NCBI RefSeq assembly: GCF_002355635.1
Contig: NZ_AP017558.1
Location: forward strand, 1,240,001-1,304,000
Length of the DNA: 64,000 nucleotides
Reading direction: 5' to 3'
From: Halopenitus persicus
Lineage (GTDB): Archaea; Halobacteriota; Halobacteria; Halobacteriales; Haloferacaceae
This document shows, piece by piece, positions 1 to 64,000 of this stretch (positions within the stretch are counted from its first letter, which is position 1; each line of letters opens with the position of its first letter). The notes under the pieces are model-generated. The model was not told where the DNA came from. It made no database searches and was given only the letters and a program-made list of their open reading frames with translations. The position numbers were made by a program, and so were the translations under genes.

Positions 1-688
1 CGTGTGGCACTCGACCACGAAGTGGATCCACGGCGCCGGGACGACGATCGGCGGCGTCCTCGTCGACGGCGGCAGCTTCCCGTGGGGCGACCACGCCGAG
101 AAGTACCCCGAGATCGGCGGCGACAATCCCGCCTACCACGGCGTCAACTTCACCGAGCGGTTCGGCGACGCGGCGTTCACCTACGCGGCCGTCGCCCGCG
201 GCCTGCGCGACCTCGGCTGCCAGCAGTCGCCGTTCGACTCCTGGCAGACGATCCAGGGGCTCAACACGCTCCCGTTCCGGATGGAGCGCCACTGCGAGAA
301 CGCCGCGATCGTCGCCGAGCACCTCGTCGACCACCCCGAGGTGAGCTGGGTCAACTACCCCGGTCTCGACGACCACGAGACCCACGAGACGTCGAGCGAG
401 TACCTCGACGGCGGCTACGGCGGAATGATCACCTTCGGACTCGAGGCGGGCTACGACGCCGCGAAGACGACGGTCGAGAGCACCGAACTCGCCTCGCTGC
501 TCGCGAACGTCGGCGACGCGAAGACGCTCATCATCCACCCCGCCTCGACGACCCACCAGCAGCTCACCGAGGAGGAGCTGCTCTCGGCCGGCGTCACCGA
601 GGACCTGGTTCGGATCTCGGTGGGCCTCGAGGACCCCGCGGACATCGTCGCCGACATCGATCAGGCGATCGAGACGGCGACCGAGTAA
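1..688 (+). CDS. metY: O-acetylhomoserine sulfhydrylase-type enzyme, C-terminal part (5' end outside window)
   Basis: Partial gene; the reading frame is open at the left edge and about 228 residues remain. The fragment begins just before the PLP lysine motif [11 protein letters not shown] (Lys at fragment residue 7), which in the Cys/Met-metabolism PLP family forms the Schiff base. The following region ([23 protein letters not shown], then [14 protein letters not shown] and VRISVGLED near the end) is typical of O-acetylhomoserine (thiol)-lyase rather than cystathionine beta-lyase. Expected role: PLP-dependent sulfhydrylation of O-acetylhomoserine in methionine/homocysteine synthesis, in the cytosol. 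The GTG at base 2 is an internal Val codon, not a start. A MetZ or cystathionine gamma-synthase assignment is possible because the N-terminal half is unseen. Confidence 0.9.
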
Positions 689-767
689 GCGCTCGCCGAA
701 GCGGACGGCGGCCGAGTCGACGTTCGCCGAAACGATTAGGGGCGTTCCGCTCCCCGTATCAGACGGT

Positions 768-1682
768 ATGACAAAAGTGAGCGTGGTCGGCGCCGCGGGC
801 ACCGTCGGTGCCGCGGCCGGCTACAACATCGCGCTGCGCGACGTCGCGGACGAACTCGTCTTCGTAGATATTCCGGACAAGGAGCCGGAGGCGGTCGGCC
901 AGGCCGCCGACGTCAACCACGGCGTCGCCTACGACTCGAACACGACCGTTCGCCAGGGCGACTACGCGGCCACCGCGGGCTCGGACGTGGTCGTGATCAC
1001 CGCCGGGATCCCCCGCCAGCCGGGCCAGACCCGGATCGACCTCGCGGGCGACAACGCGCCGATCATGGACGACATCGGGTCCTCGCTTGCCGAACACAAC
1101 GACGACTTCGTCACCGTGACCACCTCGAACCCGGTGGACCTCCTCAACCGCCACCTCTACGAGTCCGGCGAGCGCGACCGACACGCCGTGGTCGGGTTCG
1201 GCGGACGGCTCGACTCGGCCCGGTTCCGGTACGTTCTGGCCGAGCGATTCGACACGCCGGTTCGGAACGTCGAGGCCACCATCCTCGGCGAGCACGGCGA
1301 CGCGCAGGTGCCCGTCTTCTCGAAAGTGCGCGTCGACGGTCGGGACCCGAGCTTCGACGCCGACGAGCGCGAGGCGATCCTGGGCGACCTCCAGGAGTCC
1401 GCGATGGACGTCATCGAGCGCAAGGGCGCCACCCAGTGGGGGCCGGCGACCGGCGTCGCCCACGTCGTGGAGGCGATCCTCGAGGACACCGGCGAGGTGC
1501 TCCCGTGCTCGGTCGTCCTCGACGGCGAGTACGGCCACACGGATACGGCCCTCGGCGTGCCCGCCAGGCTCGGTGCGAACGGCGTCGAGGAGGTCGTCGA
1601 GTGGGACCTCGACGACTACGAGCGCGACCTGCTCGATGAGGCGGCCGGGAAGCTCTCCGAGCAGTACGCCGAGATCGCGTAG
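768..1682 (+). CDS. mdh: Malate dehydrogenase (LDH-like tetrameric type)
   Basis: 304 residues, the normal length for haloarchaeal malate dehydrogenase of the lactate-dehydrogenase-like family. It interconverts malate and oxaloacetate with NAD(H) in the TCA cycle. Visible landmarks: the Rossmann glycine motif [11 protein letters not shown] (residues 8-18), an acidic residue at the end of beta-2 (VFVD, residue 34) that favours NAD over NADP, the substrate-loop arginines in IPRQPGQTR (residues 81-89; an Arg at the discriminator position favours malate), and the catalytic histidine in [11 protein letters not shown] (His176). The ATG lies 79 bp after the metY stop. It converges with the following minus-strand HTH gene with only 22 bp between stops, so any terminator must be very short. 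Confidence 0.96.
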
Positions 1683-1704
1683 GGGGCGCCGCGTCGAACT
1701 CCTT

Positions 1705-2022
1705 TTAAGCGCCGTCCTCTTTTCCACCCTCGATCCGCTCGGAACCACCTTCGATCCGATCCGAGAGCCAGTCGTAGTGAGCGAGCAGCGCGTCCTCGCC
1801 GGCATCAGTGAGCCGGTAGACGTCGGCGATGCCCTCGGTCCGTGACTCGACGTGGCCGGACTCCGCGAGCGCCGTCACCATCGCGTGGAACGACTGCGGG
1901 TCGATCCGCTCGTCGTAGTGGGACGTGAGCCGGTTCTTCAGCTGTTGTTCGCGCAGGCTCCCGGCCTCGTACAGGAGCGCGCAGACGTCGCGACGGCGAC
2001 CGCTGTGGAGCCACTTTGCCAT
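1705..2022 (-). CDS. Small winged-helix (PadR/MarR-like) DNA-binding protein
   Basis: 105 residues from the ATG at 2022; the frame stays open further upstream, but that part is an arginine-rich shadow of the neighbouring oxidoreductase gene. The sequence (AKWLHSGRRRDVCALLYEAG, LREQQLKNRL, FHAMVTALAESGHVE, YRLTDAGEDAL) fits a compact winged helix with a wing ending in the common 'LTDAGE' motif, as in many haloarchaeal one-domain regulators. The C-terminus carries a near-perfect seven-residue duplication (DRIEGGSERIEGG) just before the stop. It lies 59 bp downstream of the FAD oxidoreductase on the same strand and may be co-transcribed with it. The ligand and target are unknown. Confidence 0.75.
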   Translation of the reverse strand: MAKWLHSGRRRDVCALLYEAGSLREQQLKNRLTSHYDERIDPQSFHAMVTALAESGHVESRTEGIADVYRLTDAGEDALLAHYDWLSDRIEGGSERIEGGKEDGA

Positions 2023-2081
2023 CGACGACCGATCGCCGTGCGACGGGATAGACCTCCCGGATCGTCGGCGACGGGAACCGA

Positions 2082-3302
2082 TCACGCGCCGTGATCGGGC
2101 ACCGCCTGGCGGAACATCGTCCGGAAGGGGAAGTCGGCGTCGCTGGACTCGAAGCGGTCGAGCGCGAAGGGGGAGAGCGAAAACGGCGCCGACTCGCCGG
2201 TGAGATGCGCCCGAACCGCGGTGCCGATCGAATCGGCGGCCATCACGCCCGCCCCGTGGAACCCGGCCGCGATGACGAGGCCGTCCGGGGCCTCGGCCGG
2301 CGCATCGATGATCGGCTTCGCGTCCGGCGTGGTCGCATCGGCCATCGGACAGCACTCGTAGCGGACCACCGTCGCGTCCGCGTCGACGCTGGCGAGGATT
2401 CCCGGGAGCTCCTCCCGGAGCAGTCGATCGAGTTCGCCGCCGATCTCCCGCGGGTCCTCGGGCGGGGCCGTGTCCCGGTCCGATCCGCCGTACCGGTGTT
2501 CGGTCCCGACGAGCAGCCGGCCGTCCCGGGTACCACGCCAGTAGGCGCCGAGGACCGAATCCCCGCCCATCGGAACCCCGTCGGGAAGATCGGCTTCGAG
2601 GTACGCGACGTTCCAGGTGAACGGCCGGATCGGGACCCGAAGGACGTCCGCGAGCAGGTCCGGCGTGGCCGAGCCTGTAGCGGCCACCACGGCGTCGGCG
2701 TCGACGGAACCGTACTCCGTCTCGACGCCCGCGACCTCGTCGCCCGCCGCGGTGCCGTCCGTAACGCGGATCGACTCGACGGTCGTGTCCGGCCGGAACT
2801 CGACGCCGCGGCGGACGCACTCGCGGTGCATCGTCGCGAGGAACTCGTCGACGTCGAAGTAGCCGGTCCCGGGCCAGACGAGCGCCTTCTCGTAAGGCGC
2901 CTCGGGATCGAAGACGTCCGCGTACGCGTCGGCATCGACGAGCCGCACGTCGGTGACGTCGGTGACGTCGTCACCGGCGTCGAAACTGCCGGTCCCGTCG
3001 ACCGACGTCGCGGTTTCCCGGGCCGCGGCGACGTCCGCGGGCCGCACCCCGCGGACGTACTCGCGGTCGGTCCACTCGAAGACGCCGGTCCCGTCCAGCT
3101 CGCGGAAGAACTCGATCGCGTGCCGACTCCAGGCCGGTTGGTCGGGGTAATCGACCGGCGTGGTGATCACTCCGGAAGCGCGACTCGAGGTCCCGTTTCC
3201 GATCGCGTCCCGGTCCAGTACGATCACGTCGTGATCCGGCGCGAGCCGGTAGGCGGTGCTCAAACCCGCGACGCCGGATCCGACCACGGCAACACGTGTC
3301 AT
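2082..3302 (-). CDS. FAD-dependent oxidoreductase, DAO (D-amino-acid oxidase/sarcosine oxidase-like) family
   Basis: 406 residues from the ATG at 3302. The N-terminus has a classical FAD dinucleotide fold: VAVVGSGVAGLS (GxGxxG at residues 8-13) followed by an acidic beta-2 end (VIVLDRD). A C-terminal return motif (DGLVIAAGFHGAGVMAA) contacts the flavin in this family. Overall layout and length match the DAO family, which oxidises amines, N-methyl amino acids or glycerol-3-phosphate. The substrate cannot be read from sequence. The motif YECCPMADATTPDAKPII contains adjacent cysteines at a place where family members bind substrate or covalent flavin, but that is only suggestive. It is divergent from the helicase gene and followed by a small HTH gene. 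Confidence 0.85.
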   Translation of the reverse strand: MTRVAVVGSGVAGLSTAYRLAPDHDVIVLDRDAIGNGTSSRASGVITTPVDYPDQPAWSRHAIEFFRELDGTGVFEWTDREYVRGVRPADVAAARETATSVDGTGSFDAGDDVTDVTDVRLVDADAYADVFDPEAPYEKALVWPGTGYFDVDEFLATMHRECVRRGVEFRPDTTVESIRVTDGTAAGDEVAGVETEYGSVDADAVVAATGSATPDLLADVLRVPIRPFTWNVAYLEADLPDGVPMGGDSVLGAYWRGTRDGRLLVGTEHRYGGSDRDTAPPEDPREIGGELDRLLREELPGILASVDADATVVRYECCPMADATTPDAKPIIDAPAEAPDGLVIAAGFHGAGVMAADSIGTAVRAHLTGESAPFSLSPFALDRFESSDADFPFRTMFRQAVPDHGA

Positions 3303-3444
3303 ATCGGCCGGTCGCCCCCGGTTCGCATAGTGGTTTCGCCGACCGCGCCGGGAACGCGGTTCGGTTCGACGAGAGGAAACGCCTTTCCCCACGAGGCGCC
3401 CCACTTCGAACAATGCGTGGGAGGCCGTCCCGGGGAGGGACACG

Positions 3445-5793
3445 ATGAAGGTCGCCGAAGCGGTCCCGGAGTTCGCCGACGCGTTCGGCTTCGAGGAGTT
3501 CAACCGGATGCAGCGCGAGGCGTTGCCCGCGCTCCTGGAGACGGACGCAAACGTGGTCGCCAGCGCGCCGACGGGATCCGGCAAGACCGCCCTCGCGGAG
3601 CTCGCGATCTGCAAGACGCTCGATGCGGGCGGGACGGCGCTGTTCGTCGCGCCGCTGCGCGCGCTCACCAACGAGAAGGAAAGCGAGTGGGAACGCTTCG
3701 AGGCGCTCGGGTATTCGGTCTACGTCGTCTCCGGCGAACGCGATCTGAACCCCAGGCAGGCCGAACGGGCCGACGTCATCGTGATCACGCCGGAGAAGGC
3801 CGACTCGGCGACGCGGAAACACGACTCCGCGCGCTACTCGTTCATCGCCGACGTCGACTGCGTGCTCATCGACGAGGTTCACCTCCTCGACTCCGACCGC
3901 CGCGGCGGCGTGCTCGAGGTCGTCGTCTCCCGGCTGCGCCGGATCTGTGACCCGCGGATCGTCGCCCTCTCGGCGACGATGTCGAACGTCGCGGACGTGG
4001 CGGACTGGCTCGACGCGCCGCCGGAGACCACCTTCGAGTTCGGCGACGAGTACCGGCCGGTCGAGCTGGAGACCGGCGTGAAGACCTACTCACACGGCGA
4101 CAACGCCTTCGCCGACAAGTACCGCCGGCTCTACCGCGCGATCGACCTGGCCGAGCCACACGTCCGCGAGGACGGGCAAGCGCTCGTGTTCGTCTCCTCC
4201 AGACAGGACACCGTACAGGCCGCAAAGAAGACCCGCGACGAGATCGCCGAGCGAGACGTCCCGGTCGGCGCACGCGGCGAGTACGACTTCCACACCGAGG
4301 CGAAGGAACTCACGAACGACACGCTCCGACAGTCCGTCCTCGACGGGGTCGGGTTCCACCACGCCGGGCTCGGCAAGGACGACCGCGACCGCGTCGAGGA
4401 GTGGTTCCGCGAGGGGCTGATCTCGATCCTCTTTTCGACCTCGACGCTGGCGTGGGGCGTGAACCTTCCCGCCCGCTGCGTGATCATACGGGACACGAAG
4501 TATCACGACCCGCTGGCGGGCGAGACCGACGTCTCGCCGCTCGACGTGCTTCAGATGCTGGGCCGGGCGGGGCGTCCCGGCTACGACGACATCGGCTACG
4601 GCTGGGTGGTCTGTGACCGGTCCGACGCCGACCGATACCGCCGACTGCTTCGGGAGGGCAAGCCGATCGAATCGCGGCTCGCGGAGGATCTCCCCGGCCA
4701 CCTCAACGCCGAGATCGCGATGGGAACGATCCGCGATCTGGAGGACGTGATGGAGTGGATCGAGACGACGTTCTACTTCGTGCGTGCGCGTTCGGAGCCG
4801 GAGCAATACGGCTTCGGCTCGATCCGCGACCGCGTCCGGGACGTCCTCGAGGACCTGGTCGCGGACGGGTTCGTCGAGACCGACGCTGACCTGGGGATCG
4901 AACCGACCGCGGTGGGTCGGCTCGCCTCGAAGTATTACCTCCGGCTCGACACCGCGAGCCGGTTCCACGAGCTCGCCGAGCGCGACTCGCTGTCGGTCGC
5001 GTCGATCCTCGAGGCGGTCGCGGCCGCCGGCGAGTTCGATTCCGTCTCGGCGCGGTCGGCGGAAGCCGACGCGATCGATCGCATTCTCTCGGCGGCCGAT
5101 CTCGAGACGAGCCTCGAGGAGGGCCACCGGAAGGTGTTCGCGATCCTGGCGGCGAGCATGGACGACGCGGTCCCCTCGGACCTCCGGTCGGACGCGTGGG
5201 TGATCCGGCAGAACGCGCTGCGGCTGGTCGCCGCGCTGACCGAGTTCCTCGATCGGTTCGCCGGCGCGCGAGCGGCCAACCTCGCGCGTCGCGTCGAGGC
5301 GCGGCTCGACCACGGCGTCGCCCGCGAGGCGGTCGCGTTCACGGCGATCGACGGCGTCGGCGCGAACCGCGCCGAGCGGCTCGCCGACGCGGGGTTCGAT
5401 TCGCCGACCACGGTGGCCGAGGCCGACCCGAGCAGCCTCGAGGCGGCCGGAATGAGCGAGGGCGTCGCGAGCCGGATCGTCGAATCCGCCGGCGATCTTC
5501 CCCGGATCGACGTCGAGTGGGGGTCGTTCCCCGAAACCGTCGGGATCGGCGAAAACGAGATGTGTGACGTGACGGTCCGAAACCACGGCGGCGGCGCACG
5601 CGCCGGCGTTCGCGTGACCGTCAACGACGTCGAGATGCACGAGAAGACGGTCTACCTCGACGGGGAGACGACCGTTCCGGTCGGCGTGTTCGGACCGCCG
5701 GACGCCGCGGATCTGACCTTCGTCGTCGAGGTGACGTTCCCCGAAGATCCCCTGTTTCCCGTGCGTGCGAGCCGGTCGGTCGAGGTCGAGTAG
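3445..5793 (+). CDS. Superfamily 2 Ski2/Brr2-type DEAD/DEAH-box helicase with Sec63-like C-terminus
   Basis: 782 residues. Helicase motifs are all visible: Walker A APTGSGKT (residues 41-48), DEVH (143-146), SAT (176-178), the HHAGLGKDDRD segment, TSTLAWGVNLPA and the motif VI arginine finger MLGRAGRPGYD. After the RecA domains come a winged-helix and ratchet helices, a helix-hairpin-helix-like stretch (IDGVGANRAERLADAGF) and a final Ig/FN3-like beta domain (about residues 690-782), as in the Sec63 unit of Brr2 and ASCC3. Family knowledge: ATP-driven 3'-5' nucleic-acid unwinding. Whether the target is DNA (Hel308-like repair) or RNA/RNP is open. The ATG at 3445 directly begins the conserved segment. 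Confidence 0.88.
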   Translation: MKVAEAVPEFADAFGFEEFNRMQREALPALLETDANVVASAPTGSGKTALAELAICKTLDAGGTALFVAPLRALTNEKESEWERFEALGYSVYVVSGERDLNPRQAERADVIVITPEKADSATRKHDSARYSFIADVDCVLIDEVHLLDSDRRGGVLEVVVSRLRRICDPRIVALSATMSNVADVADWLDAPPETTFEFGDEYRPVELETGVKTYSHGDNAFADKYRRLYRAIDLAEPHVREDGQALVFVSSRQDTVQAAKKTRDEIAERDVPVGARGEYDFHTEAKELTNDTLRQSVLDGVGFHHAGLGKDDRDRVEEWFREGLISILFSTSTLAWGVNLPARCVIIRDTKYHDPLAGETDVSPLDVLQMLGRAGRPGYDDIGYGWVVCDRSDADRYRRLLREGKPIESRLAEDLPGHLNAEIAMGTIRDLEDVMEWIETTFYFVRARSEPEQYGFGSIRDRVRDVLEDLVADGFVETDADLGIEPTAVGRLASKYYLRLDTASRFHELAERDSLSVASILEAVAAAGEFDSVSARSAEADAIDRILSAADLETSLEEGHRKVFAILAASMDDAVPSDLRSDAWVIRQNALRLVAALTEFLDRFAGARAANLARRVEARLDHGVAREAVAFTAIDGVGANRAERLADAGFDSPTTVAEADPSSLEAAGMSEGVASRIVESAGDLPRIDVEWGSFPETVGIGENEMCDVTVRNHGGGARAGVRVTVNDVEMHEKTVYLDGETTVPVGVFGPPDAADLTFVVEVTFPEDPLFPVRASRSVEVE

Positions 5794-5845
5794 GACACGA
5801 CCGCAGCGGGTGAGGGTTCAAAGACGATGCCGCGCCAGACGGGGT

Positions 5846-6628
5846 ATGCCATCGCGACTCCGCGTCCTGGCCGGCGACTGCACCACGATCCTGAACGGTC
5901 CCCGCGAGCGCACTCAGCGCGGCCGCGTGGTCGTGGTCGTCAAGCCCGACAACACGACGCTCGTGCACGACGCCGACGGCTACCAACCGATCGAGTGGCT
6001 CACCCGGCCGGACTCGGTGGCCGTCGAGACGGACGCGTCCGGATTCACCGTCACCGCGCGCGACGGCGACCGGACCCTGCAAGTGATCACCCACGAGCGC
6101 GAGGCCGAGATGGAGATCCCGGTCACCGAGGCCGGGATCCCCGTGGGGAGCTGTCCGGACTGCGCATCCGCGCTGGTTCGCTCGGGCGGCCACGTCGCCT
6201 GCATCGGCTGCGAGGAACGATACGGGCTACCGACGGGCGCCACCGTCACGGATCGGAGCTGCGAGGACTGCGGGCTGCCGCTGCTTCGCGTCGAGCGGGG
6301 CGAGGTGTTCACGGTCTGTCTGGACGTCTACTGCGACTCGCTTGCTGACGCCGTCGCCGACCGGTTCGACCGCGTCTGGCCGTGTCCGGACTGCGGGTCG
6401 GACCTCCGCGTCCAGCAGGCGACCGGTCGGGTCTTCCTCGGCTGCGACGCGTATCCGGAGTGCGAGACGACGTTCTCGTTCCCGGACGGCGTCGTGGTCG
6501 ACGACTGCCCGTGCGGGCTGCCGGTCCTCGAGACTGCCGAGGGACGACGCTGTCTCGACGGAGCCTGCGAGCGGTGGGAGACGGACGCGGACGACCGCCG
6601 GGACGGCACGGAGTCGCCCACGGCGTGA
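5846..6628 (+). CDS. NucS-type N-terminal (DUF91) domain protein with four zinc ribbons
   Basis: 260 residues from the ATG at 5846; the upstream in-frame extension overlaps the helicase gene and is arginine-rich, so it was rejected. Residues 20-100 (GRVVVVVKPDNTTLVHDADG and YQPIEWLTRPDSV) resemble the N-terminal ssDNA-binding domain of archaeal NucS/EndoMS. The RecB-like nuclease half is absent. Instead there are four Cys4 ribbons: C103/106/119/122, C139/142/158/163, C180/183/200/206 and C221/223/236/241, resembling topoisomerase I C-terminal zinc fingers. Probably a DNA-binding protein in replication or repair, given the helicase just upstream and this domain mix; catalysis is not expected. 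Confidence 0.75.
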   Translation: MPSRLRVLAGDCTTILNGPRERTQRGRVVVVVKPDNTTLVHDADGYQPIEWLTRPDSVAVETDASGFTVTARDGDRTLQVITHEREAEMEIPVTEAGIPVGSCPDCASALVRSGGHVACIGCEERYGLPTGATVTDRSCEDCGLPLLRVERGEVFTVCLDVYCDSLADAVADRFDRVWPCPDCGSDLRVQQATGRVFLGCDAYPECETTFSFPDGVVVDDCPCGLPVLETAEGRRCLDGACERWETDADDRRDGTESPTA

Positions 6629-6713
6629 ACCGCCCGCGTCGCGACTCGTTCGCGACCTGACGCCGCACCGGCGGACCGCAACCCGTTTACGACCGCCGCC
6701 CGCCCGGTCAGAT

Positions 6714-7847
6714 ATGCAACCGGACGGCGAGCTTCGCGGCGACGGCGTACACGTGGGCGGCGACGCCCGCCAACGGTTCTACGACTCGCGGGGGTACGGG
6801 CGCCCGCTCGGCGGGAACGCGATCTCGCTCACGCCGCTGGAGGCGGCACACCTGCTGTTTCGGGGCGACCTCGGCGCGGTGACCGTCGACGGCGAGACGC
6901 TCGGGTTCGAGGCCTTCTTCGTCCACGCGGCCGCCGCGGGCGACCGGTTCGCGGTCCGGTTCCTCGTGTACTCCGACCTGCGCGACCGGGGGTTCTACCT
7001 CTCGCCGACGCGCGAGGGTTGGCCGGGGCACAACCGCCAGGGGGGCGCGGACGCGGACTTCATCGTGTACGAACGTGGCGCGAGCCCGCCGGACGGGGCG
7101 ATCGCCCACCGACTCCGGGTGGTCGGCGAGCGCGAGTCGATCCCGGCGGCCGGCATCGACGGGACCACGCTGGCCATCGTCGACGAGGAGAGCGATCTCA
7201 CGTACTTCGAGACGCAAACGGCCGACCCGACGGGAGGGACCGACTACGATCCGCCGGCGGACCTCGCCGGCGTCCTGCTCGAGGACCGCGTGGTGGTCTG
7301 GGACGCGCCGGCAGGGCTCTATGATCGAGGGTTCTACGGCCGCCCGCTGTCCGGGCGCGCCGCAACGATCGACGGGGCGCTTCAGCTGTCGCTGCTCGAG
7401 GCCGCGTACCTGGCCGAACGCGGATCGTTGCGGTTGGACGAAACGCTCGCGCTGGCAGGGACAACCGACGACGCGAACGGGGCCGGCGATGAAGCCGACG
7501 ACGCGGAGGGCACGGCGGACGCGATCCGCCGGCGGGGACGAACGGTCGAGGGCGACCGATTCGCCCGACGGCTCCGCACCTACACGGACCTTCGCGAGCG
7601 CGCGATCGTCCCGAAGACCGGCTTCAAGTTCGGCGCCGACTTCCGGACGTATCTCGACGTCGAGACGGTCGAGGACCTGCCCCACTCCGAGCACCTGGTC
7701 CGGGTCATCGAGCCGGACCACGCGTTCGTGCCGCGCGAGCTGTCGCTTGACGTTCGGCTCGCCGGCGGCGTCCGCAAGCGAATGGTTTTTGCGCTGACCG
7801 ACGCGAGTTCCATCGACTACCGTTCGGTAGCTCGAATCACCCCATGA
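6714..7847 (+). CDS. endA: tRNA-splicing endonuclease (fused-repeat alpha2 type)
   Basis: 377 residues, the length of the archaeal endonuclease in which two repeats are fused in one chain that dimerises. It cuts bulge-helix-bulge introns of pre-tRNAs, and would act on the intron-bearing tRNA-Met of this window. The C-terminal repeat has the catalytic triad region: Tyr313 in FGADFRTYLD, a His in LPHSEHLVRV (324 or 327), and Lys355 in GGVRKRMVFA. The N-terminal repeat shows the matching FYDSRGYGRPLGG and FLVYSDLRDRGF landmarks, and the second repeats them (YDRGFYGRPLSG, YTDLRERAIVPK). An acidic low-complexity insert sits near residues 247-280. The stop overlaps the trpS start by 4 bp (ATGA), indicating translational coupling. 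Confidence 0.95.
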   Translation: MQPDGELRGDGVHVGGDARQRFYDSRGYGRPLGGNAISLTPLEAAHLLFRGDLGAVTVDGETLGFEAFFVHAAAAGDRFAVRFLVYSDLRDRGFYLSPTREGWPGHNRQGGADADFIVYERGASPPDGAIAHRLRVVGERESIPAAGIDGTTLAIVDEESDLTYFETQTADPTGGTDYDPPADLAGVLLEDRVVVWDAPAGLYDRGFYGRPLSGRAATIDGALQLSLLEAAYLAERGSLRLDETLALAGTTDDANGAGDEADDAEGTADAIRRRGRTVEGDRFARRLRTYTDLRERAIVPKTGFKFGADFRTYLDVETVEDLPHSEHLVRVIEPDHAFVPRELSLDVRLAGGVRKRMVFALTDASSIDYRSVARITP

Positions 7848-9511
7848 CCGACGACGATCACACGCCACGCGAGGTCGCCACCGCCGCCGACGCGAGCGCA
7901 GACGCCGCTCCGAGCGCCGCGGGCTGCGGGATCGCGACCGACGGAGGAACCGACACCGCAGCCGGGGCCGACGACGTGGAGCTGGACCCGTGGGGATCGG
8001 CGACGGTCGACGACTACCGAAAGCTCTTCGAGGAGTTCGGGATCGAGGAGTTCGACGACGTCCTCCCCGACGTTCCCCACCCCCACTACCTGATGCGCCG
8101 CGGCGTCATCTTCGGCCACCGCGAGTACGACGCGGTCGCCGAGGCGATGGCGAACGACGAGCCGTTCGCCGCGCTGTCGGGGTTCATGCCCACCGGCGAC
8201 CCCCACATCGGCCACAAGCTTGTCTTCGACGAGCTGATCTGGCACCAGCAGCAGGGCGGGGACGCCTTTGGGCTGATCGCCGACCTGGAGGCCCACTCCG
8301 CGCGCGGGCTCTCCTGGGACGAGATCGACGAGCACGCCCGGAGCTACGTCCTCTCGCTGATCGCGCTCGGGTTCGACCCCGAGGACGGAACCGTCTATCG
8401 ACAGTCCGACAACCGGGAGGTCCAGGACCTTGCGTTCGAGCTGGGGTCGAAGGCGAACTTCTCCGAGCTGCAGGCGCTGTACGGCTTCGACGGCGAGACG
8501 AACGTCTCACACATGCAGTCGACGATCACCCAGATGGCGGACATCCTCTATCCGCAGCTGGTCGACGGCCCCAAGCCGACCGTCGTGCCGGTCGGGCCGG
8601 ACCAGGACCCGCACCTGCGGCTCTCGCGGGACCTCTCCGAGCGGATGCGGTACTTCAAGGTCACCGAGGCGTTCGCGAGCTTCGAGCTCGGGGACGACGA
8701 GCGTCAGCTCGTCCGGGCGGCCTACGACGCGATCGCGGGTGCTGCAAGCGGAAACGATGGGGACGACGCAGGCGACGAGCCGGTGCGCTGCGAGGCGGCC
8801 GCCGAATGGCTCGAGACGTACGAACCGACGCCGGAACTCACGGACGCGAAACGGTCGGCGATCGAGAAGCTCCGCGCCGCAGGCAAGGAGCCGCTCCGTC
8901 CGCGGGTCCGCTTCCTCGACCGGAACGCGACCGAGGACGCCTTCGAGGACCTGATCGGACGGGTCGAGGGCGAGAAACGCGTCTTCGAAGGGCACGTCGA
9001 CGCCTTCGACCTGACGCGTGAGACGGCCGAGACGCTCGCTCGAGAGGTCGAGATCGACCACGACGGCTTCGGGTTCCGACAGCCCTCCTCGATCTACCAC
9101 CGGTTCATGTCCGGGCTCACCGGCGGCAAGATGTCCTCGTCGATCCCGGCCAGCCACATCTCGCTGCTCGACGACCCCGAGGACGGGTACGACAAGGTGA
9201 AAGCGGCGACGACCGGCGGGCGGTCGACCGCCGAGGAGCAACGCGAGCTGGGCGGGAAGCCCGACGAGTGTCCCGTCTACGAGCTGTACGCTTACCTGCT
9301 CGCGAACGACGACGACGACCTGGCGCGGACCGTCTACGAGGAGTGTGAGGACGGGGACCGGCTCTGTGGCGGCTGTAAGGAGCAGGCCGCGGAGCTGATG
9401 CGCGAGTTCCTCGCGGACCACCAGGAGAAACGCGAGGAGGCGGCCGAGCTGCTCGAGGGGATGGACATCGATCTCGAATCCGACCGGCGCGGCACCGGCG
9501 GCGAGCACTGA
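7844..9511 (+). CDS. trpS: Tryptophanyl-tRNA synthetase
   Basis: 555 residues, archaeal/eukaryotic type. Class I signature HIGH is at residues 121-124 (TGDPHIGHKLVFDEL). The second motif is the KMSSS variant (GGKMSSSIPASHISL), usual in TrpRS. The first 45 residues are an alanine/aspartate-rich extension typical of haloarchaeal proteins, and the C-terminus contains a Cys pair (CEDGDRLCGGCKEQ). It charges tRNA-Trp. Translation probably depends on coupling with endA through the ATGA overlap; the endA-trpS pairing is common in haloarchaea, which fits the need to splice their tRNA-Trp. Confidence 0.96.
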   Translation: MTDDDHTPREVATAADASADAAPSAAGCGIATDGGTDTAAGADDVELDPWGSATVDDYRKLFEEFGIEEFDDVLPDVPHPHYLMRRGVIFGHREYDAVAEAMANDEPFAALSGFMPTGDPHIGHKLVFDELIWHQQQGGDAFGLIADLEAHSARGLSWDEIDEHARSYVLSLIALGFDPEDGTVYRQSDNREVQDLAFELGSKANFSELQALYGFDGETNVSHMQSTITQMADILYPQLVDGPKPTVVPVGPDQDPHLRLSRDLSERMRYFKVTEAFASFELGDDERQLVRAAYDAIAGAASGNDGDDAGDEPVRCEAAAEWLETYEPTPELTDAKRSAIEKLRAAGKEPLRPRVRFLDRNATEDAFEDLIGRVEGEKRVFEGHVDAFDLTRETAETLAREVEIDHDGFGFRQPSSIYHRFMSGLTGGKMSSSIPASHISLLDDPEDGYDKVKAATTGGRSTAEEQRELGGKPDECPVYELYAYLLANDDDDLARTVYEECEDGDRLCGGCKEQAAELMREFLADHQEKREEAAELLEGMDIDLESDRRGTGGEH

Positions 9512-9562
9512 GGGCCGCGCAGTACGGCGGCGATTCCCAGCCGGAACCGCCTCTCGCGCACG

Positions 9563-9919
9563 TCACCCGATCTCGGTCCTGAGGTGGCTGCCGAGCAGCC
9601 CGCCGATGGCGCCCAGCGCGACCCAGTAGACGAGGACCGCCACGATCGCGAGGACGACGAGCACCGCGATCGAGAAGCCGACGGCGGCGTCGGGGGCCAG
9701 CGGGAGGAACACCAACACGACGAGGAGGATCAGTATCGACGGGACCGACGCGAACAGGCCGGAGAGACCGCCGACGATCGCGCCGTCCTCGGGATCCGTG
9801 CCCTGCAGGTATCCGGCGAGGAGGCCGCCGGCGATCGGCGACAGCGGAACCCAGGTGAGGACGGTGGTCGCGATCGCGCCGATCGCGGCGTTGAGGAGGG
9901 TGTTGCCGTCGGTGTCCAT
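9563..9919 (-). CDS. Small haloarchaeal membrane protein (DUF5518-like)
   Basis: 118 residues from the ATG at 9919; the longer upstream frame is a shadow of the next gene. Hydrophobic throughout, with about four predicted membrane segments: residues 9-38, rich in Ala/Gly (GGLLAGYLQGTDPEDGAIVG follows), then 50-75, 79-100 and 98-112. The 'GGLLAGYLQG' plus 'GAIVGGLSGLFAS' pattern is characteristic of the haloarchaeal DUF5518 family as I recall it. The function is unknown. It converges with trpS (51 bp between stops). Confidence 0.75.
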   Translation of the reverse strand: MDTDGNTLLNAAIGAIATTVLTWVPLSPIAGGLLAGYLQGTDPEDGAIVGGLSGLFASVPSILILLVVLVFLPLAPDAAVGFSIAVLVVLAIVAVLVYWVALGAIGGLLGSHLRTEIG

Positions 9920-10060
9920 ACCGTAACTGAGATCGGTATCGAATATAAAGGCAGGCTCGTGTCGGGCCCGAAGCGCCGTGGGGAGTCCGAACGATGGGAC
10001 GATCCGTGCCGTTTCGCACCGTTCCGCGCCTTTTAACCACGGGACGCGCCAACGGCAGGT

Positions 10061-10591
10061 ATGAGCGAACCACGCGTCCCGGGGACGGCGGACGCGATCG
10101 AGCTCCCGTGTGGGGAGACGATCGGACACGGCGACCTCGATCTCGGGATGCGCGAGTACGACTGCGCGTGCGGGGAGACGCACGCGGTGGTGATGGACGT
10201 CCATCCCCCGGAGCGGTTCCTCCCGGAGTTCCTGGTCGAGGTGTTGCGCGAGGCCGTCGAGACGACCAGCGAGGAGATGCCCGAGTTCGGCACGCCGCAC
10301 CTGCTCGGCGTCGTTCTGGAGGAGTTTCCGGAGCAGGTCGTCGCCGAGGACGCCTCCGAGAACGCGGACGTTGGCTACGCGCTCGTCTGGGTGACCGAGT
10401 TCGACGCGCGGCGGCTCCACGAGGTGATCGTCGAGCTCGTGATCGAGCTGATGGAACACGCCGTGAGCCACGCCGAGGACGACGGCGCGCTGCGGGAGTT
10501 CGAGGAACAGATGACCGAGTTCGACGTCGCCGAGTTCGTCGAGCGATACCGGGCCGAGCGCGACCTCGAGGCCGAGGATCCGTACGCCTAG
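10061..10591 (+). CDS. Conserved haloarchaeal protein (DUF5815-like)
   Basis: 176 residues, soluble and strongly acidic. The N-terminus (PCGETIGHGDLDLGMREYDCACGETHAVVMDVHPPERF) contains a CxCG pair and a second Cys, so a small metal site is possible. The rest is mainly helical with many Glu (ELVIELMEHAVSHAEDD). I recall this as a family restricted to haloarchaea (DUF5815) without known function. The ATG follows an AT-rich TTTTAAC element about 30 bp upstream (10030-10037), a plausible TATA box for a leaderless or short-leader transcript. Confidence 0.75.
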   Translation: MSEPRVPGTADAIELPCGETIGHGDLDLGMREYDCACGETHAVVMDVHPPERFLPEFLVEVLREAVETTSEEMPEFGTPHLLGVVLEEFPEQVVAEDASENADVGYALVWVTEFDARRLHEVIVELVIELMEHAVSHAEDDGALREFEEQMTEFDVAEFVERYRAERDLEAEDPYA

Positions 10592-10706
10592 CCCGTCGAT
10601 TTCGGCCGTCCGGCGGCAAAGTATATAACTGATCGGACGATGTCCGACGAACGTCCGACTCCTGTCTCACTGAACCCTATGTGTGTGGCTCCCGTACGTA
10701 AGACGT

Positions 10707-10913
10707 ATGCACACCCGGGAGTTCGAACCGCTGCGTGGTGTGCTCGCCGAGGCCGAGGAGCCGTTGACGGCGCGGGAGATCCTCTCGCTGCTCGAGGAGC
10801 GCGAGGAGTTCGACAACCCGCACCGCGTCGCGACCGTGTTGGGGCGGTGGGCAGAACGTGGCGAGGTGGAAGTGATCGCCGACAACCCCTACCGATACCG
10901 GCTCAACACGTGA
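10707..10913 (+). CDS. Small winged-helix protein
   Basis: 68 residues from the ATG at 10707; an upstream in-frame start at 10683 would add eight non-conserved residues. The sequence EPLTAREILSLLEEREEFDNPHRVATVLGRWAERGEVEVIADNPYRYRL reads as a single winged helix: helix-turn-helix followed by a two-strand wing ending in YRYRL. Such proteins are common haloarchaeal regulators or zinc-less accessory proteins. No partner is evident. The nearest neighbours (DUF5815-like upstream, carB downstream) are separated by more than 100 bp. Confidence 0.7.
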   Translation: MHTREFEPLRGVLAEAEEPLTAREILSLLEEREEFDNPHRVATVLGRWAERGEVEVIADNPYRYRLNT

Positions 10914-11057
10914 CCCGCCACCAAAACCGGCGAGTCGCGATGACGACGGCCGGCTAGCGGCATCGTCGGGCAAGGAGCGTCGCGACCGGACGAAATCAAG
11001 TACTCGGGCGCGCCCGTCCCTCGATACGTCCCCGACCGTGGTACGTGACCGCATCAC

Positions 11058-11112
11058 TTGCGAATTTCGAAAAACTCCTTCGAGAATCGCATTCTTTCGC
11101 CGGCCTTATTAC
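11058..11112 (+). promoter_or_regulatory. Upstream region of carB: possible Lrp-type site and TATA box
   Basis: The 222 bp between the small HTH gene and carB hold no gene. At 11058-11071 lies ttgcgaatttcgaa, an imperfect dyad whose 9-bp core cgaatttcg (11061-11069) is the exact complement of the core in the carA/lrp intergenic palindrome (38977-38985). About 34 bp downstream, ccttattacg (11103-11112) looks like a TATA element, placed 25-33 bp before the carB ATG, which would give a leaderless mRNA. carA has a similar cttattacc element before its start. Shared regulation is an inference. Confidence 0.45.
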
Positions 11113-11135
11113 GATGTACGCACTCCAGTCGGATA

Positions 11136-14100
11136 ATGAGCGATTCATCAGTGGCCTCCGAGACGACGGAGACGTCCGAGGACCGCACCATCTTGCTCAT
11201 CGGCAGCGGCCCGATCCAGATCGGGCAGGCGGCCGAGTTCGACTACTCCGGCGCGCAGGCGTGTCGCGCCCTGCAGGAGGAGGGTGCTCGGGTCGTCCTC
11301 GTCAACTCGAACCCGGCGACCATCATGACCGACCCCGAGATGGCCGACCGCGTCTACATCGAGCCGATCACGCCCGAGGCGATCGCGGAGGTCATCCGCG
11401 AGGAGAACCCCGACGGCGTCATCGCCGGGCTCGGCGGACAGACCGGGCTCAACGTCACGGCCGAGCTGGCCGAGCTGGGCATCCTCGAGGAGCACGACGT
11501 CGAGATCATGGGAACGCCGCTGGACACCATCTACGCGACCGAGGACCGCGACCTCTTCCGCCAGCGGATGGAGAACCTCGGGGAGCCGGTTCCCGCGTCG
11601 ACGACCATCTCGCTGGACGAGGACGAGTCGGTCACCGACTTCGACGAGGAGGCGTTTCGCGAGCGCGTCCAGGACGCCGTCGACGAGGTCGGCGGGCTTC
11701 CTGTCATCTCGCGGACGACATACACGCTCGGCGGCTCCGGATCCGGCGTGGTCGAGGAGTTCGACGAGCTCGTCGAGCGCGTCCGCAAGGGGCTTCGTCT
11801 CTCCCGGAACGGCGAGGTGCTCATCACCGAGTCGATCTCGGGCTGGGTCGAGCTCGAGTACGAGGTGATGCGCGACGCCGACGACTCCTGCATCATCATC
11901 TGCAACATGGAGAACATCGACCCGATGGGGATCCATACCGGCGAGTCGACCGTCGTAACCCCCTCGCAGGTCATTCCCGACGAGGGTCACCAGGAGATGC
12001 GGGACGTCGCCCTCGAAGTCATCCGCGATCTGGGCATTCAGGGCGGCTGTAACATTCAGTTCGCCTGGCACGACGACGGCACCCCCGGCGGCGAGTACCG
12101 CGTCGTCGAGGTGAACCCCCGCGTCTCCCGCTCGTCCGCGCTCGCCTCGAAGGCGACCGGCTATCCGATCGCCCGCGTGACCGCGAAGGTCGCGCTCGGC
12201 AAGCGCCTCCACGAGATCGACAACGAGATCACCGGCGAGACGACCGCCGCCTTCGAGCCGGCAATCGACTACGTCGTGACGAAGGTGCCGCGCTGGCCCA
12301 TCGACAAGTTCGACGACGTCGACTTCGAGCTGGGGACGGCGATGAAATCGACCGGCGAGGCGATGTCCATCGGCCGGACCTTCGAGGAGAGCATGCTCAA
12401 GGCGCTGCGCTCCTCCGAATACGACCCCGCGGTCGAGTGGACCGACGTCGACGACGAGACGCTGGACGCCGACTACCTCGAGACGCCGACGCCGGACCGC
12501 CCGTACGCGATCTTCGAGGCGTTCGCGCGCGGTTACACCGTCGAGGAGGTGTGTGACCTCACGGGCATCAAGGAGTGGTACGTCGAGCGGTTCAAACGCA
12601 TCGCCGACGCCCACGAGGGCGCCAAGCACGGCGAGTTCACGGACGCGGCGATCGCGGGGTTCACCGACGCCGAGATCGCCGACGCGGCCTCCCCGAAGGC
12701 GCCCGCCGACGCCGAGCCGAAGACGACCTCGACCGACGGCGGCAGCGTGAAGCCCGTCTCGGTCGAGGAGGTCACCTCGTCGACGCCGAGCCGCACCTTC
12801 AAGCAGGTCGACACCTGCGCCGGCGAGTTCGAGGCGTCGACGCCGTACTACTACTCGGCGCGACTGCCCGAATACCTCGCCGGCACCGATGCGGGCAGCG
12901 GCGAGAGCGATTACGGCGAGCTCCAGCAGATCGACCCCGACGTCGAGAGCGTCGTCGTCATCGGCGGCGGACCGATCCGCATCGGCCAAGGCGTCGAGTT
13001 CGACTACTGTGCGGTCCACGCGGTGCGCGCGCTCCGCGAGATGGGCATCGACGCACACGTGATCAACAACAACCCCGAGACCGTCTCGACGGACTACGAC
13101 ACCTCGGACGGGCTCTTCTTCGAGCCGATCACCGCCGAGGAGGTCGCCGACGTCGTCGAGGCGACCGGCGCCGACGGCGTGATGGTCCAGTTCGGCGGGC
13201 AGACCTCCGTGAACGTCGGTGAACCGCTCGAGGCGGAGCTTGAGCGCCGCGACCTCGACTGCGAGATCGTCGGGACCTCCGTGGAGGCCATGGACCTCGC
13301 GGAGGACCGCGACCGCTTCAACGCGCTGATGGACGACCTCGGCATCGCCCAGCCGGCCGGCGGCACGGCGACGAGCCGCGAGGAGGCGCTCGAGCTCGCC
13401 CACGAGATCGGCTACCCGGTCCTGGTGCGTCCCTCCTACGTGCTGGGCGGGCGCGCGATGCGCGTCGTCGAGGACGACGCGGAGCTCGAGGAGTACATCG
13501 AGGAGGCGGTTCGCGTCTCGCCGGACAAGCCGATCCTCATCGACCAGTTCCTCGACGACGCGGTCGAGCTCGACGTCGACGCCGTCTCGGACGGCGAGGA
13601 CGTCCTCATCGGCGGCGTGATGGAGCACGTCGAGAGCGCCGGCGTCCACTCCGGCGACTCGGCGTGTATGATTCCCCCGCGCTCGCTCGACGACGACACC
13701 CTTACCCGGGTGCGCGAGGTGACCGAGGAGATCGCGACCGCGCTCGACACGGTCGGCCTGTTGAACGTCCAGCTCGCGGTGACGGGCGTCCACGACCCCG
13801 ACGCCGACCCGACCGTCTACGTGCTGGAGGCGAACCCCCGCTCCTCGCGGACCGTTCCGTTCGTCTCGAAGGCGACCGGCGTCCCGATCGCGAAGATCGC
13901 CGCGACGGTGATGGCCGGCGAGTCGCTCGCCGACCTCGACGTCGACGAGCAGATCCCCGAACACCTGAGCGTGAAGGAGGTCGTCCTTCCGTTCGACCGC
14001 CTGCCGGGCTCGGACCCTCGTCTCGGTCCCGAAATGAAGTCCACCGGCGAGGTGATGGGCACCGCGACGTCGTTCGGCAAGGCCTACGACAAGGCACAGG

Positions 14101-14459
14101 ACGCGACCGGCAAGCCGATCCCCGAATCGGGGACCGCCGTCGTCGACCTGTCGGCCGACCAGTTCCCGGACCCGGACACCGAGGCCGGCGAGGCGCTCGT
14201 CGACGGCTTCGCGGAGCACTTCGAGCTGTCGACCGCCACCGACCTGATCGAGGCGGCTCGCTCGGGCGAACTGGACCTGATCGTCTCCCGCCAGCGCGAC
14301 CTGCTCGAGGTCGCCGTCGAGGAGGAGATCACCTACTTCTCCACGCCGGCCAGCGCGAAGGCCGCGCTCGAGGCGCTCGATCACGCCGGCGACGACCTGG
14401 ACGTCCTGGCGGTCTCGGACCGCCCGAAGCGCGTCGCCGACTGGGGCGCCGCGGAGTAG
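11136..14459 (+). CDS. carB: Carbamoyl-phosphate synthase, large subunit
   Basis: 1107 residues from the ATG at 11136, the family's usual length (about 1070-1100); an in-frame GTG-type start at 11058 was rejected because it would include promoter-like DNA. Two homologous synthetase halves are visible: LLIGSGPIQIGQAAEFDYSG at the start and VVIGGGPIRIGQGVEFDYC in the second half, each followed by an ATP-grasp domain ([25 protein letters not shown] and NPRSSRTVPFVSKATGVPIA). A Ser/Ala/Pro-rich acidic linker lies between the halves, and a short MGS-like allosteric domain ends the protein. It makes carbamoyl phosphate for pyrimidines and arginine with CarA, whose gene is 23 kb away on the other strand. 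Confidence 0.97.
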   Translation: MSDSSVASETTETSEDRTILLIGSGPIQIGQAAEFDYSGAQACRALQEEGARVVLVNSNPATIMTDPEMADRVYIEPITPEAIAEVIREENPDGVIAGLGGQTGLNVTAELAELGILEEHDVEIMGTPLDTIYATEDRDLFRQRMENLGEPVPASTTISLDEDESVTDFDEEAFRERVQDAVDEVGGLPVISRTTYTLGGSGSGVVEEFDELVERVRKGLRLSRNGEVLITESISGWVELEYEVMRDADDSCIIICNMENIDPMGIHTGESTVVTPSQVIPDEGHQEMRDVALEVIRDLGIQGGCNIQFAWHDDGTPGGEYRVVEVNPRVSRSSALASKATGYPIARVTAKVALGKRLHEIDNEITGETTAAFEPAIDYVVTKVPRWPIDKFDDVDFELGTAMKSTGEAMSIGRTFEESMLKALRSSEYDPAVEWTDVDDETLDADYLETPTPDRPYAIFEAFARGYTVEEVCDLTGIKEWYVERFKRIADAHEGAKHGEFTDAAIAGFTDAEIADAASPKAPADAEPKTTSTDGGSVKPVSVEEVTSSTPSRTFKQVDTCAGEFEASTPYYYSARLPEYLAGTDAGSGESDYGELQQIDPDVESVVVIGGGPIRIGQGVEFDYCAVHAVRALREMGIDAHVINNNPETVSTDYDTSDGLFFEPITAEEVADVVEATGADGVMVQFGGQTSVNVGEPLEAELERRDLDCEIVGTSVEAMDLAEDRDRFNALMDDLGIAQPAGGTATSREEALELAHEIGYPVLVRPSYVLGGRAMRVVEDDAELEEYIEEAVRVSPDKPILIDQFLDDAVELDVDAVSDGEDVLIGGVMEHVESAGVHSGDSACMIPPRSLDDDTLTRVREVTEEIATALDTVGLLNVQLAVTGVHDPDADPTVYVLEANPRSSRTVPFVSKATGVPIAKIAATVMAGESLADLDVDEQIPEHLSVKEVVLPFDRLPGSDPRLGPEMKSTGEVMGTATSFGKAYDKAQDATGKPIPESGTAVVDLSADQFPDPDTEAGEALVDGFAEHFELSTATDLIEAARSGELDLIVSRQRDLLEVAVEEEITYFSTPASAKAALEALDHAGDDLDVLAVSDRPKRVADWGAAE

Positions 14460-14598
14460 TCAGCGTCCCCGACGCTGACGGCGAATCGGGCCCTGACGCT
14501 GGCGGCGACCGACGAGCCACCGTCGACCCGAATCACCGCCGGTTGCGTTTTTCGCGGTCGTCGATGCCGTTATCCGACGCGCAGCCATCGCCATCGAT

Positions 14599-15513
14599 AT
14601 GCCGACCGACCGGTCGAGGACGGGCCCGGCGCCGTCGCCACCCGACGAGATCCCGGCGTCGATCCCCGGTGAGTCACGGGTCCGCGAGACGAACGGCGTC
14701 CGACTGCACGTCGTGGAGGCGGGCCCGGCGGACGGCGAGCTGCTCGTGCTCCTCCACGGCTTCCCGGAGTTCTGGTACGGCTGGCACGCCGCGATCGAAC
14801 CGCTCGCGGCGGCGGGGTTCCGCGTGGTCGTCCCCGACCAGCGCGGCTACAACCTGAGCGGGAAACCCGACGGGATCACTCCCTATCGGATCGACGAGCT
14901 GGCCCGCGACGTCGTCGAGCTGATCGACGCGTACGGCCGCGAGACGGCGCTGATCGCGGGTCACGACTGGGGCGCGGCGGTCGGCTGGTGGCTCGCGCTG
15001 CACCGTCCCGACCGGCTCCGGCGGTTCGTCGCGGTCAACCTCCCGCATCCGACGGTCTTTCGACGGACGCTTCGAACGTCGTGGCGGCAACGCCTGCGGA
15101 ACTGGTACATTCTGGCGTTTCAGCTCCCGTGGCTCCCCGAACGGATTTCTCGGGTGCGGAACTGGGCGCCGGTCGTCGAGGGAATGCGCCGGTCGAGCCG
15201 GCCCGGCGCGTTCGACGCCGAAGATTTCGACCGGTACCGTCGCGCGTGGTCCCGACCCGGAGCGTTCACCGGGATGGTCAACTGGTACCGCGCGGTCGCT
15301 CGCGAGCGGCCGACCCCGGCGCGTACGACCGTCGACGTCCCGACGCTCGTCGTCTGGGGGGCCGGCGACAGGTTCCTCCGGCGGTCGATGGCGGCGGAGA
15401 GTCTCGAGTACTGTTCGGACGGTCGGTTGCTGACGGTCCACGACGCCACCCACTGGGTCCTCCACGAGCGGCCGAACCGGGTGGTTCGGGCGATCCGCGA
15501 GCACGTCGGGTAA
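14599..15513 (+). CDS. Alpha/beta hydrolase, epoxide hydrolase/haloalkane dehalogenase-like
   Basis: 304 residues. The oxyanion-hole motif HGFPEFW (residues 53-59) and the nucleophile elbow GHDWGAA with Asp123 (not Ser) place it in the epoxide hydrolase/dehalogenase group, which attacks through an aspartyl ester. The remaining triad is visible as Asp257 (GAGDRF) and His285 (DATHW). A tyrosine in the cap (NWYRAVAR, Tyr230) could be the ring-opening tyrosine, favouring epoxide hydrolase. It is cytosolic, with no signal peptide; the first 25 residues are Pro/Ser-rich and not conserved. It stands alone, ending 33 bp before the convergent TVP38-family gene. Confidence 0.88.
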   Translation: MPTDRSRTGPAPSPPDEIPASIPGESRVRETNGVRLHVVEAGPADGELLVLLHGFPEFWYGWHAAIEPLAAAGFRVVVPDQRGYNLSGKPDGITPYRIDELARDVVELIDAYGRETALIAGHDWGAAVGWWLALHRPDRLRRFVAVNLPHPTVFRRTLRTSWRQRLRNWYILAFQLPWLPERISRVRNWAPVVEGMRRSSRPGAFDAEDFDRYRRAWSRPGAFTGMVNWYRAVARERPTPARTTVDVPTLVVWGAGDRFLRRSMAAESLEYCSDGRLLTVHDATHWVLHERPNRVVRAIREHVG

Positions 15514-15546
15514 CGAAGGGCCGAGTGGTGCACCGGGACGAACGGC

Positions 15547-16197
15547 TCAGGCGGAACTGGCCCCGGGATCCGACTCGTTCAGATAGAGGCGATAGCACGG
15601 TCCCGCCAGAAGCAGCGCCGCGACGCCGGCCATCCCGAGAAGCAGGACCGGATCGAACGTCACCGCGTCGCCGGCGAGCAGGCGGTCGGCCGAAACCCCG
15701 ACCGCGGCGCCGGCGACCACCCACGGCGTCTCGCCGAGCGCGGTCCCGAGGAGGAAGGGCCGGACGTCGACGCGGGCGAATCCGGCCGCGATCGAGACCG
15801 CGTCGGACGGGACCGGCAGCAGCCGGCTCGCGGCGATCGTTCGCGTCGCGCCGGCGGCCGCGACGAGGCGCACGCCGGCACGCGAGAACCGACTCCCGGA
15901 CGGGTCCCAGCCGGCACGTGCGAGCGCGTACGGCGGGAGCGCGGTGGCCGTCACCAGAGCGATCCCGACCGGAACCCCGGCCCAGCCGTAGCCGTAGCCC
16001 GCGGCGACCGCGATCAACGTCGTCGGGAGCGCGAGCGCCGGCCGGACGACCGCGAGCCCGCACAGGGCGAGCGCGAACAGCGCCGGGTCGTCGGCGATTC
16101 GTTCCACGGGCGCCACGAGCGTTCGCGGGTCGGTCAGCCACGCGGTAAGCACGACGCCGACGAAGGCGACCAGTCCGGCAGCGAGGCGGCGCTTCAC
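15547..16197 (-). CDS. TVP38/TMEM64 (VTT/DedA-like) membrane protein
   Basis: 216 residues starting at a GTG (16197) that precedes KRRLAAGLVAF, a positively charged N-terminus leading into the first membrane helix. About five hydrophobic segments are visible. The central part (RPALALPTTLIAVAAGYGYG, then RLLPVPSDAVSIAAGFARV and LGTALGETPWV) has the PxP and amphipathic re-entrant features of the VTT domain family, whose members act as lipid scramblases or undecaprenyl-phosphate flippases. The substrate in this organism is unknown. It is transcribed divergently from the DUF5830-like gene. Confidence 0.82.
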   Translation of the reverse strand: MKRRLAAGLVAFVGVVLTAWLTDPRTLVAPVERIADDPALFALALCGLAVVRPALALPTTLIAVAAGYGYGWAGVPVGIALVTATALPPYALARAGWDPSGSRFSRAGVRLVAAAGATRTIAASRLLPVPSDAVSIAAGFARVDVRPFLLGTALGETPWVVAGAAVGVSADRLLAGDAVTFDPVLLLGMAGVAALLLAGPCYRLYLNESDPGASSA

Positions 16198-16231
16198 GCG
16201 ACCGGCTTCCCGACCGACCGATAAACGCCTT

Positions 16232-16275
16232 GTGGAGACGTGGCGGGAACCGCCGTGGAGACGTGGCGGAACGCC
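16232..16275. repeat. Tandem 21-23 bp duplication in the TVP38/DUF5830 intergenic space
   Basis: Two adjacent near-identical copies beginning gtggagacgtggcgg (16232-16254 and 16255-16275) lie between the divergent starts at 16197 and 16332. A TATA-like tttttaag (16308-16315) follows and probably serves the plus-strand gene. Confidence 0.7.
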
Positions 16276-16331
16276 CCGACCCGACCATCCGCGGGTCGTC
16301 CTGGCAGTTTTTAAGCACCGCCGTCGAACGG

Positions 16332-16733
16332 ATGCGCGTGCGCCGTGACCGCTCGCCCGATGGCGACTCGACGCGGGACCGGAAGCGCGAGCTCGGGATC
16401 GAACTCCTCGCCAGCCTCGAGGAGGAATCGCTGCCGCTCCCGGAGGCGATCGACCGGCTCGAGACGGTGACGACGAGCCCCGCACTCACCCGGGAGATCC
16501 TCGACGCCGCACGAAAGCGCGGCATCATCGACCGGGAGGACGGCCGGATCCGGACGCGACGCGGCGGCGCGTCCGTCTCCCTCGACCGTGAGGTCACGGT
16601 CCGCGAGGGCGAGTTCGAGTGCCGCCGCTGCGGGACGTCGATCTCGACCGGCCACTTCCTCGAGCTCGATGCCGGCGATCTCGGGCCGTTCGGCTCCTCG
16701 TGTATCCGGGCCGTGCTCGGCCGGGACGGGTGA
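16332..16733 (+). CDS. Conserved haloarchaeal HTH/zinc protein (DUF5830-like)
   Basis: 133 residues from the ATG at 16332, chosen because a tttttaag TATA-like element sits about 20 bp upstream and the upstream extension overlaps the 23-bp repeat. The N-terminal half (LGIELLASLEEESLPLPEAI, then LTREILDAARKRGIIDRE) looks like a winged helix. The C-terminal half has a Cys pair and distal residues (FECRRCGTSISTGHFLELDAG, then FGSSCIRAVLG) suggestive of a small zinc site. I recall this as haloarchaeal family DUF5830; function unknown. Confidence 0.75.
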   Translation: MRVRRDRSPDGDSTRDRKRELGIELLASLEEESLPLPEAIDRLETVTTSPALTREILDAARKRGIIDREDGRIRTRRGGASVSLDREVTVREGEFECRRCGTSISTGHFLELDAGDLGPFGSSCIRAVLGRDG

Positions 16734-16770
16734 GACGATCGGGGGAGGGATCCCGGTGGAGTGGATGCCG

Positions 16771-18060
16771 TCAGCGACCGCGACGAAGCTCCTCGATCAG
16801 CTGCTCGATGAGCGTGGCTTGCTCGTCGAGCCGCTCCGCCTGCTGCTCGACGGCGACCCGCAGCGCGGCGACCTCCTCGGCGAGGTCCTCGTCCGTCACT
16901 CCGGCCGGTTCGAACCCGGAGTCGGCGAAGTCGGCGTCCATTGTGGCGGTCTCGCCGGACGCGTTCGCGTCGCGGGCGGACCGGGCGCCGTCGGCGTCGC
17001 CACGTGCCGCCGCGCCGTCGCCAGCTTCACGGGTGGAGTCCCTCGTGGCGTTCGCCGATCCGGTCTGCTGAGGTCCGGATCGTGAGGCCCCGGCAGCACC
17101 ACGTTCCGACGACGTCGACACCGTGTCCGCCGACGCCGTCGAAGCGGACGCATCGGCACCGGCGTCGGCGGCCGCGTTCGACGTCGCCTCCTGGGAGTCC
17201 GGCGCGAGCGGGTCCCCGGATCCAGCCGACTCGGTCTCACCGGAAACGTCCCCGTTTCGACCCATCGACTCCATCGAAGCGTCGACCCCGGGGTCCGCCT
17301 CGGCGTTCGCCTCGGCGTCGGCCGCCGGCGACGCCGAGAGGGGATCCACGCCGACGCCGAAGTCCGGCGAGCCGTCCCCGCCCGCCTCGTCGCTTGCGTC
17401 GGCGGCCGCCGCGTCGGCCTCCTGTGCACGAACGGCTCGCAGCTCCGCGGGGCTCTCGACGTCGTGGTAGCTGCAGACGGCGTCGGTCAGGGTCTCCCGG
17501 ACCTCCCTGGCCGACTCGTTCGGGGTCTTGAACCGCTCCTGGCGGTTCTGTAGGGTGAGTACGACCGAGGTCGCGACGGTCCCCTCCTCGAAGCCGAGGT
17601 CGGTGACGTCCTCGTAGTGGAACTCCTCGAACTCCTCGTCCCAGACGACCGACCCGATGTGTTTGACGAGCCGGTCGCTGGTGATGATGAGCGTCAGCTC
17701 CGAGAAGCGGAAGGTACTGATGACCGACTCGCCCGGGTCGGTGACGCCGGCCGCCGAGAGCACGCCCGCCAGGATCGGGTGGAGGGCGTCGTCGGTCCGT
17801 TTGGCCGGGATCGTGATCGTCTCCTCCCCGTCGAGCCCGCGGTCGAGGGAGATCTTGGTCTTGCGGCGGCCCTCGGAGACGTCGACCCGCTCGGCCCCGT
17901 GTGGGTACGTCTCGACGGTCTCATCGGATAGCAGTCCGTCGGACCGGTAGACGAGCGTCCGTGTCGGCGTCACCGCGAGGGCATCCTCGCCGCCGAGGTC
18001 GACGTGGGCGGCGACGTCCTCCTCGCCGACTGCCGATGCGAGCAGGTCGGGAAGACTCAT
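16771..18060 (-). CDS. Haloarchaeal PH-like domain protein with disordered linker and C-terminal coiled coil
   Basis: 429 residues from the ATG at 18060; an alternative ATG at 18072 would add four residues. Residues 1-185 form a mostly beta region (LAVTPTRTLVYRSDG, TLIITSDRLVKHIG, FEEFHYEDVTDLGFEEG) resembling a duplicated PH-like/bacterial-PH fold. Residues 190-385 are a low-complexity Ala/Ser/Asp/Gly linker. The last 40 residues are a clear coiled coil (LAEEVAALRVAVEQQAERLD and on to EELRRGR), probably for oligomerisation. The family is haloarchaea-specific as far as I know (DUF7115-like). No membrane segment and no catalytic motif is seen. It is transcribed away from tRNA-Met. Confidence 0.72.
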   Translation of the reverse strand: MSLPDLLASAVGEEDVAAHVDLGGEDALAVTPTRTLVYRSDGLLSDETVETYPHGAERVDVSEGRRKTKISLDRGLDGEETITIPAKRTDDALHPILAGVLSAAGVTDPGESVISTFRFSELTLIITSDRLVKHIGSVVWDEEFEEFHYEDVTDLGFEEGTVATSVVLTLQNRQERFKTPNESAREVRETLTDAVCSYHDVESPAELRAVRAQEADAAAADASDEAGGDGSPDFGVGVDPLSASPAADAEANAEADPGVDASMESMGRNGDVSGETESAGSGDPLAPDSQEATSNAAADAGADASASTASADTVSTSSERGAAGASRSGPQQTGSANATRDSTREAGDGAAARGDADGARSARDANASGETATMDADFADSGFEPAGVTDEDLAEEVAALRVAVEQQAERLDEQATLIEQLIEELRRGR

Positions 18061-18198
18061 TTGCGAATGCATTCGCCGCGCCGAGTATAAATCCGCGGGT
18101 CGATCGACGGCGGTCCGCTGCGATGAACCCTGTCTCACGGTCGCAAACCGCCCGCGGATGGGAAGGTTAAAGGGTTTCATCCCGGTACGTGCAACTGC

Positions 18199-18354
18199 GG
18201 CCGGGTGGCTTAGCTGGACATAGCGCCGCACTCATAGGGTTTCAGAGATTCGGTGCGGCAGTCGCCTTGGAAGCGTCCGCGACCCCGCCGGGGCCCCGCC
18301 GAGCCTCGGACCTGGGCGATGCGGAGATCGCGGGTTCGGAGCCCGCCCCGGCCA
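18199..18354 (+). tRNA. Elongator tRNA-Met (CAT) with an intron
   Basis: Exon 1 at 18199-18236 and exon 2 at 18319-18354 fold into a 74-nt cloverleaf: acceptor ggccggg/cccggcc with discriminator A, a D arm gctt...tagc, anticodon stem ccgca/tgcgg with loop c-t-CAT-a-a, and T stem gcggg/cccgc. The intron (about 18237-18318, 82 nt) sits after position 37, the standard archaeal site cut by EndA; an intron of about 75 nt is known in the elongator tRNA-Met of Haloferax volcanii. Odd: the T loop reads ttcggag, with G where A58 is nearly universal. No CCA is encoded. The final 21 bp are repeated downstream (see island). Confidence 0.9.
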
Positions 18355-18355
18355 T
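18335..18355. repeat. Left attachment repeat (inside tRNA-Met 3' end)
   Basis: 21 bp beginning ttcggagcccg and ending ggccat; covers the T loop, the T stem 3' strand and the acceptor 3' strand. Identical to 19220-19240. The base before it differs (g here, a in the other copy) and so does the sequence after it. Confidence 0.8.
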
Positions 18356-18577
18356 CTTCCATATTGTTCACAGAGCCAGCCATAGCTGTCGGACGTGGCT
18401 CGGGCGATTCGTATCCCGATAGTATCAGATCTGCGCCGATCCCAGCTTCTGTATCGGGAGGTGTCGCGCTATGATGCGGCTCGGCGACCAGTCGGATTCG
18501 TCATCCTGTCAGACACGTAAAACCGATCGCGAGTCGGCTCGCACGTATAATGCGCCCGCGTGCCAACTCGTCGCTAG

Positions 18578-18832
18578 TCACCGGTTTCGGTCGATCCATC
18601 GGCAGAACTCGTGGAAATCCTCAGCACCTGCCTGGTCGGCGATCTTCTGAAGCGTCCCGGTCCGGATCCGATCCTTTCGCGGAACGCTCACCGTCCGCGC
18701 CGGCGTACCGTGGCCAGCCGGCGGGGTCCACTTCAGGATCATATGGCTGCCGGTCGTCCGGACCCAGGTGAAGTTTCCAACGCTCGTCAGTACCGAGACG
18801 ACGTCGTCTCCTGAAAAGTCCCGCGTAACCAT
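18578..18832 (-). CDS. hicA: HicA-family toxin (mRNA interferase)
   Basis: 84 residues from the ATG at 18832; the longer upstream frame overlaps hicB and is spurious. The fold is the small dsRNA-binding-like HicA domain: DFSGDDVVSVLTSVGNFTWV is helix 1, TTGSHMILKW carries the catalytic histidine (His30) in the GSH motif, and VPRKDRIRTGTLQKIADQAG is the signature C-terminal strand and helix. HicA cleaves mRNA when free of HicB. It lies 7 bp downstream of hicB, so expression is coupled with the antitoxin first, an order often seen in archaea. All signature positions look intact. Confidence 0.88.
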   Translation of the reverse strand: MVTRDFSGDDVVSVLTSVGNFTWVRTTGSHMILKWTPPAGHGTPARTVSVPRKDRIRTGTLQKIADQAGAEDFHEFCRWIDRNR

Positions 18833-18839
18833 CGATCGG

Positions 18840-19118
18840 TTACTTGAGCACGTCCGGTAGCTCGCCGCTCGTGTTCTCCTCGGGATCGATCCCGAGTTCG
18901 CGGAGTTCCTCATCGGTCGGCGGCCGACCCGCCTCACCATTGTAGGCCGCGACTGCATCGTCGAGCATCTCCAGGGCGTGTTCGCGCGTCTCACCTTCGG
19001 TAGTGACGCCCGTCTCCTCGTCGGTGATGATCCACACCTCCCCGTCCTCGGACAGCTCCATCGTGATATGGGTCGGCGTGGTCGGCCCGTTCTCCTCCAC
19101 GCCCGTATCGGTGCTCAT
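18840..19118 (-). CDS. hicB: HicB-family antitoxin
   Basis: 92 residues from the ATG at 19118, which is directly preceded on its strand by a strong Shine-Dalgarno-like GGAGGT. The core (THITMELSEDGEVWIITDEE, then GVTTEGETREHALEMLDDAV) is the partial RNase-H-like HicB fold that covers the HicA active site. The tail (EAGRPPTDEELRELGIDPEE) is of the haloarchaeal type and has no obvious ribbon-helix-helix, so DNA-binding autoregulation is uncertain. It is co-directional with hicA and inside the tRNA-Met island. Confidence 0.85.
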   Translation of the reverse strand: MSTDTGVEENGPTTPTHITMELSEDGEVWIITDEETGVTTEGETREHALEMLDDAVAAYNGEAGRPPTDEELRELGIDPEENTSGELPDVLK

Positions 19119-19219
19119 ACCTCCACGTTTCGGGTAGATGGGCAAAAGCGTTCTGTCGGGCGGCAAGAGCCGATCGGAACCCGCGGGGTACGACTATCAC
19201 TGGCCATATGAAGGACTGA

Positions 19220-19240
19220 TTCGGAGCCCGCCCCGGCCAT
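19220..19240. repeat. Right attachment repeat (tRNA-Met 3'-end duplicate)
   Basis: Exact 21-bp copy of 18335-18355, without any tRNA 5' half nearby, so it is a truncated tRNA end and not a second tRNA gene. It marks the distal border of the hicBA island. Confidence 0.8.
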
Positions 19241-19318
19241 TCCTCGTCTCCCGTTTTCGTTCCGCCAGTTTCCCACGGTCCGGCTTTGTATGTCGTCCGT
19301 TCCACCGGCGAGCCGACG

Positions 19319-19326
19319 GTATTTAT
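19319..19326 (+). promoter_or_regulatory. Probable TATA box of the cupin-rhodanese operon
   Basis: The sequence gtatttat lies about 27 bp before the cupin ATG at 19352. This is the spacing expected for leaderless haloarchaeal mRNA. Confidence 0.5.
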
Positions 19327-19351
19327 CCGTCGGGGGACATCGAGAACACGT

Positions 19352-19678
19352 ATGAGCCTCGACCGATACGCCGACGCGATCGCCGACCTCGACCCCGACC
19401 GCGGGGAGGTCGAAACAGCCGAGGTCGTCGTGACCGACGACGTGCTGGTGAAGGCGTTCGTCCTCGCTCCGGACGGGGAGATCACGCCACACGAACACGC
19501 CGACGCCACGAACGTCTTCCACGTCCTCGAGGGGTCACCAACCGTCGTCCGCGATGGCGAGACGGAGCGAATCGAGGCGCCCGGCGTCGTACTCAACGAG
19601 CGCGGAGCCGTTCACGGTGCTCGCAACGAGTCCGACGACCGAGCCGTCCTGACCGCGAGCCTCTGCCCGTTCCCGTAA
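19352..19678 (+). CDS. Cupin-domain protein
   Basis: 108 residues from the ATG at 19352. One conserved small beta-barrel cupin: motif 1 reads GEITPHEHADATNVFHVLEG (His47, His49, later His57/Glu60 as metal-ligand candidates) and motif 2 reads VVLNERGAVHGARN with another His. Such single-domain cupins bind a divalent metal; substrates range from sugars to small acids. It probably forms an operon with the rhodanese gene, which starts 2 bp after its stop, hinting at a sulfur- or metal-related role, but no specific reaction can be named. It begins about 110 bp beyond the hicBA island border and is probably resident. Confidence 0.85.
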   Translation: MSLDRYADAIADLDPDRGEVETAEVVVTDDVLVKAFVLAPDGEITPHEHADATNVFHVLEGSPTVVRDGETERIEAPGVVLNERGAVHGARNESDDRAVLTASLCPFP

Positions 19679-19680
19679 GT

Positions 19681-20130
19681 ATGAGCGCGGAGATCGAGGT
19701 GGACGAACTCGCCGCGCTGCTGGAGACCGTCACCGACACGCCTGCCAGCAACGTGACTACCGCCGATACGAACGACGACGCAGACGGCGAGTCGCTCGTC
19801 GTGGTCGACGTCCGCTCGAAACGGGCCTTCGACCGCGGCCACATCCCCGGCAGCCGAAACGTCCCGTTCCCCGAGCTAACGAGTCGGGTTGAGGAGCTCG
19901 CCGGCGCGGACCGGATCGTGACTGTCTGTCCCCACGGGATCGCCAGCCAGCAGGCGGCCGACCTGATCACGTCGTACGCCGGCACGGCCGACGCGACGGT
20001 CGAGAGCCTCCGCGGCGGCCTCGAGGCGTGGGACGGTCCGCTCGAGGGGACCTCGAGCGGATCCGACTCGACCGATGGGGAGGCGAGTGGTTCCGGATCC
20101 ACCGACGAGGGACCCGAGGCGCCTTTTTAA
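19681..20130 (+). CDS. Rhodanese-like sulfurtransferase domain protein
   Basis: 149 residues. A single rhodanese domain: the substrate-fold strand LVVVDVRSKRAFDRGHIPGS followed by RNVPF, and the active loop VTVCPHGIASQQAA with the catalytic Cys83 that would carry a persulfide. Family role: transfer of sulfane sulfur, or a sulfur-relay or regulatory role. The last 30 residues are a Gly/Ser/Asp tail. It starts 2 bp after the cupin stop, so the two are translationally linked. The stop codon TAA is itself part of the first unit of the T-tract repeat array that follows. Confidence 0.9.
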   Translation: MSAEIEVDELAALLETVTDTPASNVTTADTNDDADGESLVVVDVRSKRAFDRGHIPGSRNVPFPELTSRVEELAGADRIVTVCPHGIASQQAADLITSYAGTADATVESLRGGLEAWDGPLEGTSSGSDSTDGEASGSGSTDEGPEAPF

Positions 20131-20207
20131 GCATCCGGACGTCATTTTTAAGCATCCGGACGGCTCTTTTTAAACACCCGGACGTCCTTTTAAATAGATC
20201 GGGATCC
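20124..20207 (+). terminator. Tandem T-tract repeat array after the rhodanese gene
   Basis: Four degenerate units of 20-22 bp (20124-20144, 20145-20166, 20167-20187, 20188-20207). Three start with five Ts and the fourth with four, followed by AA; the first three continue with a cayccggacg block. Archaeal RNA polymerase terminates at T-rich stretches on the coding strand, so this looks like four stacked terminators between two convergent genes (next stop at 20217). The rhodanese stop codon TAA (20128-20130) lies in unit 1. Confidence 0.6.
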
Positions 20208-20216
20208 AGCCCATCC

Positions 20217-22382
20217 CTACCGTCGCCGCATTCGCGCCGCGAACAGCGTCGTCGCGAGCAGCAGCGCGATCACGGCAGCCGCCGGGCCGAACCCCGGAAC
20301 CTCCTCGATCGACGGGAGCGGCTCGGAGTCGGGGTCGGCGGAGTCGTCACCGGTATCGTCGTCGGCGGTGGACTCGCCGGGATCGGAACCCGTTCCGCCA
20401 TCCGTGACCGTGAGCGTGACGCGCTCCCCGCCGATCTCGATCGTCGTCTCGCCGGATTCGTCGGGCGTGACCTCGAACCGGAGTTCGCTCCGTTCGCCCG
20501 CGTCGAGGCGAACCTCCCGCGTGGTGACCGCCTCGCCGTTCATCCGGAGCGTCAGCGATCCGCCGGCGGGGATCGACGCCGCGTTCTCGACGGCGGCGGT
20601 TACGGCGACCGTCTCGCCGCGGACGGCCGTCTCGGGAGCGACCGTCAGGTCGTCAACGGCCGCCGTGGCGGGGTCGGTCACCGAAACCCGAAGCGACTGC
20701 CCGCCGACCGTCAGGTCGTGCGTGCCGGGCGCCTCGAACCGGTGCTCGACCGTCTCGACCGTGGTCTCTCCGGCCGCGAGTCGTCCCGTTCTCGTGGCCA
20801 CCGTCTCGCCGTCGAGCCGGACGACGAGGTCGTAGTCGCCGGCCGTGCCGCCGTCGTTCGAGACCGACACCCGCAGGCGGAGCGCCTCCCCGACGACGAG
20901 CCGAATCGGATCCCGGTCGACAGCGCGGTCGCGGTACTCCCCGGTCACGCGGACCGCGTCGGGGCCGGCGATCGAGTAGCCGATCCGGGCCGGCAGCGTT
21001 CCGAACGCGGCGTCGTGGGCGTCACGGTCCCACGCGGTCGGCGCTCGGTCGGTCGTCGTGAACGACCGCGCCGTCGTCCGGACGTCGCTCCCGCCCGCGG
21101 CGGCGACCGCCGCGAGGACGTCCTCGTTCGTGACCGGATCCTCGGCCGCGTTCAGCTCCCGCAGCACGCTCGTGAAGGCGTCCTCGCCGTCGGTCGCCAG
21201 CCGGATCCGGCGGTCGATCTCGCCGACGACGAGCGCGCCCTTCCAGTAGTGTGCGTCGTTCCGCCAGGTGGCGGGTTGCGAGAGGGTCGCGCCGGCCTGC
21301 GGGTCCCGCTCCCCCTGGCGGAGGATCCGCCGGAACGCCGCGAAGTCGACGTCGCCGCGCTCGAGCGCAAGCAGGGCCGCGTAGTAGGTCGCCGCCGCCT
21401 CGGTCGTCCAGCGTCCGGACGCGGTCGTTCGATAGTCCTGCCGCGTGTGAACGTACTCGTGGGTCCAGACGTCGGTCGCGTCGTCGACCGGCTCGGCGTC
21501 CCGAACCCACATGTCCGCCGGACCGCTCTGCAGTCCCCGGACTCCCCAGCCGACGTCGCTCGTGGGGACGGCGATCACGAACACCTCGGCGTCGCGATCG
21601 CCGACCCGAAGCGCGCCGGAGGCGTGTTCGAGCGTCCGGAGGATCGCATCCGGCGACGAGGCCAACTCGGCGTTTTCGGGAACGATCAGTCGGAATCGCT
21701 GGCCGTTCGCCGACCCGACGTGCTCCTCGAAGGGGCCGAGATAGGCCATCGACTCGCCCGCGGCGCCCTCCCCCGCCACGACGTTCTCGCGCTCGAATCG
21801 GACGGGCCCGGTGGACTGCACACGAACCCCGACCTGCGGCGGGTTCACGACCGCCCAGTCGCCGACGTCGACGAAGAGGTATCGGCCGTCCCCCTCCAAC
21901 GGCCCGCCGTCCTCGACCGTCCGATTGGCGGGCATCCGGTACGTCAGGCGCGGACGCTCGGTCCGCTCGTCCCAGGCCCACGACGTCGCGTTCTCGCGTG
22001 TGAACCCGTCCGCCGACACGTCAGTGGCGCGGTCGGGGATCCGGATCCGGAGTTCGACGACGCGGTCCGGGATCTCGACTCGGGTCCGAACGCCGTACTC
22101 GCCGGCGGGTTCGACCCGTCGGAGGTGGTTCCGAACGCGGACCGTCTCGGCCGTCGCCGTGCTCGAGTCGAGCAGCGCTGCCGGTCCGACCGTCGCCGGA
22201 TCGGACGCGTCGACCGTCGCCGACGCTGACGGTCCAGTCACTGCGCTCGACGCCCCGGGCATCGCTGACGCGCCAGTCTCCGCCGCGGACGCGCCGCCCG
22301 CCAGGGCGGGAGCCGTCACGACGCCCGCGAGGAGCAGCACCGAGAGGACGAGAACGGTCGTCCGGCGAGCGTGCTCGCGCAT
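20217..22382 (-). CDS. Secreted, cell-surface-anchored metallopeptidase-like protein with PGF-CTERM tail
   Basis: 721 residues. An N-terminal signal peptide is clear (RRTTVLVLSVLLLAGVV, cleavage near ALAGG). A gluzincin-type zinc motif HEYVH is at residues 308-312 within DVWTHEYVHTRQDY, and a downstream acidic residue in WTTEAAATYYA (Glu328) fits the third ligand of M1/M61-like peptidases. Two CARDB-like beta domains follow (about residues 480-660), then a Thr/Asp-rich stalk, and finally VPGFGPAAAVIALLLATTL ending in Arg residues. That tail is the PGF-CTERM signal processed by archaeosortase ArtA and replaced with a lipid anchor. Expected on the outside of the cell; substrate unknown. Confidence 0.82.
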   Translation of the reverse strand: MREHARRTTVLVLSVLLLAGVVTAPALAGGASAAETGASAMPGASSAVTGPSASATVDASDPATVGPAALLDSSTATAETVRVRNHLRRVEPAGEYGVRTRVEIPDRVVELRIRIPDRATDVSADGFTRENATSWAWDERTERPRLTYRMPANRTVEDGGPLEGDGRYLFVDVGDWAVVNPPQVGVRVQSTGPVRFERENVVAGEGAAGESMAYLGPFEEHVGSANGQRFRLIVPENAELASSPDAILRTLEHASGALRVGDRDAEVFVIAVPTSDVGWGVRGLQSGPADMWVRDAEPVDDATDVWTHEYVHTRQDYRTTASGRWTTEAAATYYAALLALERGDVDFAAFRRILRQGERDPQAGATLSQPATWRNDAHYWKGALVVGEIDRRIRLATDGEDAFTSVLRELNAAEDPVTNEDVLAAVAAAGGSDVRTTARSFTTTDRAPTAWDRDAHDAAFGTLPARIGYSIAGPDAVRVTGEYRDRAVDRDPIRLVVGEALRLRVSVSNDGGTAGDYDLVVRLDGETVATRTGRLAAGETTVETVEHRFEAPGTHDLTVGGQSLRVSVTDPATAAVDDLTVAPETAVRGETVAVTAAVENAASIPAGGSLTLRMNGEAVTTREVRLDAGERSELRFEVTPDESGETTIEIGGERVTLTVTDGGTGSDPGESTADDDTGDDSADPDSEPLPSIEEVPGFGPAAAVIALLLATTLFAARMRRR

Positions 22383-22535
22383 AGTCGGTCACACACGTCC
22401 AGCGGCCTAGTAGGTCGGGGATCGCGACCGCCGATCGATGATTCCGACCGCTCCAGGCTGGGGACGGCCGATTTCGGTCGTCTCACGGAATCGTCTGACA
22501 AACGCTTAAGTGAACGGACCGCCCAATAGTCGGTG

Positions 22536-22940
22536 ATGGGCAACAAGAACAAGACCATCTCGTTCCGCGTCAACGAGGACGCCTTCGAGACCCTCCGCGA
22601 GATCGCCGAGCAGCGCGACATCTCGTTGTCCGCCGTGTTCCGCGATTACGTGGACACGCTGGTTGCCCACGACGGCAAGGTCCGGGTCGTCCCCGAACAC
22701 GAGCTCGAGGGCACTGGCGAGGCCGACGACTCCTTCCCGCCGAAGGTGGAGGTGCCCAAGAGCTTCATCCGCGAGCACGAACGGCTGGAGCTCGAGGCCG
22801 ACCACCTCCGCGAGCAGCTCGAGGAGCACAAACGGTACGTCACCTACCTCCGCGAGCAGCTCGAGGACGAGGACGAGGAGGTCATCCAGCTCGAGGACCT
22901 CGACGGCGACGCCGACGAGCCCTCGTTCCGGCTGGGGTAG
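22536..22940 (+). CDS. Ribbon-helix-helix protein with coiled-coil C-terminus
   Basis: 134 residues; an ATG one codon upstream (22533) is also possible. Residues 1-45 (MGNKNKTISFRVNEDAFETL, then ISLSAVFRDYVDTLVAH) are a MetJ/Arc-type ribbon-helix-helix: the TISFRV strand would insert in the DNA major groove as a dimer. Residues 75-120 form an acidic coiled coil (RLELEADHLREQLEEHKRYV and LREQLEDEDEEV). The sequence is of a type strongly conserved in haloarchaea. Target genes are not evident. It is transcribed away from the peptidase, with 153 bp between starts. Confidence 0.8.
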   Translation: MGNKNKTISFRVNEDAFETLREIAEQRDISLSAVFRDYVDTLVAHDGKVRVVPEHELEGTGEADDSFPPKVEVPKSFIREHERLELEADHLREQLEEHKRYVTYLREQLEDEDEEVIQLEDLDGDADEPSFRLG

Positions 22941-23007
22941 ACGCCCTTCGTCCGATTCGATAAGGAACGGACCCGGATCGAGCGGCAGCCTCACCGCCCA
23001 GCGCCCG

Positions 23008-24213
23008 CTAGGCCGCCCGGTCCGAGAACTCCGCGGCCGAGGTGCGCGTCCCCTTCGTGATCAACACGTCGCCGGCCCGCAGCGTGGTGTCGATGTCCGG
23101 ACCGACGAGCCAGCCCTCGTCCGGACGGCGGACCGCCAGCACGCTCGTTGAGATGTCCGTCTCGGGAACGCCCTCGCGGATCGCCGCCCCCTCGAGGTCG
23201 CTGTCCGACTCGATCGTGGTGCGCGTGATGATCTCGTCGGACTCCTTGACGGCCAGCTCCACGACGGGATGAACCTCGAGGTCGCGGAGGACGCCCTCGG
23301 TGATCTCCACCGCGGCGTCGGAGATGACCTCGGTCGCGACGCCCAGGTGGATGAGCCCCCGGAGCGTGACCGGATCGGACGCGTCCCGGGCCGCCCGCAG
23401 CGTCCAGGCCTCGAAGCGGGACTGGAGCGCGTCCACCTCGACCTCGAGGTTGCTCACCTCCTCGGCCAGCTCCTCGGCGTCGAACAACACCGACCCGTAG
23501 GCGAGATCGACCGCGAGCTCCGAGAGGTTCTTCATCAACACGATGGAGTCGACCGCACGCTCGAGGTCCGAGACGTCCGGTTCGACCGGCTCCTCGGCCA
23601 CGTAGGGCTCGTCGGTCGCGGTCTCGTGGACGTCCGGGATCGACGCCTCGGGACCCCGAAAGATCGCCACGTCGTCCGGACACAGCGTCGTCGTCGGTCC
23701 GGGATTCAGGATCCAGTCGTCGGCACGGCGGATCGCGATGATCCGGACGCCGGTCTCCGACTCGAGGTCGATATCCTGCAGCGTCCGTCCGGCGTACGGC
23801 GATCCCTCCGCGATCGTTCCGCGGACGAGCATCTCGACCGCCTCCGAGAGGGCGCCCCGCATCGCGTCGGGGAGGCCGATCTCCTCTAAGACGATCTTCG
23901 CGATGTCGCCGGCGGCGTCGCTGACCTTGTCCGCGCCGCCGATCACGCCGAGAACGGGCGCGAGCTGTTCGGCCTCGTTCGGGTTCCGGGCGGCGAGCAT
24001 CAGGCTCATCCGGGCGCGCATCTGGAGGACGTCCATCTTGTGCTCGAGCTCGAGCACCTCGCGGGCGACGTCGGTGCTCTGGTGGAGGACGGCCGAGTAC
24101 GAGAGGTCGATGAGCAGCTCCGCGGTGTCCTTCATCTCGACGAGCAGGTCCTTGACGCTCGCCGGCTCGTATTCGACCGTTTCGGGGGTCCGACGCCCCT
24201 CGAATCGTCCCAT
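23008..24213 (-). CDS. PhoU-like/TrkA-C tandem protein (regulator of an ion transporter)
   Basis: 401 residues from the ATG at 24213. Two copies of one module are visible: a helical PhoU-like segment (residues 15-125, VKDLLVEMKDTAELLIDLSY; and 220-320, VLMKNLSELAVDLAYGSVLF), each followed by a TrkA-C (RCK-C) domain (135-205, AEGSPYAGRTLQDIDLESET with GVRIIAIRR; and 330-400, GVPETDISTSVLAVRRPDEG). TrkA-C domains bind nucleotides or ligands beside K+ channels and transporters. No membrane segment is present, so this would be a soluble gating or regulatory subunit. The partner transporter is not in this window. Confidence 0.82.
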   Translation of the reverse strand: MGRFEGRRTPETVEYEPASVKDLLVEMKDTAELLIDLSYSAVLHQSTDVAREVLELEHKMDVLQMRARMSLMLAARNPNEAEQLAPVLGVIGGADKVSDAAGDIAKIVLEEIGLPDAMRGALSEAVEMLVRGTIAEGSPYAGRTLQDIDLESETGVRIIAIRRADDWILNPGPTTTLCPDDVAIFRGPEASIPDVHETATDEPYVAEEPVEPDVSDLERAVDSIVLMKNLSELAVDLAYGSVLFDAEELAEEVSNLEVEVDALQSRFEAWTLRAARDASDPVTLRGLIHLGVATEVISDAAVEITEGVLRDLEVHPVVELAVKESDEIITRTTIESDSDLEGAAIREGVPETDISTSVLAVRRPDEGWLVGPDIDTTLRAGDVLITKGTRTSAAEFSDRAA

Positions 24214-24295
24214 ACGCGACACTCACCGGCGCGTGGCAAAAGCCTTGTCACGTCGCCGACCGGCGGTTCGCGAACGCGCTCGCGAGACTGGGGCC

Positions 24296-24922
24296 TCAGT
24301 CGCCGCCGTCGAGCGCTTCCCGGCCACGATCGGTGAGGACGTACCGATCGGCGTCGGCCGCATCGTCAGCATCAGCCGCATCGCCGGCGTCGGCGTTCAC
24401 GGACTCAAGGAATCCGAGCAGCGCCAGCCAGCCGAGCAGATCGGCGGTCTGATCGCGCCAGATCGACTCCCACGTGTCGGGGTTTTTGTGGTGTTCGTAG
24501 GTCGGCACCGCATCGCGGATCCGGTCGAAGACGGCGTCGACGGAGGCGCCGCGTTCCGCGGTCGGGTCGTCGTTTCCCGCCGCCCGTTCGGCATCCGCGT
24601 CCTCCTCGCCCGTCGTGACCGCCGCGACGGCCGCGAGGGTCCCGGGCGCGAGCAGCACGCGGTCGAGAAACGACCGCCGGAGGTGCTCAACGGTCGGATC
24701 GCGGTCGGTCCTGGAGAAGCCGGCGTCGGTCTCCCGTGCCAGCTCGAGCGCCCGCAGAAAGGTGAGCCAGGTTCGGGACACGTCCCGGCTCGGGAACCCG
24801 AGCCGGCGCTGAAGCCGGGCACAGCAGTCCTGTTCGTCGCCGGGCACGAGCGGAACGGCCCGCTGCGCCTCGCTGACGCGGTCGAGGTCGGCGGGCGGCG
24901 CGGGGAGCATCTTGAAGCGCAT
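24296..24922 (-). CDS. Conserved haloarchaeal hypothetical protein
   Basis: 208 residues starting with MRFKMLPAPPADLDRVSEAQ. I do not recognise a named family. The N-terminal half is helical with Cys-Cys (EQDCCARLQRRLGFPSRDVS), the middle holds an acidic Ala/Asp insert, and the C-terminus reads like a wing (RYVLTDRGREALDGGD), so a winged-helix-like fold is possible. The stop of mch lies 22 bp upstream on the same strand, suggesting a small operon mch then this gene. Function unknown. Confidence 0.65.
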   Translation of the reverse strand: MRFKMLPAPPADLDRVSEAQRAVPLVPGDEQDCCARLQRRLGFPSRDVSRTWLTFLRALELARETDAGFSRTDRDPTVEHLRRSFLDRVLLAPGTLAAVAAVTTGEEDADAERAAGNDDPTAERGASVDAVFDRIRDAVPTYEHHKNPDTWESIWRDQTADLLGWLALLGFLESVNADAGDAADADDAADADRYVLTDRGREALDGGD

Positions 24923-24944
24923 CGGTGGTATCGGTCCGGACCGG

Positions 24945-25904
24945 CTACTCGAAGCCGTGTCCGGCTGCGTCGGTCATCCCGAACGACTCGGCGAGCATCG
25001 TCTCGTCGGTTCCCCCGTGGCTGTAGGTGGGGCCGTCGACGACGTCGACGGTGACGCTGGCGGGCGCGAACACCGTCTCGGGGACGTCATAGAAGTCCCA
25101 GTCGGCGTCCTCGAACACCTCGATGAAGGGTGTGCCGTAGTCGTCGCGGACGGTGGAGACGAGCTCGTCGAACCGGTCGTCGTCGCGGGCGACCTGGAGG
25201 TAGACCTCGCCGCCGTACGCGAGCGCGTCGTTCGTCCGCCCCATCGCGACGTCCTCGTCGTAGCTCACCGGCGCAACCGGCGCCGATCCCGCGGCGGTGA
25301 GGACGTCGGTCGGGTCGTAGCCGATCTCGAGCAGCCGAAACATCGCGAGCTCCGGCGCGCGGGCGGCCATCGTGACCGACCCGACGACCGAGCCGGTCGC
25401 GAACGTCGGCAGGAAGACGCCCGAGGCGTCGACGCCGGCCAGCTCCGCGACGTGCTCGGCGACCGACGCGTCCGGAAGCGTCGCCGACTCGACCGCCAGG
25501 GTGGCGAACTCGGACTCGTCGTAGTAGCCGACGCGCTCGAACTCGGTCTCGCGACCCACCAGCGCACGGGCCGGCCCCGATCCGAGTCCCTCGAAATCGT
25601 CGAAGGAAAGCTCCCATCCGGCCTTCTGGGAGCACAGCAACGCGATCGCGGGATGATCCGTCGTCACCTCCACGTACGGGCGGGGCGCTCCCGATATCCG
25701 GCCCATCCGTGTCGTGACGTTGGCCAGGCCGGCGGTCTGGACCTCCGCGAGCAGGATGCCCGCCTCGATGCCGCCGTCCGCCGCCACGCCGAAGTCGATG
25801 ACGGTGGCCTCGTCGTCCAGCTCGTGTGGCTGGATCTTGAGCTCGCCGGCGAACTCGAGCGCCTCGTCGACGAGCTCGATCGCGGTCCGGTTGATGCTGT
25901 CCAT
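24945..25904 (-). CDS. mch: Methenyltetrahydromethanopterin cyclohydrolase homologue
   Basis: 319 residues, the usual length of Mch. Characteristic blocks: INRTAIELVDEALEFAGELK at the start, GIEAGILLAEVQTAGLANVT, RPYVEVTTDHPAIALLCSQK with AGW, and GRTNDALAYGGEVYL near the end. In methanogens it hydrolyses methenyl-H4MPT. Haloarchaea are not methanogens and keep Mch as part of C1 metabolism, presumably with a folate-type carrier; that substrate assignment is from general knowledge, not from this sequence. The protein is acidic as expected for a halophile and looks complete. Confidence 0.93.
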   Translation of the reverse strand: MDSINRTAIELVDEALEFAGELKIQPHELDDEATVIDFGVAADGGIEAGILLAEVQTAGLANVTTRMGRISGAPRPYVEVTTDHPAIALLCSQKAGWELSFDDFEGLGSGPARALVGRETEFERVGYYDESEFATLAVESATLPDASVAEHVAELAGVDASGVFLPTFATGSVVGSVTMAARAPELAMFRLLEIGYDPTDVLTAAGSAPVAPVSYDEDVAMGRTNDALAYGGEVYLQVARDDDRFDELVSTVRDDYGTPFIEVFEDADWDFYDVPETVFAPASVTVDVVDGPTYSHGGTDETMLAESFGMTDAAGHGFE

Positions 25905-26043
25905 ACCGGTCCTGCGTCCTCCTCGCGTAAGGGGTTTATCAAGCGTCGGCCGTGGACGCGACCCCGATCGTCGCAAACGCGTCGGCGGAAACCGGTTCCA
26001 CCGCCGGAGGTTTATCCCGGATACCGACGCAGTCCGCTCCACG

Positions 26044-26715
26044 ATGTTCGACGAACTCCATCCAGACTCCGACCACCTCGTCTCACGACGGTCGCTGCTC
26101 GCCGGAACCGCCGGCGTGGTCGGCGCGTCGACGGCCGGCGGCGCTCTCCTGACGGCGGGCTCGACCGCGGCCAGCGCGGCGATCGACGGGGACCCGGCGG
26201 CCCTGGAGGCGGGCGACACGCCGACCGTCGTCAGCAACGACGGCCGGATCGAGGCGGTCTACCTCACGCCGGCGATCGACGTCGAGTGGGCGGACTTCGG
26301 GAGCGGCGTGCGGACGATCGACGTCACGATCGCGGTCGGAAACGACGACGGCGTTGACACGATCGTCGAGGAGACGCTGACCACGGCCACCGACACGCCC
26401 GGTCCGATCACGGAGGCAGCCCCGGTCGACGGGACGAGCGGGTTCGCGGACGTCGCCGGCGCCCTCTCGCTCACTCTCGAGCGGCTCGACGCGACGGCGA
26501 TCGGCGACGACGTGACGAGCGACGCGTTGAGCGACGCGACGCTGCAGGCCGGGGAGACGGCCGCGACCGTCCTCGACGTGGTCCTTCGGGCGGACCTGGC
26601 CGGTCACGAGGGCGAGTCCGAAACCGTGCTCCGAACGACGAGCTTCGAGGTCACGGTCCGAAACCCCGAGGGCAGCGCCGACGCCGGCGGGACCGCGAAC
26701 ACCGAGGCGGTCTGA
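26044..26715 (+). CDS. Tat-exported protein of unknown function
   Basis: 223 residues. The N-terminus contains a twin-arginine signal (SRRSLLAGTAGVVGASTAGG) ending near AASA, so export folded through the Tat route is expected, typical for haloarchaea. The mature part is an acidic beta-rich domain (VEWADFGSGVRTIDVTIAVG, then DTIVEETLTTATDTPG; LRTTSFEVTVRN), possibly Ig-like. There is no lipobox cysteine and no C-terminal anchor, so it may be secreted freely. A gtttatccc TATA-like element (26011-26019) lies about 30 bp before the ATG. No relative of known function was recognised. Confidence 0.78.
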   Translation: MFDELHPDSDHLVSRRSLLAGTAGVVGASTAGGALLTAGSTAASAAIDGDPAALEAGDTPTVVSNDGRIEAVYLTPAIDVEWADFGSGVRTIDVTIAVGNDDGVDTIVEETLTTATDTPGPITEAAPVDGTSGFADVAGALSLTLERLDATAIGDDVTSDALSDATLQAGETAATVLDVVLRADLAGHEGESETVLRTTSFEVTVRNPEGSADAGGTANTEAV

Positions 26716-26754
26716 TCGGTCAGAACCGCGTCGCCACGCGCGTTCGCGGATCGG

Positions 26755-27078
26755 TTATCGGTCCGGCTCCCGCTCCCGCTTCGCCGTCCGGCCGAGGTGA
26801 TCCTCGACGGCGGCGACCTTCGCGGCGGCCGAGGCGTCGACGGTCCGCTTGTCGTCGATCTTCAGGACCGTCGAGACGCGGTCGGCATCGACCGCCGTGT
26901 GTGCGGCCTCGACCGCGTCGAACAGCGTTCCGACGTCGTCGGCCTCGATCACCGTCCCCATCGGGTTAGTCTCGTAGCTCACCGGGAAGTCGTCGAGGGC
27001 GGCGACGGCAGCCGCGACCTCCTCGGACATGCTTCCCTCGATCACGGGCGCGACGCTCAGCAGGGCAACCACGGTCAT
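26755..27078 (-). CDS. MTH1187/YkoF-type thiamine-binding domain protein
   Basis: 107 residues, a single ferredoxin-like domain. Landmarks are MTVVALLSVAPVIEGSMSEE, YETNPMGTVIEADDVGTLFD and VSTVLKIDDKR, matching the MTH1187 family. Some members (YkoF) bind thiamine or HMP; the molecular role of the stand-alone archaeal version is not settled. The ATG is at 27078. The 94-bp gap to the hydrolase gene stop upstream leaves room for its own promoter. Confidence 0.87.
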   Translation of the reverse strand: MTVVALLSVAPVIEGSMSEEVAAAVAALDDFPVSYETNPMGTVIEADDVGTLFDAVEAAHTAVDADRVSTVLKIDDKRTVDASAAAKVAAVEDHLGRTAKREREPDR

Positions 27079-27172
27079 ACGCGGTCGATCGTCCCGCGGC
27101 GGCTTAAAAGGGACCGGGCGACGGGAGGGGTCGCGCGGACAGGCGAAAACGACGCGGCGCGGCGAGGGGAGG

Positions 27173-28120
27173 TCAGTCCTCGAAGACGTCGGTGAGGAAG
27201 GCCAGCTGATGGCCGATCGCGGGCTCGAAGTCGGCACCGTAGATCGACCAGTGATCGGCCGGGAGCCGGACGTAGGTCCCGCGGGGGAGCCGGTCGGCCG
27301 CCGATTCGACCGACTCCGCGGGCGCGAGCGCGTCATCCGCGCCCGCGAGCACGAGCGTCGGGACGCGGACGTCGGCGAGGCGGTCGCCGAGGTCGGTCCG
27401 GGCGATCGCGAGCAGCGAGCCGGCGGGCGTCTCGTTGCGCCAGGCGGAGTCCCGGTCGACGAGGTCGAGATACGCGCGCTTTGCGCCGGGCGCGGCGATC
27501 ACCGCACGCGTCTCGGGATCCCCGGCGATCGGGACCGTCCGTCCGCCGGTGACGCCACCCGGAATCGCGTCGCCGATTCGGCCGCGAACCCCGGTTCCGA
27601 CCGCTCGGACGAACGGGCCGATCCCGCGCCGTCGAAGGTACGCGCCGCCGTCGAGGATCGGGGTGATCGCCATCGCCGCGTCGACCGCGCGCCGTTCGCC
27701 GGCGACCCACAGGGCGTGTGCGGCCGCGAAGCCGGCGCCGTAGGCGACGACCGACGATCCGAGGTCGGCGACCTCGCCGACGCGGTCGACCGCGGCCGCG
27801 TACGCGCGGCGGTGGCCCGCGGGATCGATCCGCTGATCGTCGCCGTCGGAGTCGCCGAAGCCCGGATAATCGAACCGAAACGCGGCGTAGCCCGCCGCAG
27901 CGAACCGCTCCGCGATCGCCGGCAGCCCGAAGCTCGCCTCGGCACCGATCTCCGGACCCATCACGACCACCGGCGGATCCCTGGTTGCGGACGGGAGATA
28001 CAGGCGGCCGCGGCAGCTCCCGTCGCCGCAATCGGCGGTCAGCGTCCGAGTCGCGAACCGCTCGCGGGGCGGCCGGTCGAGGTCACGCTGTGCCCGGTTC
28101 CGGGGGATCCGTCGGGTCAT
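27173..28120 (-). CDS. Alpha/beta hydrolase-fold protein lacking the nucleophile
   Basis: 315 residues. The fold is clear: PPVVVMGPEIGA, AFRFDYPGFGDSDG, VPTLVLAGADDALAP (acid) and LPADHWSIY (His). At the nucleophile elbow, where relatives read G-x-S-x-G, this protein has YGAGFAA, with Gly130 at the expected serine. It may therefore be a non-catalytic family member, or use another residue. No signal peptide. Its start overlaps the stop of the upstream gene by 4 bp (ATGA), indicating translational coupling. Confidence 0.8.
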   Translation of the reverse strand: MTRRIPRNRAQRDLDRPPRERFATRTLTADCGDGSCRGRLYLPSATRDPPVVVMGPEIGAEASFGLPAIAERFAAAGYAAFRFDYPGFGDSDGDDQRIDPAGHRRAYAAAVDRVGEVADLGSSVVAYGAGFAAAHALWVAGERRAVDAAMAITPILDGGAYLRRRGIGPFVRAVGTGVRGRIGDAIPGGVTGGRTVPIAGDPETRAVIAAPGAKRAYLDLVDRDSAWRNETPAGSLLAIARTDLGDRLADVRVPTLVLAGADDALAPAESVESAADRLPRGTYVRLPADHWSIYGADFEPAIGHQLAFLTDVFED

Positions 28121-28488
28121 CGATCGTCACCCTCCGAACCGTCGTCCGGGGCTGGATGGGTGATGGTCTCAACCACCCGCGTCGAGAACTCGGTCTCGGT
28201 GAGGTCGTCGGCCACGATCCGGTCGATCCACGCCGGATCGAGCGACCACCACCCGAGCACGTCGCCCGGTGCACGGACCACCGTTGCTTCCACCGGTTGC
28301 GGCTCCCACCGGCCCTCGTCAGCGAGGTCGATGAGGGCGTTACAGGCCCGCCCGACCTCCCGCTTCGGGACCGTTTCACCGGGAAAGGCGGTCAGATACG
28401 TCACGCCGACGGTTCCCTCCTCGACGGCGATCGACTCGACGCTGACCCCGTAGCTTCGCAGCTCGTCGGCGAGCGCGTCCGCGTCCAT
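28117..28488 (-). CDS. Conserved haloarchaeal hypothetical protein (upstream partner of the hydrolase)
   Basis: 123 residues; I do not recognise a characterised family. Acidic, mixed alpha/beta: ELRSYGVSVESIAVEEGTVG with VTYLTAFPG, then REVGRACNALIDLADEGRWE and GWWSLDPAWIDRIVADDLTE. The tight ATGA overlap with the downstream alpha/beta-hydrolase gene suggests the two proteins act together. No membrane or metal motif is visible. Confidence 0.68.
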   Translation of the reverse strand: MDADALADELRSYGVSVESIAVEEGTVGVTYLTAFPGETVPKREVGRACNALIDLADEGRWEPQPVEATVVRAPGDVLGWWSLDPAWIDRIVADDLTETEFSTRVVETITHPAPDDGSEGDDR

Positions 28489-28806
28489 ACCGACCGATAG
28501 CGGTCGGCGTGGTAAATCGGTACCGGCACGGGGCGGACGAACTCGGCGGAGCGGTTGCCACGGCGTTCGTCACGGGCCACGGGAAGCCGGAGGCTCGTCG
28601 GTCACGGGGTCGTCAAAAGCCGCGGGCGGGGGGGATCGTCGGGGGGACGACGAACCAAAATCGGTTGTCAGAGGCACACGATTTGGGTTTCCCGCGCGGC
28701 ATCCGATACGTAGTGGATCGAGAGATAATAACCTTTCCGTCGTGTGGGTGGATCACAGACGTCGGATCCAGGGGATTGATGCGACTGCGCGGGATGGGTA
28801 CGGGAC
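28489..28806. other. Intergenic stretch without a convincing gene
   Basis: 318 bp between divergent genes. It includes an AT-richer segment with agataataacctttcc (28731-28746) that could hold a promoter for the plus strand; short ORFs on both strands lack haloarchaeal amino-acid bias and were not called. No repeat or RNA structure stood out. Confidence 0.5.
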
Positions 28807-29025
28807 GTGACGCTCCGGCGCTCACACGACTGTATTCGCTGCGGAACGCCGATCGATCCGGGCGATGAATTCGGCGCCGTGGACGTGCTGGACCCGGACG
28901 GCGAGCTACAGGTGTTGGTGTGTGTCGACTGCGCGGCTGCCCTCCGGGCGTTCCTGGAAGGAACGGAAGCGATGGATGTGGAGGACGCCGTGGAATCGAA
29001 GGGCGGCGGCGAACCTCCCGACTGA
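28807..29025 (+). CDS. Small zinc-ribbon protein
   Basis: 72 residues starting at GTG 28807. Two CxxC pairs, HDCIRCGTPID (Cys9, Cys12) and VLVCVDCAAAL, form a likely zinc ribbon of about 35 residues; the tail is acidic (EAMDVEDAVESKGGGEPPD). Haloarchaeal genomes carry many such micro-zinc proteins, mostly uncharacterised. The TGA stop (29023-29025) falls in the first unit of a 19-bp tandem repeat. Confidence 0.68.
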   Translation: MTLRRSHDCIRCGTPIDPGDEFGAVDVLDPDGELQVLVCVDCAAALRAFLEGTEAMDVEDAVESKGGGEPPD

Positions 29026-29078
29026 TGCGCCGGTCGTCGACTGATGCGCCGGTCGTCGACTGATGCGCCGGTCGTCGA
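29022..29078. repeat. Three perfect tandem copies of a 19-bp unit overlapping a stop codon
   Basis: Unit ctgatgcgccggtcgtcga at 29022-29040, 29041-29059 and 29060-29078. The first copy contains the stop codon of the zinc-ribbon gene. The array lies in the spacer before yqeC. Confidence 0.9.
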
Positions 29079-29115
29079 TATTCCTTTCGGCGTCGGGCGC
29101 CAACCGCGGGACGAG

Positions 29116-30015
29116 ATGGATCCGATCGATGCCTTCCGGGCCGACGACGCCGCCGTGGCGGTCGTCGGCGCGGGCGGCAAGAAGACGACGATGTATGCGC
29201 TCGCGAACCGGCTCGACCGCGCGGTCGTCACCGCGACCGTCCGGATCCCGATCTTCGATCCACACGTGGGGTCCGTCTCGGTCACGGCCGAGCCGACCGA
29301 GCGACTCGACCGGAGCACGTCCGAGACGGGACCGGCCGAGGGGGGCGCATCGGAACCGGAAACGACGACCCCGCGCGTGGAGTTCCCGCTCGGGCTGGTC
29401 CCAGCTCGCGAACGCGAGGACCGGTACCTCGGCTACGACCGGGAGACCGTGAGCCGCATCGTCGACTCCCACGACGGCCCGGTCCTGATAAAAGCGGACG
29501 GGGCTCGGACCCGCGAGTTCAAGGCGCCCGGCGAGTCGGAGCCGCAGATTCCGGACGGGGTCGACGTGGTTGTGCCGGTCGCGAGCGTCGCCGTCGTCGG
29601 CGAACCGCTGACCGAGGACCTCGTTCATCGCCCGGAGCGCGTCGTCGACGTCGCTCGGGGAGCGGGGCTCGACGTCGCGATCGGCGACACGGTCACCCCC
29701 GAGCTCGTCGGCACCGTCCTCGCGAGTCCCGCGGGCGGGCTGGCCGGCGTCCCCGAGGGTGCGTGCGTGATCCCCCTTCTCAACAAGGTCGACGACGACG
29801 ATGCGGCGGCGACCGCCCGCGAGATCGCCGCGGTCGTTCGGGATCGGATGGCTGTACGGCGACGTGAGCCACGGGAGGACTCCTCGCTCCCGTCGGTTCC
29901 GCACGTCGTTCTGGGACGGTTGATCGACGAGACCGTCGTCGACGTGGTTCCGATCGACGACGGGAGTCCGGTTGGTGACGTGGATTCGGTCGACGACGAC
30001 CGGTCGGCGAACTGA
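29116..30015 (+). CDS. yqeC: YqeC-family protein (selenium-dependent molybdenum hydroxylase accessory)
   Basis: 299 residues from the ATG at 29116, chosen because the upstream extension is encoded by the 19-bp repeats. The N-terminus holds a P-loop GAGGKKTT (residues 18-25) typical of YqeC. Further blocks are GPVLIKADGARTREFKAPGE and CVIPLLNKVDDDDAAA (guanine-type NKxD at the expected place). Family knowledge: YqeC accompanies molybdenum hydroxylases and cofactor maturation in bacteria. A MobA gene and a tungsten-enzyme homologue lie 4-7 kb downstream, in keeping with Mo/W metabolism, but no hydroxylase subunit is in the window. Confidence 0.82.
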   Translation: MDPIDAFRADDAAVAVVGAGGKKTTMYALANRLDRAVVTATVRIPIFDPHVGSVSVTAEPTERLDRSTSETGPAEGGASEPETTTPRVEFPLGLVPAREREDRYLGYDRETVSRIVDSHDGPVLIKADGARTREFKAPGESEPQIPDGVDVVVPVASVAVVGEPLTEDLVHRPERVVDVARGAGLDVAIGDTVTPELVGTVLASPAGGLAGVPEGACVIPLLNKVDDDDAAATAREIAAVVRDRMAVRRREPREDSSLPSVPHVVLGRLIDETVVDVVPIDDGSPVGDVDSVDDDRSAN

Positions 30016-30061
30016 TCCGGCGAGTTGAAACCTTTTTGAGCGTGTCGCCCCGAAAGCGGCC

Positions 30062-30721
30062 GTGTACGACGCTGTCGTCTTCGACAACGACGGGGTGCTC
30101 GTGGGACGGACCCCGTTCGATACCCTCCGGGAGGCCGCCTGGAACGCCTTCGAGAGCGTCGGCGTCGAGGACCCCGACCTCGCGCACGTCGACGACCTCG
30201 CGATCGGCGTCACGCCGGCCACGCTGACGGACGTCTGTGAGCGGTACGACGTCGATCCCGCCGAGTTCTGGCGCGTCCGCGATCGGACCGCAAGCGACGC
30301 GCAGATCGACGACGCGCGGGCGGGTCGCAAGACGCCCTACGAGGACGTCGGCGTTCTCGACGACCTCGACGCCTCGCTCGGCGTCGTCTCCTCGAACCAG
30401 CAGGCGACCGTCGAGTTCCTGCTCGACCATTTCGACCTCGGGGAGCGCTTCGAGGCCGTCTACGGTCGGGAGCCGTCGATCGTCAGCCTCTCGCGGAAGA
30501 AGCCCTCCCCCTACTACCTCCAGCGGGCCCTCGAGGACCTGGAGGCGGAGACGGCGCTGTTCGTCGGCGACAACGAGTCGGACCTGGAGGCCGCCGACAA
30601 CGCCGGCATCGACTCCGCGTTCATCCGCCGCCCGCATCGCCGCGAGTTCGAGTTGAGCCGGACCCCGACATACGAGATCGACGACCTCCACGACCTCGTG
30701 AGCATCTGCGGCCGCCGGTGA
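30062..30721 (+). CDS. HAD-superfamily hydrolase (phosphoglycolate phosphatase-like)
   Basis: 219 residues starting at GTG 30062. Motif I is VVFDNDGVLV (Asp8 nucleophile, Asp10 acid/base), motif II LGVVSSNQQAT, motif III the lysine in SLSRKKPSPYYL, and motif IV FVGDNESDLEAA. A helical cap lies between motifs I and II. It belongs to the phosphatase branch acting on small phosphorylated metabolites; which one is not readable. It is preceded by cctttttgag, a likely terminator or TATA element, 46 bp after yqeC. Confidence 0.88.
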   Translation: MYDAVVFDNDGVLVGRTPFDTLREAAWNAFESVGVEDPDLAHVDDLAIGVTPATLTDVCERYDVDPAEFWRVRDRTASDAQIDDARAGRKTPYEDVGVLDDLDASLGVVSSNQQATVEFLLDHFDLGERFEAVYGREPSIVSLSRKKPSPYYLQRALEDLEAETALFVGDNESDLEAADNAGIDSAFIRRPHRREFELSRTPTYEIDDLHDLVSICGRR

Positions 30722-30775
30722 CCGGACTCCCCGGTCCCCGACGAGGCTTTCCGCGTCGCGACCCTCCGATCACGT

Positions 30776-31195
30776 ATGACTGGCAATCCATTCACCGCCG
30801 CGGACGGAGCCACCGCCGCGGACGAGCCGAACGACGATGGCGCGGTTCCCGGTGACCGGCCGATCGACCTGGACACCGGCGACGAGCTGGACGCGTTCCT
30901 CGCGGAACACGACGTCGCACTCGTGGAGTTCTACACGAAAGGCTGTACCCTCTGTCAGTCCGTCGAGCCGGTCCTCGGGACGGTCGCCCGGGCGGCGGAC
31001 GTCGCCGTCGCGACCGTCAACCCGCGAACCGACCTCTCGCTCGTGGAGGCATACGACGTCCGGAGCGTGCCGACGCTCGTTCTGTTCGTCGAGGGAGCGC
31101 CGGTCGACCGGCTCGCGGAGGGGTTCGTCGGCGTCGAGCGCGTGCTCGATCTGATCCGGGACCACGCGCCCGACCGCGTTCCCGAGGACGCCTGA
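30776..31195 (+). CDS. Thioredoxin-fold protein with CTLC active site
   Basis: 139 residues. A 30-residue acidic extension precedes the thioredoxin fold. The active site is KGCTLCQSVEPVL, CxxC with Thr-Leu instead of Gly-Pro and without the preceding Trp, and the cis-proline motif is RSVPTLVLFVEGAPV. The non-standard dipeptide predicts a redox potential different from classical thioredoxin. The client protein is unknown. The last codons (PEDA-stop) lie in a 21-bp tandem repeat that continues beyond the stop. Confidence 0.88.
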   Translation: MTGNPFTAADGATAADEPNDDGAVPGDRPIDLDTGDELDAFLAEHDVALVEFYTKGCTLCQSVEPVLGTVARAADVAVATVNPRTDLSLVEAYDVRSVPTLVLFVEGAPVDRLAEGFVGVERVLDLIRDHAPDRVPEDA

Positions 31196-31234
31196 GGATC
31201 TCCCGAGGACGCCTGAGGATCTCCCGAGGACGCC
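31181..31234. repeat. 21-bp tandem repeat (2.6 copies) spanning the thioredoxin stop codon
   Basis: Units at 31181-31201 and 31202-31222 are identical (cccgaggacgcctgaggatc plus t); a partial third runs to 31234. Each full unit re-encodes Pro-Glu-Asp-Ala-stop in the gene's frame because 21 is a multiple of three. Confidence 0.9.
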
Positions 31235-31347
31235 AGACGTTCCGGGACGAGGAGGCGCTGCGCTCGTGGGAGACACGTAGCGGGCGGAACGGAGCGACGA
31301 CGAGGAAGGGGACCGGCCGGTGCGGCGCCGCGTTTCGAGGATGCCGG

Positions 31348-32265
31348 CTACGCCGACGTCGGCGACATCTGAATGTTGAGGCTCTTTTGGATGATCTGGG
31401 TGAACGCCATCGAGCAGAGGAAGTACCAGACGATCCAGATCTGGATCGGGCCGAGGATCGGCTCGGTCCACTCCACGGCTCGGCCGGCGATCGGGATCAC
31501 GAGCTCGCCGAGCTGGTAGTTGGCCTCCGAGCCGCGGTAGCCGACGACCCAGAACATCCAGAGGAACGCCGGGATGGTGAGGAACATGATCCACACCATC
31601 GGGCGGAACTGCTCCTTGAACATCCCGAGCTGGTCGCCCATCGCCTCCATCTGCTCGTCCTGGATCGCGTCGAGCGCCTCCTGGTCGTCCCGCTGTTTCG
31701 CCTCCTTGCGGCGCTCCTGGATGTCCTTCATCCGCTCCTGATACTGGCTCATCTTCGACATGTCCATCAGGCCAGCGCGCAGGAGGGTCGAGTAGAGGCC
31801 GGTCGCGAGGGCGACGACCATCACGACGATGTGGAAGGGAACCAGGTTCATCAGCGGGCCGAACACGACGTCGACGGCACCCGCGATGACCGTCCGGACC
31901 GGAGCCCACGCGTAGCCGGCGAAGAGGCCGACGGTGGTCAGCCCCGCGGCCTTGTCCCACTTCGACCAGGAGGTTCCCTCGGGAGTCTCCACGTCGCCGC
32001 CCGATCCGGACGCAGTACCCGACTCGTCGGCGGACTCGAGGCCGTCCTCGATCGCCTCGCGGTCGGCGAGCGCGAAGCCGGCCTCGCCGTCCGTGAGGAT
32101 CCCCTTCTCGATCAGCCGGCCCCACTGGCCGCTCGAGATGTCCTCACGAACGTCGACCCACTTGACCTCGCCGTCGGCGGCGTGCTCGAGGACGACATCG
32201 ATCGCCTCGCGCATCCCGTCGTCCTCGGCGACGAGGGTCCTGACCTTCCGTTCGACCGTGCTCAT
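31348..32265 (-). CDS. Archaeal Oxa1/YidC-superfamily insertase-like protein (DUF106)
   Basis: 305 residues from the ATG at 32265. A soluble N-terminal domain (residues 1-90, VLEHAADGEVKWVDVREDIS, then QWGRLIEKGILTDGEAGFAL) precedes three to four membrane segments (about 120-140, 145-165, 225-250, 275-300). Between segments lies a long charged coiled coil (MSQYQERMKDIQERRKEAKQ and following), the cytosolic hallmark of DUF106/Ylp1/EMC3 proteins that insert membrane proteins together with the Sec translocon. It is encoded next to adk as in the archaeal secY-adk-DUF106-cmk cluster, though secY and cmk are not adjacent here. Confidence 0.9.
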   Translation of the reverse strand: MSTVERKVRTLVAEDDGMREAIDVVLEHAADGEVKWVDVREDISSGQWGRLIEKGILTDGEAGFALADREAIEDGLESADESGTASGSGGDVETPEGTSWSKWDKAAGLTTVGLFAGYAWAPVRTVIAGAVDVVFGPLMNLVPFHIVVMVVALATGLYSTLLRAGLMDMSKMSQYQERMKDIQERRKEAKQRDDQEALDAIQDEQMEAMGDQLGMFKEQFRPMVWIMFLTIPAFLWMFWVVGYRGSEANYQLGELVIPIAGRAVEWTEPILGPIQIWIVWYFLCSMAFTQIIQKSLNIQMSPTSA

Positions 32266-32371
32266 TGTCACGCGGTAGGAAACGGACCGTTAAGAACCTT
32301 TTAGCTTGGCGCCGACCCCGACCGGTCGATCGAGGCTGAACGCACCGACCGACCGGTGCCGAAGCCGACCG

Positions 32372-32998
32372 TCACTCCTCGTCGAGGACGCCGGTGATGC
32401 GGTCGAAGACGTCCTCGGGAGCGGCCTCGCCGTCGATCTCGACGAGGTCGCCGGTCTTCCGGAAGTGCTCGATGACGGGTTCGGTGTTCTCGCGGTAGAC
32501 GGAGAGGCGCTCACGGGCGGTCTCCTCGGTGTCGTCCTCGCGCTGGACGAGCTCGCCGCCGCAGTCGTCGCAGACGCCCGACTCCTCGGGCGGGGCGAAC
32601 TCGACGTGGTAGTTCGCGCCGCAGTCGTCACACACCCGCCGGCCGGTCAGCCGGTCGACGAGGACCTCCTCGTCGACGTCGAGGAAGATCACGGCATCGA
32701 GGTCGGTGATCTCCGAGAGGTATTCGGCCTGATCGAGGTTGCGCGGGTAGCCGTCGAGGACGTAGCCGTCCGCGTCCGCGAGCGCCGCCTCGACGATCTC
32801 GTTCACGACGGGGTCGGGAACGAGCTCCCCGGCCTCCATGAACTCACGCGGCGTGCCGTACTCGGTCTCCATGTCCTTCCGGGCGCGCAGCGCGTCGCCG
32901 GTCGTCACGTGTTCGAGGTCGTACGTCGCGGCGAGCTTCTTGCTTTGGGTTCCCTTGCCCGCACCGGGCGCTCCGAGCAGCAGAACGTGGTGGCTCAT
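32372..32998 (-). CDS. adk: Adenylate kinase
   Basis: 208 residues. P-loop GAPGAGKGT (residues 9-17), the AMP-binding region TTGDALRA, the NMP motif [17 protein letters not shown] and a zinc-type LID with four cysteines ([15 protein letters not shown] and [14 protein letters not shown]). It interconverts AMP, ADP and ATP. Bacterial-like short form rather than the trimeric archaeal AdkA. It lies 106 bp upstream of the DUF106 gene on the same strand and is probably co-transcribed with it. Confidence 0.96.
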
Positions 32999-33102
32999 AC
33001 CCGAGGCGTCGGCATCCGCACGTAAAGAGTTGAAGATATCGGGCTCGGGATCGACCGAAACTCGACCGAAACGCTTTCCGATCGCCGCGCCGGTGGCGAG
33101 GT

Positions 33103-33963
33103 ATGGTGCTTCTCCCCGAGGGATTCGGGCTTCCCCCGCTCCCGCATCTCGTCGGACTGCTCGTCGCCGTCGCGCTCGTCGCCGCGGGAATCGCCCGCCG
33201 GCGACCGACGGTGAGCGAGCGACACGTGGTCGCGTTCGCGCCCTGGATGGCCGTCGGGTCGTGTCTGCACGTGCTGTACGTGATGGGCGGGTTGCCGCCC
33301 GTCGTGCGTCCCCTGGCCGGCACGCCGGCGGTCTACCTCTCGGTCGCCGCGATGGCGGGTGCGACGTGGCTCGCGGTCGACGCGGCGGCCGCCTCGCTCG
33401 CCGCTGACGACGTCGACGCGGAGACGGATGCCCCGGATCGAGCTCCCACGGCGATCGCCGCGGTTGGCGTGCTCGCGCTGGTGCCGGTGATCGCGACGAC
33501 GCTTGCCGTCGGGGCGGGCGCTGGATCCCTGACGCCCCGGTGGCCGGCGATCGCGCTCGTCGTCTCGATCGTCGTCGGTGCCCTCGCGTGGGCCGGGCTC
33601 GTCCGGATCGCGCCCCGCGCTTCGGTGACCGGGAGCGTCGGGATGCTGGCCGTCCTCGGTCACGCGCTCGACGCCGTCTCGACCGCCGTCGGCGTCGACG
33701 TCCTGGGGTTCGGCGAACGGACCCCGCTCTCACAGCTGATCATGGACGGCGCCGCCGCGCTCCCGACGGCTGAGACGCTCGGCGTGGGCTGGCTGTTCGT
33801 GCTCGTGAAGCTGACGCTCGTCTGCGGGATCGTCGTCCTGTTCGCCGACTACGTCGAGGCCGACCCGACCGAGGGGTACCTTCTGTTGGGTTTCGTCGCG
33901 GCCGTCGGGCTCGGCCCCGGCGCGCACAACCTGCTGCTTTTCACCGTCGTCGGCGGCGCCTGA
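33103..33963 (+). CDS. DUF63 family membrane protein
   Basis: 286 residues with about seven hydrophobic segments (starting [16 protein letters not shown]). Conserved-looking polar positions occur at a helix end, [20 protein letters not shown], and in [19 protein letters not shown], matching the archaeal DUF63 family. This is a widespread archaeal membrane protein without known function. The ATG at 33103 follows a purine-rich GGCGAGGT about 8 bp upstream. Confidence 0.82.
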
Positions 33964-34053
33964 CCCGGTTCCCGGCACGGGCGGCGTCCGACGTCACCTG
34001 ACATGGCGTCGGCAGGGTCTGAGCGTTCACCGTTCCCGACGGTGACCGAGGGT

Positions 34054-35940
34054 TCACTCGGACGCGTTCGCGAAGGGGGTTCCGACGGGGGTGTCGGAGT
34101 CCCGAACGTCCGCGAGTTCGAGCCGGTCGAGCGTCTCCCGCGTCGGAAGCCCGTCGCGTCCCCAGCCGCGAGCGCGGTAATAGCCGTCCAGAAGCGTCTC
34201 GAACTCGTCGGGAGCGATCCGGCTGCCGGCGGCGGGACCGTCGACGATCGGCTCCGAGAGGACGTCCGGAAGCGCGTCGTCCGCCCGGTCGGCCCCCTCC
34301 CGCGCGTTGAACAGTCGGACGAGCGTCCAGACGCGTTCACCGGTTTCGTCCAGCTCCGCGACCGTGGTCGGGTACGAGAGACCGGTCGCATCCGAGAGCG
34401 CCCGGAGGAACGCGACGCCGTCCTCGCCTCGGAGCGTCTCGCCGGCGAAGTCGTCGGCGACGAGGCTCCACGACAGCGACCGCACGTTCTGTGCCGCGAT
34501 CACCGCCTCGATCCGGTCGGCGTCGCTCCACGCGCCGAACACCTCGCGCTCGATCGGGCGCGCCCGCCGGTGGCAGCCCCCACGGTCGCTCGTGGCATAC
34601 GCGAGCGCCATCCCGACCGCCGCCCGGGGGTCGTAGGCCGGCAGTTCCATCGATTTGACCGTCGGGATCCCGTCGACGTCGAACCGGTCGGCGGCCGCGT
34701 CGACCCCGAGCCGGAGCGTCTCGATCACGGTCGGGTCGAGTTCGGCAACGGGGTCGGCAGCCGGGTCCGTCTCCGAGCCCGTCTCGGCCCCACCCGTGGG
34801 GTCCGTCTCCGAGGTCGTCCCTGAAACCCCGGCGAGGCGGCGAATGACCGCCGTAGCCGTCTCGGGATCGCCGAACTCGACCGACGCGTCGATGGCGCCG
34901 CGCTCGCTCGCGCGGACGAGCCACGCCACGGCGTTGCCGGCCGAGATGACGTCGATCCCGAGCCGGTCACAGCAGCCGCCGAGGGCGGCCACCGCGTCGA
35001 AGTCGTCGACGCCGAGCCCGGCCCCAAGCGTCATCTGGGTGGCTCCGCGGGGCACGGTCTCGCCGTCGTCGGTCTCGATCCGGAACCCGCCGGGAACCGG
35101 GTCATCGGGGTTTTCGCGGCCGACCGACGCCTCGCGGGCCGCGTCGACCCCGACCGCGTCGGTCCCCTCGAAGGTCCCCTTGCGCCAGCCCTCGGTGGCG
35201 AGCGCGCCGACCTCGTCCGCGAAGTCGATCGACTCGAGCGTCTCGCCGGCCGCCTGCCAGCGCCCGGTCTCCGCGTCGGCGTATCGCTCGGCGTACTCCT
35301 CGCGAAGCCGAGCGAGCTCGTCGCTCGGGGGCTCCGCGGGGGCATTCCGGGCGATCACGGCCTTGAGGCCCTTCGCGCCCATCACCGCGCCGGCGCCGCC
35401 GCGACCGGCGTGGTGCTCGCCGGCGTCGGAGGCGATCGTCGCGTACCGGACCGCGGCCTCGCCCGCGGGACCGATGCACGCGACCGCCGCGTCGGGGTGT
35501 GCCGCCGCGGCTTCGACCGTGTCCGCTCCCCACTGCCCCGAGGGAACGATCCGGCCCTCGCCGTTCTCGAGTTCGATCCGGACCGGTTCCTCGCTCGTGC
35601 CGGTGACGAGCAGCGCGAGGCAGTCGTCGAGCGACCCGGCCAGCCGCTCCGCGAACGTCCCGCCGGCGTAGGAGTCGAGGAAGAACCCGGTCAGCGGCGA
35701 CTTCGTCACGGCGGCGTACCGCGGCTCGCCGGGCAGCGACCCGGACAGCGGGCCGACGCAGAACGCCAGCACGTTGGCCGGACCGAGAGGGTCAACGTCG
35801 GGCTCGAGTTCCGAGTAGAGATAGCGCGCGCCGAGCCCCTTGCCCCCGAGGTAGCGGCGCCGCCACCGCTCGGGGACGCGCTCGCGCTCGATGGTCCCCG
35901 CCGAGAGGTCCGCCCGCAACACGTGGGTCCGCCCCGTCAT
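34054..35940 (-). CDS. aor: Aldehyde:ferredoxin oxidoreductase family protein without [4Fe-4S] cysteines
   Basis: 628 residues from the ATG at 35940, the normal length for tungstopterin-dependent AOR enzymes. Domain 1 is well conserved: YLGGKGLGARYLYSEL, GPLSGSLPGEPRYAAVTKSP, and the pterin motif HHAGRGGAGAVMGAKGLKAV (residues 177-196). The second pterin region DRLGIDVISAGNAVAWL (325-341) is also present. However, the CxxCxxxC motif expected near residues 268-285 is replaced by a Cys-free stretch (AREASVGRENPDDPVPGG), and the fourth cluster cysteine near the C-terminal DSLGLC position reads NVRSLSWSLVADD. Electron transfer to ferredoxin as in classical AOR is therefore doubtful. Divergent from mobA. 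Confidence 0.85.
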   Translation of the reverse strand: MTGRTHVLRADLSAGTIERERVPERWRRRYLGGKGLGARYLYSELEPDVDPLGPANVLAFCVGPLSGSLPGEPRYAAVTKSPLTGFFLDSYAGGTFAERLAGSLDDCLALLVTGTSEEPVRIELENGEGRIVPSGQWGADTVEAAAAHPDAAVACIGPAGEAAVRYATIASDAGEHHAGRGGAGAVMGAKGLKAVIARNAPAEPPSDELARLREEYAERYADAETGRWQAAGETLESIDFADEVGALATEGWRKGTFEGTDAVGVDAAREASVGRENPDDPVPGGFRIETDDGETVPRGATQMTLGAGLGVDDFDAVAALGGCCDRLGIDVISAGNAVAWLVRASERGAIDASVEFGDPETATAVIRRLAGVSGTTSETDPTGGAETGSETDPAADPVAELDPTVIETLRLGVDAAADRFDVDGIPTVKSMELPAYDPRAAVGMALAYATSDRGGCHRRARPIEREVFGAWSDADRIEAVIAAQNVRSLSWSLVADDFAGETLRGEDGVAFLRALSDATGLSYPTTVAELDETGERVWTLVRLFNAREGADRADDALPDVLSEPIVDGPAAGSRIAPDEFETLLDGYYRARGWGRDGLPTRETLDRLELADVRDSDTPVGTPFANASE

Positions 35941-36103
35941 CGTGGTCTCACTTGCGCACCCCGACGTATATGCCATCCGGTCGATCGAGGGCCGGCGGCA
36001 CGAACGCGGACGGCGGCGACGTGAACACGGACGGGACCCGGTGCATCCGAGACGCCGCCGCGGCGTCGACAGCGTATTCCCGCCGGGACACGCAGCGATC
36101 GGT

Positions 36104-36796
36104 ATGGCGGATTCGAGCGACGCTGGAACCTGCACGGGCGTGATCCTCGCCGGCGGACGATCGACGCGCTTCGGCGACCGGGACAAGGCGCTCGCGCCGC
36201 TCGCGGGAACGCCGATGGTCCGACGGGTGGCGAACCGTCTCGCCGGAGCCGACGACCCGGTCGATCCGGGCGGCGAGCGCGCGAGCAGCGGCGAATCGGT
36301 CGTCGACGAGCTCGTGATCAACTGTCGGGAGGACCAGCGGGCGGGGATCGCGGATGCGATGGCGCGATACCCACTGGAGGTGACCTACGCCGAGGACGAG
36401 GAGCCGGACCGCGGCCCGATGGCCGGCATCCGCGACGGCTGCCGAGCCGCCACGGGCGAGTACGCCGCCGTGGTCGCCTGTGACATGCCGTTCGTCGATC
36501 CGAACCTGATCGCCCACCTGCTGGATCGGTGCCGCGACCACGACGCCGCGGTCCCCCGGCTCGAGGACCAATGGTTCCAGACGACGCAGGCGGTGTACCG
36601 CGCGCGGCCGATGGCCGAGGCCTGCGACCGGGCGTTGGCGGCCGGCGAGCGAAAGATCGTCGAGCCGCTGTTCGACCTCGAGTACGTCGTCGTCGACGAG
36701 CCCGAGATCAGGCGGGTTACGACCGGACGAACGTTCCGCAACGTCAACACGCGCGAGGAGCACGCCGACGCCGAAGCGTGGATCGTCGGGCGGTAG
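36104..36796 (+). CDS. mobA: Molybdenum cofactor guanylyltransferase
   Basis: 230 residues from the ATG at 36104. The nucleotidyltransferase signature LAGGRSTRFGDRDKAL is at residues 15-30, the metal-binding VVACDMPFVDP and the RGPMAGIRDGCRA block follow. It transfers GMP from GTP to molybdopterin, giving MGD. It is divergent from the tungsten/molybdenum AOR-family gene, a natural pairing. The 163-bp divergent spacer shows no obvious operator. The final codons (cgtggatcgtcggg) recur in altered form about 36 bp beyond the stop. Confidence 0.9.
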   Translation: MADSSDAGTCTGVILAGGRSTRFGDRDKALAPLAGTPMVRRVANRLAGADDPVDPGGERASSGESVVDELVINCREDQRAGIADAMARYPLEVTYAEDEEPDRGPMAGIRDGCRAATGEYAAVVACDMPFVDPNLIAHLLDRCRDHDAAVPRLEDQWFQTTQAVYRARPMAEACDRALAAGERKIVEPLFDLEYVVVDEPEIRRVTTGRTFRNVNTREEHADAEAWIVGR

Positions 36797-36847
36797 CCTG
36801 CTCACCGAAAGGGAGACGTGGATCGCCGGGGGCGGTCGGCACGTGCG

Positions 36848-36857
36848 CTTATATATC
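36848..36857 (+). promoter_or_regulatory. TATA box for the PHP phosphoesterase gene
   Basis: cttatatatc, a near-perfect archaeal TATA element, is centred 26 bp before the GTG at 36878. This spacing predicts a leaderless transcript and decides the start choice there. Confidence 0.65.
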
Positions 36858-36877
36858 TCACCCTCGTACTCGGAGGC

Positions 36878-37750
36878 GTGTCGAATCAGAACCTCACCCT
36901 CCGGATCGACCCGCACGTCCACTCCGAGGACTCCTATGACGGCCACGAGCCCGTCGAGTTGATCCTCGAGCACGCGGCGGACATCGGACTCGACGCGGTC
37001 GTGATCACCGACCACGACGTGATGGGTGAGTCGCTTCGAGCGGCCGAGCTGGCCCCGGAGTACGGGCTCGTCGGGATCCCCGGCGTCGAGGTCTCCACGG
37101 CCCACGGTCACCTGTTGGCCATCGGCGTCGACTCCATGCCACCCCATCGGGAACCCTACGCGGAGGCCGTGTCGTGGATCCACGACCACGGCGGGGTGGC
37201 GATCGTTCCGCATCCGTTCCAGCGGTCACGTCACGGCGTCCGCCGGAAGTACATCCCGATCGACGGGACGGCCGCCTCGGGCGGGAAGGAGGATGTGGGG
37301 ACGGAGTACGGCAGCGTCGACGCCATCGAGGTGTTCAACGCCTGGCTGTTCACCGGCTACCGGAACCGGAAGGCACGCCGGTTCGCGGCCGAGAACGACG
37401 TCTCCGCGGTGGCCGCCAGCGACGCACACACCCTGGAATACGTCGGCCGAGCGTTCACCGAGGTGACGATCCCGGACGCCGAGTCGATCACCGCGGTGAC
37501 CGCGGCGGACGTGTTGGACGCGCTCCGGGCGGGGTCGACCTCGGTCGCGGGGCGGCGCGCACCGGTCCCGATGGCGGCCAGACACTACACGATCGCCGCC
37601 GCACGGAAGTCCGGATACTACGCGCGAACCGGAGCGATACGGAGCGCTGCCGCGGCACGGTGGGGCGCCGTGACTGCCGCGTCGACGGCCCGCGTCGGGG
37701 CCGTCCAGGGTGCACACCGGATCGCGCGGGTTGCCTCCTGGCTGCGGTAG
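36878..37750 (+). CDS. PHP-domain metal-dependent phosphoesterase
   Basis: 290 residues starting at GTG 36878. An ATG-type start 60 bp upstream was rejected because it would place the strong TATA box inside the gene. PHP motifs: motif 1 RIDPHVHSEDSYDG (His13, His15), motif 2 VVITDHDVMG, motif 3 PGVEVSTAHGHLLAIGVD, then IVPHPFQ and the final AASDAHTLEYVG. These histidines and aspartates form the trinuclear metal site. The substrate may be a nucleotide or histidinol-phosphate-like monoester, but none is indicated. The last 60 residues are Ala/Arg-rich and atypical. Confidence 0.87.
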   Translation: MSNQNLTLRIDPHVHSEDSYDGHEPVELILEHAADIGLDAVVITDHDVMGESLRAAELAPEYGLVGIPGVEVSTAHGHLLAIGVDSMPPHREPYAEAVSWIHDHGGVAIVPHPFQRSRHGVRRKYIPIDGTAASGGKEDVGTEYGSVDAIEVFNAWLFTGYRNRKARRFAAENDVSAVAASDAHTLEYVGRAFTEVTIPDAESITAVTAADVLDALRAGSTSVAGRRAPVPMAARHYTIAAARKSGYYARTGAIRSAAAARWGAVTAASTARVGAVQGAHRIARVASWLR

Positions 37751-37849
37751 CGCGGCTGCCGAGTTCCGCGGACGAGGTGGAGAAAAACACGAGAAGCGGG
37801 AGTGAAGTGAAAGCGCCGCGATGGAGCGACGAAAAACGAACGTGAGACG

Positions 37850-38923
37850 TCAGTCCGCGGCGATCTCCGTCGGCGAGTCGGCCAGCGCGAGCACGTCGTC
37901 GAAGAAGTCGAGCGAGTCGTGCGGGCCGGGGTTCGCCTCGGGGTGGTACTGGCGCGTGAGGATGCCGAGCTCGTCGTCCTCGAGCCCCTCGGCGGTGTCG
38001 TCGTTGACGTTGATCTGGGTGACCTCGAGCGGGCCCGGGTCGGCGACCGTGTAGCCGTGGTTCTGGGTGGTCATCACGACGCGGTCGGTCCGGAGGTCCT
38101 TGACGGGCTGGTTGACGCCGCGGTGGCCGAACGTCATCTTCTCGGTGTCGCCGCCGAGGGCGCTCGCCACGATCTGCTGGCCCAGACAGATCCCCGCAAG
38201 CGGCAGCTCGCCGGCGAAGGCGTCCACGACCGCCTTGGCGGCCACGAAGTTCTCCGGATCGCCCGGCCCGTTCGAGACGAACAGCACGTCCGGGTCGACG
38301 TCGGAGACGTCGGCGGGAGTGGCGTCGTACGGGAGCACGTGGACGTCCGCGCCGCGGTCGTTCAGCGACTCGATGATCGAGCCCTTGGCGCCGCAGTCGA
38401 GCAGCGCGATCCGGACGTCCGACTCGCCGGCCGGGTCGCCCGCGTGGAACTCCGGCTCGTCGACGGAGACCCCCGCACCGATGTCGACGTGGTCGCTCAT
38501 CGGCTTGCACGCCTCCATCTCCGCGATCGCGTCCTCGGGCGTGACGTCCTCGCCAGCGACGATCCCGCAGGCCATCGCGCCCTCCTCGCGGACGGTGGTG
38601 ACGAGCTCGCGCGTGTCGAGGTGGTCGATCGCCGGAACGTCCTCCCCGGCGAGCCACTCGGCGACGTCGTCGGTGAACTCGCGGGCGATCGCCGCCCGAG
38701 GCTGGACGGTCTCGGACTCGAACCGCTCGGACCGGACGCCGTAATTGCCGATCAGGGGGTACGAGAACGTGAGCACCTGCTCGGCGTAGGAGGGATCGGT
38801 CAGCGATTCCTCGTAGCCGGTGTAGGCGGTCGTAAAGACCAGTTCACCGCGTGTACGCCCGGGTGCACGGGCACGCGCCTCGAGCACGCGACCGTCCGCC
38901 AGCGCGATGTAGGCGTCCGACAT
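37850..38923 (-). CDS. carA: Carbamoyl-phosphate synthase, small (glutaminase) subunit
   Basis: 357 residues. The N-terminal CPSase-small domain (GELVFTTAYTGYEESLTDPS, then LIGNYGV) is followed by a class I glutamine amidotransferase: nucleophile Cys246 in GICLGQQ, and His327/Glu329 in YHPEANPG. It supplies ammonia to CarB by glutamine hydrolysis. It is unlinked from carB, which lies 23 kb upstream on the opposite strand. It shares a 96-bp divergent intergenic region with an Lrp-family regulator; the palindrome there lies just upstream of a cttattacc TATA-like element (minus strand) of carA. Confidence 0.96.
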   Translation of the reverse strand: MSDAYIALADGRVLEARARAPGRTRGELVFTTAYTGYEESLTDPSYAEQVLTFSYPLIGNYGVRSERFESETVQPRAAIAREFTDDVAEWLAGEDVPAIDHLDTRELVTTVREEGAMACGIVAGEDVTPEDAIAEMEACKPMSDHVDIGAGVSVDEPEFHAGDPAGESDVRIALLDCGAKGSIIESLNDRGADVHVLPYDATPADVSDVDPDVLFVSNGPGDPENFVAAKAVVDAFAGELPLAGICLGQQIVASALGGDTEKMTFGHRGVNQPVKDLRTDRVVMTTQNHGYTVADPGPLEVTQINVNDDTAEGLEDDELGILTRQYHPEANPGPHDSLDFFDDVLALADSPTEIAAD

Positions 38924-38972
38924 TACGAGAAACGTACGGAGCTACGGTAATAAGTGCGTCGTTCGTAGATGA

Positions 38973-38989
38973 ATTACGAAATTCGTAAT
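38973..38989. promoter_or_regulatory. Perfect 8-bp inverted repeat, probable Lrp operator
   Basis: attacgaa-a-ttcgtaat lies between carA and the lrp-like gene. It is about 20-25 bp upstream of the presumed carA TATA box (activation-compatible) and ends 30 bp before the lrp ATG, covering where its own TATA would sit (autorepression-compatible). Its core matches a site upstream of carB. Confidence 0.6.
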
Positions 38990-39019
38990 CACTAACTGCC
39001 TGCCCGGCCTCGACGCGGT

Positions 39020-39433
39020 ATGGACGAGCTCGACCGGCAGATCCTCTCCGTCCTCCGACGGGACTCCAGAACGCCGTACACGGAGATCGCCGACCGGGTC
39101 GGAACGTCGGAGGGGACCGTCCGCAACCGCGTCGAGCGGATGAACGAGGAGGGCGTCATCGAACGGTTCACCGTGACGACCCGGACCGGCAACGTGAAGG
39201 CGATGATCGAGATCTCCGTCGAGGTGAACGTCGACACGAGCGCGGTCGGCGAGCGGATGGCCGACTGGGAGGAGGTGGACTTCGTCTGGCAGGTCTCCGG
39301 CGAGGACGACATCGTGCTCGTCGTCGACGCCGTCGACACCGGCGCGGTCAACGAGCTGATCACCGAGGCCCGCGAGATGGACGACGTGAAGTCGACGAAG
39401 ACGCGGCTCATCCTCGATGAACGGCTCGGCTAG
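39020..39433 (+). CDS. Lrp/AsnC-family transcriptional regulator
   Basis: 137 residues, the standard size. The N-terminal HTH reads MDELDRQILSVLRRDSRTPY, TEIADRVGTSEGTVRNRVER; the C-terminal RAM (AsnC ligand-binding) domain follows (KAMIEISVEVNVDTSAVGER, VWQVSGEDDIVLVVDA). RAM domains bind amino acids and form dimers or octamers. Divergent from carA with a palindrome between, so regulation of carbamoyl-phosphate synthesis is the simplest inference. The effector could be glutamine, arginine or another amino acid. Confidence 0.92.
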   Translation: MDELDRQILSVLRRDSRTPYTEIADRVGTSEGTVRNRVERMNEEGVIERFTVTTRTGNVKAMIEISVEVNVDTSAVGERMADWEEVDFVWQVSGEDDIVLVVDAVDTGAVNELITEAREMDDVKSTKTRLILDERLG

Positions 39434-39525
39434 GACGCCGCGAACCATCCGACCCGATCGCCCGCGACTTCCGGAGGGCCGCATCGATCGAATTCTTATT
39501 AGGATGGCTCGCCGTCTCCTTCCGT

Positions 39526-40197
39526 ATGAATGGAGACGACGCAGCCGCCGAGCGATCGGTCGACGACGGATCATCGAACGTCGACGAACGACCGAACGCG
39601 GACGGTCGACCGATACCGGACGGCGGTTCGGGAGCGGCCACGGACGCGACCGCCGAGACGCACGCGAACGCCGACCAGGACGTCATCGCCGTCGATCCCG
39701 ACGACACCGCGCAGGGACCCGTCAACCGGCTGGAGGCCCACACCGGCGACGGGATCCGGCATCGAGCGTTCACCTGTCTCGTCTTCGACGGCGACGGGCG
39801 GATCCTGTTGGCACAGCGAGCCCCGAATAAGCGGCTGTGGGACACCCACTGGGACGGCACCGTCGCCTCCCACCCGGTCGAGGGACAGTCCCAGCGGGAC
39901 GCGACCGAGCAGCGCCTCGAGGAGGAACTGGGGATCAGCCCGGACCAGTACAACGACCTCCGGGTGACCGACAAGTTCGAGTACAAACGCTACTACGAGA
40001 ACGCCGGCCTGGAGTGGGAGGTCTGTGCGGTCCTGAAGGTCACCCTCGACGACGTCAGCCTCGATCCCGACGAGGAGGAGATCGCGGGAATGCTGTGGGT
40101 GGAGTACGACCACCTCCACGAACACCCGGAGTGGTACCGCCAACTCCGGCTCTGTCCCTGGTTCGAGATCGCGATGCGCCGCGACTTCTCGGAGTAA
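39526..40197 (+). CDS. idi: Type I isopentenyl-diphosphate isomerase homologue, catalytic Cys replaced
   Basis: 223 residues with a 65-residue acidic N-terminal extension. The Nudix-like fold of type I IDI is clear: RHRAFTCLVFDGDGRILLAQ, then RAPNKRLWDTHWDG, the Nudix-box remnant RDATEQRLEEELGI, and the metal/catalytic glutamates in ENAGLEWEVCAVLKV (Glu163, Glu165). At the site of the protonating cysteine (WTNSVCGHP in E. coli, Cys67) it reads WDGTVASHP with Ala114. Activity on IPP/DMAPP is therefore not certain; a variant mechanism or another Nudix reaction is possible. It is thought to be a bacterial acquisition in haloarchaea. Convergent with gpmI. Confidence 0.82.
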   Translation: MNGDDAAAERSVDDGSSNVDERPNADGRPIPDGGSGAATDATAETHANADQDVIAVDPDDTAQGPVNRLEAHTGDGIRHRAFTCLVFDGDGRILLAQRAPNKRLWDTHWDGTVASHPVEGQSQRDATEQRLEEELGISPDQYNDLRVTDKFEYKRYYENAGLEWEVCAVLKVTLDDVSLDPDEEEIAGMLWVEYDHLHEHPEWYRQLRLCPWFEIAMRRDFSE

Positions 40198-40220
40198 GGA
40201 GGCCGCTGAGCCGAACCCGG

Positions 40221-41735
40221 TCACTCAAGCAGCGACTCGCCGGTCATCGCCGCGGGCTGGTCGAGGTCCATCAGCTCGAGGACCGTCGGCGCGACGTCAC
40301 ACAGCGATCCGTCCTCGCGAACCGCTCGACCGCCATCGTCGCCCGCCGGCGAGAGATGGACGAACGGAACCGGATTGAACGTGTGTGCCGTATGCGGTTC
40401 CTCCGGGGTCCCCATATCGTCGGCGTTGCCGTGGTCCGCGGTGACGACCGCGTGGCCGCCGGCGTCCGCGACCGCCTCGAGCAGTCGGGAGAGCTGTGCG
40501 TCGACCGCCTCGACGGCGGCCACCGCGGCCTCGAAGTCGCCGGTGTGGCCGACCATGTCCGGGTTGGCGTAGTTGAGCACGAGCAGGTCCGGGTCGTCGG
40601 CCGCGATGGTCGAGATCGCCTCGTCGGTGACGGCCGCGGCCGACATCTCCGGCCGCTCGTCGTAGGTCGCCACGTCCGGACTCTCGACGATCGTCCGGAT
40701 CTCACCGGGGAACTCGACCTCCCGGCCGCCGTTGAGAAAGTAGGTGACGTGGGCGTACTTCTCCGACTCCGCGATCCGGAGCTGGGTACAGCCCGCCTCC
40801 GAGACGACCTCGCCGAGCGTGTCCTCGGGGATCTCCGGCGGAAACGCGACCGGAAAGTCGAACGTCTCGTCGTATTCCGTCATCGTGACCAGCCGTATCT
40901 CGGGCTGGTCGAGCTCGAACTCCCACGTCGGCGAGGTGTCGGTCAACAGCCGGACGAGCTGTCTGGCGCGATCGGCCCGGAAGTTGAAGAAGACGACGGC
41001 GTCGTCGTCGGCCAGCGCCGGTTCGCCCTCGACCACGGTCGGCTCGATGAACTCGTCGGTCTCCCCGCGGTCGTGCGCGCGCTCGACCGCCTCGACGCCG
41101 GAGGCGGCAGCGTGGGGGGCCTCCCGGTTCACGATGGCGTCGTAGGCCGCCCGCGTCCGGTCCCAGTTCTCGTCCCGGTCCATCGCGTGATACCGGCCGG
41201 TCACCGTCGCGACCGCGCCGGTTCCGACGGCCGCCGCGTGCTCCGCGAGGTCGGCCAAAAAGGTCTCGGCGATCTCGGGCGCGGTGTCGCGTCCGTCGGT
41301 GAACGCGTGGGTGCTCGCGGGAACGCCGGCCTCGGCGGCCGCATCGATCAGGGCCCGCAGGTGCGCGATATCGGAGTGCACGCCGCCGTCGGAGACGAGT
41401 CCGAGGAAGTGAACGCGACCGTCGTGCTCGCGCGCGTACGAGAACGCCGACCGGATCGCGTCGTTCTCGGGGAGCTCGCCGGCCGCGATCGCGTCGGAGA
41501 TGCGCGTGTATGCCTGCTTGACGACGCGGCCTGCCCCGATGTTGAGGTGGCCAACCTCGGAGTTACCCATCTGCCCCTCCGGAAGGCCGACTCGACGGCC
41601 GTGTACGGTCAACCGCCCGAACGCGCCGCGAGCCGTGACGTCGTCGAACGTCGGGGTGTCGGCGGCGTCCACGGCGTTCAGCCGGTCGTGATCGCCGAGT
41701 CCCCAGCCGTCCAACACGACGAGCGCTGTTCGCAT
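40221..41735 (-). CDS. gpmI: 2,3-bisphosphoglycerate-independent phosphoglycerate mutase
   Basis: 504 residues from the ATG at 41735; the ORF opens nine codons earlier. Bacterial-type iPGM: phosphorylated Ser59 in QMGNSEVGHLNIG, alkaline-phosphatase-like metal motifs VLDGWGLG at the start and VVTADHGNADDM near the end, and the inserted phosphotransferase domain between them (THAFTDGRDTAP, TVTGRYHAMDRD). It interconverts 3- and 2-phosphoglycerate in glycolysis and gluconeogenesis with Mn or similar metals. Confidence 0.96.
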   Translation of the reverse strand: MRTALVVLDGWGLGDHDRLNAVDAADTPTFDDVTARGAFGRLTVHGRRVGLPEGQMGNSEVGHLNIGAGRVVKQAYTRISDAIAAGELPENDAIRSAFSYAREHDGRVHFLGLVSDGGVHSDIAHLRALIDAAAEAGVPASTHAFTDGRDTAPEIAETFLADLAEHAAAVGTGAVATVTGRYHAMDRDENWDRTRAAYDAIVNREAPHAAASGVEAVERAHDRGETDEFIEPTVVEGEPALADDDAVVFFNFRADRARQLVRLLTDTSPTWEFELDQPEIRLVTMTEYDETFDFPVAFPPEIPEDTLGEVVSEAGCTQLRIAESEKYAHVTYFLNGGREVEFPGEIRTIVESPDVATYDERPEMSAAAVTDEAISTIAADDPDLLVLNYANPDMVGHTGDFEAAVAAVEAVDAQLSRLLEAVADAGGHAVVTADHGNADDMGTPEEPHTAHTFNPVPFVHLSPAGDDGGRAVREDGSLCDVAPTVLELMDLDQPAAMTGESLLE

Positions 41736-41981
41736 ATCCGACGGGTGGGCGGCGATCGTCAACTACCCTTCGTTGTGGCGCCGAGCCGAAGCGGTCCGAT
41801 CGACCGGACCCGACGTTCGTCGTCATCTCCACCCGAAACAGCGCCCGCGTACGTCGGACGGAGGTCTGACGTTCCGATCGAGCGGCCACGTGTATCGGTC
41901 GAGTGAGCGCCGCTACCGCCGATTCGTTCACTTTCACCGCGGTCACGGAACCTTTTACCGGATGCCGACCCAAGGGGCGTA

Positions 41982-42010
41982 CGCCTCCCATTGAAAACAC
42001 GCCGGAGGCG
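41982..42010 (+). promoter_or_regulatory. Leader hairpin that covers the rpa Shine-Dalgarno sequence
   Basis: cgcctcc (41982-41988) is perfectly complementary to ggaggcg (42004-42010), leaving a 15-nt loop. The right arm contains the GGAGG Shine-Dalgarno motif 10 nt before the rpa ATG. A TATA-like ccttttacc (41951-41959) would start the mRNA close to the left arm. Translational control is an inference from the geometry. Confidence 0.45.
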
Positions 42011-42018
42011 ACACAGCC

Positions 42019-42951
42019 ATGACGGACCTACGAGACCACGCGGAAGCGATAGCGGAACAGTTCTCGGACCACCTCGACCCGAGTCCCGACGTCGACGAGA
42101 TCGAGGCCAAGCTCGACACCCTCGTCACCGACTACCGGGTCCCCCTCGACGAGGCCCGACGCAGCGTCACCAACAGCTACCTCGAGGAGGCCGGCCTCGA
42201 GCGCGACGAGCTGGGCCGCGGCGGGAGCGAGCGCGTCGAGGTCGCCGAGATCGACGACGACGAGCAGTGGGTCGACCTGCGGGTGACCGTCGTCGACCTG
42301 TGGGAGCCCCGCAGCGACGCGGTCGCCCAGGTCGGCCTGCTCGGCGACGAGTCGGGAACGATCAAGTTCACCGCCTTCGAGACCTCGGATCTCCCCCTGC
42401 TCGAGGAGGACCAGGCGTACGAGCTCTCGAACGTCGTCAGCGACGAGTACGAGGGTCGCTACTCGGTGAAACTCAACCGGACCACGTCGATCACGGCGAT
42501 CGACGCCGACATCGAGGTCGGCGACAACGCCGTGACGGTCGAGGGCGCCCTCGTCGACGTCCAGTCGGGATCGGGGCTCATCAAGCGGTGCCCCGAGGAG
42601 GACTGCACCCGCGTCCTGCAGAACGGCCGCTGCAGCGAACACGGCAAGGTCGAGGGCGAGTTCGACCTCCGGATCAAGGCCGTCCTCGACGACGGCACCG
42701 AGGTCCACGAGGTCATCTTCGATCGCGAGGCCACCGAGGACCTCACGGGAGTCACCCTCGAGGAGGCCAAACAGGAGGCGATGGACGCGCTCGACACGAC
42801 CGTCGTCGCCGACGGGATGGCGGAGGACGTCCTCGGGCGGTACTACCGGGTGACCGGGCCGACGCTGGGCCGCTACGTGCTCGTCAACGAGCTCGAGGAG
42901 CCCGGACCGGTGGACGTCGAGCAGGCGCTGATCAACGCGAGGTCGATCTAA
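42019..42951 (+). CDS. rpa3: Replication protein A (single-stranded DNA-binding), short zinc-finger type
   Basis: 310 residues. An N-terminal helical region (1-65) is followed by an OB fold (VDLRVTVVDLWEPRSDAVAQ to KLNRTTSITAID, about residues 75-165), a second OB half, and a zinc finger KRCPEEDCTRVLQNGRCSEH (Cys191, Cys196, Cys205, His208), then a C-terminal OB-like part. Size and zinc finger match haloarchaeal RPA3 rather than the longer RPA1; the symbol follows that match. It protects ssDNA in replication and repair. The downstream RPA-associated protein gene begins 1 bp after the stop. Confidence 0.9.
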   Translation: MTDLRDHAEAIAEQFSDHLDPSPDVDEIEAKLDTLVTDYRVPLDEARRSVTNSYLEEAGLERDELGRGGSERVEVAEIDDDEQWVDLRVTVVDLWEPRSDAVAQVGLLGDESGTIKFTAFETSDLPLLEEDQAYELSNVVSDEYEGRYSVKLNRTTSITAIDADIEVGDNAVTVEGALVDVQSGSGLIKRCPEEDCTRVLQNGRCSEHGKVEGEFDLRIKAVLDDGTEVHEVIFDREATEDLTGVTLEEAKQEAMDALDTTVVADGMAEDVLGRYYRVTGPTLGRYVLVNELEEPGPVDVEQALINARSI

Positions 42952-42952
42952 C

Positions 42953-43582
42953 ATGAGCCAGAGCGGATCCACACCGACCCGAGAGGTCGCCCGGCGCGTC
43001 TTCGCCACGGAGTTCAACGACGCCGGCTACACGTTCAAGGAGTCCGAGGACGAGCGCGCGCCCGTCTACTCGCTGTTGCCGACCGGCGAGTCGGCCAACC
43101 GCGTGTTCTTCGTCGGGACGCTGACCGAGAAGGACGACGTCGGCGAGGACAACGAGTACTGGCGCGGCCGGATCGTCGATCCGACCGGCACGTTCTTCGT
43201 CTACGCCGGGCAGTACCAGCCCGAGGCGGCGAACACGCTGCGGGAGCTCGAGCCGCCGGCGTACGTCGCCGTGGTCGGCAAGCCGCGGACCTACGAGACC
43301 GACGACGGCTCGATCAACGTCTCCGTCCGGCCGGAGTCGATAACCCGCGTCGACGACGTCGTCCGCGACCGGTGGGTCGCCGAGGCGGCCGAGCGCACCC
43401 TCGAACGGGTCGCCCGGTTCGACGACGAGGGCAACGAGTACGCCCGGATGGCCGACGAGCAGTACGACCGCGACCCCGAGACCTACAAGGCGGCCGCGTT
43501 GTCCGCCCTCGAGGACCTCGACGAGGCGGAGTCGGGAGCCGACGAGAGCGATCCGGAGTCCGAGACCTCGCTCGAGGCATAA
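42953..43582 (+). CDS. rpap3: RPA-associated protein
   Basis: 209 residues with one OB-like domain (VFFVGTLTEKDDVGEDNEYW to GKPRTYETDDGSINVSVRPE, about residues 45-130) and a helical, acidic C-terminus. Such COG3390 proteins are encoded next to rpa in haloarchaea and work in a complex with it in DNA repair. The 1-bp spacing from rpa indicates translational coupling and equimolar expression. Confidence 0.9.
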   Translation: MSQSGSTPTREVARRVFATEFNDAGYTFKESEDERAPVYSLLPTGESANRVFFVGTLTEKDDVGEDNEYWRGRIVDPTGTFFVYAGQYQPEAANTLRELEPPAYVAVVGKPRTYETDDGSINVSVRPESITRVDDVVRDRWVAEAAERTLERVARFDDEGNEYARMADEQYDRDPETYKAAALSALEDLDEAESGADESDPESETSLEA

Positions 43583-43792
43583 GGGGATCACGCACGCTCC
43601 GGACCACCGAGCCCGGGACCGCTCCTCCCGGGCGTTTCTATCAGTCATTTTATACCGGTTTGACGGCCGTCGAGCCACCGACGCGTGGGTTGGCGACCGA
43701 CCGATCCGTGGGTGACTGGCGACCCGACCGACGCATCGCTGGCGGTCGAACGCGCTGAAAAAACCGGCTCGACGGCGGGAGTCAGGTGACGG

Positions 43793-44098
<306 letters not shown>

Positions 44099-44131
44099 CT
44101 ACTGGACGGCGGTATTAAATAGTGTCGGGAG

Positions 44132-45457
44132 TCAGGGGGCGGACCGCGATCGGACCGATTCGCCGAGCGGCTCGCCGAACGACTCGGCGCCGGTTTCCGG
44201 GTCCCGTTCGTAGACGACCCGACCGCGAACCGTCGTCAGCTCCGGGAAGACGCCCGAACGACCCTCGAACGGGGTCCAGCCGCACGCGGAATGGAGCGCG
44301 GCCGCCTCGATCTCGCGGTCGTCCGCCAGGTCGACGAGGACGAGGTCGGCGTCCCGACCGGGCTCGATCGCACCCTTCCGGGGGAGATCGAAGATCGAAG
44401 CCGGGGCGGCCGCCGTGACCTCACGGACGCGTTCGAGCGTGAGCTCCTCGCGCCGGACCGCATCGAGCAGGAGCGGGAGCATCGTCTCGACGCCGGGAAC
44501 GCCGCTCGGCGCGGCCGTGAGCGGCTGCCGTTTCTCCGCGACCGTGTGGGGCGCGTGGTCGGTCGCGACGACGTCGATCCGTCCGTCACGAAGCCGCTCG
44601 AGGAGCGCATCCCGGCGGTCCGGATCCCGAAGCGGGGGGTTCATCCGCCCGAACGTCCCGAGCCGGTCGCAGTCGTCCGTCGAGAGGAACAGGTGGTGCG
44701 GGGTGACCTCGCAGGTCGCGTCCGTCCCGTCCGTCGCGTCGACGCCCTCCGGCGTCGAGGTGTGTGCGATATGGACTTGTCCCGCGGCACGCTCGCCGGC
44801 GTCGACCGCTCGCCGGACTGCTTCCGCCTCGGCAGCCGGCGTCCGAAACGCCGACCAGCGGTCGCTTCGCGCCTCGCGGCCGGGACCGCCGAGATCGCCG
44901 TCGAGGGCATCCCGGTCGAACAGGGTCGCGTCCTCCGCGTGAACGGTCACGGGAACCCCGGCGTCGGCGGCCCGGTCGAGGGCGTTCTCGAACAGCGGGA
45001 GGTCGATCCCCATCTCGCCGGTCGAGTCGGCGAGGAAGACCTCCCCGAGGGCGAACAGCGGGCGGTCGAACAGGGCGTCGGGGTCCCAGTCGGGAACCAC
45101 GCCGCCGTTGATCCCGTAGTCGACGAGCGAGGCGTCGGCCGCCAGTCGCGCCTTCGCGTCGAAGGCCGCGCCGTCGACCGTCGGCGGGTCGGTGTTAGGC
45201 TGATCGACCACGGTCGTGACGCCCCCCGCGGCCGCCGACCGGGAGCCGGTGCGCCAGGTCTCCTTGTGGGATCCGCCGGGCTCCCGGAAGTGGACGTGGA
45301 CGTCGATCGCACCCGGAAGGAGGCGTTTTCCGTGCGCGTCGATGACCCGTTCGTCGGCCGCCGGCTCGAGGTCGCGTTCGACCGCGGCGATCGCGTCGCC
45401 GGTCACGCGGACGTCGCGAACCCGGCCGTCAGCCAGGGTACCGCCGGTGATGAGCAT
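44132..45457 (-). CDS. pyrC: Dihydroorotase
   Basis: 441 residues of the amidohydrolase superfamily. Zinc ligands: DVHVHFREPG (His54, His56), TVHAED, VHIAHTSTPEG and the catalytic VVATDHAPHT. The substrate-binding motif MNPPLRDP is present. It closes carbamoyl-aspartate to dihydroorotate in pyrimidine synthesis, the pathway supplied by carA and carB of this window. Odd: relatives of this type read GVKVFMGSSTG with a carboxylated Lys bridging two zincs, whereas here the block is LGEVFLADSTG with Glu139. The 45-bp gap to aIF1 places it directly downstream of that start; a separate promoter is likely. Confidence 0.93.
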   Translation of the reverse strand: MLITGGTLADGRVRDVRVTGDAIAAVERDLEPAADERVIDAHGKRLLPGAIDVHVHFREPGGSHKETWRTGSRSAAAGGVTTVVDQPNTDPPTVDGAAFDAKARLAADASLVDYGINGGVVPDWDPDALFDRPLFALGEVFLADSTGEMGIDLPLFENALDRAADAGVPVTVHAEDATLFDRDALDGDLGGPGREARSDRWSAFRTPAAEAEAVRRAVDAGERAAGQVHIAHTSTPEGVDATDGTDATCEVTPHHLFLSTDDCDRLGTFGRMNPPLRDPDRRDALLERLRDGRIDVVATDHAPHTVAEKRQPLTAAPSGVPGVETMLPLLLDAVRREELTLERVREVTAAAPASIFDLPRKGAIEPGRDADLVLVDLADDREIEAAALHSACGWTPFEGRSGVFPELTTVRGRVVYERDPETGAESFGEPLGESVRSRSAP

Positions 45458-45543
45458 ACGCGGATGTCGGCGGCGTCGGGAAAAACGATGCTGGTTCGAG
45501 TCGAAACGGAGTCGGCGTCGATGTGAGCGCGTGACCGGACCGT

Positions 45544-46155
45544 TCAGGCCGTCGAGGTGCCGTCGTCGGCGGCCGCGTCCTCGTCGAGGCCCGGCGCCGC
45601 GGTCGGGTCGACGTCGTCGGGCTCGCCGCGGTCGCCCCGCATCGTCTCGCCGTCCTCGGTCTCGACGTAGACGTCGTCGGCGAACCCGGCCTTGGCGTTC
45701 TCGTATTCGGGGTCCTCGAGCCGCTCGAGGGTTGGCGGGGCGTCGGCGATCCCGTCCGCGGGGTGGAACCCGCCGAGTGGGTCGTCGATCGTGATCCCGT
45801 GATCGGTGAAGAACTCCTCGTAGCGCCGGTAGTGAGGCTCGAGTTCGTCGCCGGGGATCTCCATCATCTCCGTCCAGCCGTGGTTGAAGAAGTCGAAGTT
45901 CGCCTGGATGTGGGTGATCTCACGAGCTTCCGCCTCGGGATAGCCCGCCTCGAGGGCGGCCACGTACGCGTCCATCGTCGCCTCGAAGAAGTCGTCGAGG
46001 TGCGCGCGCCGCTGCTCGCGGCGATCGTCGTCGGCCTTGTTGAGGAAGATCGTCGTGTGCAGGTCGACGAGCTTGTCGTGCGCCACATCCCCGATCACCG
46101 GCGTGGTGAGCGCCTTCTTGGCGGCCCAGTGGCGGACGTTCTGGCTGATCTTCAT
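45544..46155 (-). CDS. Conserved haloarchaeal protein (DUF6149-like)
   Basis: 203 residues starting at MKISQNVRHWAAKKALTTPV; an ATG three codons upstream is an alternative. Mostly helical: VAHDKLVDLHTTIFLNKADD, HLDDFFEATMDAYVAALEAG and EAREITHIQANFDFFNHGWT. There is no signal, metal or catalytic motif. The family is haloarchaeal (DUF6149 as I recall it). The C-terminal 45 residues are an acidic disordered tail. Function unknown. Confidence 0.75.
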   Translation of the reverse strand: MKISQNVRHWAAKKALTTPVIGDVAHDKLVDLHTTIFLNKADDDRREQRRAHLDDFFEATMDAYVAALEAGYPEAEAREITHIQANFDFFNHGWTEMMEIPGDELEPHYRRYEEFFTDHGITIDDPLGGFHPADGIADAPPTLERLEDPEYENAKAGFADDVYVETEDGETMRGDRGEPDDVDPTAAPGLDEDAAADDGTSTA

Positions 46156-46351
46156 ACCGTTCATTGCGGACGTACGACCTTGAATCTGTGGCGTGGAAGG
46201 CCGAACGTGCCGTCGATCGGACGGTGAAAAGTCGTCATCCGCGCCCCTGAAACACCCTAAAGGACACCACGATCGCACAATATGGGATGGATCCTCACGA
46301 TTCCTCATTCAAATGGTAACCGACATTAACCCCGAAGCCGAAGCCGGGGCT

Positions 46352-47590
46352 ATGACCGACTCGTACGTGATCGTCGGCGACGGGGTCGCTGGCTCGTCGG
46401 CCGCGGAGACGCTCCGGGAGGAGCGTCCTGACGCCGATATCACGGTCATCACCGACGAGGGGGAGGCCCTCTACAACCGGATCCTCATCAAGGAGTACGC
46501 GAAGGGGAAACTGCCCGAGGCGCCGATCTCGATCCACGACGAGGAGTGGTACGCCGAACGGGACATCGACCTTCGGCTCAACACCCTCGTCGTCGATATC
46601 GACGTCGAAAACGACGCGGTGACGACCCACGAGGGCGAGACCCTCGAGTACGATTCGCTGCTGTTGGCGATCGGCGGCACTCCCCAACAGCTTCCCGTCG
46701 GGAACGCCGACGCCGACGGCATCCAGCACTTCTGGACGTTCCAGGACGCCCGGCAGATCAAGGAAAGCGTCGAGGACGCCGACGCCGGCGTCATCGTCGG
46801 AGCCGGGCTGCTCGGGATCGACTTCGCGGCGATCTGCGGGGCGCAGGACGTCGAGGCGAAGTACCTGATGCGCGGGAACGCCTGGTGGCGGTACGCCCTC
46901 TCGGAGGAGGGTGCCGAGCTGATGCACGAGGCGATGCGGGAACGCGGCGTCGAGCCCGTCTTCGATTCCGGCGTCGACCACTTCGAGGTAGACGACGACG
47001 GCCACGTCGAGGCGGCCGTGGATCCGAACGGCGAGCGCTACGAGTGTGACTTCGCCGGGGTGGCCATCGGCTTGAACTTCAACACGGAGATCGTCGAGGA
47101 GACGCCGATCGAGACGGATACCGGCGTCATCGTCGACGAGTACATGCGCACGAACGTCGACAACGTCTTCGCGGCCGGCGACATCACCGAGTTCCACGAC
47201 GTCATCCTCGGCGAGCGCGCCCAGAACGGCGCGTGGGGGTCGGCCAAGGAGCAGGGGACGATCGCCGCGAAGAACATGGTCGACTACGGCACCGAGGAGT
47301 TTCGGTGGGTCTCCTCGTACTCGATCACCCACTTCGACTTCCCGTTCCTCTCCTTCGGCCACCCGACGCTCGGCGACGAGTCGATCGAGGCGACGACCGG
47401 CGAGGGCGAGTGGCGCAAGCTCGCGCTTAAGGACGGGCGGATCGTCGGCGGGGTCCTGATCGGCGATCTGGCGCCGCAGTCGGCGTACAAACAGCTGATG
47501 CGCGAGGAGCGATACGTCGGCGACCAGACGGATGCGCTGCTTGCGGAGGGCTTCTCCGTCGACGACCTGGCAAAGGCGAGCGAACAGTAG
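46352..47590 (+). CDS. NAD(P)/FAD-dependent oxidoreductase (pyridine nucleotide-disulfide family)
   Basis: 412 residues from the ATG at 46352; an upstream in-frame ATG at 46313 would add 13 residues. FAD motif YVIVGDGVAGSSAAETLREE, central NAD(P)H motif GVIVGAGLLGIDFAAI, and the C-terminal FAD motif TNVDNVFAAGDITEF. It resembles rubredoxin/nitrite-reductase-type FAD reductases rather than disulfide reductases, since no CxxxxC redox pair follows the first motif. The electron acceptor is unknown, perhaps ferredoxin or rubredoxin. It ends 68 bp before the 33-bp repeat array. Confidence 0.88.
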   Translation: MTDSYVIVGDGVAGSSAAETLREERPDADITVITDEGEALYNRILIKEYAKGKLPEAPISIHDEEWYAERDIDLRLNTLVVDIDVENDAVTTHEGETLEYDSLLLAIGGTPQQLPVGNADADGIQHFWTFQDARQIKESVEDADAGVIVGAGLLGIDFAAICGAQDVEAKYLMRGNAWWRYALSEEGAELMHEAMRERGVEPVFDSGVDHFEVDDDGHVEAAVDPNGERYECDFAGVAIGLNFNTEIVEETPIETDTGVIVDEYMRTNVDNVFAAGDITEFHDVILGERAQNGAWGSAKEQGTIAAKNMVDYGTEEFRWVSSYSITHFDFPFLSFGHPTLGDESIEATTGEGEWRKLALKDGRIVGGVLIGDLAPQSAYKQLMREERYVGDQTDALLAEGFSVDDLAKASEQ

Positions 47591-47658
47591 GGCGGTCCCC
47601 TTTCGGTCCAGCGATGGACGTTCGAGCCGATGACCACCGTCGGATCGACCACCGACCG

Positions 47659-47856
47659 GCTACATCGAGTCGGGAGCCTCAACGCTGAGGAGCTACATCG
47701 AGTCGGGAGCCTCAACGCTGAGGAGCTACATCGAGTCGGGAGCCTCAACGCTGAGGAGCTACATCGAGTCGGGAGCCTCAACGCTGAGGAGCTACATCGA
47801 GTCGGGAGCCTCAACGCTGAGGAGCTACATCGAGTCGGGAGCCTCGACGCCGAGGA
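47659..47856. repeat. Six tandem 33-bp copies of the argS 3' end
   Basis: Copies start at 47659, 47692, 47725, 47758, 47791 and 47824. Five lie beyond the argS stop and look identical; the sixth (47824-47856) is the true end of argS, differing at two positions. On the argS strand each copy reads (L)LSVEAPDSM-stop in frame, since 33 bp equals 11 codons. No unique spacers, so it is not CRISPR. A plus-strand ORF through the array (47630-47905) is repeat-driven and was not called. Confidence 0.95.
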
Positions 47857-49663
47857 TCCCGAGCGCGTTCGCGACGGCGTGTTTCGAGGCGGCCACGAGC
47901 GCTAGCCGCGCGTCACGGAGCTCCGGCGATTCCGCCGACAGGACCGGACACTCGCGGTAGAAGACGTTGTACGCGTCGGCGATCTCGCGGGTGTAGGTCG
48001 CGACGATGTGGGGCTTCAGCTCCTCGGCGGCCTCCTCGATCACGGCCGGGAAGCGGGCGATCTCCCGGAGCAGGGCCCGCGCCTCCTCGGTTTCGAGGGC
48101 GTCGGCGTCGACGTTCGCGGCGGCGGACCCGCCGGCCGCACCGTTCCCGCCGTCACCGGCGGTTGCGTTGATCGCGACGTCGGGGACCGGCACGTCCGCG
48201 GATGCGGCCTCCTCGAGGATGCCACAACAGCGCGCGTGGACGTACTGGACGTAGGGGGCGGACTGGGCCTCGAAGTCGAGCGCCCGGTCCCACTCGAAGG
48301 TGATCGCCTTCGCGGGCTGTTTCGAGACGACGTCGTACCGGACCGCGCCGATCCCGACCTGGTGGGCGATGCGCTCGACGTCCGCCTCGTCGAGGTCGTC
48401 GTCGCGGATCCGGTCGTCGAGGCGGGTCTCGACCTCCTCGCGGGCACGGTCGATCGCCTCGTCGAGGAGGTCGTCGAGCATCACGCCGGTCCCGCGGCGG
48501 GTCGACATCTTCCCCTCGGGGAGGTTGACGTACGAGTAGATCACGTTCTCGAGCTGATCGACGTCGTTGCCGAGGAGGTCGAGGGTCGCGTTGAGCTGGT
48601 CGGCCTGCAGCTTGTGGTCCTCGCCGAGGACGGTGACGGCGCGGTCGTAGTTCGCGAACTTCCACTCGTGGTGGGCCAGATCGCGGGTGGTGTACAGCGA
48701 GGTGTCGTCCGAGCGAAGGAAGACGAGGTTCTTGTCGATCCCCCAGTCGTCGAGCTCGAGCTGCCAGGCGTCCTCCTCGTAGACCGCCTGGTCGGATTCC
48801 TTGAGCCGAGCGGCGATCTCGTCGGTCGAGCCGTTCCGCATGAACCGCGTCTCCTTGACGAACTCGTCGAAGTCGGCGGGGAGGCGCGCGAGACACTCCC
48901 GCATCCCCGAGAGGACCTGGTCGACGACCGTGCCGACGCGTTCGTAGGTCTCCTCGTCGCCGTTCTCGAGTCCCTGCAGGATCGACCGGATCTCGTCCTC
49001 GGCGGCCTCGACGGCCTCGGGATCGGCCTCCTCGAGGTAGCTATTCCCCTTCCGGTAATACCGAACGAGGTCGTACTCGATCCGGTCGCGGGCCGGCGGC
49101 TCCTCGAGGTCGGATTCGTCGAAGGTCTCGTAGGCCCAGGTGAACACCGCCATCTGGCGGCCGGCGTCGTTCACGTAGTAGTGGCGCTCGACGTCGTAGC
49201 CGGCCATGTCCAGGACGTTCGCGACGGCGTCGCCGACGATCGGGTTGCGCGCGCGTCCGACGTGGACCGGCCCGGTCGGGTTCGCGCTCGTGTGTTCGAC
49301 GACGACCGAGGTATCCCGGTCCGCGAGCGCGCCGTAGTCGGCGTCGGCACCGGCGACGAGCGTGTCGTCGAGATACGCGTCCGTCGTCCGGAAGTTGAGG
49401 TAGGGACCGGCGGTGTCGACCGCGGCGAGGTAGTCGTACGCCTCGGCGTCGATGGCGTCCGAAACGGCCTCGGCGAGCCGGGCTGCGACCTGCGGGGGCG
49501 CCTCGCCGAGCTCGCCCGCCAGCCGGAAGGACGCGCTCGAGGCGAGCGTGGCGTCCGTATCGGCCGGCGGTTCCTCGATGCCGAGGTCGTCGGTCGGGAG
49601 ATCGAGGTCGGAAAGCGCCACCGAAAGCGCCGCCTCGACCTCCGACCGGAACTGTCGGAACAT
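47825..49663 (-). CDS. argS: Arginyl-tRNA synthetase
   Basis: 612 residues. Class I signatures: the HIGH equivalent [12 protein letters not shown] within [13 protein letters not shown], and the KMSKS-region equivalent [14 protein letters not shown] (ArgRS often lacks the canonical lysine pattern). The N-terminal Add1 domain ([20 protein letters not shown]) and C-terminal DALR anticodon-binding domain ([12 protein letters not shown] onward) are both present. A Gly/Ala-rich insert breaks the DALR domain. It charges tRNA-Arg. The stop codon lies in the last unit of the 33-bp repeat array, so the transcript carries five extra copies of its own 3' coding end. A ccttttagcc TATA-like element sits about 25 bp before the start. 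Confidence 0.96.
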
Positions 49664-49806
49664 ATTCCCCGTTCGAGAGGCCGGCTAAAAGGCCCTTGCG
49701 AAGCGGGAGCGACGGAACCGAGGTACGGGCGGCTTTCGTCGTGACCGACGTTCCTTTATACGCCCCACCGGATGTATGGACGTAGGCATCCGGTAACCGG
49801 GATACA

Positions 49807-49841
49807 TCACGATCGTGTGACACTACATCACTATTTCGTGA
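49807..49841 (+). promoter_or_regulatory. Two TCAC-N6-GTGA operator-like sites before the riboflavin operon
   Basis: Site 1 tcacgatcgtgtga (49807-49820) and site 2 tcactatttcgtga (49828-49841) have the same half-sites, the same 6-bp spacer and both follow aca. Their starts are 21 bp apart, two helical turns. A TATA-like gttatactttta (49856-49867) follows, 26-37 bp before the ATG. Most likely the autoregulatory target of the RbkR-like protein encoded next. Confidence 0.6.
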
Positions 49842-49892
49842 TACATACCGTATTCGTTATACTTTTACCCGGCAGGCACGAAGGGCGTTCAT

Positions 49893-50783
49893 ATGCCAGA
49901 TGCGGCGGCGGTACCCGAACGGACGAGTCCCGACGAGATCGCGGCACTCAAATCGATCGCCCTCGCGGGCGGGCTCGTGGAGACGAAGGTCTCGTGTGCG
50001 GGGCTCGCGGCGAACCTCGACGCGTCGACCCAGACCGCCTCCAGACGGCTCCAACGACTGGAGGAGGGTGGTCTGATCGAGCGAGACGTGGTCGGCGACG
50101 GGCAATGGGTCCGCGTGACCGACGCCGGCGAGTCGGTCCTCCGCGGCGAGTACGCCGACTACCGGCGGCTCTTCGAGACCGAGACCGAGCTCGTCCTGAC
50201 CGGCACCATCACGAGCGGGATGGGCGAGGGACGCCACTACATCACGCTCGAGGGATACATGTCGCAGTTCCGAAGCCGGCTCGGCTACGAGCCGTATCCG
50301 GGGACGCTCAACGTCGAGCTCGACGAGTCGAGCGTTCGAAAGCGCGGCGAGATGGCCGGCATCGCCGCGGTGGACATCGACGAGTGGGAGGGTGACGACC
50401 GGACCTACGGCGCAGCCTCCTGTTACGCCGCGACGATCGTCGTCGAGTCGGACGGGTCAGGGTCCAACGGGCCGGAGTCCGACGGGTCAGGGTCCAACGG
50501 GCCGGAGTCCGACGGGTCAGGGTCCAACGGGCCGGAGTCCGACGGACCGGAGTCCGATGAGCCGGCACCCGACGGTGCGAGGGCCGACGATCGAGAGACG
50601 CGCGAGTACGAGGGCGCCCACGTCATCGTTCCCGACCGGACCCACCACGACGAGTCACAGCTGGAGGTGATCGCGGCCGACAAGCTTCGCGAGGCGCTCG
50701 CGTTGACCGACGGCGAGACGGTGGCGGTCCGGATCGAGCCGACCGACCGCACGGACCGCGGCGCCACGGGGGGCGGAGAGTGA
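49893..50783 (+). CDS. rbkR: Bifunctional riboflavin kinase (CTP-dependent)/transcriptional regulator
   Basis: 296 residues. Residues 13-90 are a winged helix ([40 protein letters not shown]). From 95 follows the archaeal DUF120 riboflavin kinase ([38 protein letters not shown]) that uses CTP to make FMN. This fusion is known as RbkR, a riboflavin-pathway regulator in Archaea. Odd: at residues 185-235 the kinase domain is interrupted by a hydrophilic insert containing three copies of [10 protein letters not shown], encoded by a 30-bp tandem repeat. The ribB ATG overlaps its TGA, so both are translated together. Confidence 0.92.
50445..50534. repeat. In-frame 30-bp tandem repeat (three copies) in rbkR
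   Basis: Units 50445-50474, 50475-50504 and 50505-50534, nearly identical (gagtcsgacgggtcagggtc at the start), then degenerate partial copies. Encodes [10 protein letters not shown] three times in a loop of the kinase domain. Confidence 0.9.
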
Positions 50784-51460
50784 TGCGAACCGACGCGGAG
50801 GCCGCCCTCACGGAAGCGCTCGAGGCCTTCCGCGCCGGCGGACCCGTCTGCATCCACGACTTCGCGGACCGGGAGGGCGAGACGGATCTGGTCTATCCCG
50901 CCCGGACGGTCACCCCCGCGGCCGTCTCGCGGATGCGAAACGACGCCGGGGGACTGATCTGCGTCGCCGTGAGCCACCGCGTCGCGAAGGCGTTCGAGTT
51001 GCCGTTCCTCGCGGACGCGATCGACCACCCCGCGGTCGACGACGACCCGGCCTACGACGCCCGCTCCTCGTTCTCGTTGCCGGTGAACCACCGGGAGACC
51101 TTCACCGGGATCACCGACGTCGACCGCGCGCGGACGATCACGGAGCTGGGAACCGCGGCGGCCGCGATCGAGCGCGATCCCGAGGCCTACACCTCGGAGA
51201 CCTTCGCCGCGGAGTTCCGGTCGCCGGGGCACGTCCACGTGCTTCGCGGGGCGGAGCGGCTGCTGGACGAGCGAACCGGCCACACCGAACTCGGGCTGGC
51301 GCTGGCCGCCGCCGCCGGGGAACCGCCGGCGGTCGTCGTCTGCGAGATGATGGACGACGAGACCGGCACGGCCGTCACCCCCGAGGACGCCGCGGCCTAC
51401 GCCGACCGGCAGGGGCTCCCCTACGTCGAGGGGAGGACGCTCGTCGAGGCGCTCGGCTGA
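50783..51460 (+). CDS. ribB: 3,4-Dihydroxy-2-butanone-4-phosphate synthase
   Basis: 225 residues; the ATG at 50783 shares its A with the rbkR TGA. Signature blocks: the acidic metal loop HDFADREGETDLVYPA, RMRNDAGGLICVAVSH, the SSFSLPVNHRETFTGIT loop and the final FRSPGHVHVLRGAE with RTGHTELGLALAAAAG. It converts ribulose 5-phosphate to the four-carbon riboflavin precursor. Paired in an operon with the riboflavin kinase/regulator, so it would be under the same operator. Stand-alone RibB, with no fused GTP cyclohydrolase II. Confidence 0.95.
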   Translation: MRTDAEAALTEALEAFRAGGPVCIHDFADREGETDLVYPARTVTPAAVSRMRNDAGGLICVAVSHRVAKAFELPFLADAIDHPAVDDDPAYDARSSFSLPVNHRETFTGITDVDRARTITELGTAAAAIERDPEAYTSETFAAEFRSPGHVHVLRGAERLLDERTGHTELGLALAAAAGEPPAVVVCEMMDDETGTAVTPEDAAAYADRQGLPYVEGRTLVEALG

Positions 51461-51537
51461 CGGCAGCATCGCCGCCGAATCCGGTAGCCCGCCGCGTGTT
51501 CCGCCTGATTTATGACGGACGCCGACCACGAGCGAGT

Positions 51538-52467
51538 ATGAGCTTCGAGGAGATGGACGTCGACACGATCTGGAAGAACGGGTCCTTCGTCGACTGGGAG
51601 GACGCGACGACCCACGTGCTCACGCACGCGCTCCATTACGGGACCGGCGTCTTCGAGGGCGCCCGCTGTTACGACACGAACGAGGGGCCGGCGCTGTTCC
51701 GCTGGGAGGAACACCTCGACCGCCTGTTCGACTCCGCGAAGATGTACGACCTCGACATCGAGCACTCCCGCGAGGAGCTCACGAACGCGACCCTCGAGCT
51801 GCTCCGCCGGCAGAACCTCGAGAGCGGCTACATCCGGCCGATCGCCTATTACGGATACAACTCGCTCGGCGTCTCCCCGAAGGACTGTCCGACCGACGTC
51901 GCGATCGCCGCCTGGCCGTGGGGGACCTACCTCGGCGAGGAGGCGCTCGAGGACGGCGTCGACGTGATGGTCTCCTCCTGGCGGAAACACGCCTCCTCGC
52001 AGGTCCCGACCAACGTGAAGACGACCGGCCTCTACGTCAACTCGATGCTGGCGGGCGAGGAGGCCCGCCGGAACGGCTACGTCGAGGCGATCGTCCTGAA
52101 CAAGGAGGGCAACGTCGCGGAGGGCCCCGGCGAGAACGTCTTCCTCGTCGACGACGGCGAGATCTACACCACCGGCCGCGCACAGTCCATCCTCGAGGGG
52201 ATCACCCGGGATACCGTCATCACGCTGGCCCGCGAGAACGGCTACACCGTCCACGACGAGGCCGCGCTCTCGCGGGGACAGCTGTACACCGCCGACGAGC
52301 TGTTCTTCACCGGCTCGGCCGCCGAGGTCACCCCGATCCGAACCGTCGACGACACCGAGATCGGCGCCGGGACGCGCGGGCCGGTGACCGAGGAGCTCCA
52401 GGAGGCGTTCTTCGACCTCGTCGAGCGGCGTACGGACGCCCACGACGACTGGTTCACGTACGTCTAG
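51538..52467 (+). CDS. ilvE: Branched-chain amino acid aminotransferase
   Basis: 309 residues from the ATG at 51538; a start at 51496 would cover the promoter. Fold-type IV PLP enzyme: HALHYGTGVFEGARCY, the PLP lysine in TNVKTTGLYVNSMLAGEEA (Lys161), NVAEGPGENVFLVDDGEIYT, and the phosphate-binding FFTGSAAEVTPI. It performs the last step of Leu/Ile/Val synthesis and the first step of their breakdown. A tgatttatga TATA-like element lies about 25 bp upstream. Single gene, not linked to other ilv genes here. Confidence 0.95.
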   Translation: MSFEEMDVDTIWKNGSFVDWEDATTHVLTHALHYGTGVFEGARCYDTNEGPALFRWEEHLDRLFDSAKMYDLDIEHSREELTNATLELLRRQNLESGYIRPIAYYGYNSLGVSPKDCPTDVAIAAWPWGTYLGEEALEDGVDVMVSSWRKHASSQVPTNVKTTGLYVNSMLAGEEARRNGYVEAIVLNKEGNVAEGPGENVFLVDDGEIYTTGRAQSILEGITRDTVITLARENGYTVHDEAALSRGQLYTADELFFTGSAAEVTPIRTVDDTEIGAGTRGPVTEELQEAFFDLVERRTDAHDDWFTYV

Positions 52468-52585
52468 CTCGCTCCGTTCTCGCCCGCACCAGTCTCGCCG
52501 CATATCGGACCGCGACGCTCGAGGACGACACGACGGTGAGGGCGGAAACGAAGCCGTTTTCGGCCGGCGAGTCGAATCCGAGCGC

Positions 52586-52999
52586 ATGGACAGTGGCGGA
52601 TCCAGCGACATGACGCTGGCGTTCGAGTTGGCGGCCCTACAGCGGCTCGCGGACCCCAACGCCGTGTTCAACAACGCCAGGCAGTGGACGGAGTACGTCG
52701 GCGTCGTCAGCGAGAAGCCGACCTACGTCGTCACCAACTTCACCCGGAAACACCGCGTTCGCCAGGACTTCTTCTCGGGGCCCCGCGGGGTCGAGGAGAG
52801 CCTCGAGAACATCAAGACCCAGTTCGAGACCGACCGGCACGTCTTCGTCGGCATCACCGAGGAGGACGAATCGGTCGCGGAGGCGGCCGGTTGGGAGTTC
52901 CTCCAGGTCGAGGACGCCGCCGAGGCGGCCGGTTGGACCCTCGGCGAGGCGGACGAGGAGACGGACGACGGCGCGGATGAGCGCGACGACTGGCCGTAG
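52586..52999 (+). CDS. Conserved haloarchaeal protein (DUF7124-like)
   Basis: 137 residues; a start at M9 ([22 protein letters not shown]) is possible since conservation seems to begin there. A Rossmann-like alternation ([20 protein letters not shown], then [30 protein letters not shown]) is visible, ending in an acidic tail. I recall the family as haloarchaea-specific (DUF7124), function unknown. The TAG stop is directly abutted by a 23-bp tandem repeat. Confidence 0.75.
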
Positions 53000-53055
53000 G
53001 AGGGTCCCGCAACCGGTCGGCGGAGGGTTCCGCAACCGGTCGGCGGAGGGTTCCG
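52999..53055. repeat. 23-bp tandem repeat (2.5 copies) abutting a stop codon
   Basis: Units 52999-53021 and 53022-53044 (ggagggtyccgcaaccggtc plus ggc) and a partial to 53055. The first base is the last base of the TAG stop of the DUF7124-like gene. Confidence 0.9.
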
Positions 53056-53133
53056 TACGAACGGGTCCCGATCGGCGGTAGCAAACCACATCTTTCGAAA
53101 GCCCTAATCGGGTCTCGCCCCTTAACACGGGTA

Positions 53134-54069
53134 ATGAGCCACCAGCTCCCCGACGTGCAGGCGTCCACGCCCGACGTCTCCGTCGGCCTCTCCCAGGTGG
53201 GCGTCACGGACGTACAGAAGCTCGTGAAACTCGCGCGGGGTCAGCACCGGCCGATCGTGTTGATGGCGGAGTTCGAGGTGTTCGTCGACCTCCCGAGCGG
53301 CCGGAAGGGGATCGACATGTCCCGGAACATGGAGGTCATCGACGAGATCCTCGAGGACATCACCCGCGAGGAGGCCTACCGCGTCGAGGACGTCTGCGGG
53401 GACGCGGCCGAACGTCTCCTCGAGAAACACGAGTACACCTCGCGGGCGGAGGTGAAGATGACCGCGGACTACATCACGCGCGAGCGGACGCCGGCCTCCG
53501 ACCGGCCGACCCAGAACACGGCGACGATCATCGCCTCCGCGGAGGCGACCGAGGAGGGAACCCGCGAGGAGATCGGCGCCGAGGTGACCGGGATCACGGT
53601 CTGTCCGTGCTCGCAGGGGATGTCGGAGGCGCGAGCCCGCGAGGAGCTCCACGACCTGGGCGTCGACGAGGAGACGACCGAGGCCTTCCTCGACGCCGTC
53701 CCCCAGCCCGGCCACTCACAGCGCGGCCACGCGACGCTGACCGTGACCGCCGACGGCGACCCGGACGTCGACCTCCGGGAGATCATCGACATCGCCCGGA
53801 ACGCGATGAGCGCCCGTATCTACAACATGGCCAAGCGGCCGGACGAGGACCACATGACCTATCACGCACACGCCAACGCGAAGTTCGTCGAGGACTGCGT
53901 CCGGTCGCTGGCCGACCAGACGGTCTCCGCGTTCGACCACCTCCCGGACGACGCCACGATCCGGATCGCCCAGTCGAACGACGAGTCCATCCACGAGCAC
54001 AACGCCCACGCCGAGCGGGAGGTCACGATGGGGCAACTTCGTTCGGAAGTGAACGCCGCCGAAAACTGA
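53134..54069 (+). CDS. mptA: GTP cyclohydrolase MptA/FolE2 type
   Basis: 311 residues, normal for the archaeal COG1469 enzyme. Conserved blocks: [40 protein letters not shown] (the ExxVxL region), [20 protein letters not shown] with Cys157/159 near the metal site, and HQ-type [11 protein letters not shown]. It opens GTP for pterin cofactor synthesis; in Haloferax volcanii the orthologue is needed for both folate and archaeosine formation. ArcS, a late archaeosine enzyme, is encoded 7 kb downstream. The preceding 134 bp contain the 23-bp repeats. Confidence 0.93.
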
Positions 54070-54159
54070 ACGCGGTCGCTGCCGACGAGCCGGCGTAGCG
54101 AAAGGCTCGACGAGTCGACGGCTCGAAACGAACGCTAACGGGCCGGGGGTGAATCGCGA

Positions 54160-54969
54160 CTACACGGAGAGCTCGAGCGGCGCCGCCTCCGCCCACCGCG
54201 GCTCGAACCGCTCGCGAACGTCGGCCGCGAACTCGGGATCGGTCAGGTCGATCATCGCGAACGGTTCGGCCGCCGCAAGCGGGTTGGGGACCTCAAGACA
54301 GACCTCGACGCCGTCGAAGAGGTTGAACGCGCCCTCGATTCCCTCGACCGTCCGAGCGGCAAACCGATCACGGTCGGCGAGTCGATCGGCATACCGGCGA
54401 CGGACGCGACCCGGAAGCCGGTCGACGGTCTCCGGGGACAGGAGGACGCGCGTCTCGACGCCTCGATCGAGCGCCTCGACGATCGCGTCCATCACACGCT
54501 CGCCGATGGCTCCCAGGTCGAGTCCGGCTGCGGGCGTGTCGGCGACGATCACGATCCGGTCGGTCGCGGCGGCGATGCGCTCGACCAGGAGGTCGATCGT
54601 CTCCTCGGTGCCGACCGCGGCCGTCCAAAACCGGTCCTCGACCCCCTCTTCGGCCTGGAGTTCAGTCGAGAGCGTGTCGACGGCCGACTCGTATTGCGCC
54701 ATACGCTCGTCGAACTCCCGGCGCTTCGTGGCGAGGAGCCGGTCGAGCGCGGCGTCCGGGTCGACCGCGACGTACTTCTTGGGTCGACTCTCGGTCCGGC
54801 TGCGAATCAGATCGTGGTCCTCCAGGCCGTTGAGGACGTCGTAGATCCGACCCATCGGAACGTCGCTCGTCCGCGAGAGCTCCTTCGCGGTCGTCGGTCC
54901 GGTTCCCAACAGCGCGCGATAGGCCCGCGCCTCGTACGCCGACAGCCCAAGATCGCGGAGACTCGCCAT
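54160..54969 (-). CDS. TrmB-family transcriptional regulator
   Basis: 269 residues from the ATG at 54969. The N-terminal TrmB winged helix (MASLRDLGLSAYEARAYRAL, then TAKELSRTSDVPMGRIYDVL, DHDLIRSRTESRPKKYVAVD) is followed by a coiled-coil dimerisation helix and a C-terminal PLD-like effector domain (RIVIVADTPAAGLDLGAIGE, GVETRVLLSPETVD). TrmB proteins sense sugars or other metabolites; this one lacks the long sugar-binding domain of classical TrmB. The target is not evident from the neighbours. Confidence 0.9.
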   Translation of the reverse strand: MASLRDLGLSAYEARAYRALLGTGPTTAKELSRTSDVPMGRIYDVLNGLEDHDLIRSRTESRPKKYVAVDPDAALDRLLATKRREFDERMAQYESAVDTLSTELQAEEGVEDRFWTAAVGTEETIDLLVERIAAATDRIVIVADTPAAGLDLGAIGERVMDAIVEALDRGVETRVLLSPETVDRLPGRVRRRYADRLADRDRFAARTVEGIEGAFNLFDGVEVCLEVPNPLAAAEPFAMIDLTDPEFAADVRERFEPRWAEAAPLELSV

Positions 54970-55045
54970 ATTCCCGTTCCACACGCGGGTGGTATAAACG
55001 CGGCGGCAGTTCACGAACCAACCGGCCCAGGCGGCTTCGGTCGAC

Positions 55046-56701
55046 CTACTCGATCGTGGCCGAGACGCGGTCCAACAACTCCTCCGGCGTTGTCGCCGGC
55101 GTGGAGCGATCGTCCCCGACGCCGACGATCGCCGCGCCCGCGTTCGGGGTCCACGGAGTGGGCACGGTCTCGCGATGCGCGTTCGCAACGACGACCTTCT
55201 CGTGGTCGGCGACGCGCCAGGCCGCGCGGTGGAGGTCGGTTCCCGGTTCGGTGCCGACGAAGATCGCCGGCGTGCCGTGGCACAGCCGCGCCGTCAGACT
55301 GCCGTAGCTCGCCAGCTGGACCCCGTACCGGTCGGTCGCGCCCGCGAAGGCGACCGCCGTCTCGCGTGCGACGTCAACGTATCGGTCGTTGCCGGTCGCG
55401 ACGCCGAGATCCAGGAGCGCGGTGGCGGCCTCGACGTTCGTGTCGAGCGGCCGGAAGGGGTGGTCGAGCAGGCCGGCGCCGTCGCGCGGCCCGTCGAGGA
55501 ACGACCCGTCGACGAACAGCGTCTCGATGGCCCGGTCCGCGACCGTCCGCGCCAGGTCGATCCCCTCGCCGAGGACGCCCTGTGCCCGGGTGAACGCGGC
55601 GACGACGCGGGCGAGGTCCTCGAGGACGTCCGTCTCGCCGCCCGGTTCCTCGGCGAGAAATCGGGCCACCTCGCCCGTCGAGGCGTCGACGAGTTCGCGC
55701 TCGAGGGTCCCGAGGATCCGTTCGGCGTACTCGCGGGCGTGGTCGTCGTCGGTGTAGGCGGCGTGGGTCAACAGCGCGTCCGCGGCGAGCGCGTTCCCGC
55801 CCGCGAGGACGGTGTGGTCCCGACGCGGAGCCGTCATATCGGCGCGGCCGTCGGCGTCGCGGGCGTAGTAGGCGCGCCCCTCACCCGGACCGATCGACCC
55901 GCCGACGCCGATGCCGGTCCACAGATCGTCGGTGAGAAACTCGACCGCCTCGCTGGCGATCTCCTCGTAAGTGGCGTCACCCGTGTGGAGGTAGGCGTTC
56001 GCGAACGCGCGCGTCAGCGCGGCGTTCGTGTCGAGCGGCTTCTCGTGGTGGACGTCGCTCCAGTCGCGGGTTCCGGCGTAGCGGAAGAAGCCGCCCGCGA
56101 CGTCGTCACGGAGGTTCGTGGAGATCGCATCGAGGGTCCGCAGCGCCTGCGACCGCTCCCGCTTGAGCGCGAACTCGACGGTTCGCGGCAGCGGGAACTT
56201 GGCGTCGTCGCCCCAGCCGGCGTTGTCGTCGTCGAACTGAACCTCGAGCTGGCCGGCGAGATGCTCCTCGATCGCGTCGGTGACCTCGCCGGCCGGCGGG
56301 AGGTCGCCGGCGAGCGCGCGCGGGACGCGGCCCGCCGCGGCGCCGTCCTCGGCCCACCGGTCACGGACGGACTCGAGCACCTGCCGCATCCCGTCGGGGC
56401 CGAGGTAGCCGGCGCCGGTGAGCAGCTCCCCGTCCGGCGTGAGGAAGACGGTCGATGGGAACCCGCCCATGTTGTACCGCTCGCGGACCCGGGGCCAGCG
56501 GTCGACGTCGACCCGGACCGGCACGAACGACTCGTTGATGTTGGCGGCGATCCGCGGCTCGCCGTACGTCTTCGCATCCATCTCGTGGCAGCCGTCACAC
56601 CACGTCGCGGTGAGCGCCAGCAGCACCGGGCGGTCGTCCTCGGCGGCCTCGGCGAAGGCGTCCGGACCCCACTCGCGCCACTCGACGTGCGTCTCGGTCA
56701 T
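55046..56701 (-). CDS. Thioredoxin-domain protein with six-hairpin-type C-terminal half (DUF255/YyaL)
   Basis: 551 residues from the ATG at 56701. The N-terminal 130 residues are a DUF255 thioredoxin fold with active site TATWCDGCHEMDAKTYGEP (Trp34, Cys35, Cys38). The rest is an (alpha/alpha)6-like barrel resembling N-acylglucosamine epimerases (FFRYAGTRDWSDVHHEKPLD, GRAYYARDADGRADM, LASYGSLTARLCHGTPAIFV). Full-length relatives (YyaL/spermatogenesis-associated 20) reach 650-700 residues, so this is a compact version. Its substrate and reaction are unknown; a role in protein or sugar redox processing has been proposed for the family. Confidence 0.85.
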   Translation of the reverse strand: MTETHVEWREWGPDAFAEAAEDDRPVLLALTATWCDGCHEMDAKTYGEPRIAANINESFVPVRVDVDRWPRVRERYNMGGFPSTVFLTPDGELLTGAGYLGPDGMRQVLESVRDRWAEDGAAAGRVPRALAGDLPPAGEVTDAIEEHLAGQLEVQFDDDNAGWGDDAKFPLPRTVEFALKRERSQALRTLDAISTNLRDDVAGGFFRYAGTRDWSDVHHEKPLDTNAALTRAFANAYLHTGDATYEEIASEAVEFLTDDLWTGIGVGGSIGPGEGRAYYARDADGRADMTAPRRDHTVLAGGNALAADALLTHAAYTDDDHAREYAERILGTLERELVDASTGEVARFLAEEPGGETDVLEDLARVVAAFTRAQGVLGEGIDLARTVADRAIETLFVDGSFLDGPRDGAGLLDHPFRPLDTNVEAATALLDLGVATGNDRYVDVARETAVAFAGATDRYGVQLASYGSLTARLCHGTPAIFVGTEPGTDLHRAAWRVADHEKVVVANAHRETVPTPWTPNAGAAIVGVGDDRSTPATTPEELLDRVSATIE

Positions 56702-56840
56702 GGATAGCGGTCCGACTGCCGGGAGGGTAAGGGCTTCGAGACGGCCGGCGAGGATCCGAGACGGGTGTCCGGGCAGGGGCGTCGGACGGGTGGGTCCTCG
56801 AGCGCGTGGCGACCGGCGGTGTCGGGCGGTCCGCGACCAC

Positions 56841-57551
56841 TTAGAGGTCGCGGAGGTCCTCGAGCGCGTCGTCGATGTCGCGGTCGGCGACCGCGAGCGA
56901 GAAGCCGTCGGCTCGCGCGAGGTCGGCGGCGTGGTCCCACAGGTCGTCCTCGTCGATCCCGTGGAGCACGACGGCGTTGGGGGTCGGCGTGACGACCCGG
57001 AGCGCGACGAGCGGGGACTCACCGCGCGTCACGTTCGTGAACACGAGCGCGCGGTTCGTCGACTGGCCGTAGAGACGGTAGAACTCCTCGCTGGAGAGCC
57101 GGGAGATCGCCTGAATGGAGTTGATGACGGTGTGGCCGTAGATCCGGTCGCGCTCGCCGGCGACGATCTCCGTGGCGTCCATCGCGTCGTGAAACGTCGA
57201 CAGCGGGACCGCGGTCGTGTACTCCCGGAGGTCGAGGACGACGTCGCTCTCGAAGCCGGCCGAGATGACGCGCGCGTACTGCCGAAGTCGGTCGCCACCG
57301 CGGTCGGCGTCGATCGCGATCAGCGCCTCGACGGTCCGCCGCACGACCCCGATCCCGGGGCTCTCCCGGCGACCGCTCTCGTAGTCGGAGACCACGGAGG
57401 AGGAAACGCCGAGCTGGCCGGCCAGATCCGTCTGTGAGACGTCGAAGTCCGTACGCCACTTGCGAAGGGTCGCGCCCGGATCGTCGCTAAGAGTGATCTC
57501 GCCGGCGATCCGCCGCGCCAACTCCTCGCGCGCGCGCTGACTCATCGTCAT
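56841..57551 (-). CDS. XRE-type helix-turn-helix regulator (COG1709-like)
   Basis: 236 residues from the ATG at 57551; MSQ two codons later is an alternative. The HTH is GATLRKWRTDFDVSQTDLAG, QLGVSSSVVSDYESGRRESP (about residues 35-75). A larger archaeal C-terminal domain follows with beta-rich segments (DATEIVAGERDRIYGHTVIN, RALVFTNVTRGESPLVALRV), probably sensing a ligand. Upstream of the DUF255 gene on the same strand (139 bp gap) and divergent from a GNAT gene. Confidence 0.88.
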   Translation of the reverse strand: MTMSQRAREELARRIAGEITLSDDPGATLRKWRTDFDVSQTDLAGQLGVSSSVVSDYESGRRESPGIGVVRRTVEALIAIDADRGGDRLRQYARVISAGFESDVVLDLREYTTAVPLSTFHDAMDATEIVAGERDRIYGHTVINSIQAISRLSSEEFYRLYGQSTNRALVFTNVTRGESPLVALRVVTPTPNAVVLHGIDEDDLWDHAADLARADGFSLAVADRDIDDALEDLRDL

Positions 57552-57654
57552 CACGTGCGGTCGAACCGCCCAAAAGGGTATCGAAAGTGGGGTTCGGCGA
57601 TCGTCGATGTTCCGCGGCCGAAACCGTGAGAAGGCCGGCCGTTCGAGACGCCGT

Positions 57655-58152
57655 ATGGAGATTCGACCGTACGATCCCGACGATCGGGAGGACGTCGCCG
57701 CGCTGTGGAACCACAAGCGGGCCTTCGAACGCGGACTCGGCGAGGGAACCGGCGGCGACGAAAAGGCGAGCACATACGAAGCAAAGCTCACCGACGCCTA
57801 TCGGTCGGAATGGCTCGACTGGGTCGAGCGGTGCGTCGCGGCGGACGAGCGGTGCGTGACGGTGGCGGACGCCGGCGGCGACGGGATCGTCGGCTACGTC
57901 TTCGTCCTTCCCGAGACGCACCGGTTCATCTGGGACGCGGCGATATTGAACGAGCTGTTCGTCGTTCCCGCGTACCGGGGCACCGGCGTCGCCGACGATC
58001 TGATGGACGCCGCGCTGGCGCTGGCGGCCGACCAGGATCTCCCGATCGACCGACTCGTCCTCGACGTCGACCCGGACAACACGCGAGCACGCCGGTTCTA
58101 CGATCGGTATGGGTTCGAGGAGTGGGGCGAGCTGGTCGCGCGGCCGGTATGA
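57655..58152 (+). CDS. GNAT-family N-acetyltransferase
   Basis: 165 residues from the ATG at 57655. Canonical GNAT topology: MEIRPYDPDDREDVAALWNH at the start, the acetyl-CoA loop NELFVVPAYRGTGVADDLMD (motif A Q/RxxGxG/A as RGTGVA), and the C-terminal DVDPDNTRARRFYDRYGFEE motif B. It would acetylate a small molecule or a protein amine; the acceptor is unknown. Confidence 0.88.
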   Translation: MEIRPYDPDDREDVAALWNHKRAFERGLGEGTGGDEKASTYEAKLTDAYRSEWLDWVERCVAADERCVTVADAGGDGIVGYVFVLPETHRFIWDAAILNELFVVPAYRGTGVADDLMDAALALAADQDLPIDRLVLDVDPDNTRARRFYDRYGFEEWGELVARPV

Positions 58153-58234
58153 GGGCCACTGCTGGGTCCGTGCTCCGGCCGGCTGTGCGATCGTGCCGCT
58201 TGGTCCGACTGTTCGGTCCAACTGAGTCGTGGAG

Positions 58235-58846
58235 TCACAGGATCCCGGTCCCACCGTCCGTCGCGGTTCGCCATTCGTTCCGGCTGATCGTGTAGCGGAC
58301 GCGGTCGTGAACGCTCCCGTCGGGGAACGGCAGGTCGTTCCGCAGCCGGCCCTCCCGGCGGCCGCCGAACCGGTCCACGTATCGCTCGATCGCCCGCCGT
58401 GCCCGGTCGTTCTCGGGATGGTGTGAGACGGCCACGACCGCCAGATCGAGCCGGTCGAAGGCGAGCTCGAGCAGCGCGGCGGCACGCTCGCCCGCATAAC
58501 CGCGGTTCCGGAACCGTTCACGCAGCCAGATACCGGGTTCGGCGAGCCGACGGTCCCAGTCGATCCGGAGGTCGGTACAGCCCGCGATCTCGCCTGCACC
58601 GTCCTCGCCGTCCGCGGGGCGGATCACGTAGGTCGCGGCCTCCCGTTGCTCCCAGACCGAACGTCCCCGATCGAGGAAGGCCGCGGTCTCGTCGATCGTT
58701 TCGTGGGGATCCCAGGCCACGTACTCGGTGACGGCCTCGATCCCGGGATCGGAGGAACAGATCCGATACAGCTCGCGCACGTCGACCCGGTCCGGCCACA
58801 GCGGCGTGAGCCGGAGGCGGTCGGTCGCGATCCGCTCGGGGAACAT
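58235..58846 (-). CDS. GNAT-family N-acetyltransferase, RimJ/RimL-like
   Basis: 203 residues from the ATG at 58846; the longer frame upstream overlaps the next gene's promoter and is not supported. Landmarks: RIATDRLRLTPLWPDRVDVR, EIAGCTDLRIDWDRRLAEPG, the acetyl-CoA loop ERFRNRGYAGERAAALLELA and HHPENDRARRAIERYVDRFG. The pattern fits RimJ/RimL-type acetylation of protein N-termini or small amines. Divergent from the glycosylation-rich protein gene (148 bp between starts). Confidence 0.88.
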   Translation of the reverse strand: MFPERIATDRLRLTPLWPDRVDVRELYRICSSDPGIEAVTEYVAWDPHETIDETAAFLDRGRSVWEQREAATYVIRPADGEDGAGEIAGCTDLRIDWDRRLAEPGIWLRERFRNRGYAGERAAALLELAFDRLDLAVVAVSHHPENDRARRAIERYVDRFGGRREGRLRNDLPFPDGSVHDRVRYTISRNEWRTATDGGTGIL

Positions 58847-58994
58847 ATCGTCCCATCGGTGCGGGAGTTTAAAAGTGATCGCGGGGGAATGGCGTGATCG
58901 GTCGGGACACGAGTCAACGGGCCAACCGTTCACGGCGATGAACGGTTCGAACGGAGTCGATCGTTTATGTGTGGGCGTCGCGTTCCCACGTTCG

Positions 58995-60662
58995 ATGAGG
59001 GTTCGTGTCGCCGCGATCGCGGTCTGTCTCGCGGTCGCGGTGGGGGTCTGGGGGCTCGGGACCGTCGCGGTCGGCGGCGCGGCCGCAGCCGAGCCACCGG
59101 CCGGGACGAACGGGGCGACGTTCGGGATGGACAGCACGGCCGCCACCGAGGCGGACGCTGCGGCGAACGGGATCCGCACCGATGCTCGCTATCCGCAGGT
59201 GACCGACGATGGATCGGCGGTCGGGAACGGAACCGAGGACGGCGACGAAACCGGTGCCGGGAACGAAACCGGATCCGGGAACGAAACCGCGGCCGATGCC
59301 GACGCAACGGCCGATGCCGACGCGACGAACGAAACGGGGGCGACGGCGGGGACCGGCGAGAACGCTGCGGGCTTCGGCGCCAGCCTGAGCGCCTTCGTGC
59401 AATCGACGTCGGCCGGAACCGAGACGACGGTCGACCAAGGGATGTGGGAGGCGAGCGTCGGCGAGTCGGTGAGCGACGAGGAGGGACTCGACCGGGCGAC
59501 CGAACTGGCCGAGCGGATTCGGTCGACCCACGCGGAGCGACGAGCACTCGCGCGAAATCGCTCGAACGGAACGATCGACCCGACCCGATACCGGGCCGCC
59601 GATCGGCGGCTCGAGGCCCGGCTCGAAGCGACGCGCGCGGCGGCCCAGTCGGCACGCGGGATGACGCCGGACGGCTCCAACTCAAGCCGAGCGCTCGCGA
59701 CCGTCGAGAACGCCGCCGCGGCCGCCGTCGCCCGAGGCCCGCCGGGGGCACCGGGAACCCGCAACGGACCGCCGGGAACGGTGCCCGAGAACGCAACCGG
59801 TCCCGGAAACCCCGGTGCCGGGTTCGGAAACGCCACCCACCCTGGAAACGCCACCCAACCGTCCGGGCCAGGCGGCGGACCAGCACGGAACGTGACCGGA
59901 CGGCCGATCCAGGTACCGGGAAACGGATCCGCGACCCCGTGGGATGGGCCGATCCTGCCCGGCACCGGCGGTCCGGACGGTGACGCTCCGAGGAACGCAA
60001 ACGCGGACGACGGAAACGAAAGCGACGAAGCCGACGGAAGCGGACCGCCGGGGAACGCCGGACGCTCCGGAAGCGCCGGAACCGACGACGGATCCGGATC
60101 CGATCGTGGGGATCCGGGGAACGGCGCGCCAGGAGACGGCCTCGGACCAGAACCCGACGGCGACGGGGACGACGCATCCGGCAACGACGACGGGGACGAC
60201 GCATCCGGCAACGACGACGGGGACGACGCATCCGACAACGACGACGCATCCGGGAGCGGCAACGGATCGGGTGACGGTTCCGCGGACGGGCCCGGCAACG
60301 CGCCGGCCGATCCCGAGGCCGATGGTGGGGATGAGAGTCCCGACGGTTCCGAGACGGGCGGAAACGGCGGTTCCGGAAATAACGGCGCCGGAAGCGACGA
60401 CTCCGAAGGCGGCGGTTCCGGGGACGGAGGGTCCGGAACCGGCGTAAACGCCGGCGAGAACTCGGGGGAAGCACCGTCCGACGGCGGATCCGGGACCGAT
60501 CCCGAAAACGGTGCCAACGGCGGAACCGGTGCCAACGACGGAACCGGCGCCAACGGCGGAACCGGTGCCAACGACGGAATCGGCGCCAACGACGGATCAG
60601 GTGGAAAGCCCGGAAACGGCGATCCGCCGGCGGATCCGCCAAACGCCGCCGCGATGGAGTGA
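58995..60662 (+). CDS. Secreted low-complexity, sequon-rich acidic protein
   Basis: 555 residues from the ATG at 58995, where a signal peptide begins (MRVRVAAIAVCLAVAVGVWG, cleavage near GAAAAE). The mature part is almost entirely Gly/Asp/Asn/Ala/Ser, with at least 14 N-glycosylation sequons (NET, NAT, NGS and others). A short helical island lies at about residues 155-240 (ELAERIRSTHAERRALARNR). Two coding minisatellites occur: GNDDGDDAS (27 bp, about three times) and alternating GTGAND/GTGANG six-residue units near the C-terminus. It has neither a transmembrane anchor nor a PGF-CTERM tail, ending NAAAME. Probably an extracellular glycoprotein or matrix component. Confidence 0.72.
   Translation: MRVRVAAIAVCLAVAVGVWGLGTVAVGGAAAAEPPAGTNGATFGMDSTAATEADAAANGIRTDARYPQVTDDGSAVGNGTEDGDETGAGNETGSGNETAADADATADADATNETGATAGTGENAAGFGASLSAFVQSTSAGTETTVDQGMWEASVGESVSDEEGLDRATELAERIRSTHAERRALARNRSNGTIDPTRYRAADRRLEARLEATRAAAQSARGMTPDGSNSSRALATVENAAAAAVARGPPGAPGTRNGPPGTVPENATGPGNPGAGFGNATHPGNATQPSGPGGGPARNVTGRPIQVPGNGSATPWDGPILPGTGGPDGDAPRNANADDGNESDEADGSGPPGNAGRSGSAGTDDGSGSDRGDPGNGAPGDGLGPEPDGDGDDASGNDDGDDASGNDDGDDASDNDDASGSGNGSGDGSADGPGNAPADPEADGGDESPDGSETGGNGGSGNNGAGSDDSEGGGSGDGGSGTGVNAGENSGEAPSDGGSGTDPENGANGGTGANDGTGANGGTGANDGIGANDGSGGKPGNGDPPADPPNAAAME
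60165..60245. repeat. In-frame 27-bp tandem repeat in the secreted acidic protein
   Basis: Units starting 60165, 60192 and 60219 (ggggacgacgcatccggcaa and so on), encoding GDDASGNDD-type blocks; a partial copy follows. Confidence 0.85.
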
Positions 60663-60773
60663 CCGTCGGTCGGCGACGCTCGCCGCGAGACGACCGGCCC
60701 CGGTCGCTCGCGAGTCGTCGGCCACCTCGGTCCGGAACGCAATCTATTCGGCCGTCGGCGGCCGACGCGACGT

Positions 60774-62570
60774 ATGACCGACTACTTCGAGGTTCACGAG
60801 CGGGACGGCGCCGCCCGCCTCGGCGAGCTCCGGCTCGCGGACCCCGTCCGGACGCCGGCCCGGGCGGATCCGTTCGTAGAGGACGCCGGCAGCCTCTGGG
60901 CGACCGACCGATCGGTTCCCGACGGCGGCGAGGACGCGCTGACGGTGCTCCCACACCGCGGGTTCCCGGCCGGCACCCGCCGGGAGGTCCGGGAGGCGTT
61001 TCGGGTCGACCATCCCGACGTCGAGTTTCCCAGCGCGGCGGTCGTGAGCGCCGCCGAGCCCGTCGACGCCGGCGCCGATGCGTACGTCATCTCCGAGGCA
61101 CCCGCGCTCGTGGGGCACGCGCGGGCGTTCGTCGAGGCGATGGTGCGGGTCAAACGATCGCTCCCGGCCGATACCGCCGTGCTGCTGTCCGGGGTCGCGA
61201 CGCCGCTGAACGTCGCGACGCTCGCGTACGCCGGCGTCGACCTCGTCGACGGGACGCTCGCTCGCGTGAAGGGATCGCAGGGGAAGTACCTGACCACGGA
61301 CGGCGAGCACTTCCTCGAGGACCTCGCGGAGCTGCCGTGTGCGTGTCCCGCGTGTGCGGGTCCCCGCGAGGAGTTCACCCGCGAGGACTGTGAGGAGCAC
61401 AACCTGAACGCGCTCGACGCCGAGCTTCGGCGGGTTCGCCACCGGATCCACCGCGGCCGGCTGCGCGATTACATCGAGGGGCAGGCGCGCCACGACCAGT
61501 GGCTCACCGCCACGTTCCGCCGGCTCGACGACGAGTGGGGCTTCCTCGAGCAGCGGACGCCAGTGATCCGCGATGCGGAGATCACCGCCGCCAGCGCCGA
61601 GACGCTGGACAGGGTCGAGATCCGGCGGTTCGCCGACCGGGTGACCAGCCGCTACCGCTCGCGGTTCGACGCGCCGCTGGTGCTCGTGCCCTGCTCGGCG
61701 ACGAAGCCGTACAGCGACTCCCAGAGCCACCGGCAGTTCCACGACGCGATCCAATGGCGGGGACACATCGCCTCGATGACCTCGCCGATCGGCGTGGTGC
61801 CCCAGGAGCTCGAGACGACCTACCCGGCCCAGCACTACGACGCCGTGGTGACCGGCGACTGGTCGAGCGAGGAGATCGAGTTCGTCGCCGAGGTGCTGCG
61901 ACGCTATCTCGAGCGGAACGACTACCCCCGCGTGATCGCGCACGTTCCCGAGGACGGGTACCGGGAGATCTGCGAGCGCGTGGCGGACGCGGTCGACGTG
62001 CCCTTCGAGTACACCTGCGGGGACCATCCGACGACCGACGAGTCCCTGGCGGCCCTCGAAGCCGCGCTCGAGGGCGAGCCGGCCTACAGCAAGCGCGAGC
62101 GCGAACACAACACGGTTCGTGCCCTCGCGGACTACCAGTTCGGCCCGGCGGGGAGCGGGGGACCGGCAGGAGGCGCGAGCACCGACGCGGGACTCTTCGG
62201 CGACGACCTCCACACGACCGGCCGCTACCCGAAGCTACAGGCGTGGTCGGGGCCGGCCGGCGACGCGGGGACGCAGCTGGCGACGATGGTGCCCCAGTAC
62301 GGCGTCCTGTCGCTCACGCTCGCGGGCGCGCGGCGCTGGGTCGACAGCGACGTCCCGACGAAGCGGGTCGAGATCGACGGATTCGTCCCCCAGGGGTCGG
62401 TGCTCGCGCCCGGCGTCGTCGACGCCGACGACGCGATCCGCGTCGGCGACGAGGTCGTGGTCGAGGGACCGGCGGCGTTCGCCGTCGGCCGCGCCGAGAT
62501 GCACGGTGCGGAGATGGCCGACTCGACGCGCGGGATCGCGGTGACGGTCAGACACACCGAGGAGCGGTGA
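60774..62570 (+). CDS. arcS: Archaeosine synthase (alpha subunit)
   Basis: 598 residues, close to the family's typical size. A TGT-like (beta/alpha)8 N-terminal half contains a zinc site (Cys189, Cys191, Cys194 in LPCACPACAGP, and Cys206/His209). The ArcS-specific motif VPCSATKPYSDSQSH (Cys307, Lys311) precedes the DUF5591 domain, and the C-terminal 85 residues are a PUA RNA-binding domain (VEIDGFVPQGSVLAPGVVDA). It converts preQ0 at position 15 of tRNA towards archaeosine by adding a lysine-derived amine, acting with a RaSEA radical-SAM partner in many archaea. That partner gene is not visible here. Confidence 0.94.
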   Translation: MTDYFEVHERDGAARLGELRLADPVRTPARADPFVEDAGSLWATDRSVPDGGEDALTVLPHRGFPAGTRREVREAFRVDHPDVEFPSAAVVSAAEPVDAGADAYVISEAPALVGHARAFVEAMVRVKRSLPADTAVLLSGVATPLNVATLAYAGVDLVDGTLARVKGSQGKYLTTDGEHFLEDLAELPCACPACAGPREEFTREDCEEHNLNALDAELRRVRHRIHRGRLRDYIEGQARHDQWLTATFRRLDDEWGFLEQRTPVIRDAEITAASAETLDRVEIRRFADRVTSRYRSRFDAPLVLVPCSATKPYSDSQSHRQFHDAIQWRGHIASMTSPIGVVPQELETTYPAQHYDAVVTGDWSSEEIEFVAEVLRRYLERNDYPRVIAHVPEDGYREICERVADAVDVPFEYTCGDHPTTDESLAALEAALEGEPAYSKREREHNTVRALADYQFGPAGSGGPAGGASTDAGLFGDDLHTTGRYPKLQAWSGPAGDAGTQLATMVPQYGVLSLTLAGARRWVDSDVPTKRVEIDGFVPQGSVLAPGVVDADDAIRVGDEVVVEGPAAFAVGRAEMHGAEMADSTRGIAVTVRHTEER

Positions 62571-62601
62571 CGGCCGTTCCGGCGTGAACGGAGGCGAGGT
62601 C

Positions 62602-62925
62602 CTACCACGTCTCGATCCGGCCCTCACGGACGTCCTCGAGACAGCCGGCACAGTCCGGGTGGTCGGCATCGAAGCAGGCCGGCGTCCCGTCCTCGGCGAC
62701 CGGAACCGCTCGGGTCTCGGCGTGTCGCCGGCAGACGATCCGGGCGTTCCCGTCCGCGTCGGTCGGCAGATCGAACCGGTCGGCCCCCGATCGGTCCGCA
62801 GCCGGATCGTCGGCTCCGGGGTCGGCGTCCTCGATCCCCGACCGATACGCGCGTCTGGCCGCCTCGAACTCCCGGCCGGCCCGTCTGAGTCCTCGGCGAA
62901 GCGCGCGCTCGAGGCCGTCGTCCAT
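62602..62925 (-). CDS. Small haloarchaeal Cys/His protein (DUF7091-like)
   Basis: 107 residues. An N-terminal Arg-rich helix (ERALRRGLRRAGREFEAARR) and an acidic linker precede a cysteine-containing module: IVCRRHAETRAVPVAEDGTP, ACFDADHPDCAGCLEDVREG (four Cys plus two His), probably zinc-binding. Family haloarchaea-specific (DUF7091 as I recall). Function unknown. Convergent with arcS. Confidence 0.72.
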   Translation of the reverse strand: MDDGLERALRRGLRRAGREFEAARRAYRSGIEDADPGADDPAADRSGADRFDLPTDADGNARIVCRRHAETRAVPVAEDGTPACFDADHPDCAGCLEDVREGRIETW

Positions 62926-62976
62926 ATCGGCGAATGGGTCGGCTACCCAATCAGTCTTCGGACGGCGGGCGGACCA

Positions 62977-64000
62977 TCACTCCTCCCGTCGCTGCCGCAT
63001 GCTCTGCCGGGTGAACTGCGGGCGGGCACGGATCCCCTTCCGCGATCGGAACGACCGATACAACGCGATCGCGAGCGGCATCGAGAGGCCCAACGAGAGC
63101 GCCGCGAGCTCCCAGGCGTTCGCGAACGAGTAGAGGATCGTCGCCGAGAGGACGCCGACGGCGAGCAGCACCGAGTAGGCGATCCGCATCGCCAGCTTGT
63201 CGAGCACGTGGGTGTCGTCCTCGATGGTGACGTTGAGATGGACGTCTCCGCGCTCGGCCCGGTCGAGGACGCGGTCGAGCTTCGGCGGGACGGTGACGAG
63301 GGAGCGGGCGGTTTCCTGGAGCTGGTCGCCGGCCTCGGCGGCCATATCGCGCGCGGTCTGCTCGTAGTAGCCCTCCTCGCGGAGGTAGTCGGTGGCCGTC
63401 TCGATGAAGTCGAACTCGGGATCGAGGGTGACGCAGACCCCCTCGACGACGGTCGCGACCCGGAGCACCAGCGCGAGGTTCCGGGGCAGCCGCAGCGGGA
63501 ACTCGTAGATCGTCGACTCGACCTGTTCGATGATCTGGTTCACCCGGTACTGCTCGATGTCCTCGCCGCGGGCGTCGGCGATGGCCAGTTCCATCACCTC
63601 CCCCATCACCTCTCGGTCGGCCTCCGGCGAGAGGGTCCCGATCGCGATCAACGTGTCGAGGATCGCGTCGATGTCCTGGTTCGCGACGGCGACGTAGAAC
63701 TCGACGATCTGCTCCTGCACGTACGGGTCGACGCGGCCGGACATCCCGAAGTCGTAGAAGACGATCGACCCGTCCTCGGCGACCGCGAGGTTCCCCGGAT
63801 GCGGATCGGCGTGGAAGACGCCGTCGTCGATGATCATCTGCAGGTACGCGCGCTGGAGCGTCTCCGCGACGGCGGTCGGGTCCAGCCCGTTCGCCTCCAG
63901 GTCGTCGATCCGGTCGATCTTGGTGCCCGGGACGTACTCCATCGTGAGGACGCGTTCGCCGGACGCCTCGGGATAGGCCGCGGGGATGCGGACCGAGTCG
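62977..64000 (-). CDS. ABC1/UbiB-family atypical protein kinase-like protein (5' end outside window)
   Basis: Partial; the frame is open to the right edge, and about 340 C-terminal residues are seen. The kinase-like C-lobe is visible: LTMEYVPGTKIDRIDDLEAN, catalytic loop VFHADPHPGNLAVAEDGSIV and the metal-binding FYDFGMSGRVDP. The last 70 residues contain two membrane segments (YSVLLAVGVLSATILYSFAN and ELAALSLGLSMPLAIALYRS). UbiB/COQ8 proteins are ATPases that support quinone synthesis or lipid handling. Haloarchaeal members are membrane-bound menaquinone- or lipid-related candidates, but the function here is unproven. Confidence 0.9.
   Translation of the reverse strand, partial: DSVRIPAAYPEASGERVLTMEYVPGTKIDRIDDLEANGLDPTAVAETLQRAYLQMIIDDGVFHADPHPGNLAVAEDGSIVFYDFGMSGRVDPYVQEQIVEFYVAVANQDIDAILDTLIAIGTLSPEADREVMGEVMELAIADARGEDIEQYRVNQIIEQVESTIYEFPLRLPRNLALVLRVATVVEGVCVTLDPEFDFIETATDYLREEGYYEQTARDMAAEAGDQLQETARSLVTVPPKLDRVLDRAERGDVHLNVTIEDDTHVLDKLAMRIAYSVLLAVGVLSATILYSFANAWELAALSLGLSMPLAIALYRSFRSRKGIRARPQFTRQSMRQRREE

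Follow-up and report, generated by a model that had tools for sequence, protein, structure and literature searches.

What can a member of the aldehyde:ferredoxin oxidoreductase (AOR) family do once it has lost the residues that hold its iron–sulfur cluster? The question is raised by a gene of the haloarchaeon Halopenitus persicus, which lies in a 64 000-nucleotide stretch of DNA (NZ_AP017558.1, positions 1 240 001 to 1 304 000) referred to here as the window. Four cluster cysteines are present in 99% of AOR-family sequences (PMC10413684). Both descent and fold place the protein in this family. Its reading frame is stop-free and has a codon GC of 0.75/0.55/0.91, a strong third-position bias, and the Pfam domains AFOR_N (E = 2.8e-57) and AFOR_C (E = 8.6e-75) both score above their cut-offs. 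A PDB sequence search gives AOR/FOR enzymes as the best matches, among them Haloferax volcanii WOR83 (9q1t). An AlphaFold2 model built from a 74-sequence alignment (pLDDT 92.4, pTM 0.93) has the AOR fold across its whole length, with Foldseek TM-scores by query length of 0.87 to 1b25 and 0.86 to 9mqx, 9g7j, and 1aor, and structural-alignment identity to the closest AOR structures is 27–30%. H. persicus has three further AOR-family genes in its genome, four altogether, and these three retain CxxCxxxC, the E313 position, and a DxxxxC form of the second pterin motif. The features of the window are collected in Table 1.

Table 1. Location of the Cys-less AOR-family gene, its sequence features, and the neighbouring genes in the window.
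Feature	Coordinates	Strand	Description
Cys-less AOR-family gene	34054..35940	-	628 aa, ATG at 35940
HHAGRGGAGAVMGAKGLK	35362..35415	-	residues 176-193; glycine-rich cofactor loop (GRGG), retained
ENPDDPVPGGFRIETDDGETVPRGATQ	35035..35115	-	residues 276-302; stands in place of the CxxCxxxC...GPEYE block
DRLGID	34951..34968	-	residues 325-330; first DxxGxD pterin motif, retained
Ser/Thr/Glu-rich linker	34735..34821	-	residues about 374-402; low-confidence part of the AlphaFold model
RGGCHRR	34564..34584	-	residues 453-459; retained active-site His (Pfu H448)
RSLSWSLVADDF	34447..34482	-	residues 487-498; second pterin motif D489xxGLC494 replaced
mobA-like gene	36104..36796	+	MobA-like NTP transferase; divergent neighbour of the Cys-less gene, 163-bp gap
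yqeC-family gene (PF19842)	29044..30015	+	4 kb from the Cys-less gene, between the MCH gene and adk
MCH homologue	24945..26237	-	methenyltetrahydromethanopterin cyclohydrolase; about 8 kb from the Cys-less gene

The protein was compared with 41 full-length Cys-less sequences (itself included) and 5 partial or interrupted ones, and residues were numbered as in Pyrococcus furiosus (Pfu) AOR from a phmmer and a MAFFT alignment. The original prediction, that this AOR relative lacks all four [4Fe-4S] cysteines, is borne out. The CxxCxxxC and distal Cys that are the hallmark of functional AOR enzymes are absent: no cysteine occupies columns C288, C291, C295, or C494 in the window protein or, where these columns are covered, in the other 45 sequences. 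No displaced CxxCxxxC exists, which excludes, at the level of sequence, shifted cysteines able to bind a cluster. The loss is wider than first noted and extends to E313 and the second pterin motif. E311-Y312-E313 of the GPEYE block reads R-G-A (VPRGAT), so that ENPDDPVPGGFRIETDDGETVPRGATQ is devoid of both three cluster cysteines and the proposed catalytic Glu E313, and this column is Ala, Gly, or Ser in all Cys-less orthologues. The second motif, D489-x-x-G-L-C494, which also carries the fourth cluster cysteine, has become W-S-L-V-A-D or similar, with Trp for D489 and Asp for C494. The pterin motifs had been described as intact. This is only half correct: the two that were quoted (residues 176–193 and 325–336) are present, and GRGG and DRLGID are kept, but the second motif is WSLVAD in this protein and R182 is His.

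Much else in the cavity has been retained. The first pterin motif, DxxGxD, is kept throughout the clade with D or N at 338, as are R76 (mostly), G95, R186, G341, D343, Y427, and H448, and the active-site pair H448 and Y427 is invariant in 41/41 full-length Cys-less sequences. Other positions have changed and then become fixed: N93 is replaced by Y, R182 by H, and A183 by H, and the new invariant cavity residues of the clade are Y93, H182, H183, W489, D494, and D495. The ‘RA’ of Pfu R182-A183 is thus ‘HH’ in HHAGRGGAGAVMGAKGLK, a change that is also common to the Cys-bearing sister group described below. For orientation, the corresponding residues of AOR_Aa are reported to contact the pterin (R75, G94, R181, D361, D504, and C509), to bind Mg through their backbone carbonyls (N92 and A182), or to be the proposed catalytic residues (E331, H464, and Y443) (PMC10413684). 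The Cys-less protein shares the full-length fold, first pterin motif, GRGG loop, His, and Tyr with solved AOR-family enzymes (1aor, 1b25, 9mqx, 9g7j, 8c0z, and H. volcanii WOR83, 9q1t), and differs from them in lacking the [4Fe-4S] cysteines, the catalytic Glu, and the second DxxGLC motif. Judged from these alignments, the redox relay has been lost along with the acid/base Glu, the cavity is largely preserved, and it may still bind a pterin.

One reading of such a pattern is that the protein is still an enzyme. It would bind a W/Mo-bis-pterin and employ His and Tyr either in a non-redox reaction or in a redox one whose soluble acceptor has direct access to the pterin, possibly as part of formate or C1 metabolism beside FdhA. 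The invariance of H448 and Y427 and the strong selection on a cavity with six new invariants speak for it, and the loss of all cluster ligands together with the proposed catalytic Glu (E331 of AOR_Aa, PMC10413684) speaks against it; overall we regard it as unlikely, though not far-fetched. Use of another electron acceptor, one of three suggestions made originally, is made less likely by the joint loss of cluster and catalytic Glu.

It could also be asked whether the gene is an inactive relic or has been misread, through relaxed selection on a pseudoenzyme, a frameshift, or a wrong alignment. The low identity to AORs and the broken or stop-containing state of some orthologues are in keeping with this. 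However, dN/dS is 0.08–0.22 in 13 close pairs of Cys-less genes, indicating purifying selection, and conservation within the clade averages 0.93 at pocket sites compared with 0.71 at random positions (permutation p = 0.0004); among the 13 pocket sites tested only R76, D338, and L493 are unfixed. Together these values indicate that the gene is not in decay but belongs to an old lineage under active maintenance. Chance and sequencing or frame error are ruled out by the same dN/dS range and by identical changes over about 20 genera, which form one clade, and the structural model is confident over the full length. The relic explanation is refuted for the clade as a whole and has very little left to recommend it. 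Interrupted copies, with a frameshift or an in-frame stop within the match, were seen at loci L043 and L048 and in three genomes (G082, G110, and G115) of the genus g17; in these few species they are either recent decay or assembly errors.

Whether the Cys-less forms make one clade, a check attached to the original prediction, was addressed with a tree from which the columns of the cluster ligands, the Glu, and the second motif had been left out, computed by a quick search under one substitution model. A branch with SH-aLRT 100 separates all 41 full-length Cys-less sequences from the rest, with some long branches elsewhere in the tree, and this topology argues for a single clade and for a loss of the cysteines that happened once. 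Within it, the copy of Natronomonas sp. LN261 groups with Halorubrum copies (L031 and L076) with strong support, which suggests transfer between families. Two of the archaeal canonical AORs (L061 and L063) have open frames of about 820 residues with a C-terminal extension of roughly 200 aa.

The nearest relatives of the clade are six Cys-bearing haloarchaeal sequences (Halorubrum and Haloferax marinum; L044–L047, L050, and L054), with 41–44% identity to the Cys-less protein over the alignment. Like the Cys-less clade, they have Y93, H182, and H183 and have lost D489 (F489 in the sister group); unlike it, they keep all four cysteines and E313. This distribution makes remodelling of the cavity first, followed by loss of the cluster and Glu, the simplest order of events that the sequences suggest. 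Genes near the sister encode an aldo-keto reductase or an aldehyde dehydrogenase, and it is probably an aldehyde oxidoreductase whose pterin contacts have changed. Since it shares Y93, H182, and H183, a cavity remodelled in this way was once functional in what is likely an aldehyde enzyme, a point in favour of an altered enzyme. The idea that the sister group shares the gene neighbourhood of the Cys-less gene was rejected, as MobA is missing from its loci.

That neighbourhood is rich in genes for the Mo/W cofactor. The closest NCBIfam model to the product of the divergent gene in the window is molybdenum cofactor guanylyltransferase MobA, with a score below its cut-off, and in several genera mobA is likewise divergent from the Cys-less gene with a short shared intergenic region. 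Recurring around the Cys-less gene are MobA, YqeC, FdhA, a NarJ/TorD-like chaperone, a polyferredoxin with an FlpD domain, and MoaA, and a NuoF-like protein is also among the neighbours in other genera; the order and orientation of neighbours differ between genera. The linked YqeC and FdhA score above the cut-offs of TIGR03172 and TIGR01591, respectively, and FdhA has the active site NCTRMCHAS. Reading an in-frame TGA of FdhA as selenocysteine was considered and rejected, since the stop within the match (two loci) is at the extreme C-terminus and the active site is Cys-His. Downstream of the Cys-less gene, DUF7124, DUF7405, a 126-aa protein, and a small membrane-like protein recur in a constant order alongside the polyferredoxin and the chaperone at several loci (L016, L018, L022, L026, L029, L041, L043, L051, and others). 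The MCH homologue of the window could belong to the C1/formate metabolism of the lineage.

The strength of these associations was assessed in 116 haloarchaeal genomes, at least 95% complete and drawn evenly across the order, of which 59 carry the Cys-less gene. A YqeC orthologue is present in 59/59 genomes with the gene and 14/57 without it, MobA in 59/59 and 39/57, and FdhA (at least 65% identity) in 37/59 and 7/57. Plain Fisher tests, which ignore kinship, give p = 6e-20, 5e-7, and 1e-8 for YqeC, MobA, and FdhA, and the associations remain in a CMH test stratified within the seven genera that vary (p = 2.6e-5, 0.007, and 0.006). Within 10 kb of the Cys-less gene, YqeC is found in 39 genomes of 13 genera, MobA in 30 of 11, and FdhA in 14 of 9; at least one of these, or a longer Fdh-like type, lies no more than 10 kb away in 43/59 genomes and 16 genera. 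None of the 59 genomes lacks an FDH-like or other bis-MGD-type protein, and the five with no Fdh-like match still have a PF01568 protein. As a control, 0/57 Cys-bearing AORs from 25 linked genomes have MobA or YqeC within 5 kb and four have one of them within 10 kb, in a comparison of which only the Cys-bearing side is unbiased, the genomes having been picked for linkage of the Cys-less gene. A DNA-motif survey of the class, with an exact match in 31/292 genomes, proved too strict and was left out of the counts. In its genetic linkage to, and co-occurrence with, Moco genes the Cys-less gene thus has the attributes of a Moco-biosynthesis or delivery gene.

Because the gene always co-occurs with, and usually adjoins, genes that build the Mo/W cofactor, a role in handling this cofactor is probable, rather than aldehyde oxidation. 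The interpretation that we favour, with about an even chance of being right, is that of a repurposed AOR-fold paralogue that has given up aldehyde oxidation and serves in assembling or delivering the Mo/W bis-pterin cofactor of bis-MGD enzymes, mainly those of formate-dehydrogenase type. The pterin/metal carrier mentioned in the original prediction is the best fit of its three suggestions, as the gene tracks YqeC, MobA, and FdhA; binding of the cofactor itself is a part that we infer. For an altered enzyme, FdhA within 10 kb in 9 genera and the MCH gene in the window are supporting observations, but linkage and co-occurrence are strongest with cofactor biosynthesis (YqeC and MobA) and not with one metabolic pathway.

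In the cofactor-handling scheme, the old AOR cavity would hold a labile metal-(bis)molybdopterin intermediate without using it, and the Cys-less protein would hand metal-bis-MPT to MobA, which attaches GMP. The P-loop protein YqeC would take part, and a NarJ/TorD-type chaperone and FDH would act downstream. The cofactor binding, the hand-over to MobA, and the partnership with YqeC are each presumed from the evidence above, and the narrower version, an AOR-fold protein dedicated to holding metal-bis-molybdopterin and supplying it to MobA, partnered by a nucleotide-binding YqeC, is possible but clearly short of probable. In favour of the cofactor role, cluster ligands and E313 have been lost selectively while H448 and Y427 are kept and the pocket is conserved. 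A suggestive precedent comes from E. coli YdhV, an AOR-family protein with bis-Mo-MPT bound although its [4Fe-4S] cluster was non-functional after purification; in vitro, MobA turned the cofactor extracted from it into bis-MGD, which activated TorA (PMC9103625). YdhV is an AOR-family protein that held bis-Mo-MPT while its cluster was not functional; unlike the Cys-less protein it keeps the cluster ligands, its [4Fe-4S] cluster being described as labile, and the precedent is one of in vitro conversion. In the tungsten FDH pathway of Methylorubrum, the model places MobA after metal insertion (PMC13197769).

Several observations weigh on the other side. D489 and C494, pterin contacts in other AORs, have been replaced, so a bis-pterin may not fit, and with the second pterin motif lost a single pterin is possible. 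The neighbouring MobA is below its NCBIfam cut-off, no fusion of the Cys-less AOR with MobA or YqeC was seen, and YqeC has, to our knowledge, no established function; all three count against the cofactor role. In addition, 14 genomes have YqeC without the Cys-less protein, nearly all of them with MobA and several with YqeC and MobA beside Fdh, which means that the protein is not generally required for bis-MGD insertion and is needed at most conditionally. It is accordingly an addition to the YqeC/MobA/Fdh module, perhaps serving in metal choice, protection against oxygen, or storage.

The shared intergenic region with divergent mobA in several genera also brings regulation into consideration. 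A pseudoenzyme whose cavity, when occupied by cofactor or Mo/W, signals supply and controls MobA, YqeC, or FDH transcription would account for the retention of the cavity after loss of the catalytic parts. The AOR fold takes up the whole length of the protein, with no DNA-binding or signalling domain, and we consider this explanation improbable.

The wider significance is that the [4Fe-4S] cluster counts as a defining feature of the AOR family, and that an entire conserved clade of haloarchaea has now been seen to lack both cluster and catalytic Glu with the cavity still under selection. The annotation ‘aldehyde ferredoxin oxidoreductase’ assigned automatically to Cys-less genes is probably wrong. 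The tie to YqeC and MobA provides a concrete, testable claim about how a bis-pterin cofactor is handled before nucleotide attachment; if true, bis-MPT, the intermediate on the way to bis-MGD, would have a protein home, and YqeC a role that does not depend on selenium. The fold and family were already known, and what seems new is the Cys-less, Glu-less clade: papers on Cys-less AOR proteins, or on such a clade tied to YqeC, MobA, and FDH, were not found in a partial literature with most subscription journals outside it, which is weak evidence of novelty.

The same YqeC family (TIGR03172) belongs to a bacterial YqeC/SelD system for selenium-dependent molybdenum hydroxylases (PMC2276186), whereas the haloarchaeal YqeC is tied to MobA and FDH, mostly without SelD. 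Deletion of yqeC in C. difficile gave no clear phenotype (PMC11448449). SelD reaches its cut-off in 9/116 haloarchaeal genomes only; for the most part, then, the linked YqeC functions independently of selenium, which counts in favour of the cofactor role. An accessory system for selenium-dependent molybdenum hydroxylases was accordingly rejected as an identity for the module: SelD is not linked to it, and the YqeC that is linked to SelD is, where compared, another paralogue. In most of the nine SelD genomes this second, more divergent YqeC (about 40–46% identity) lies a few kb from SelD, and it is a separate selenium-type module, distinct from the YqeC linked to MobA.
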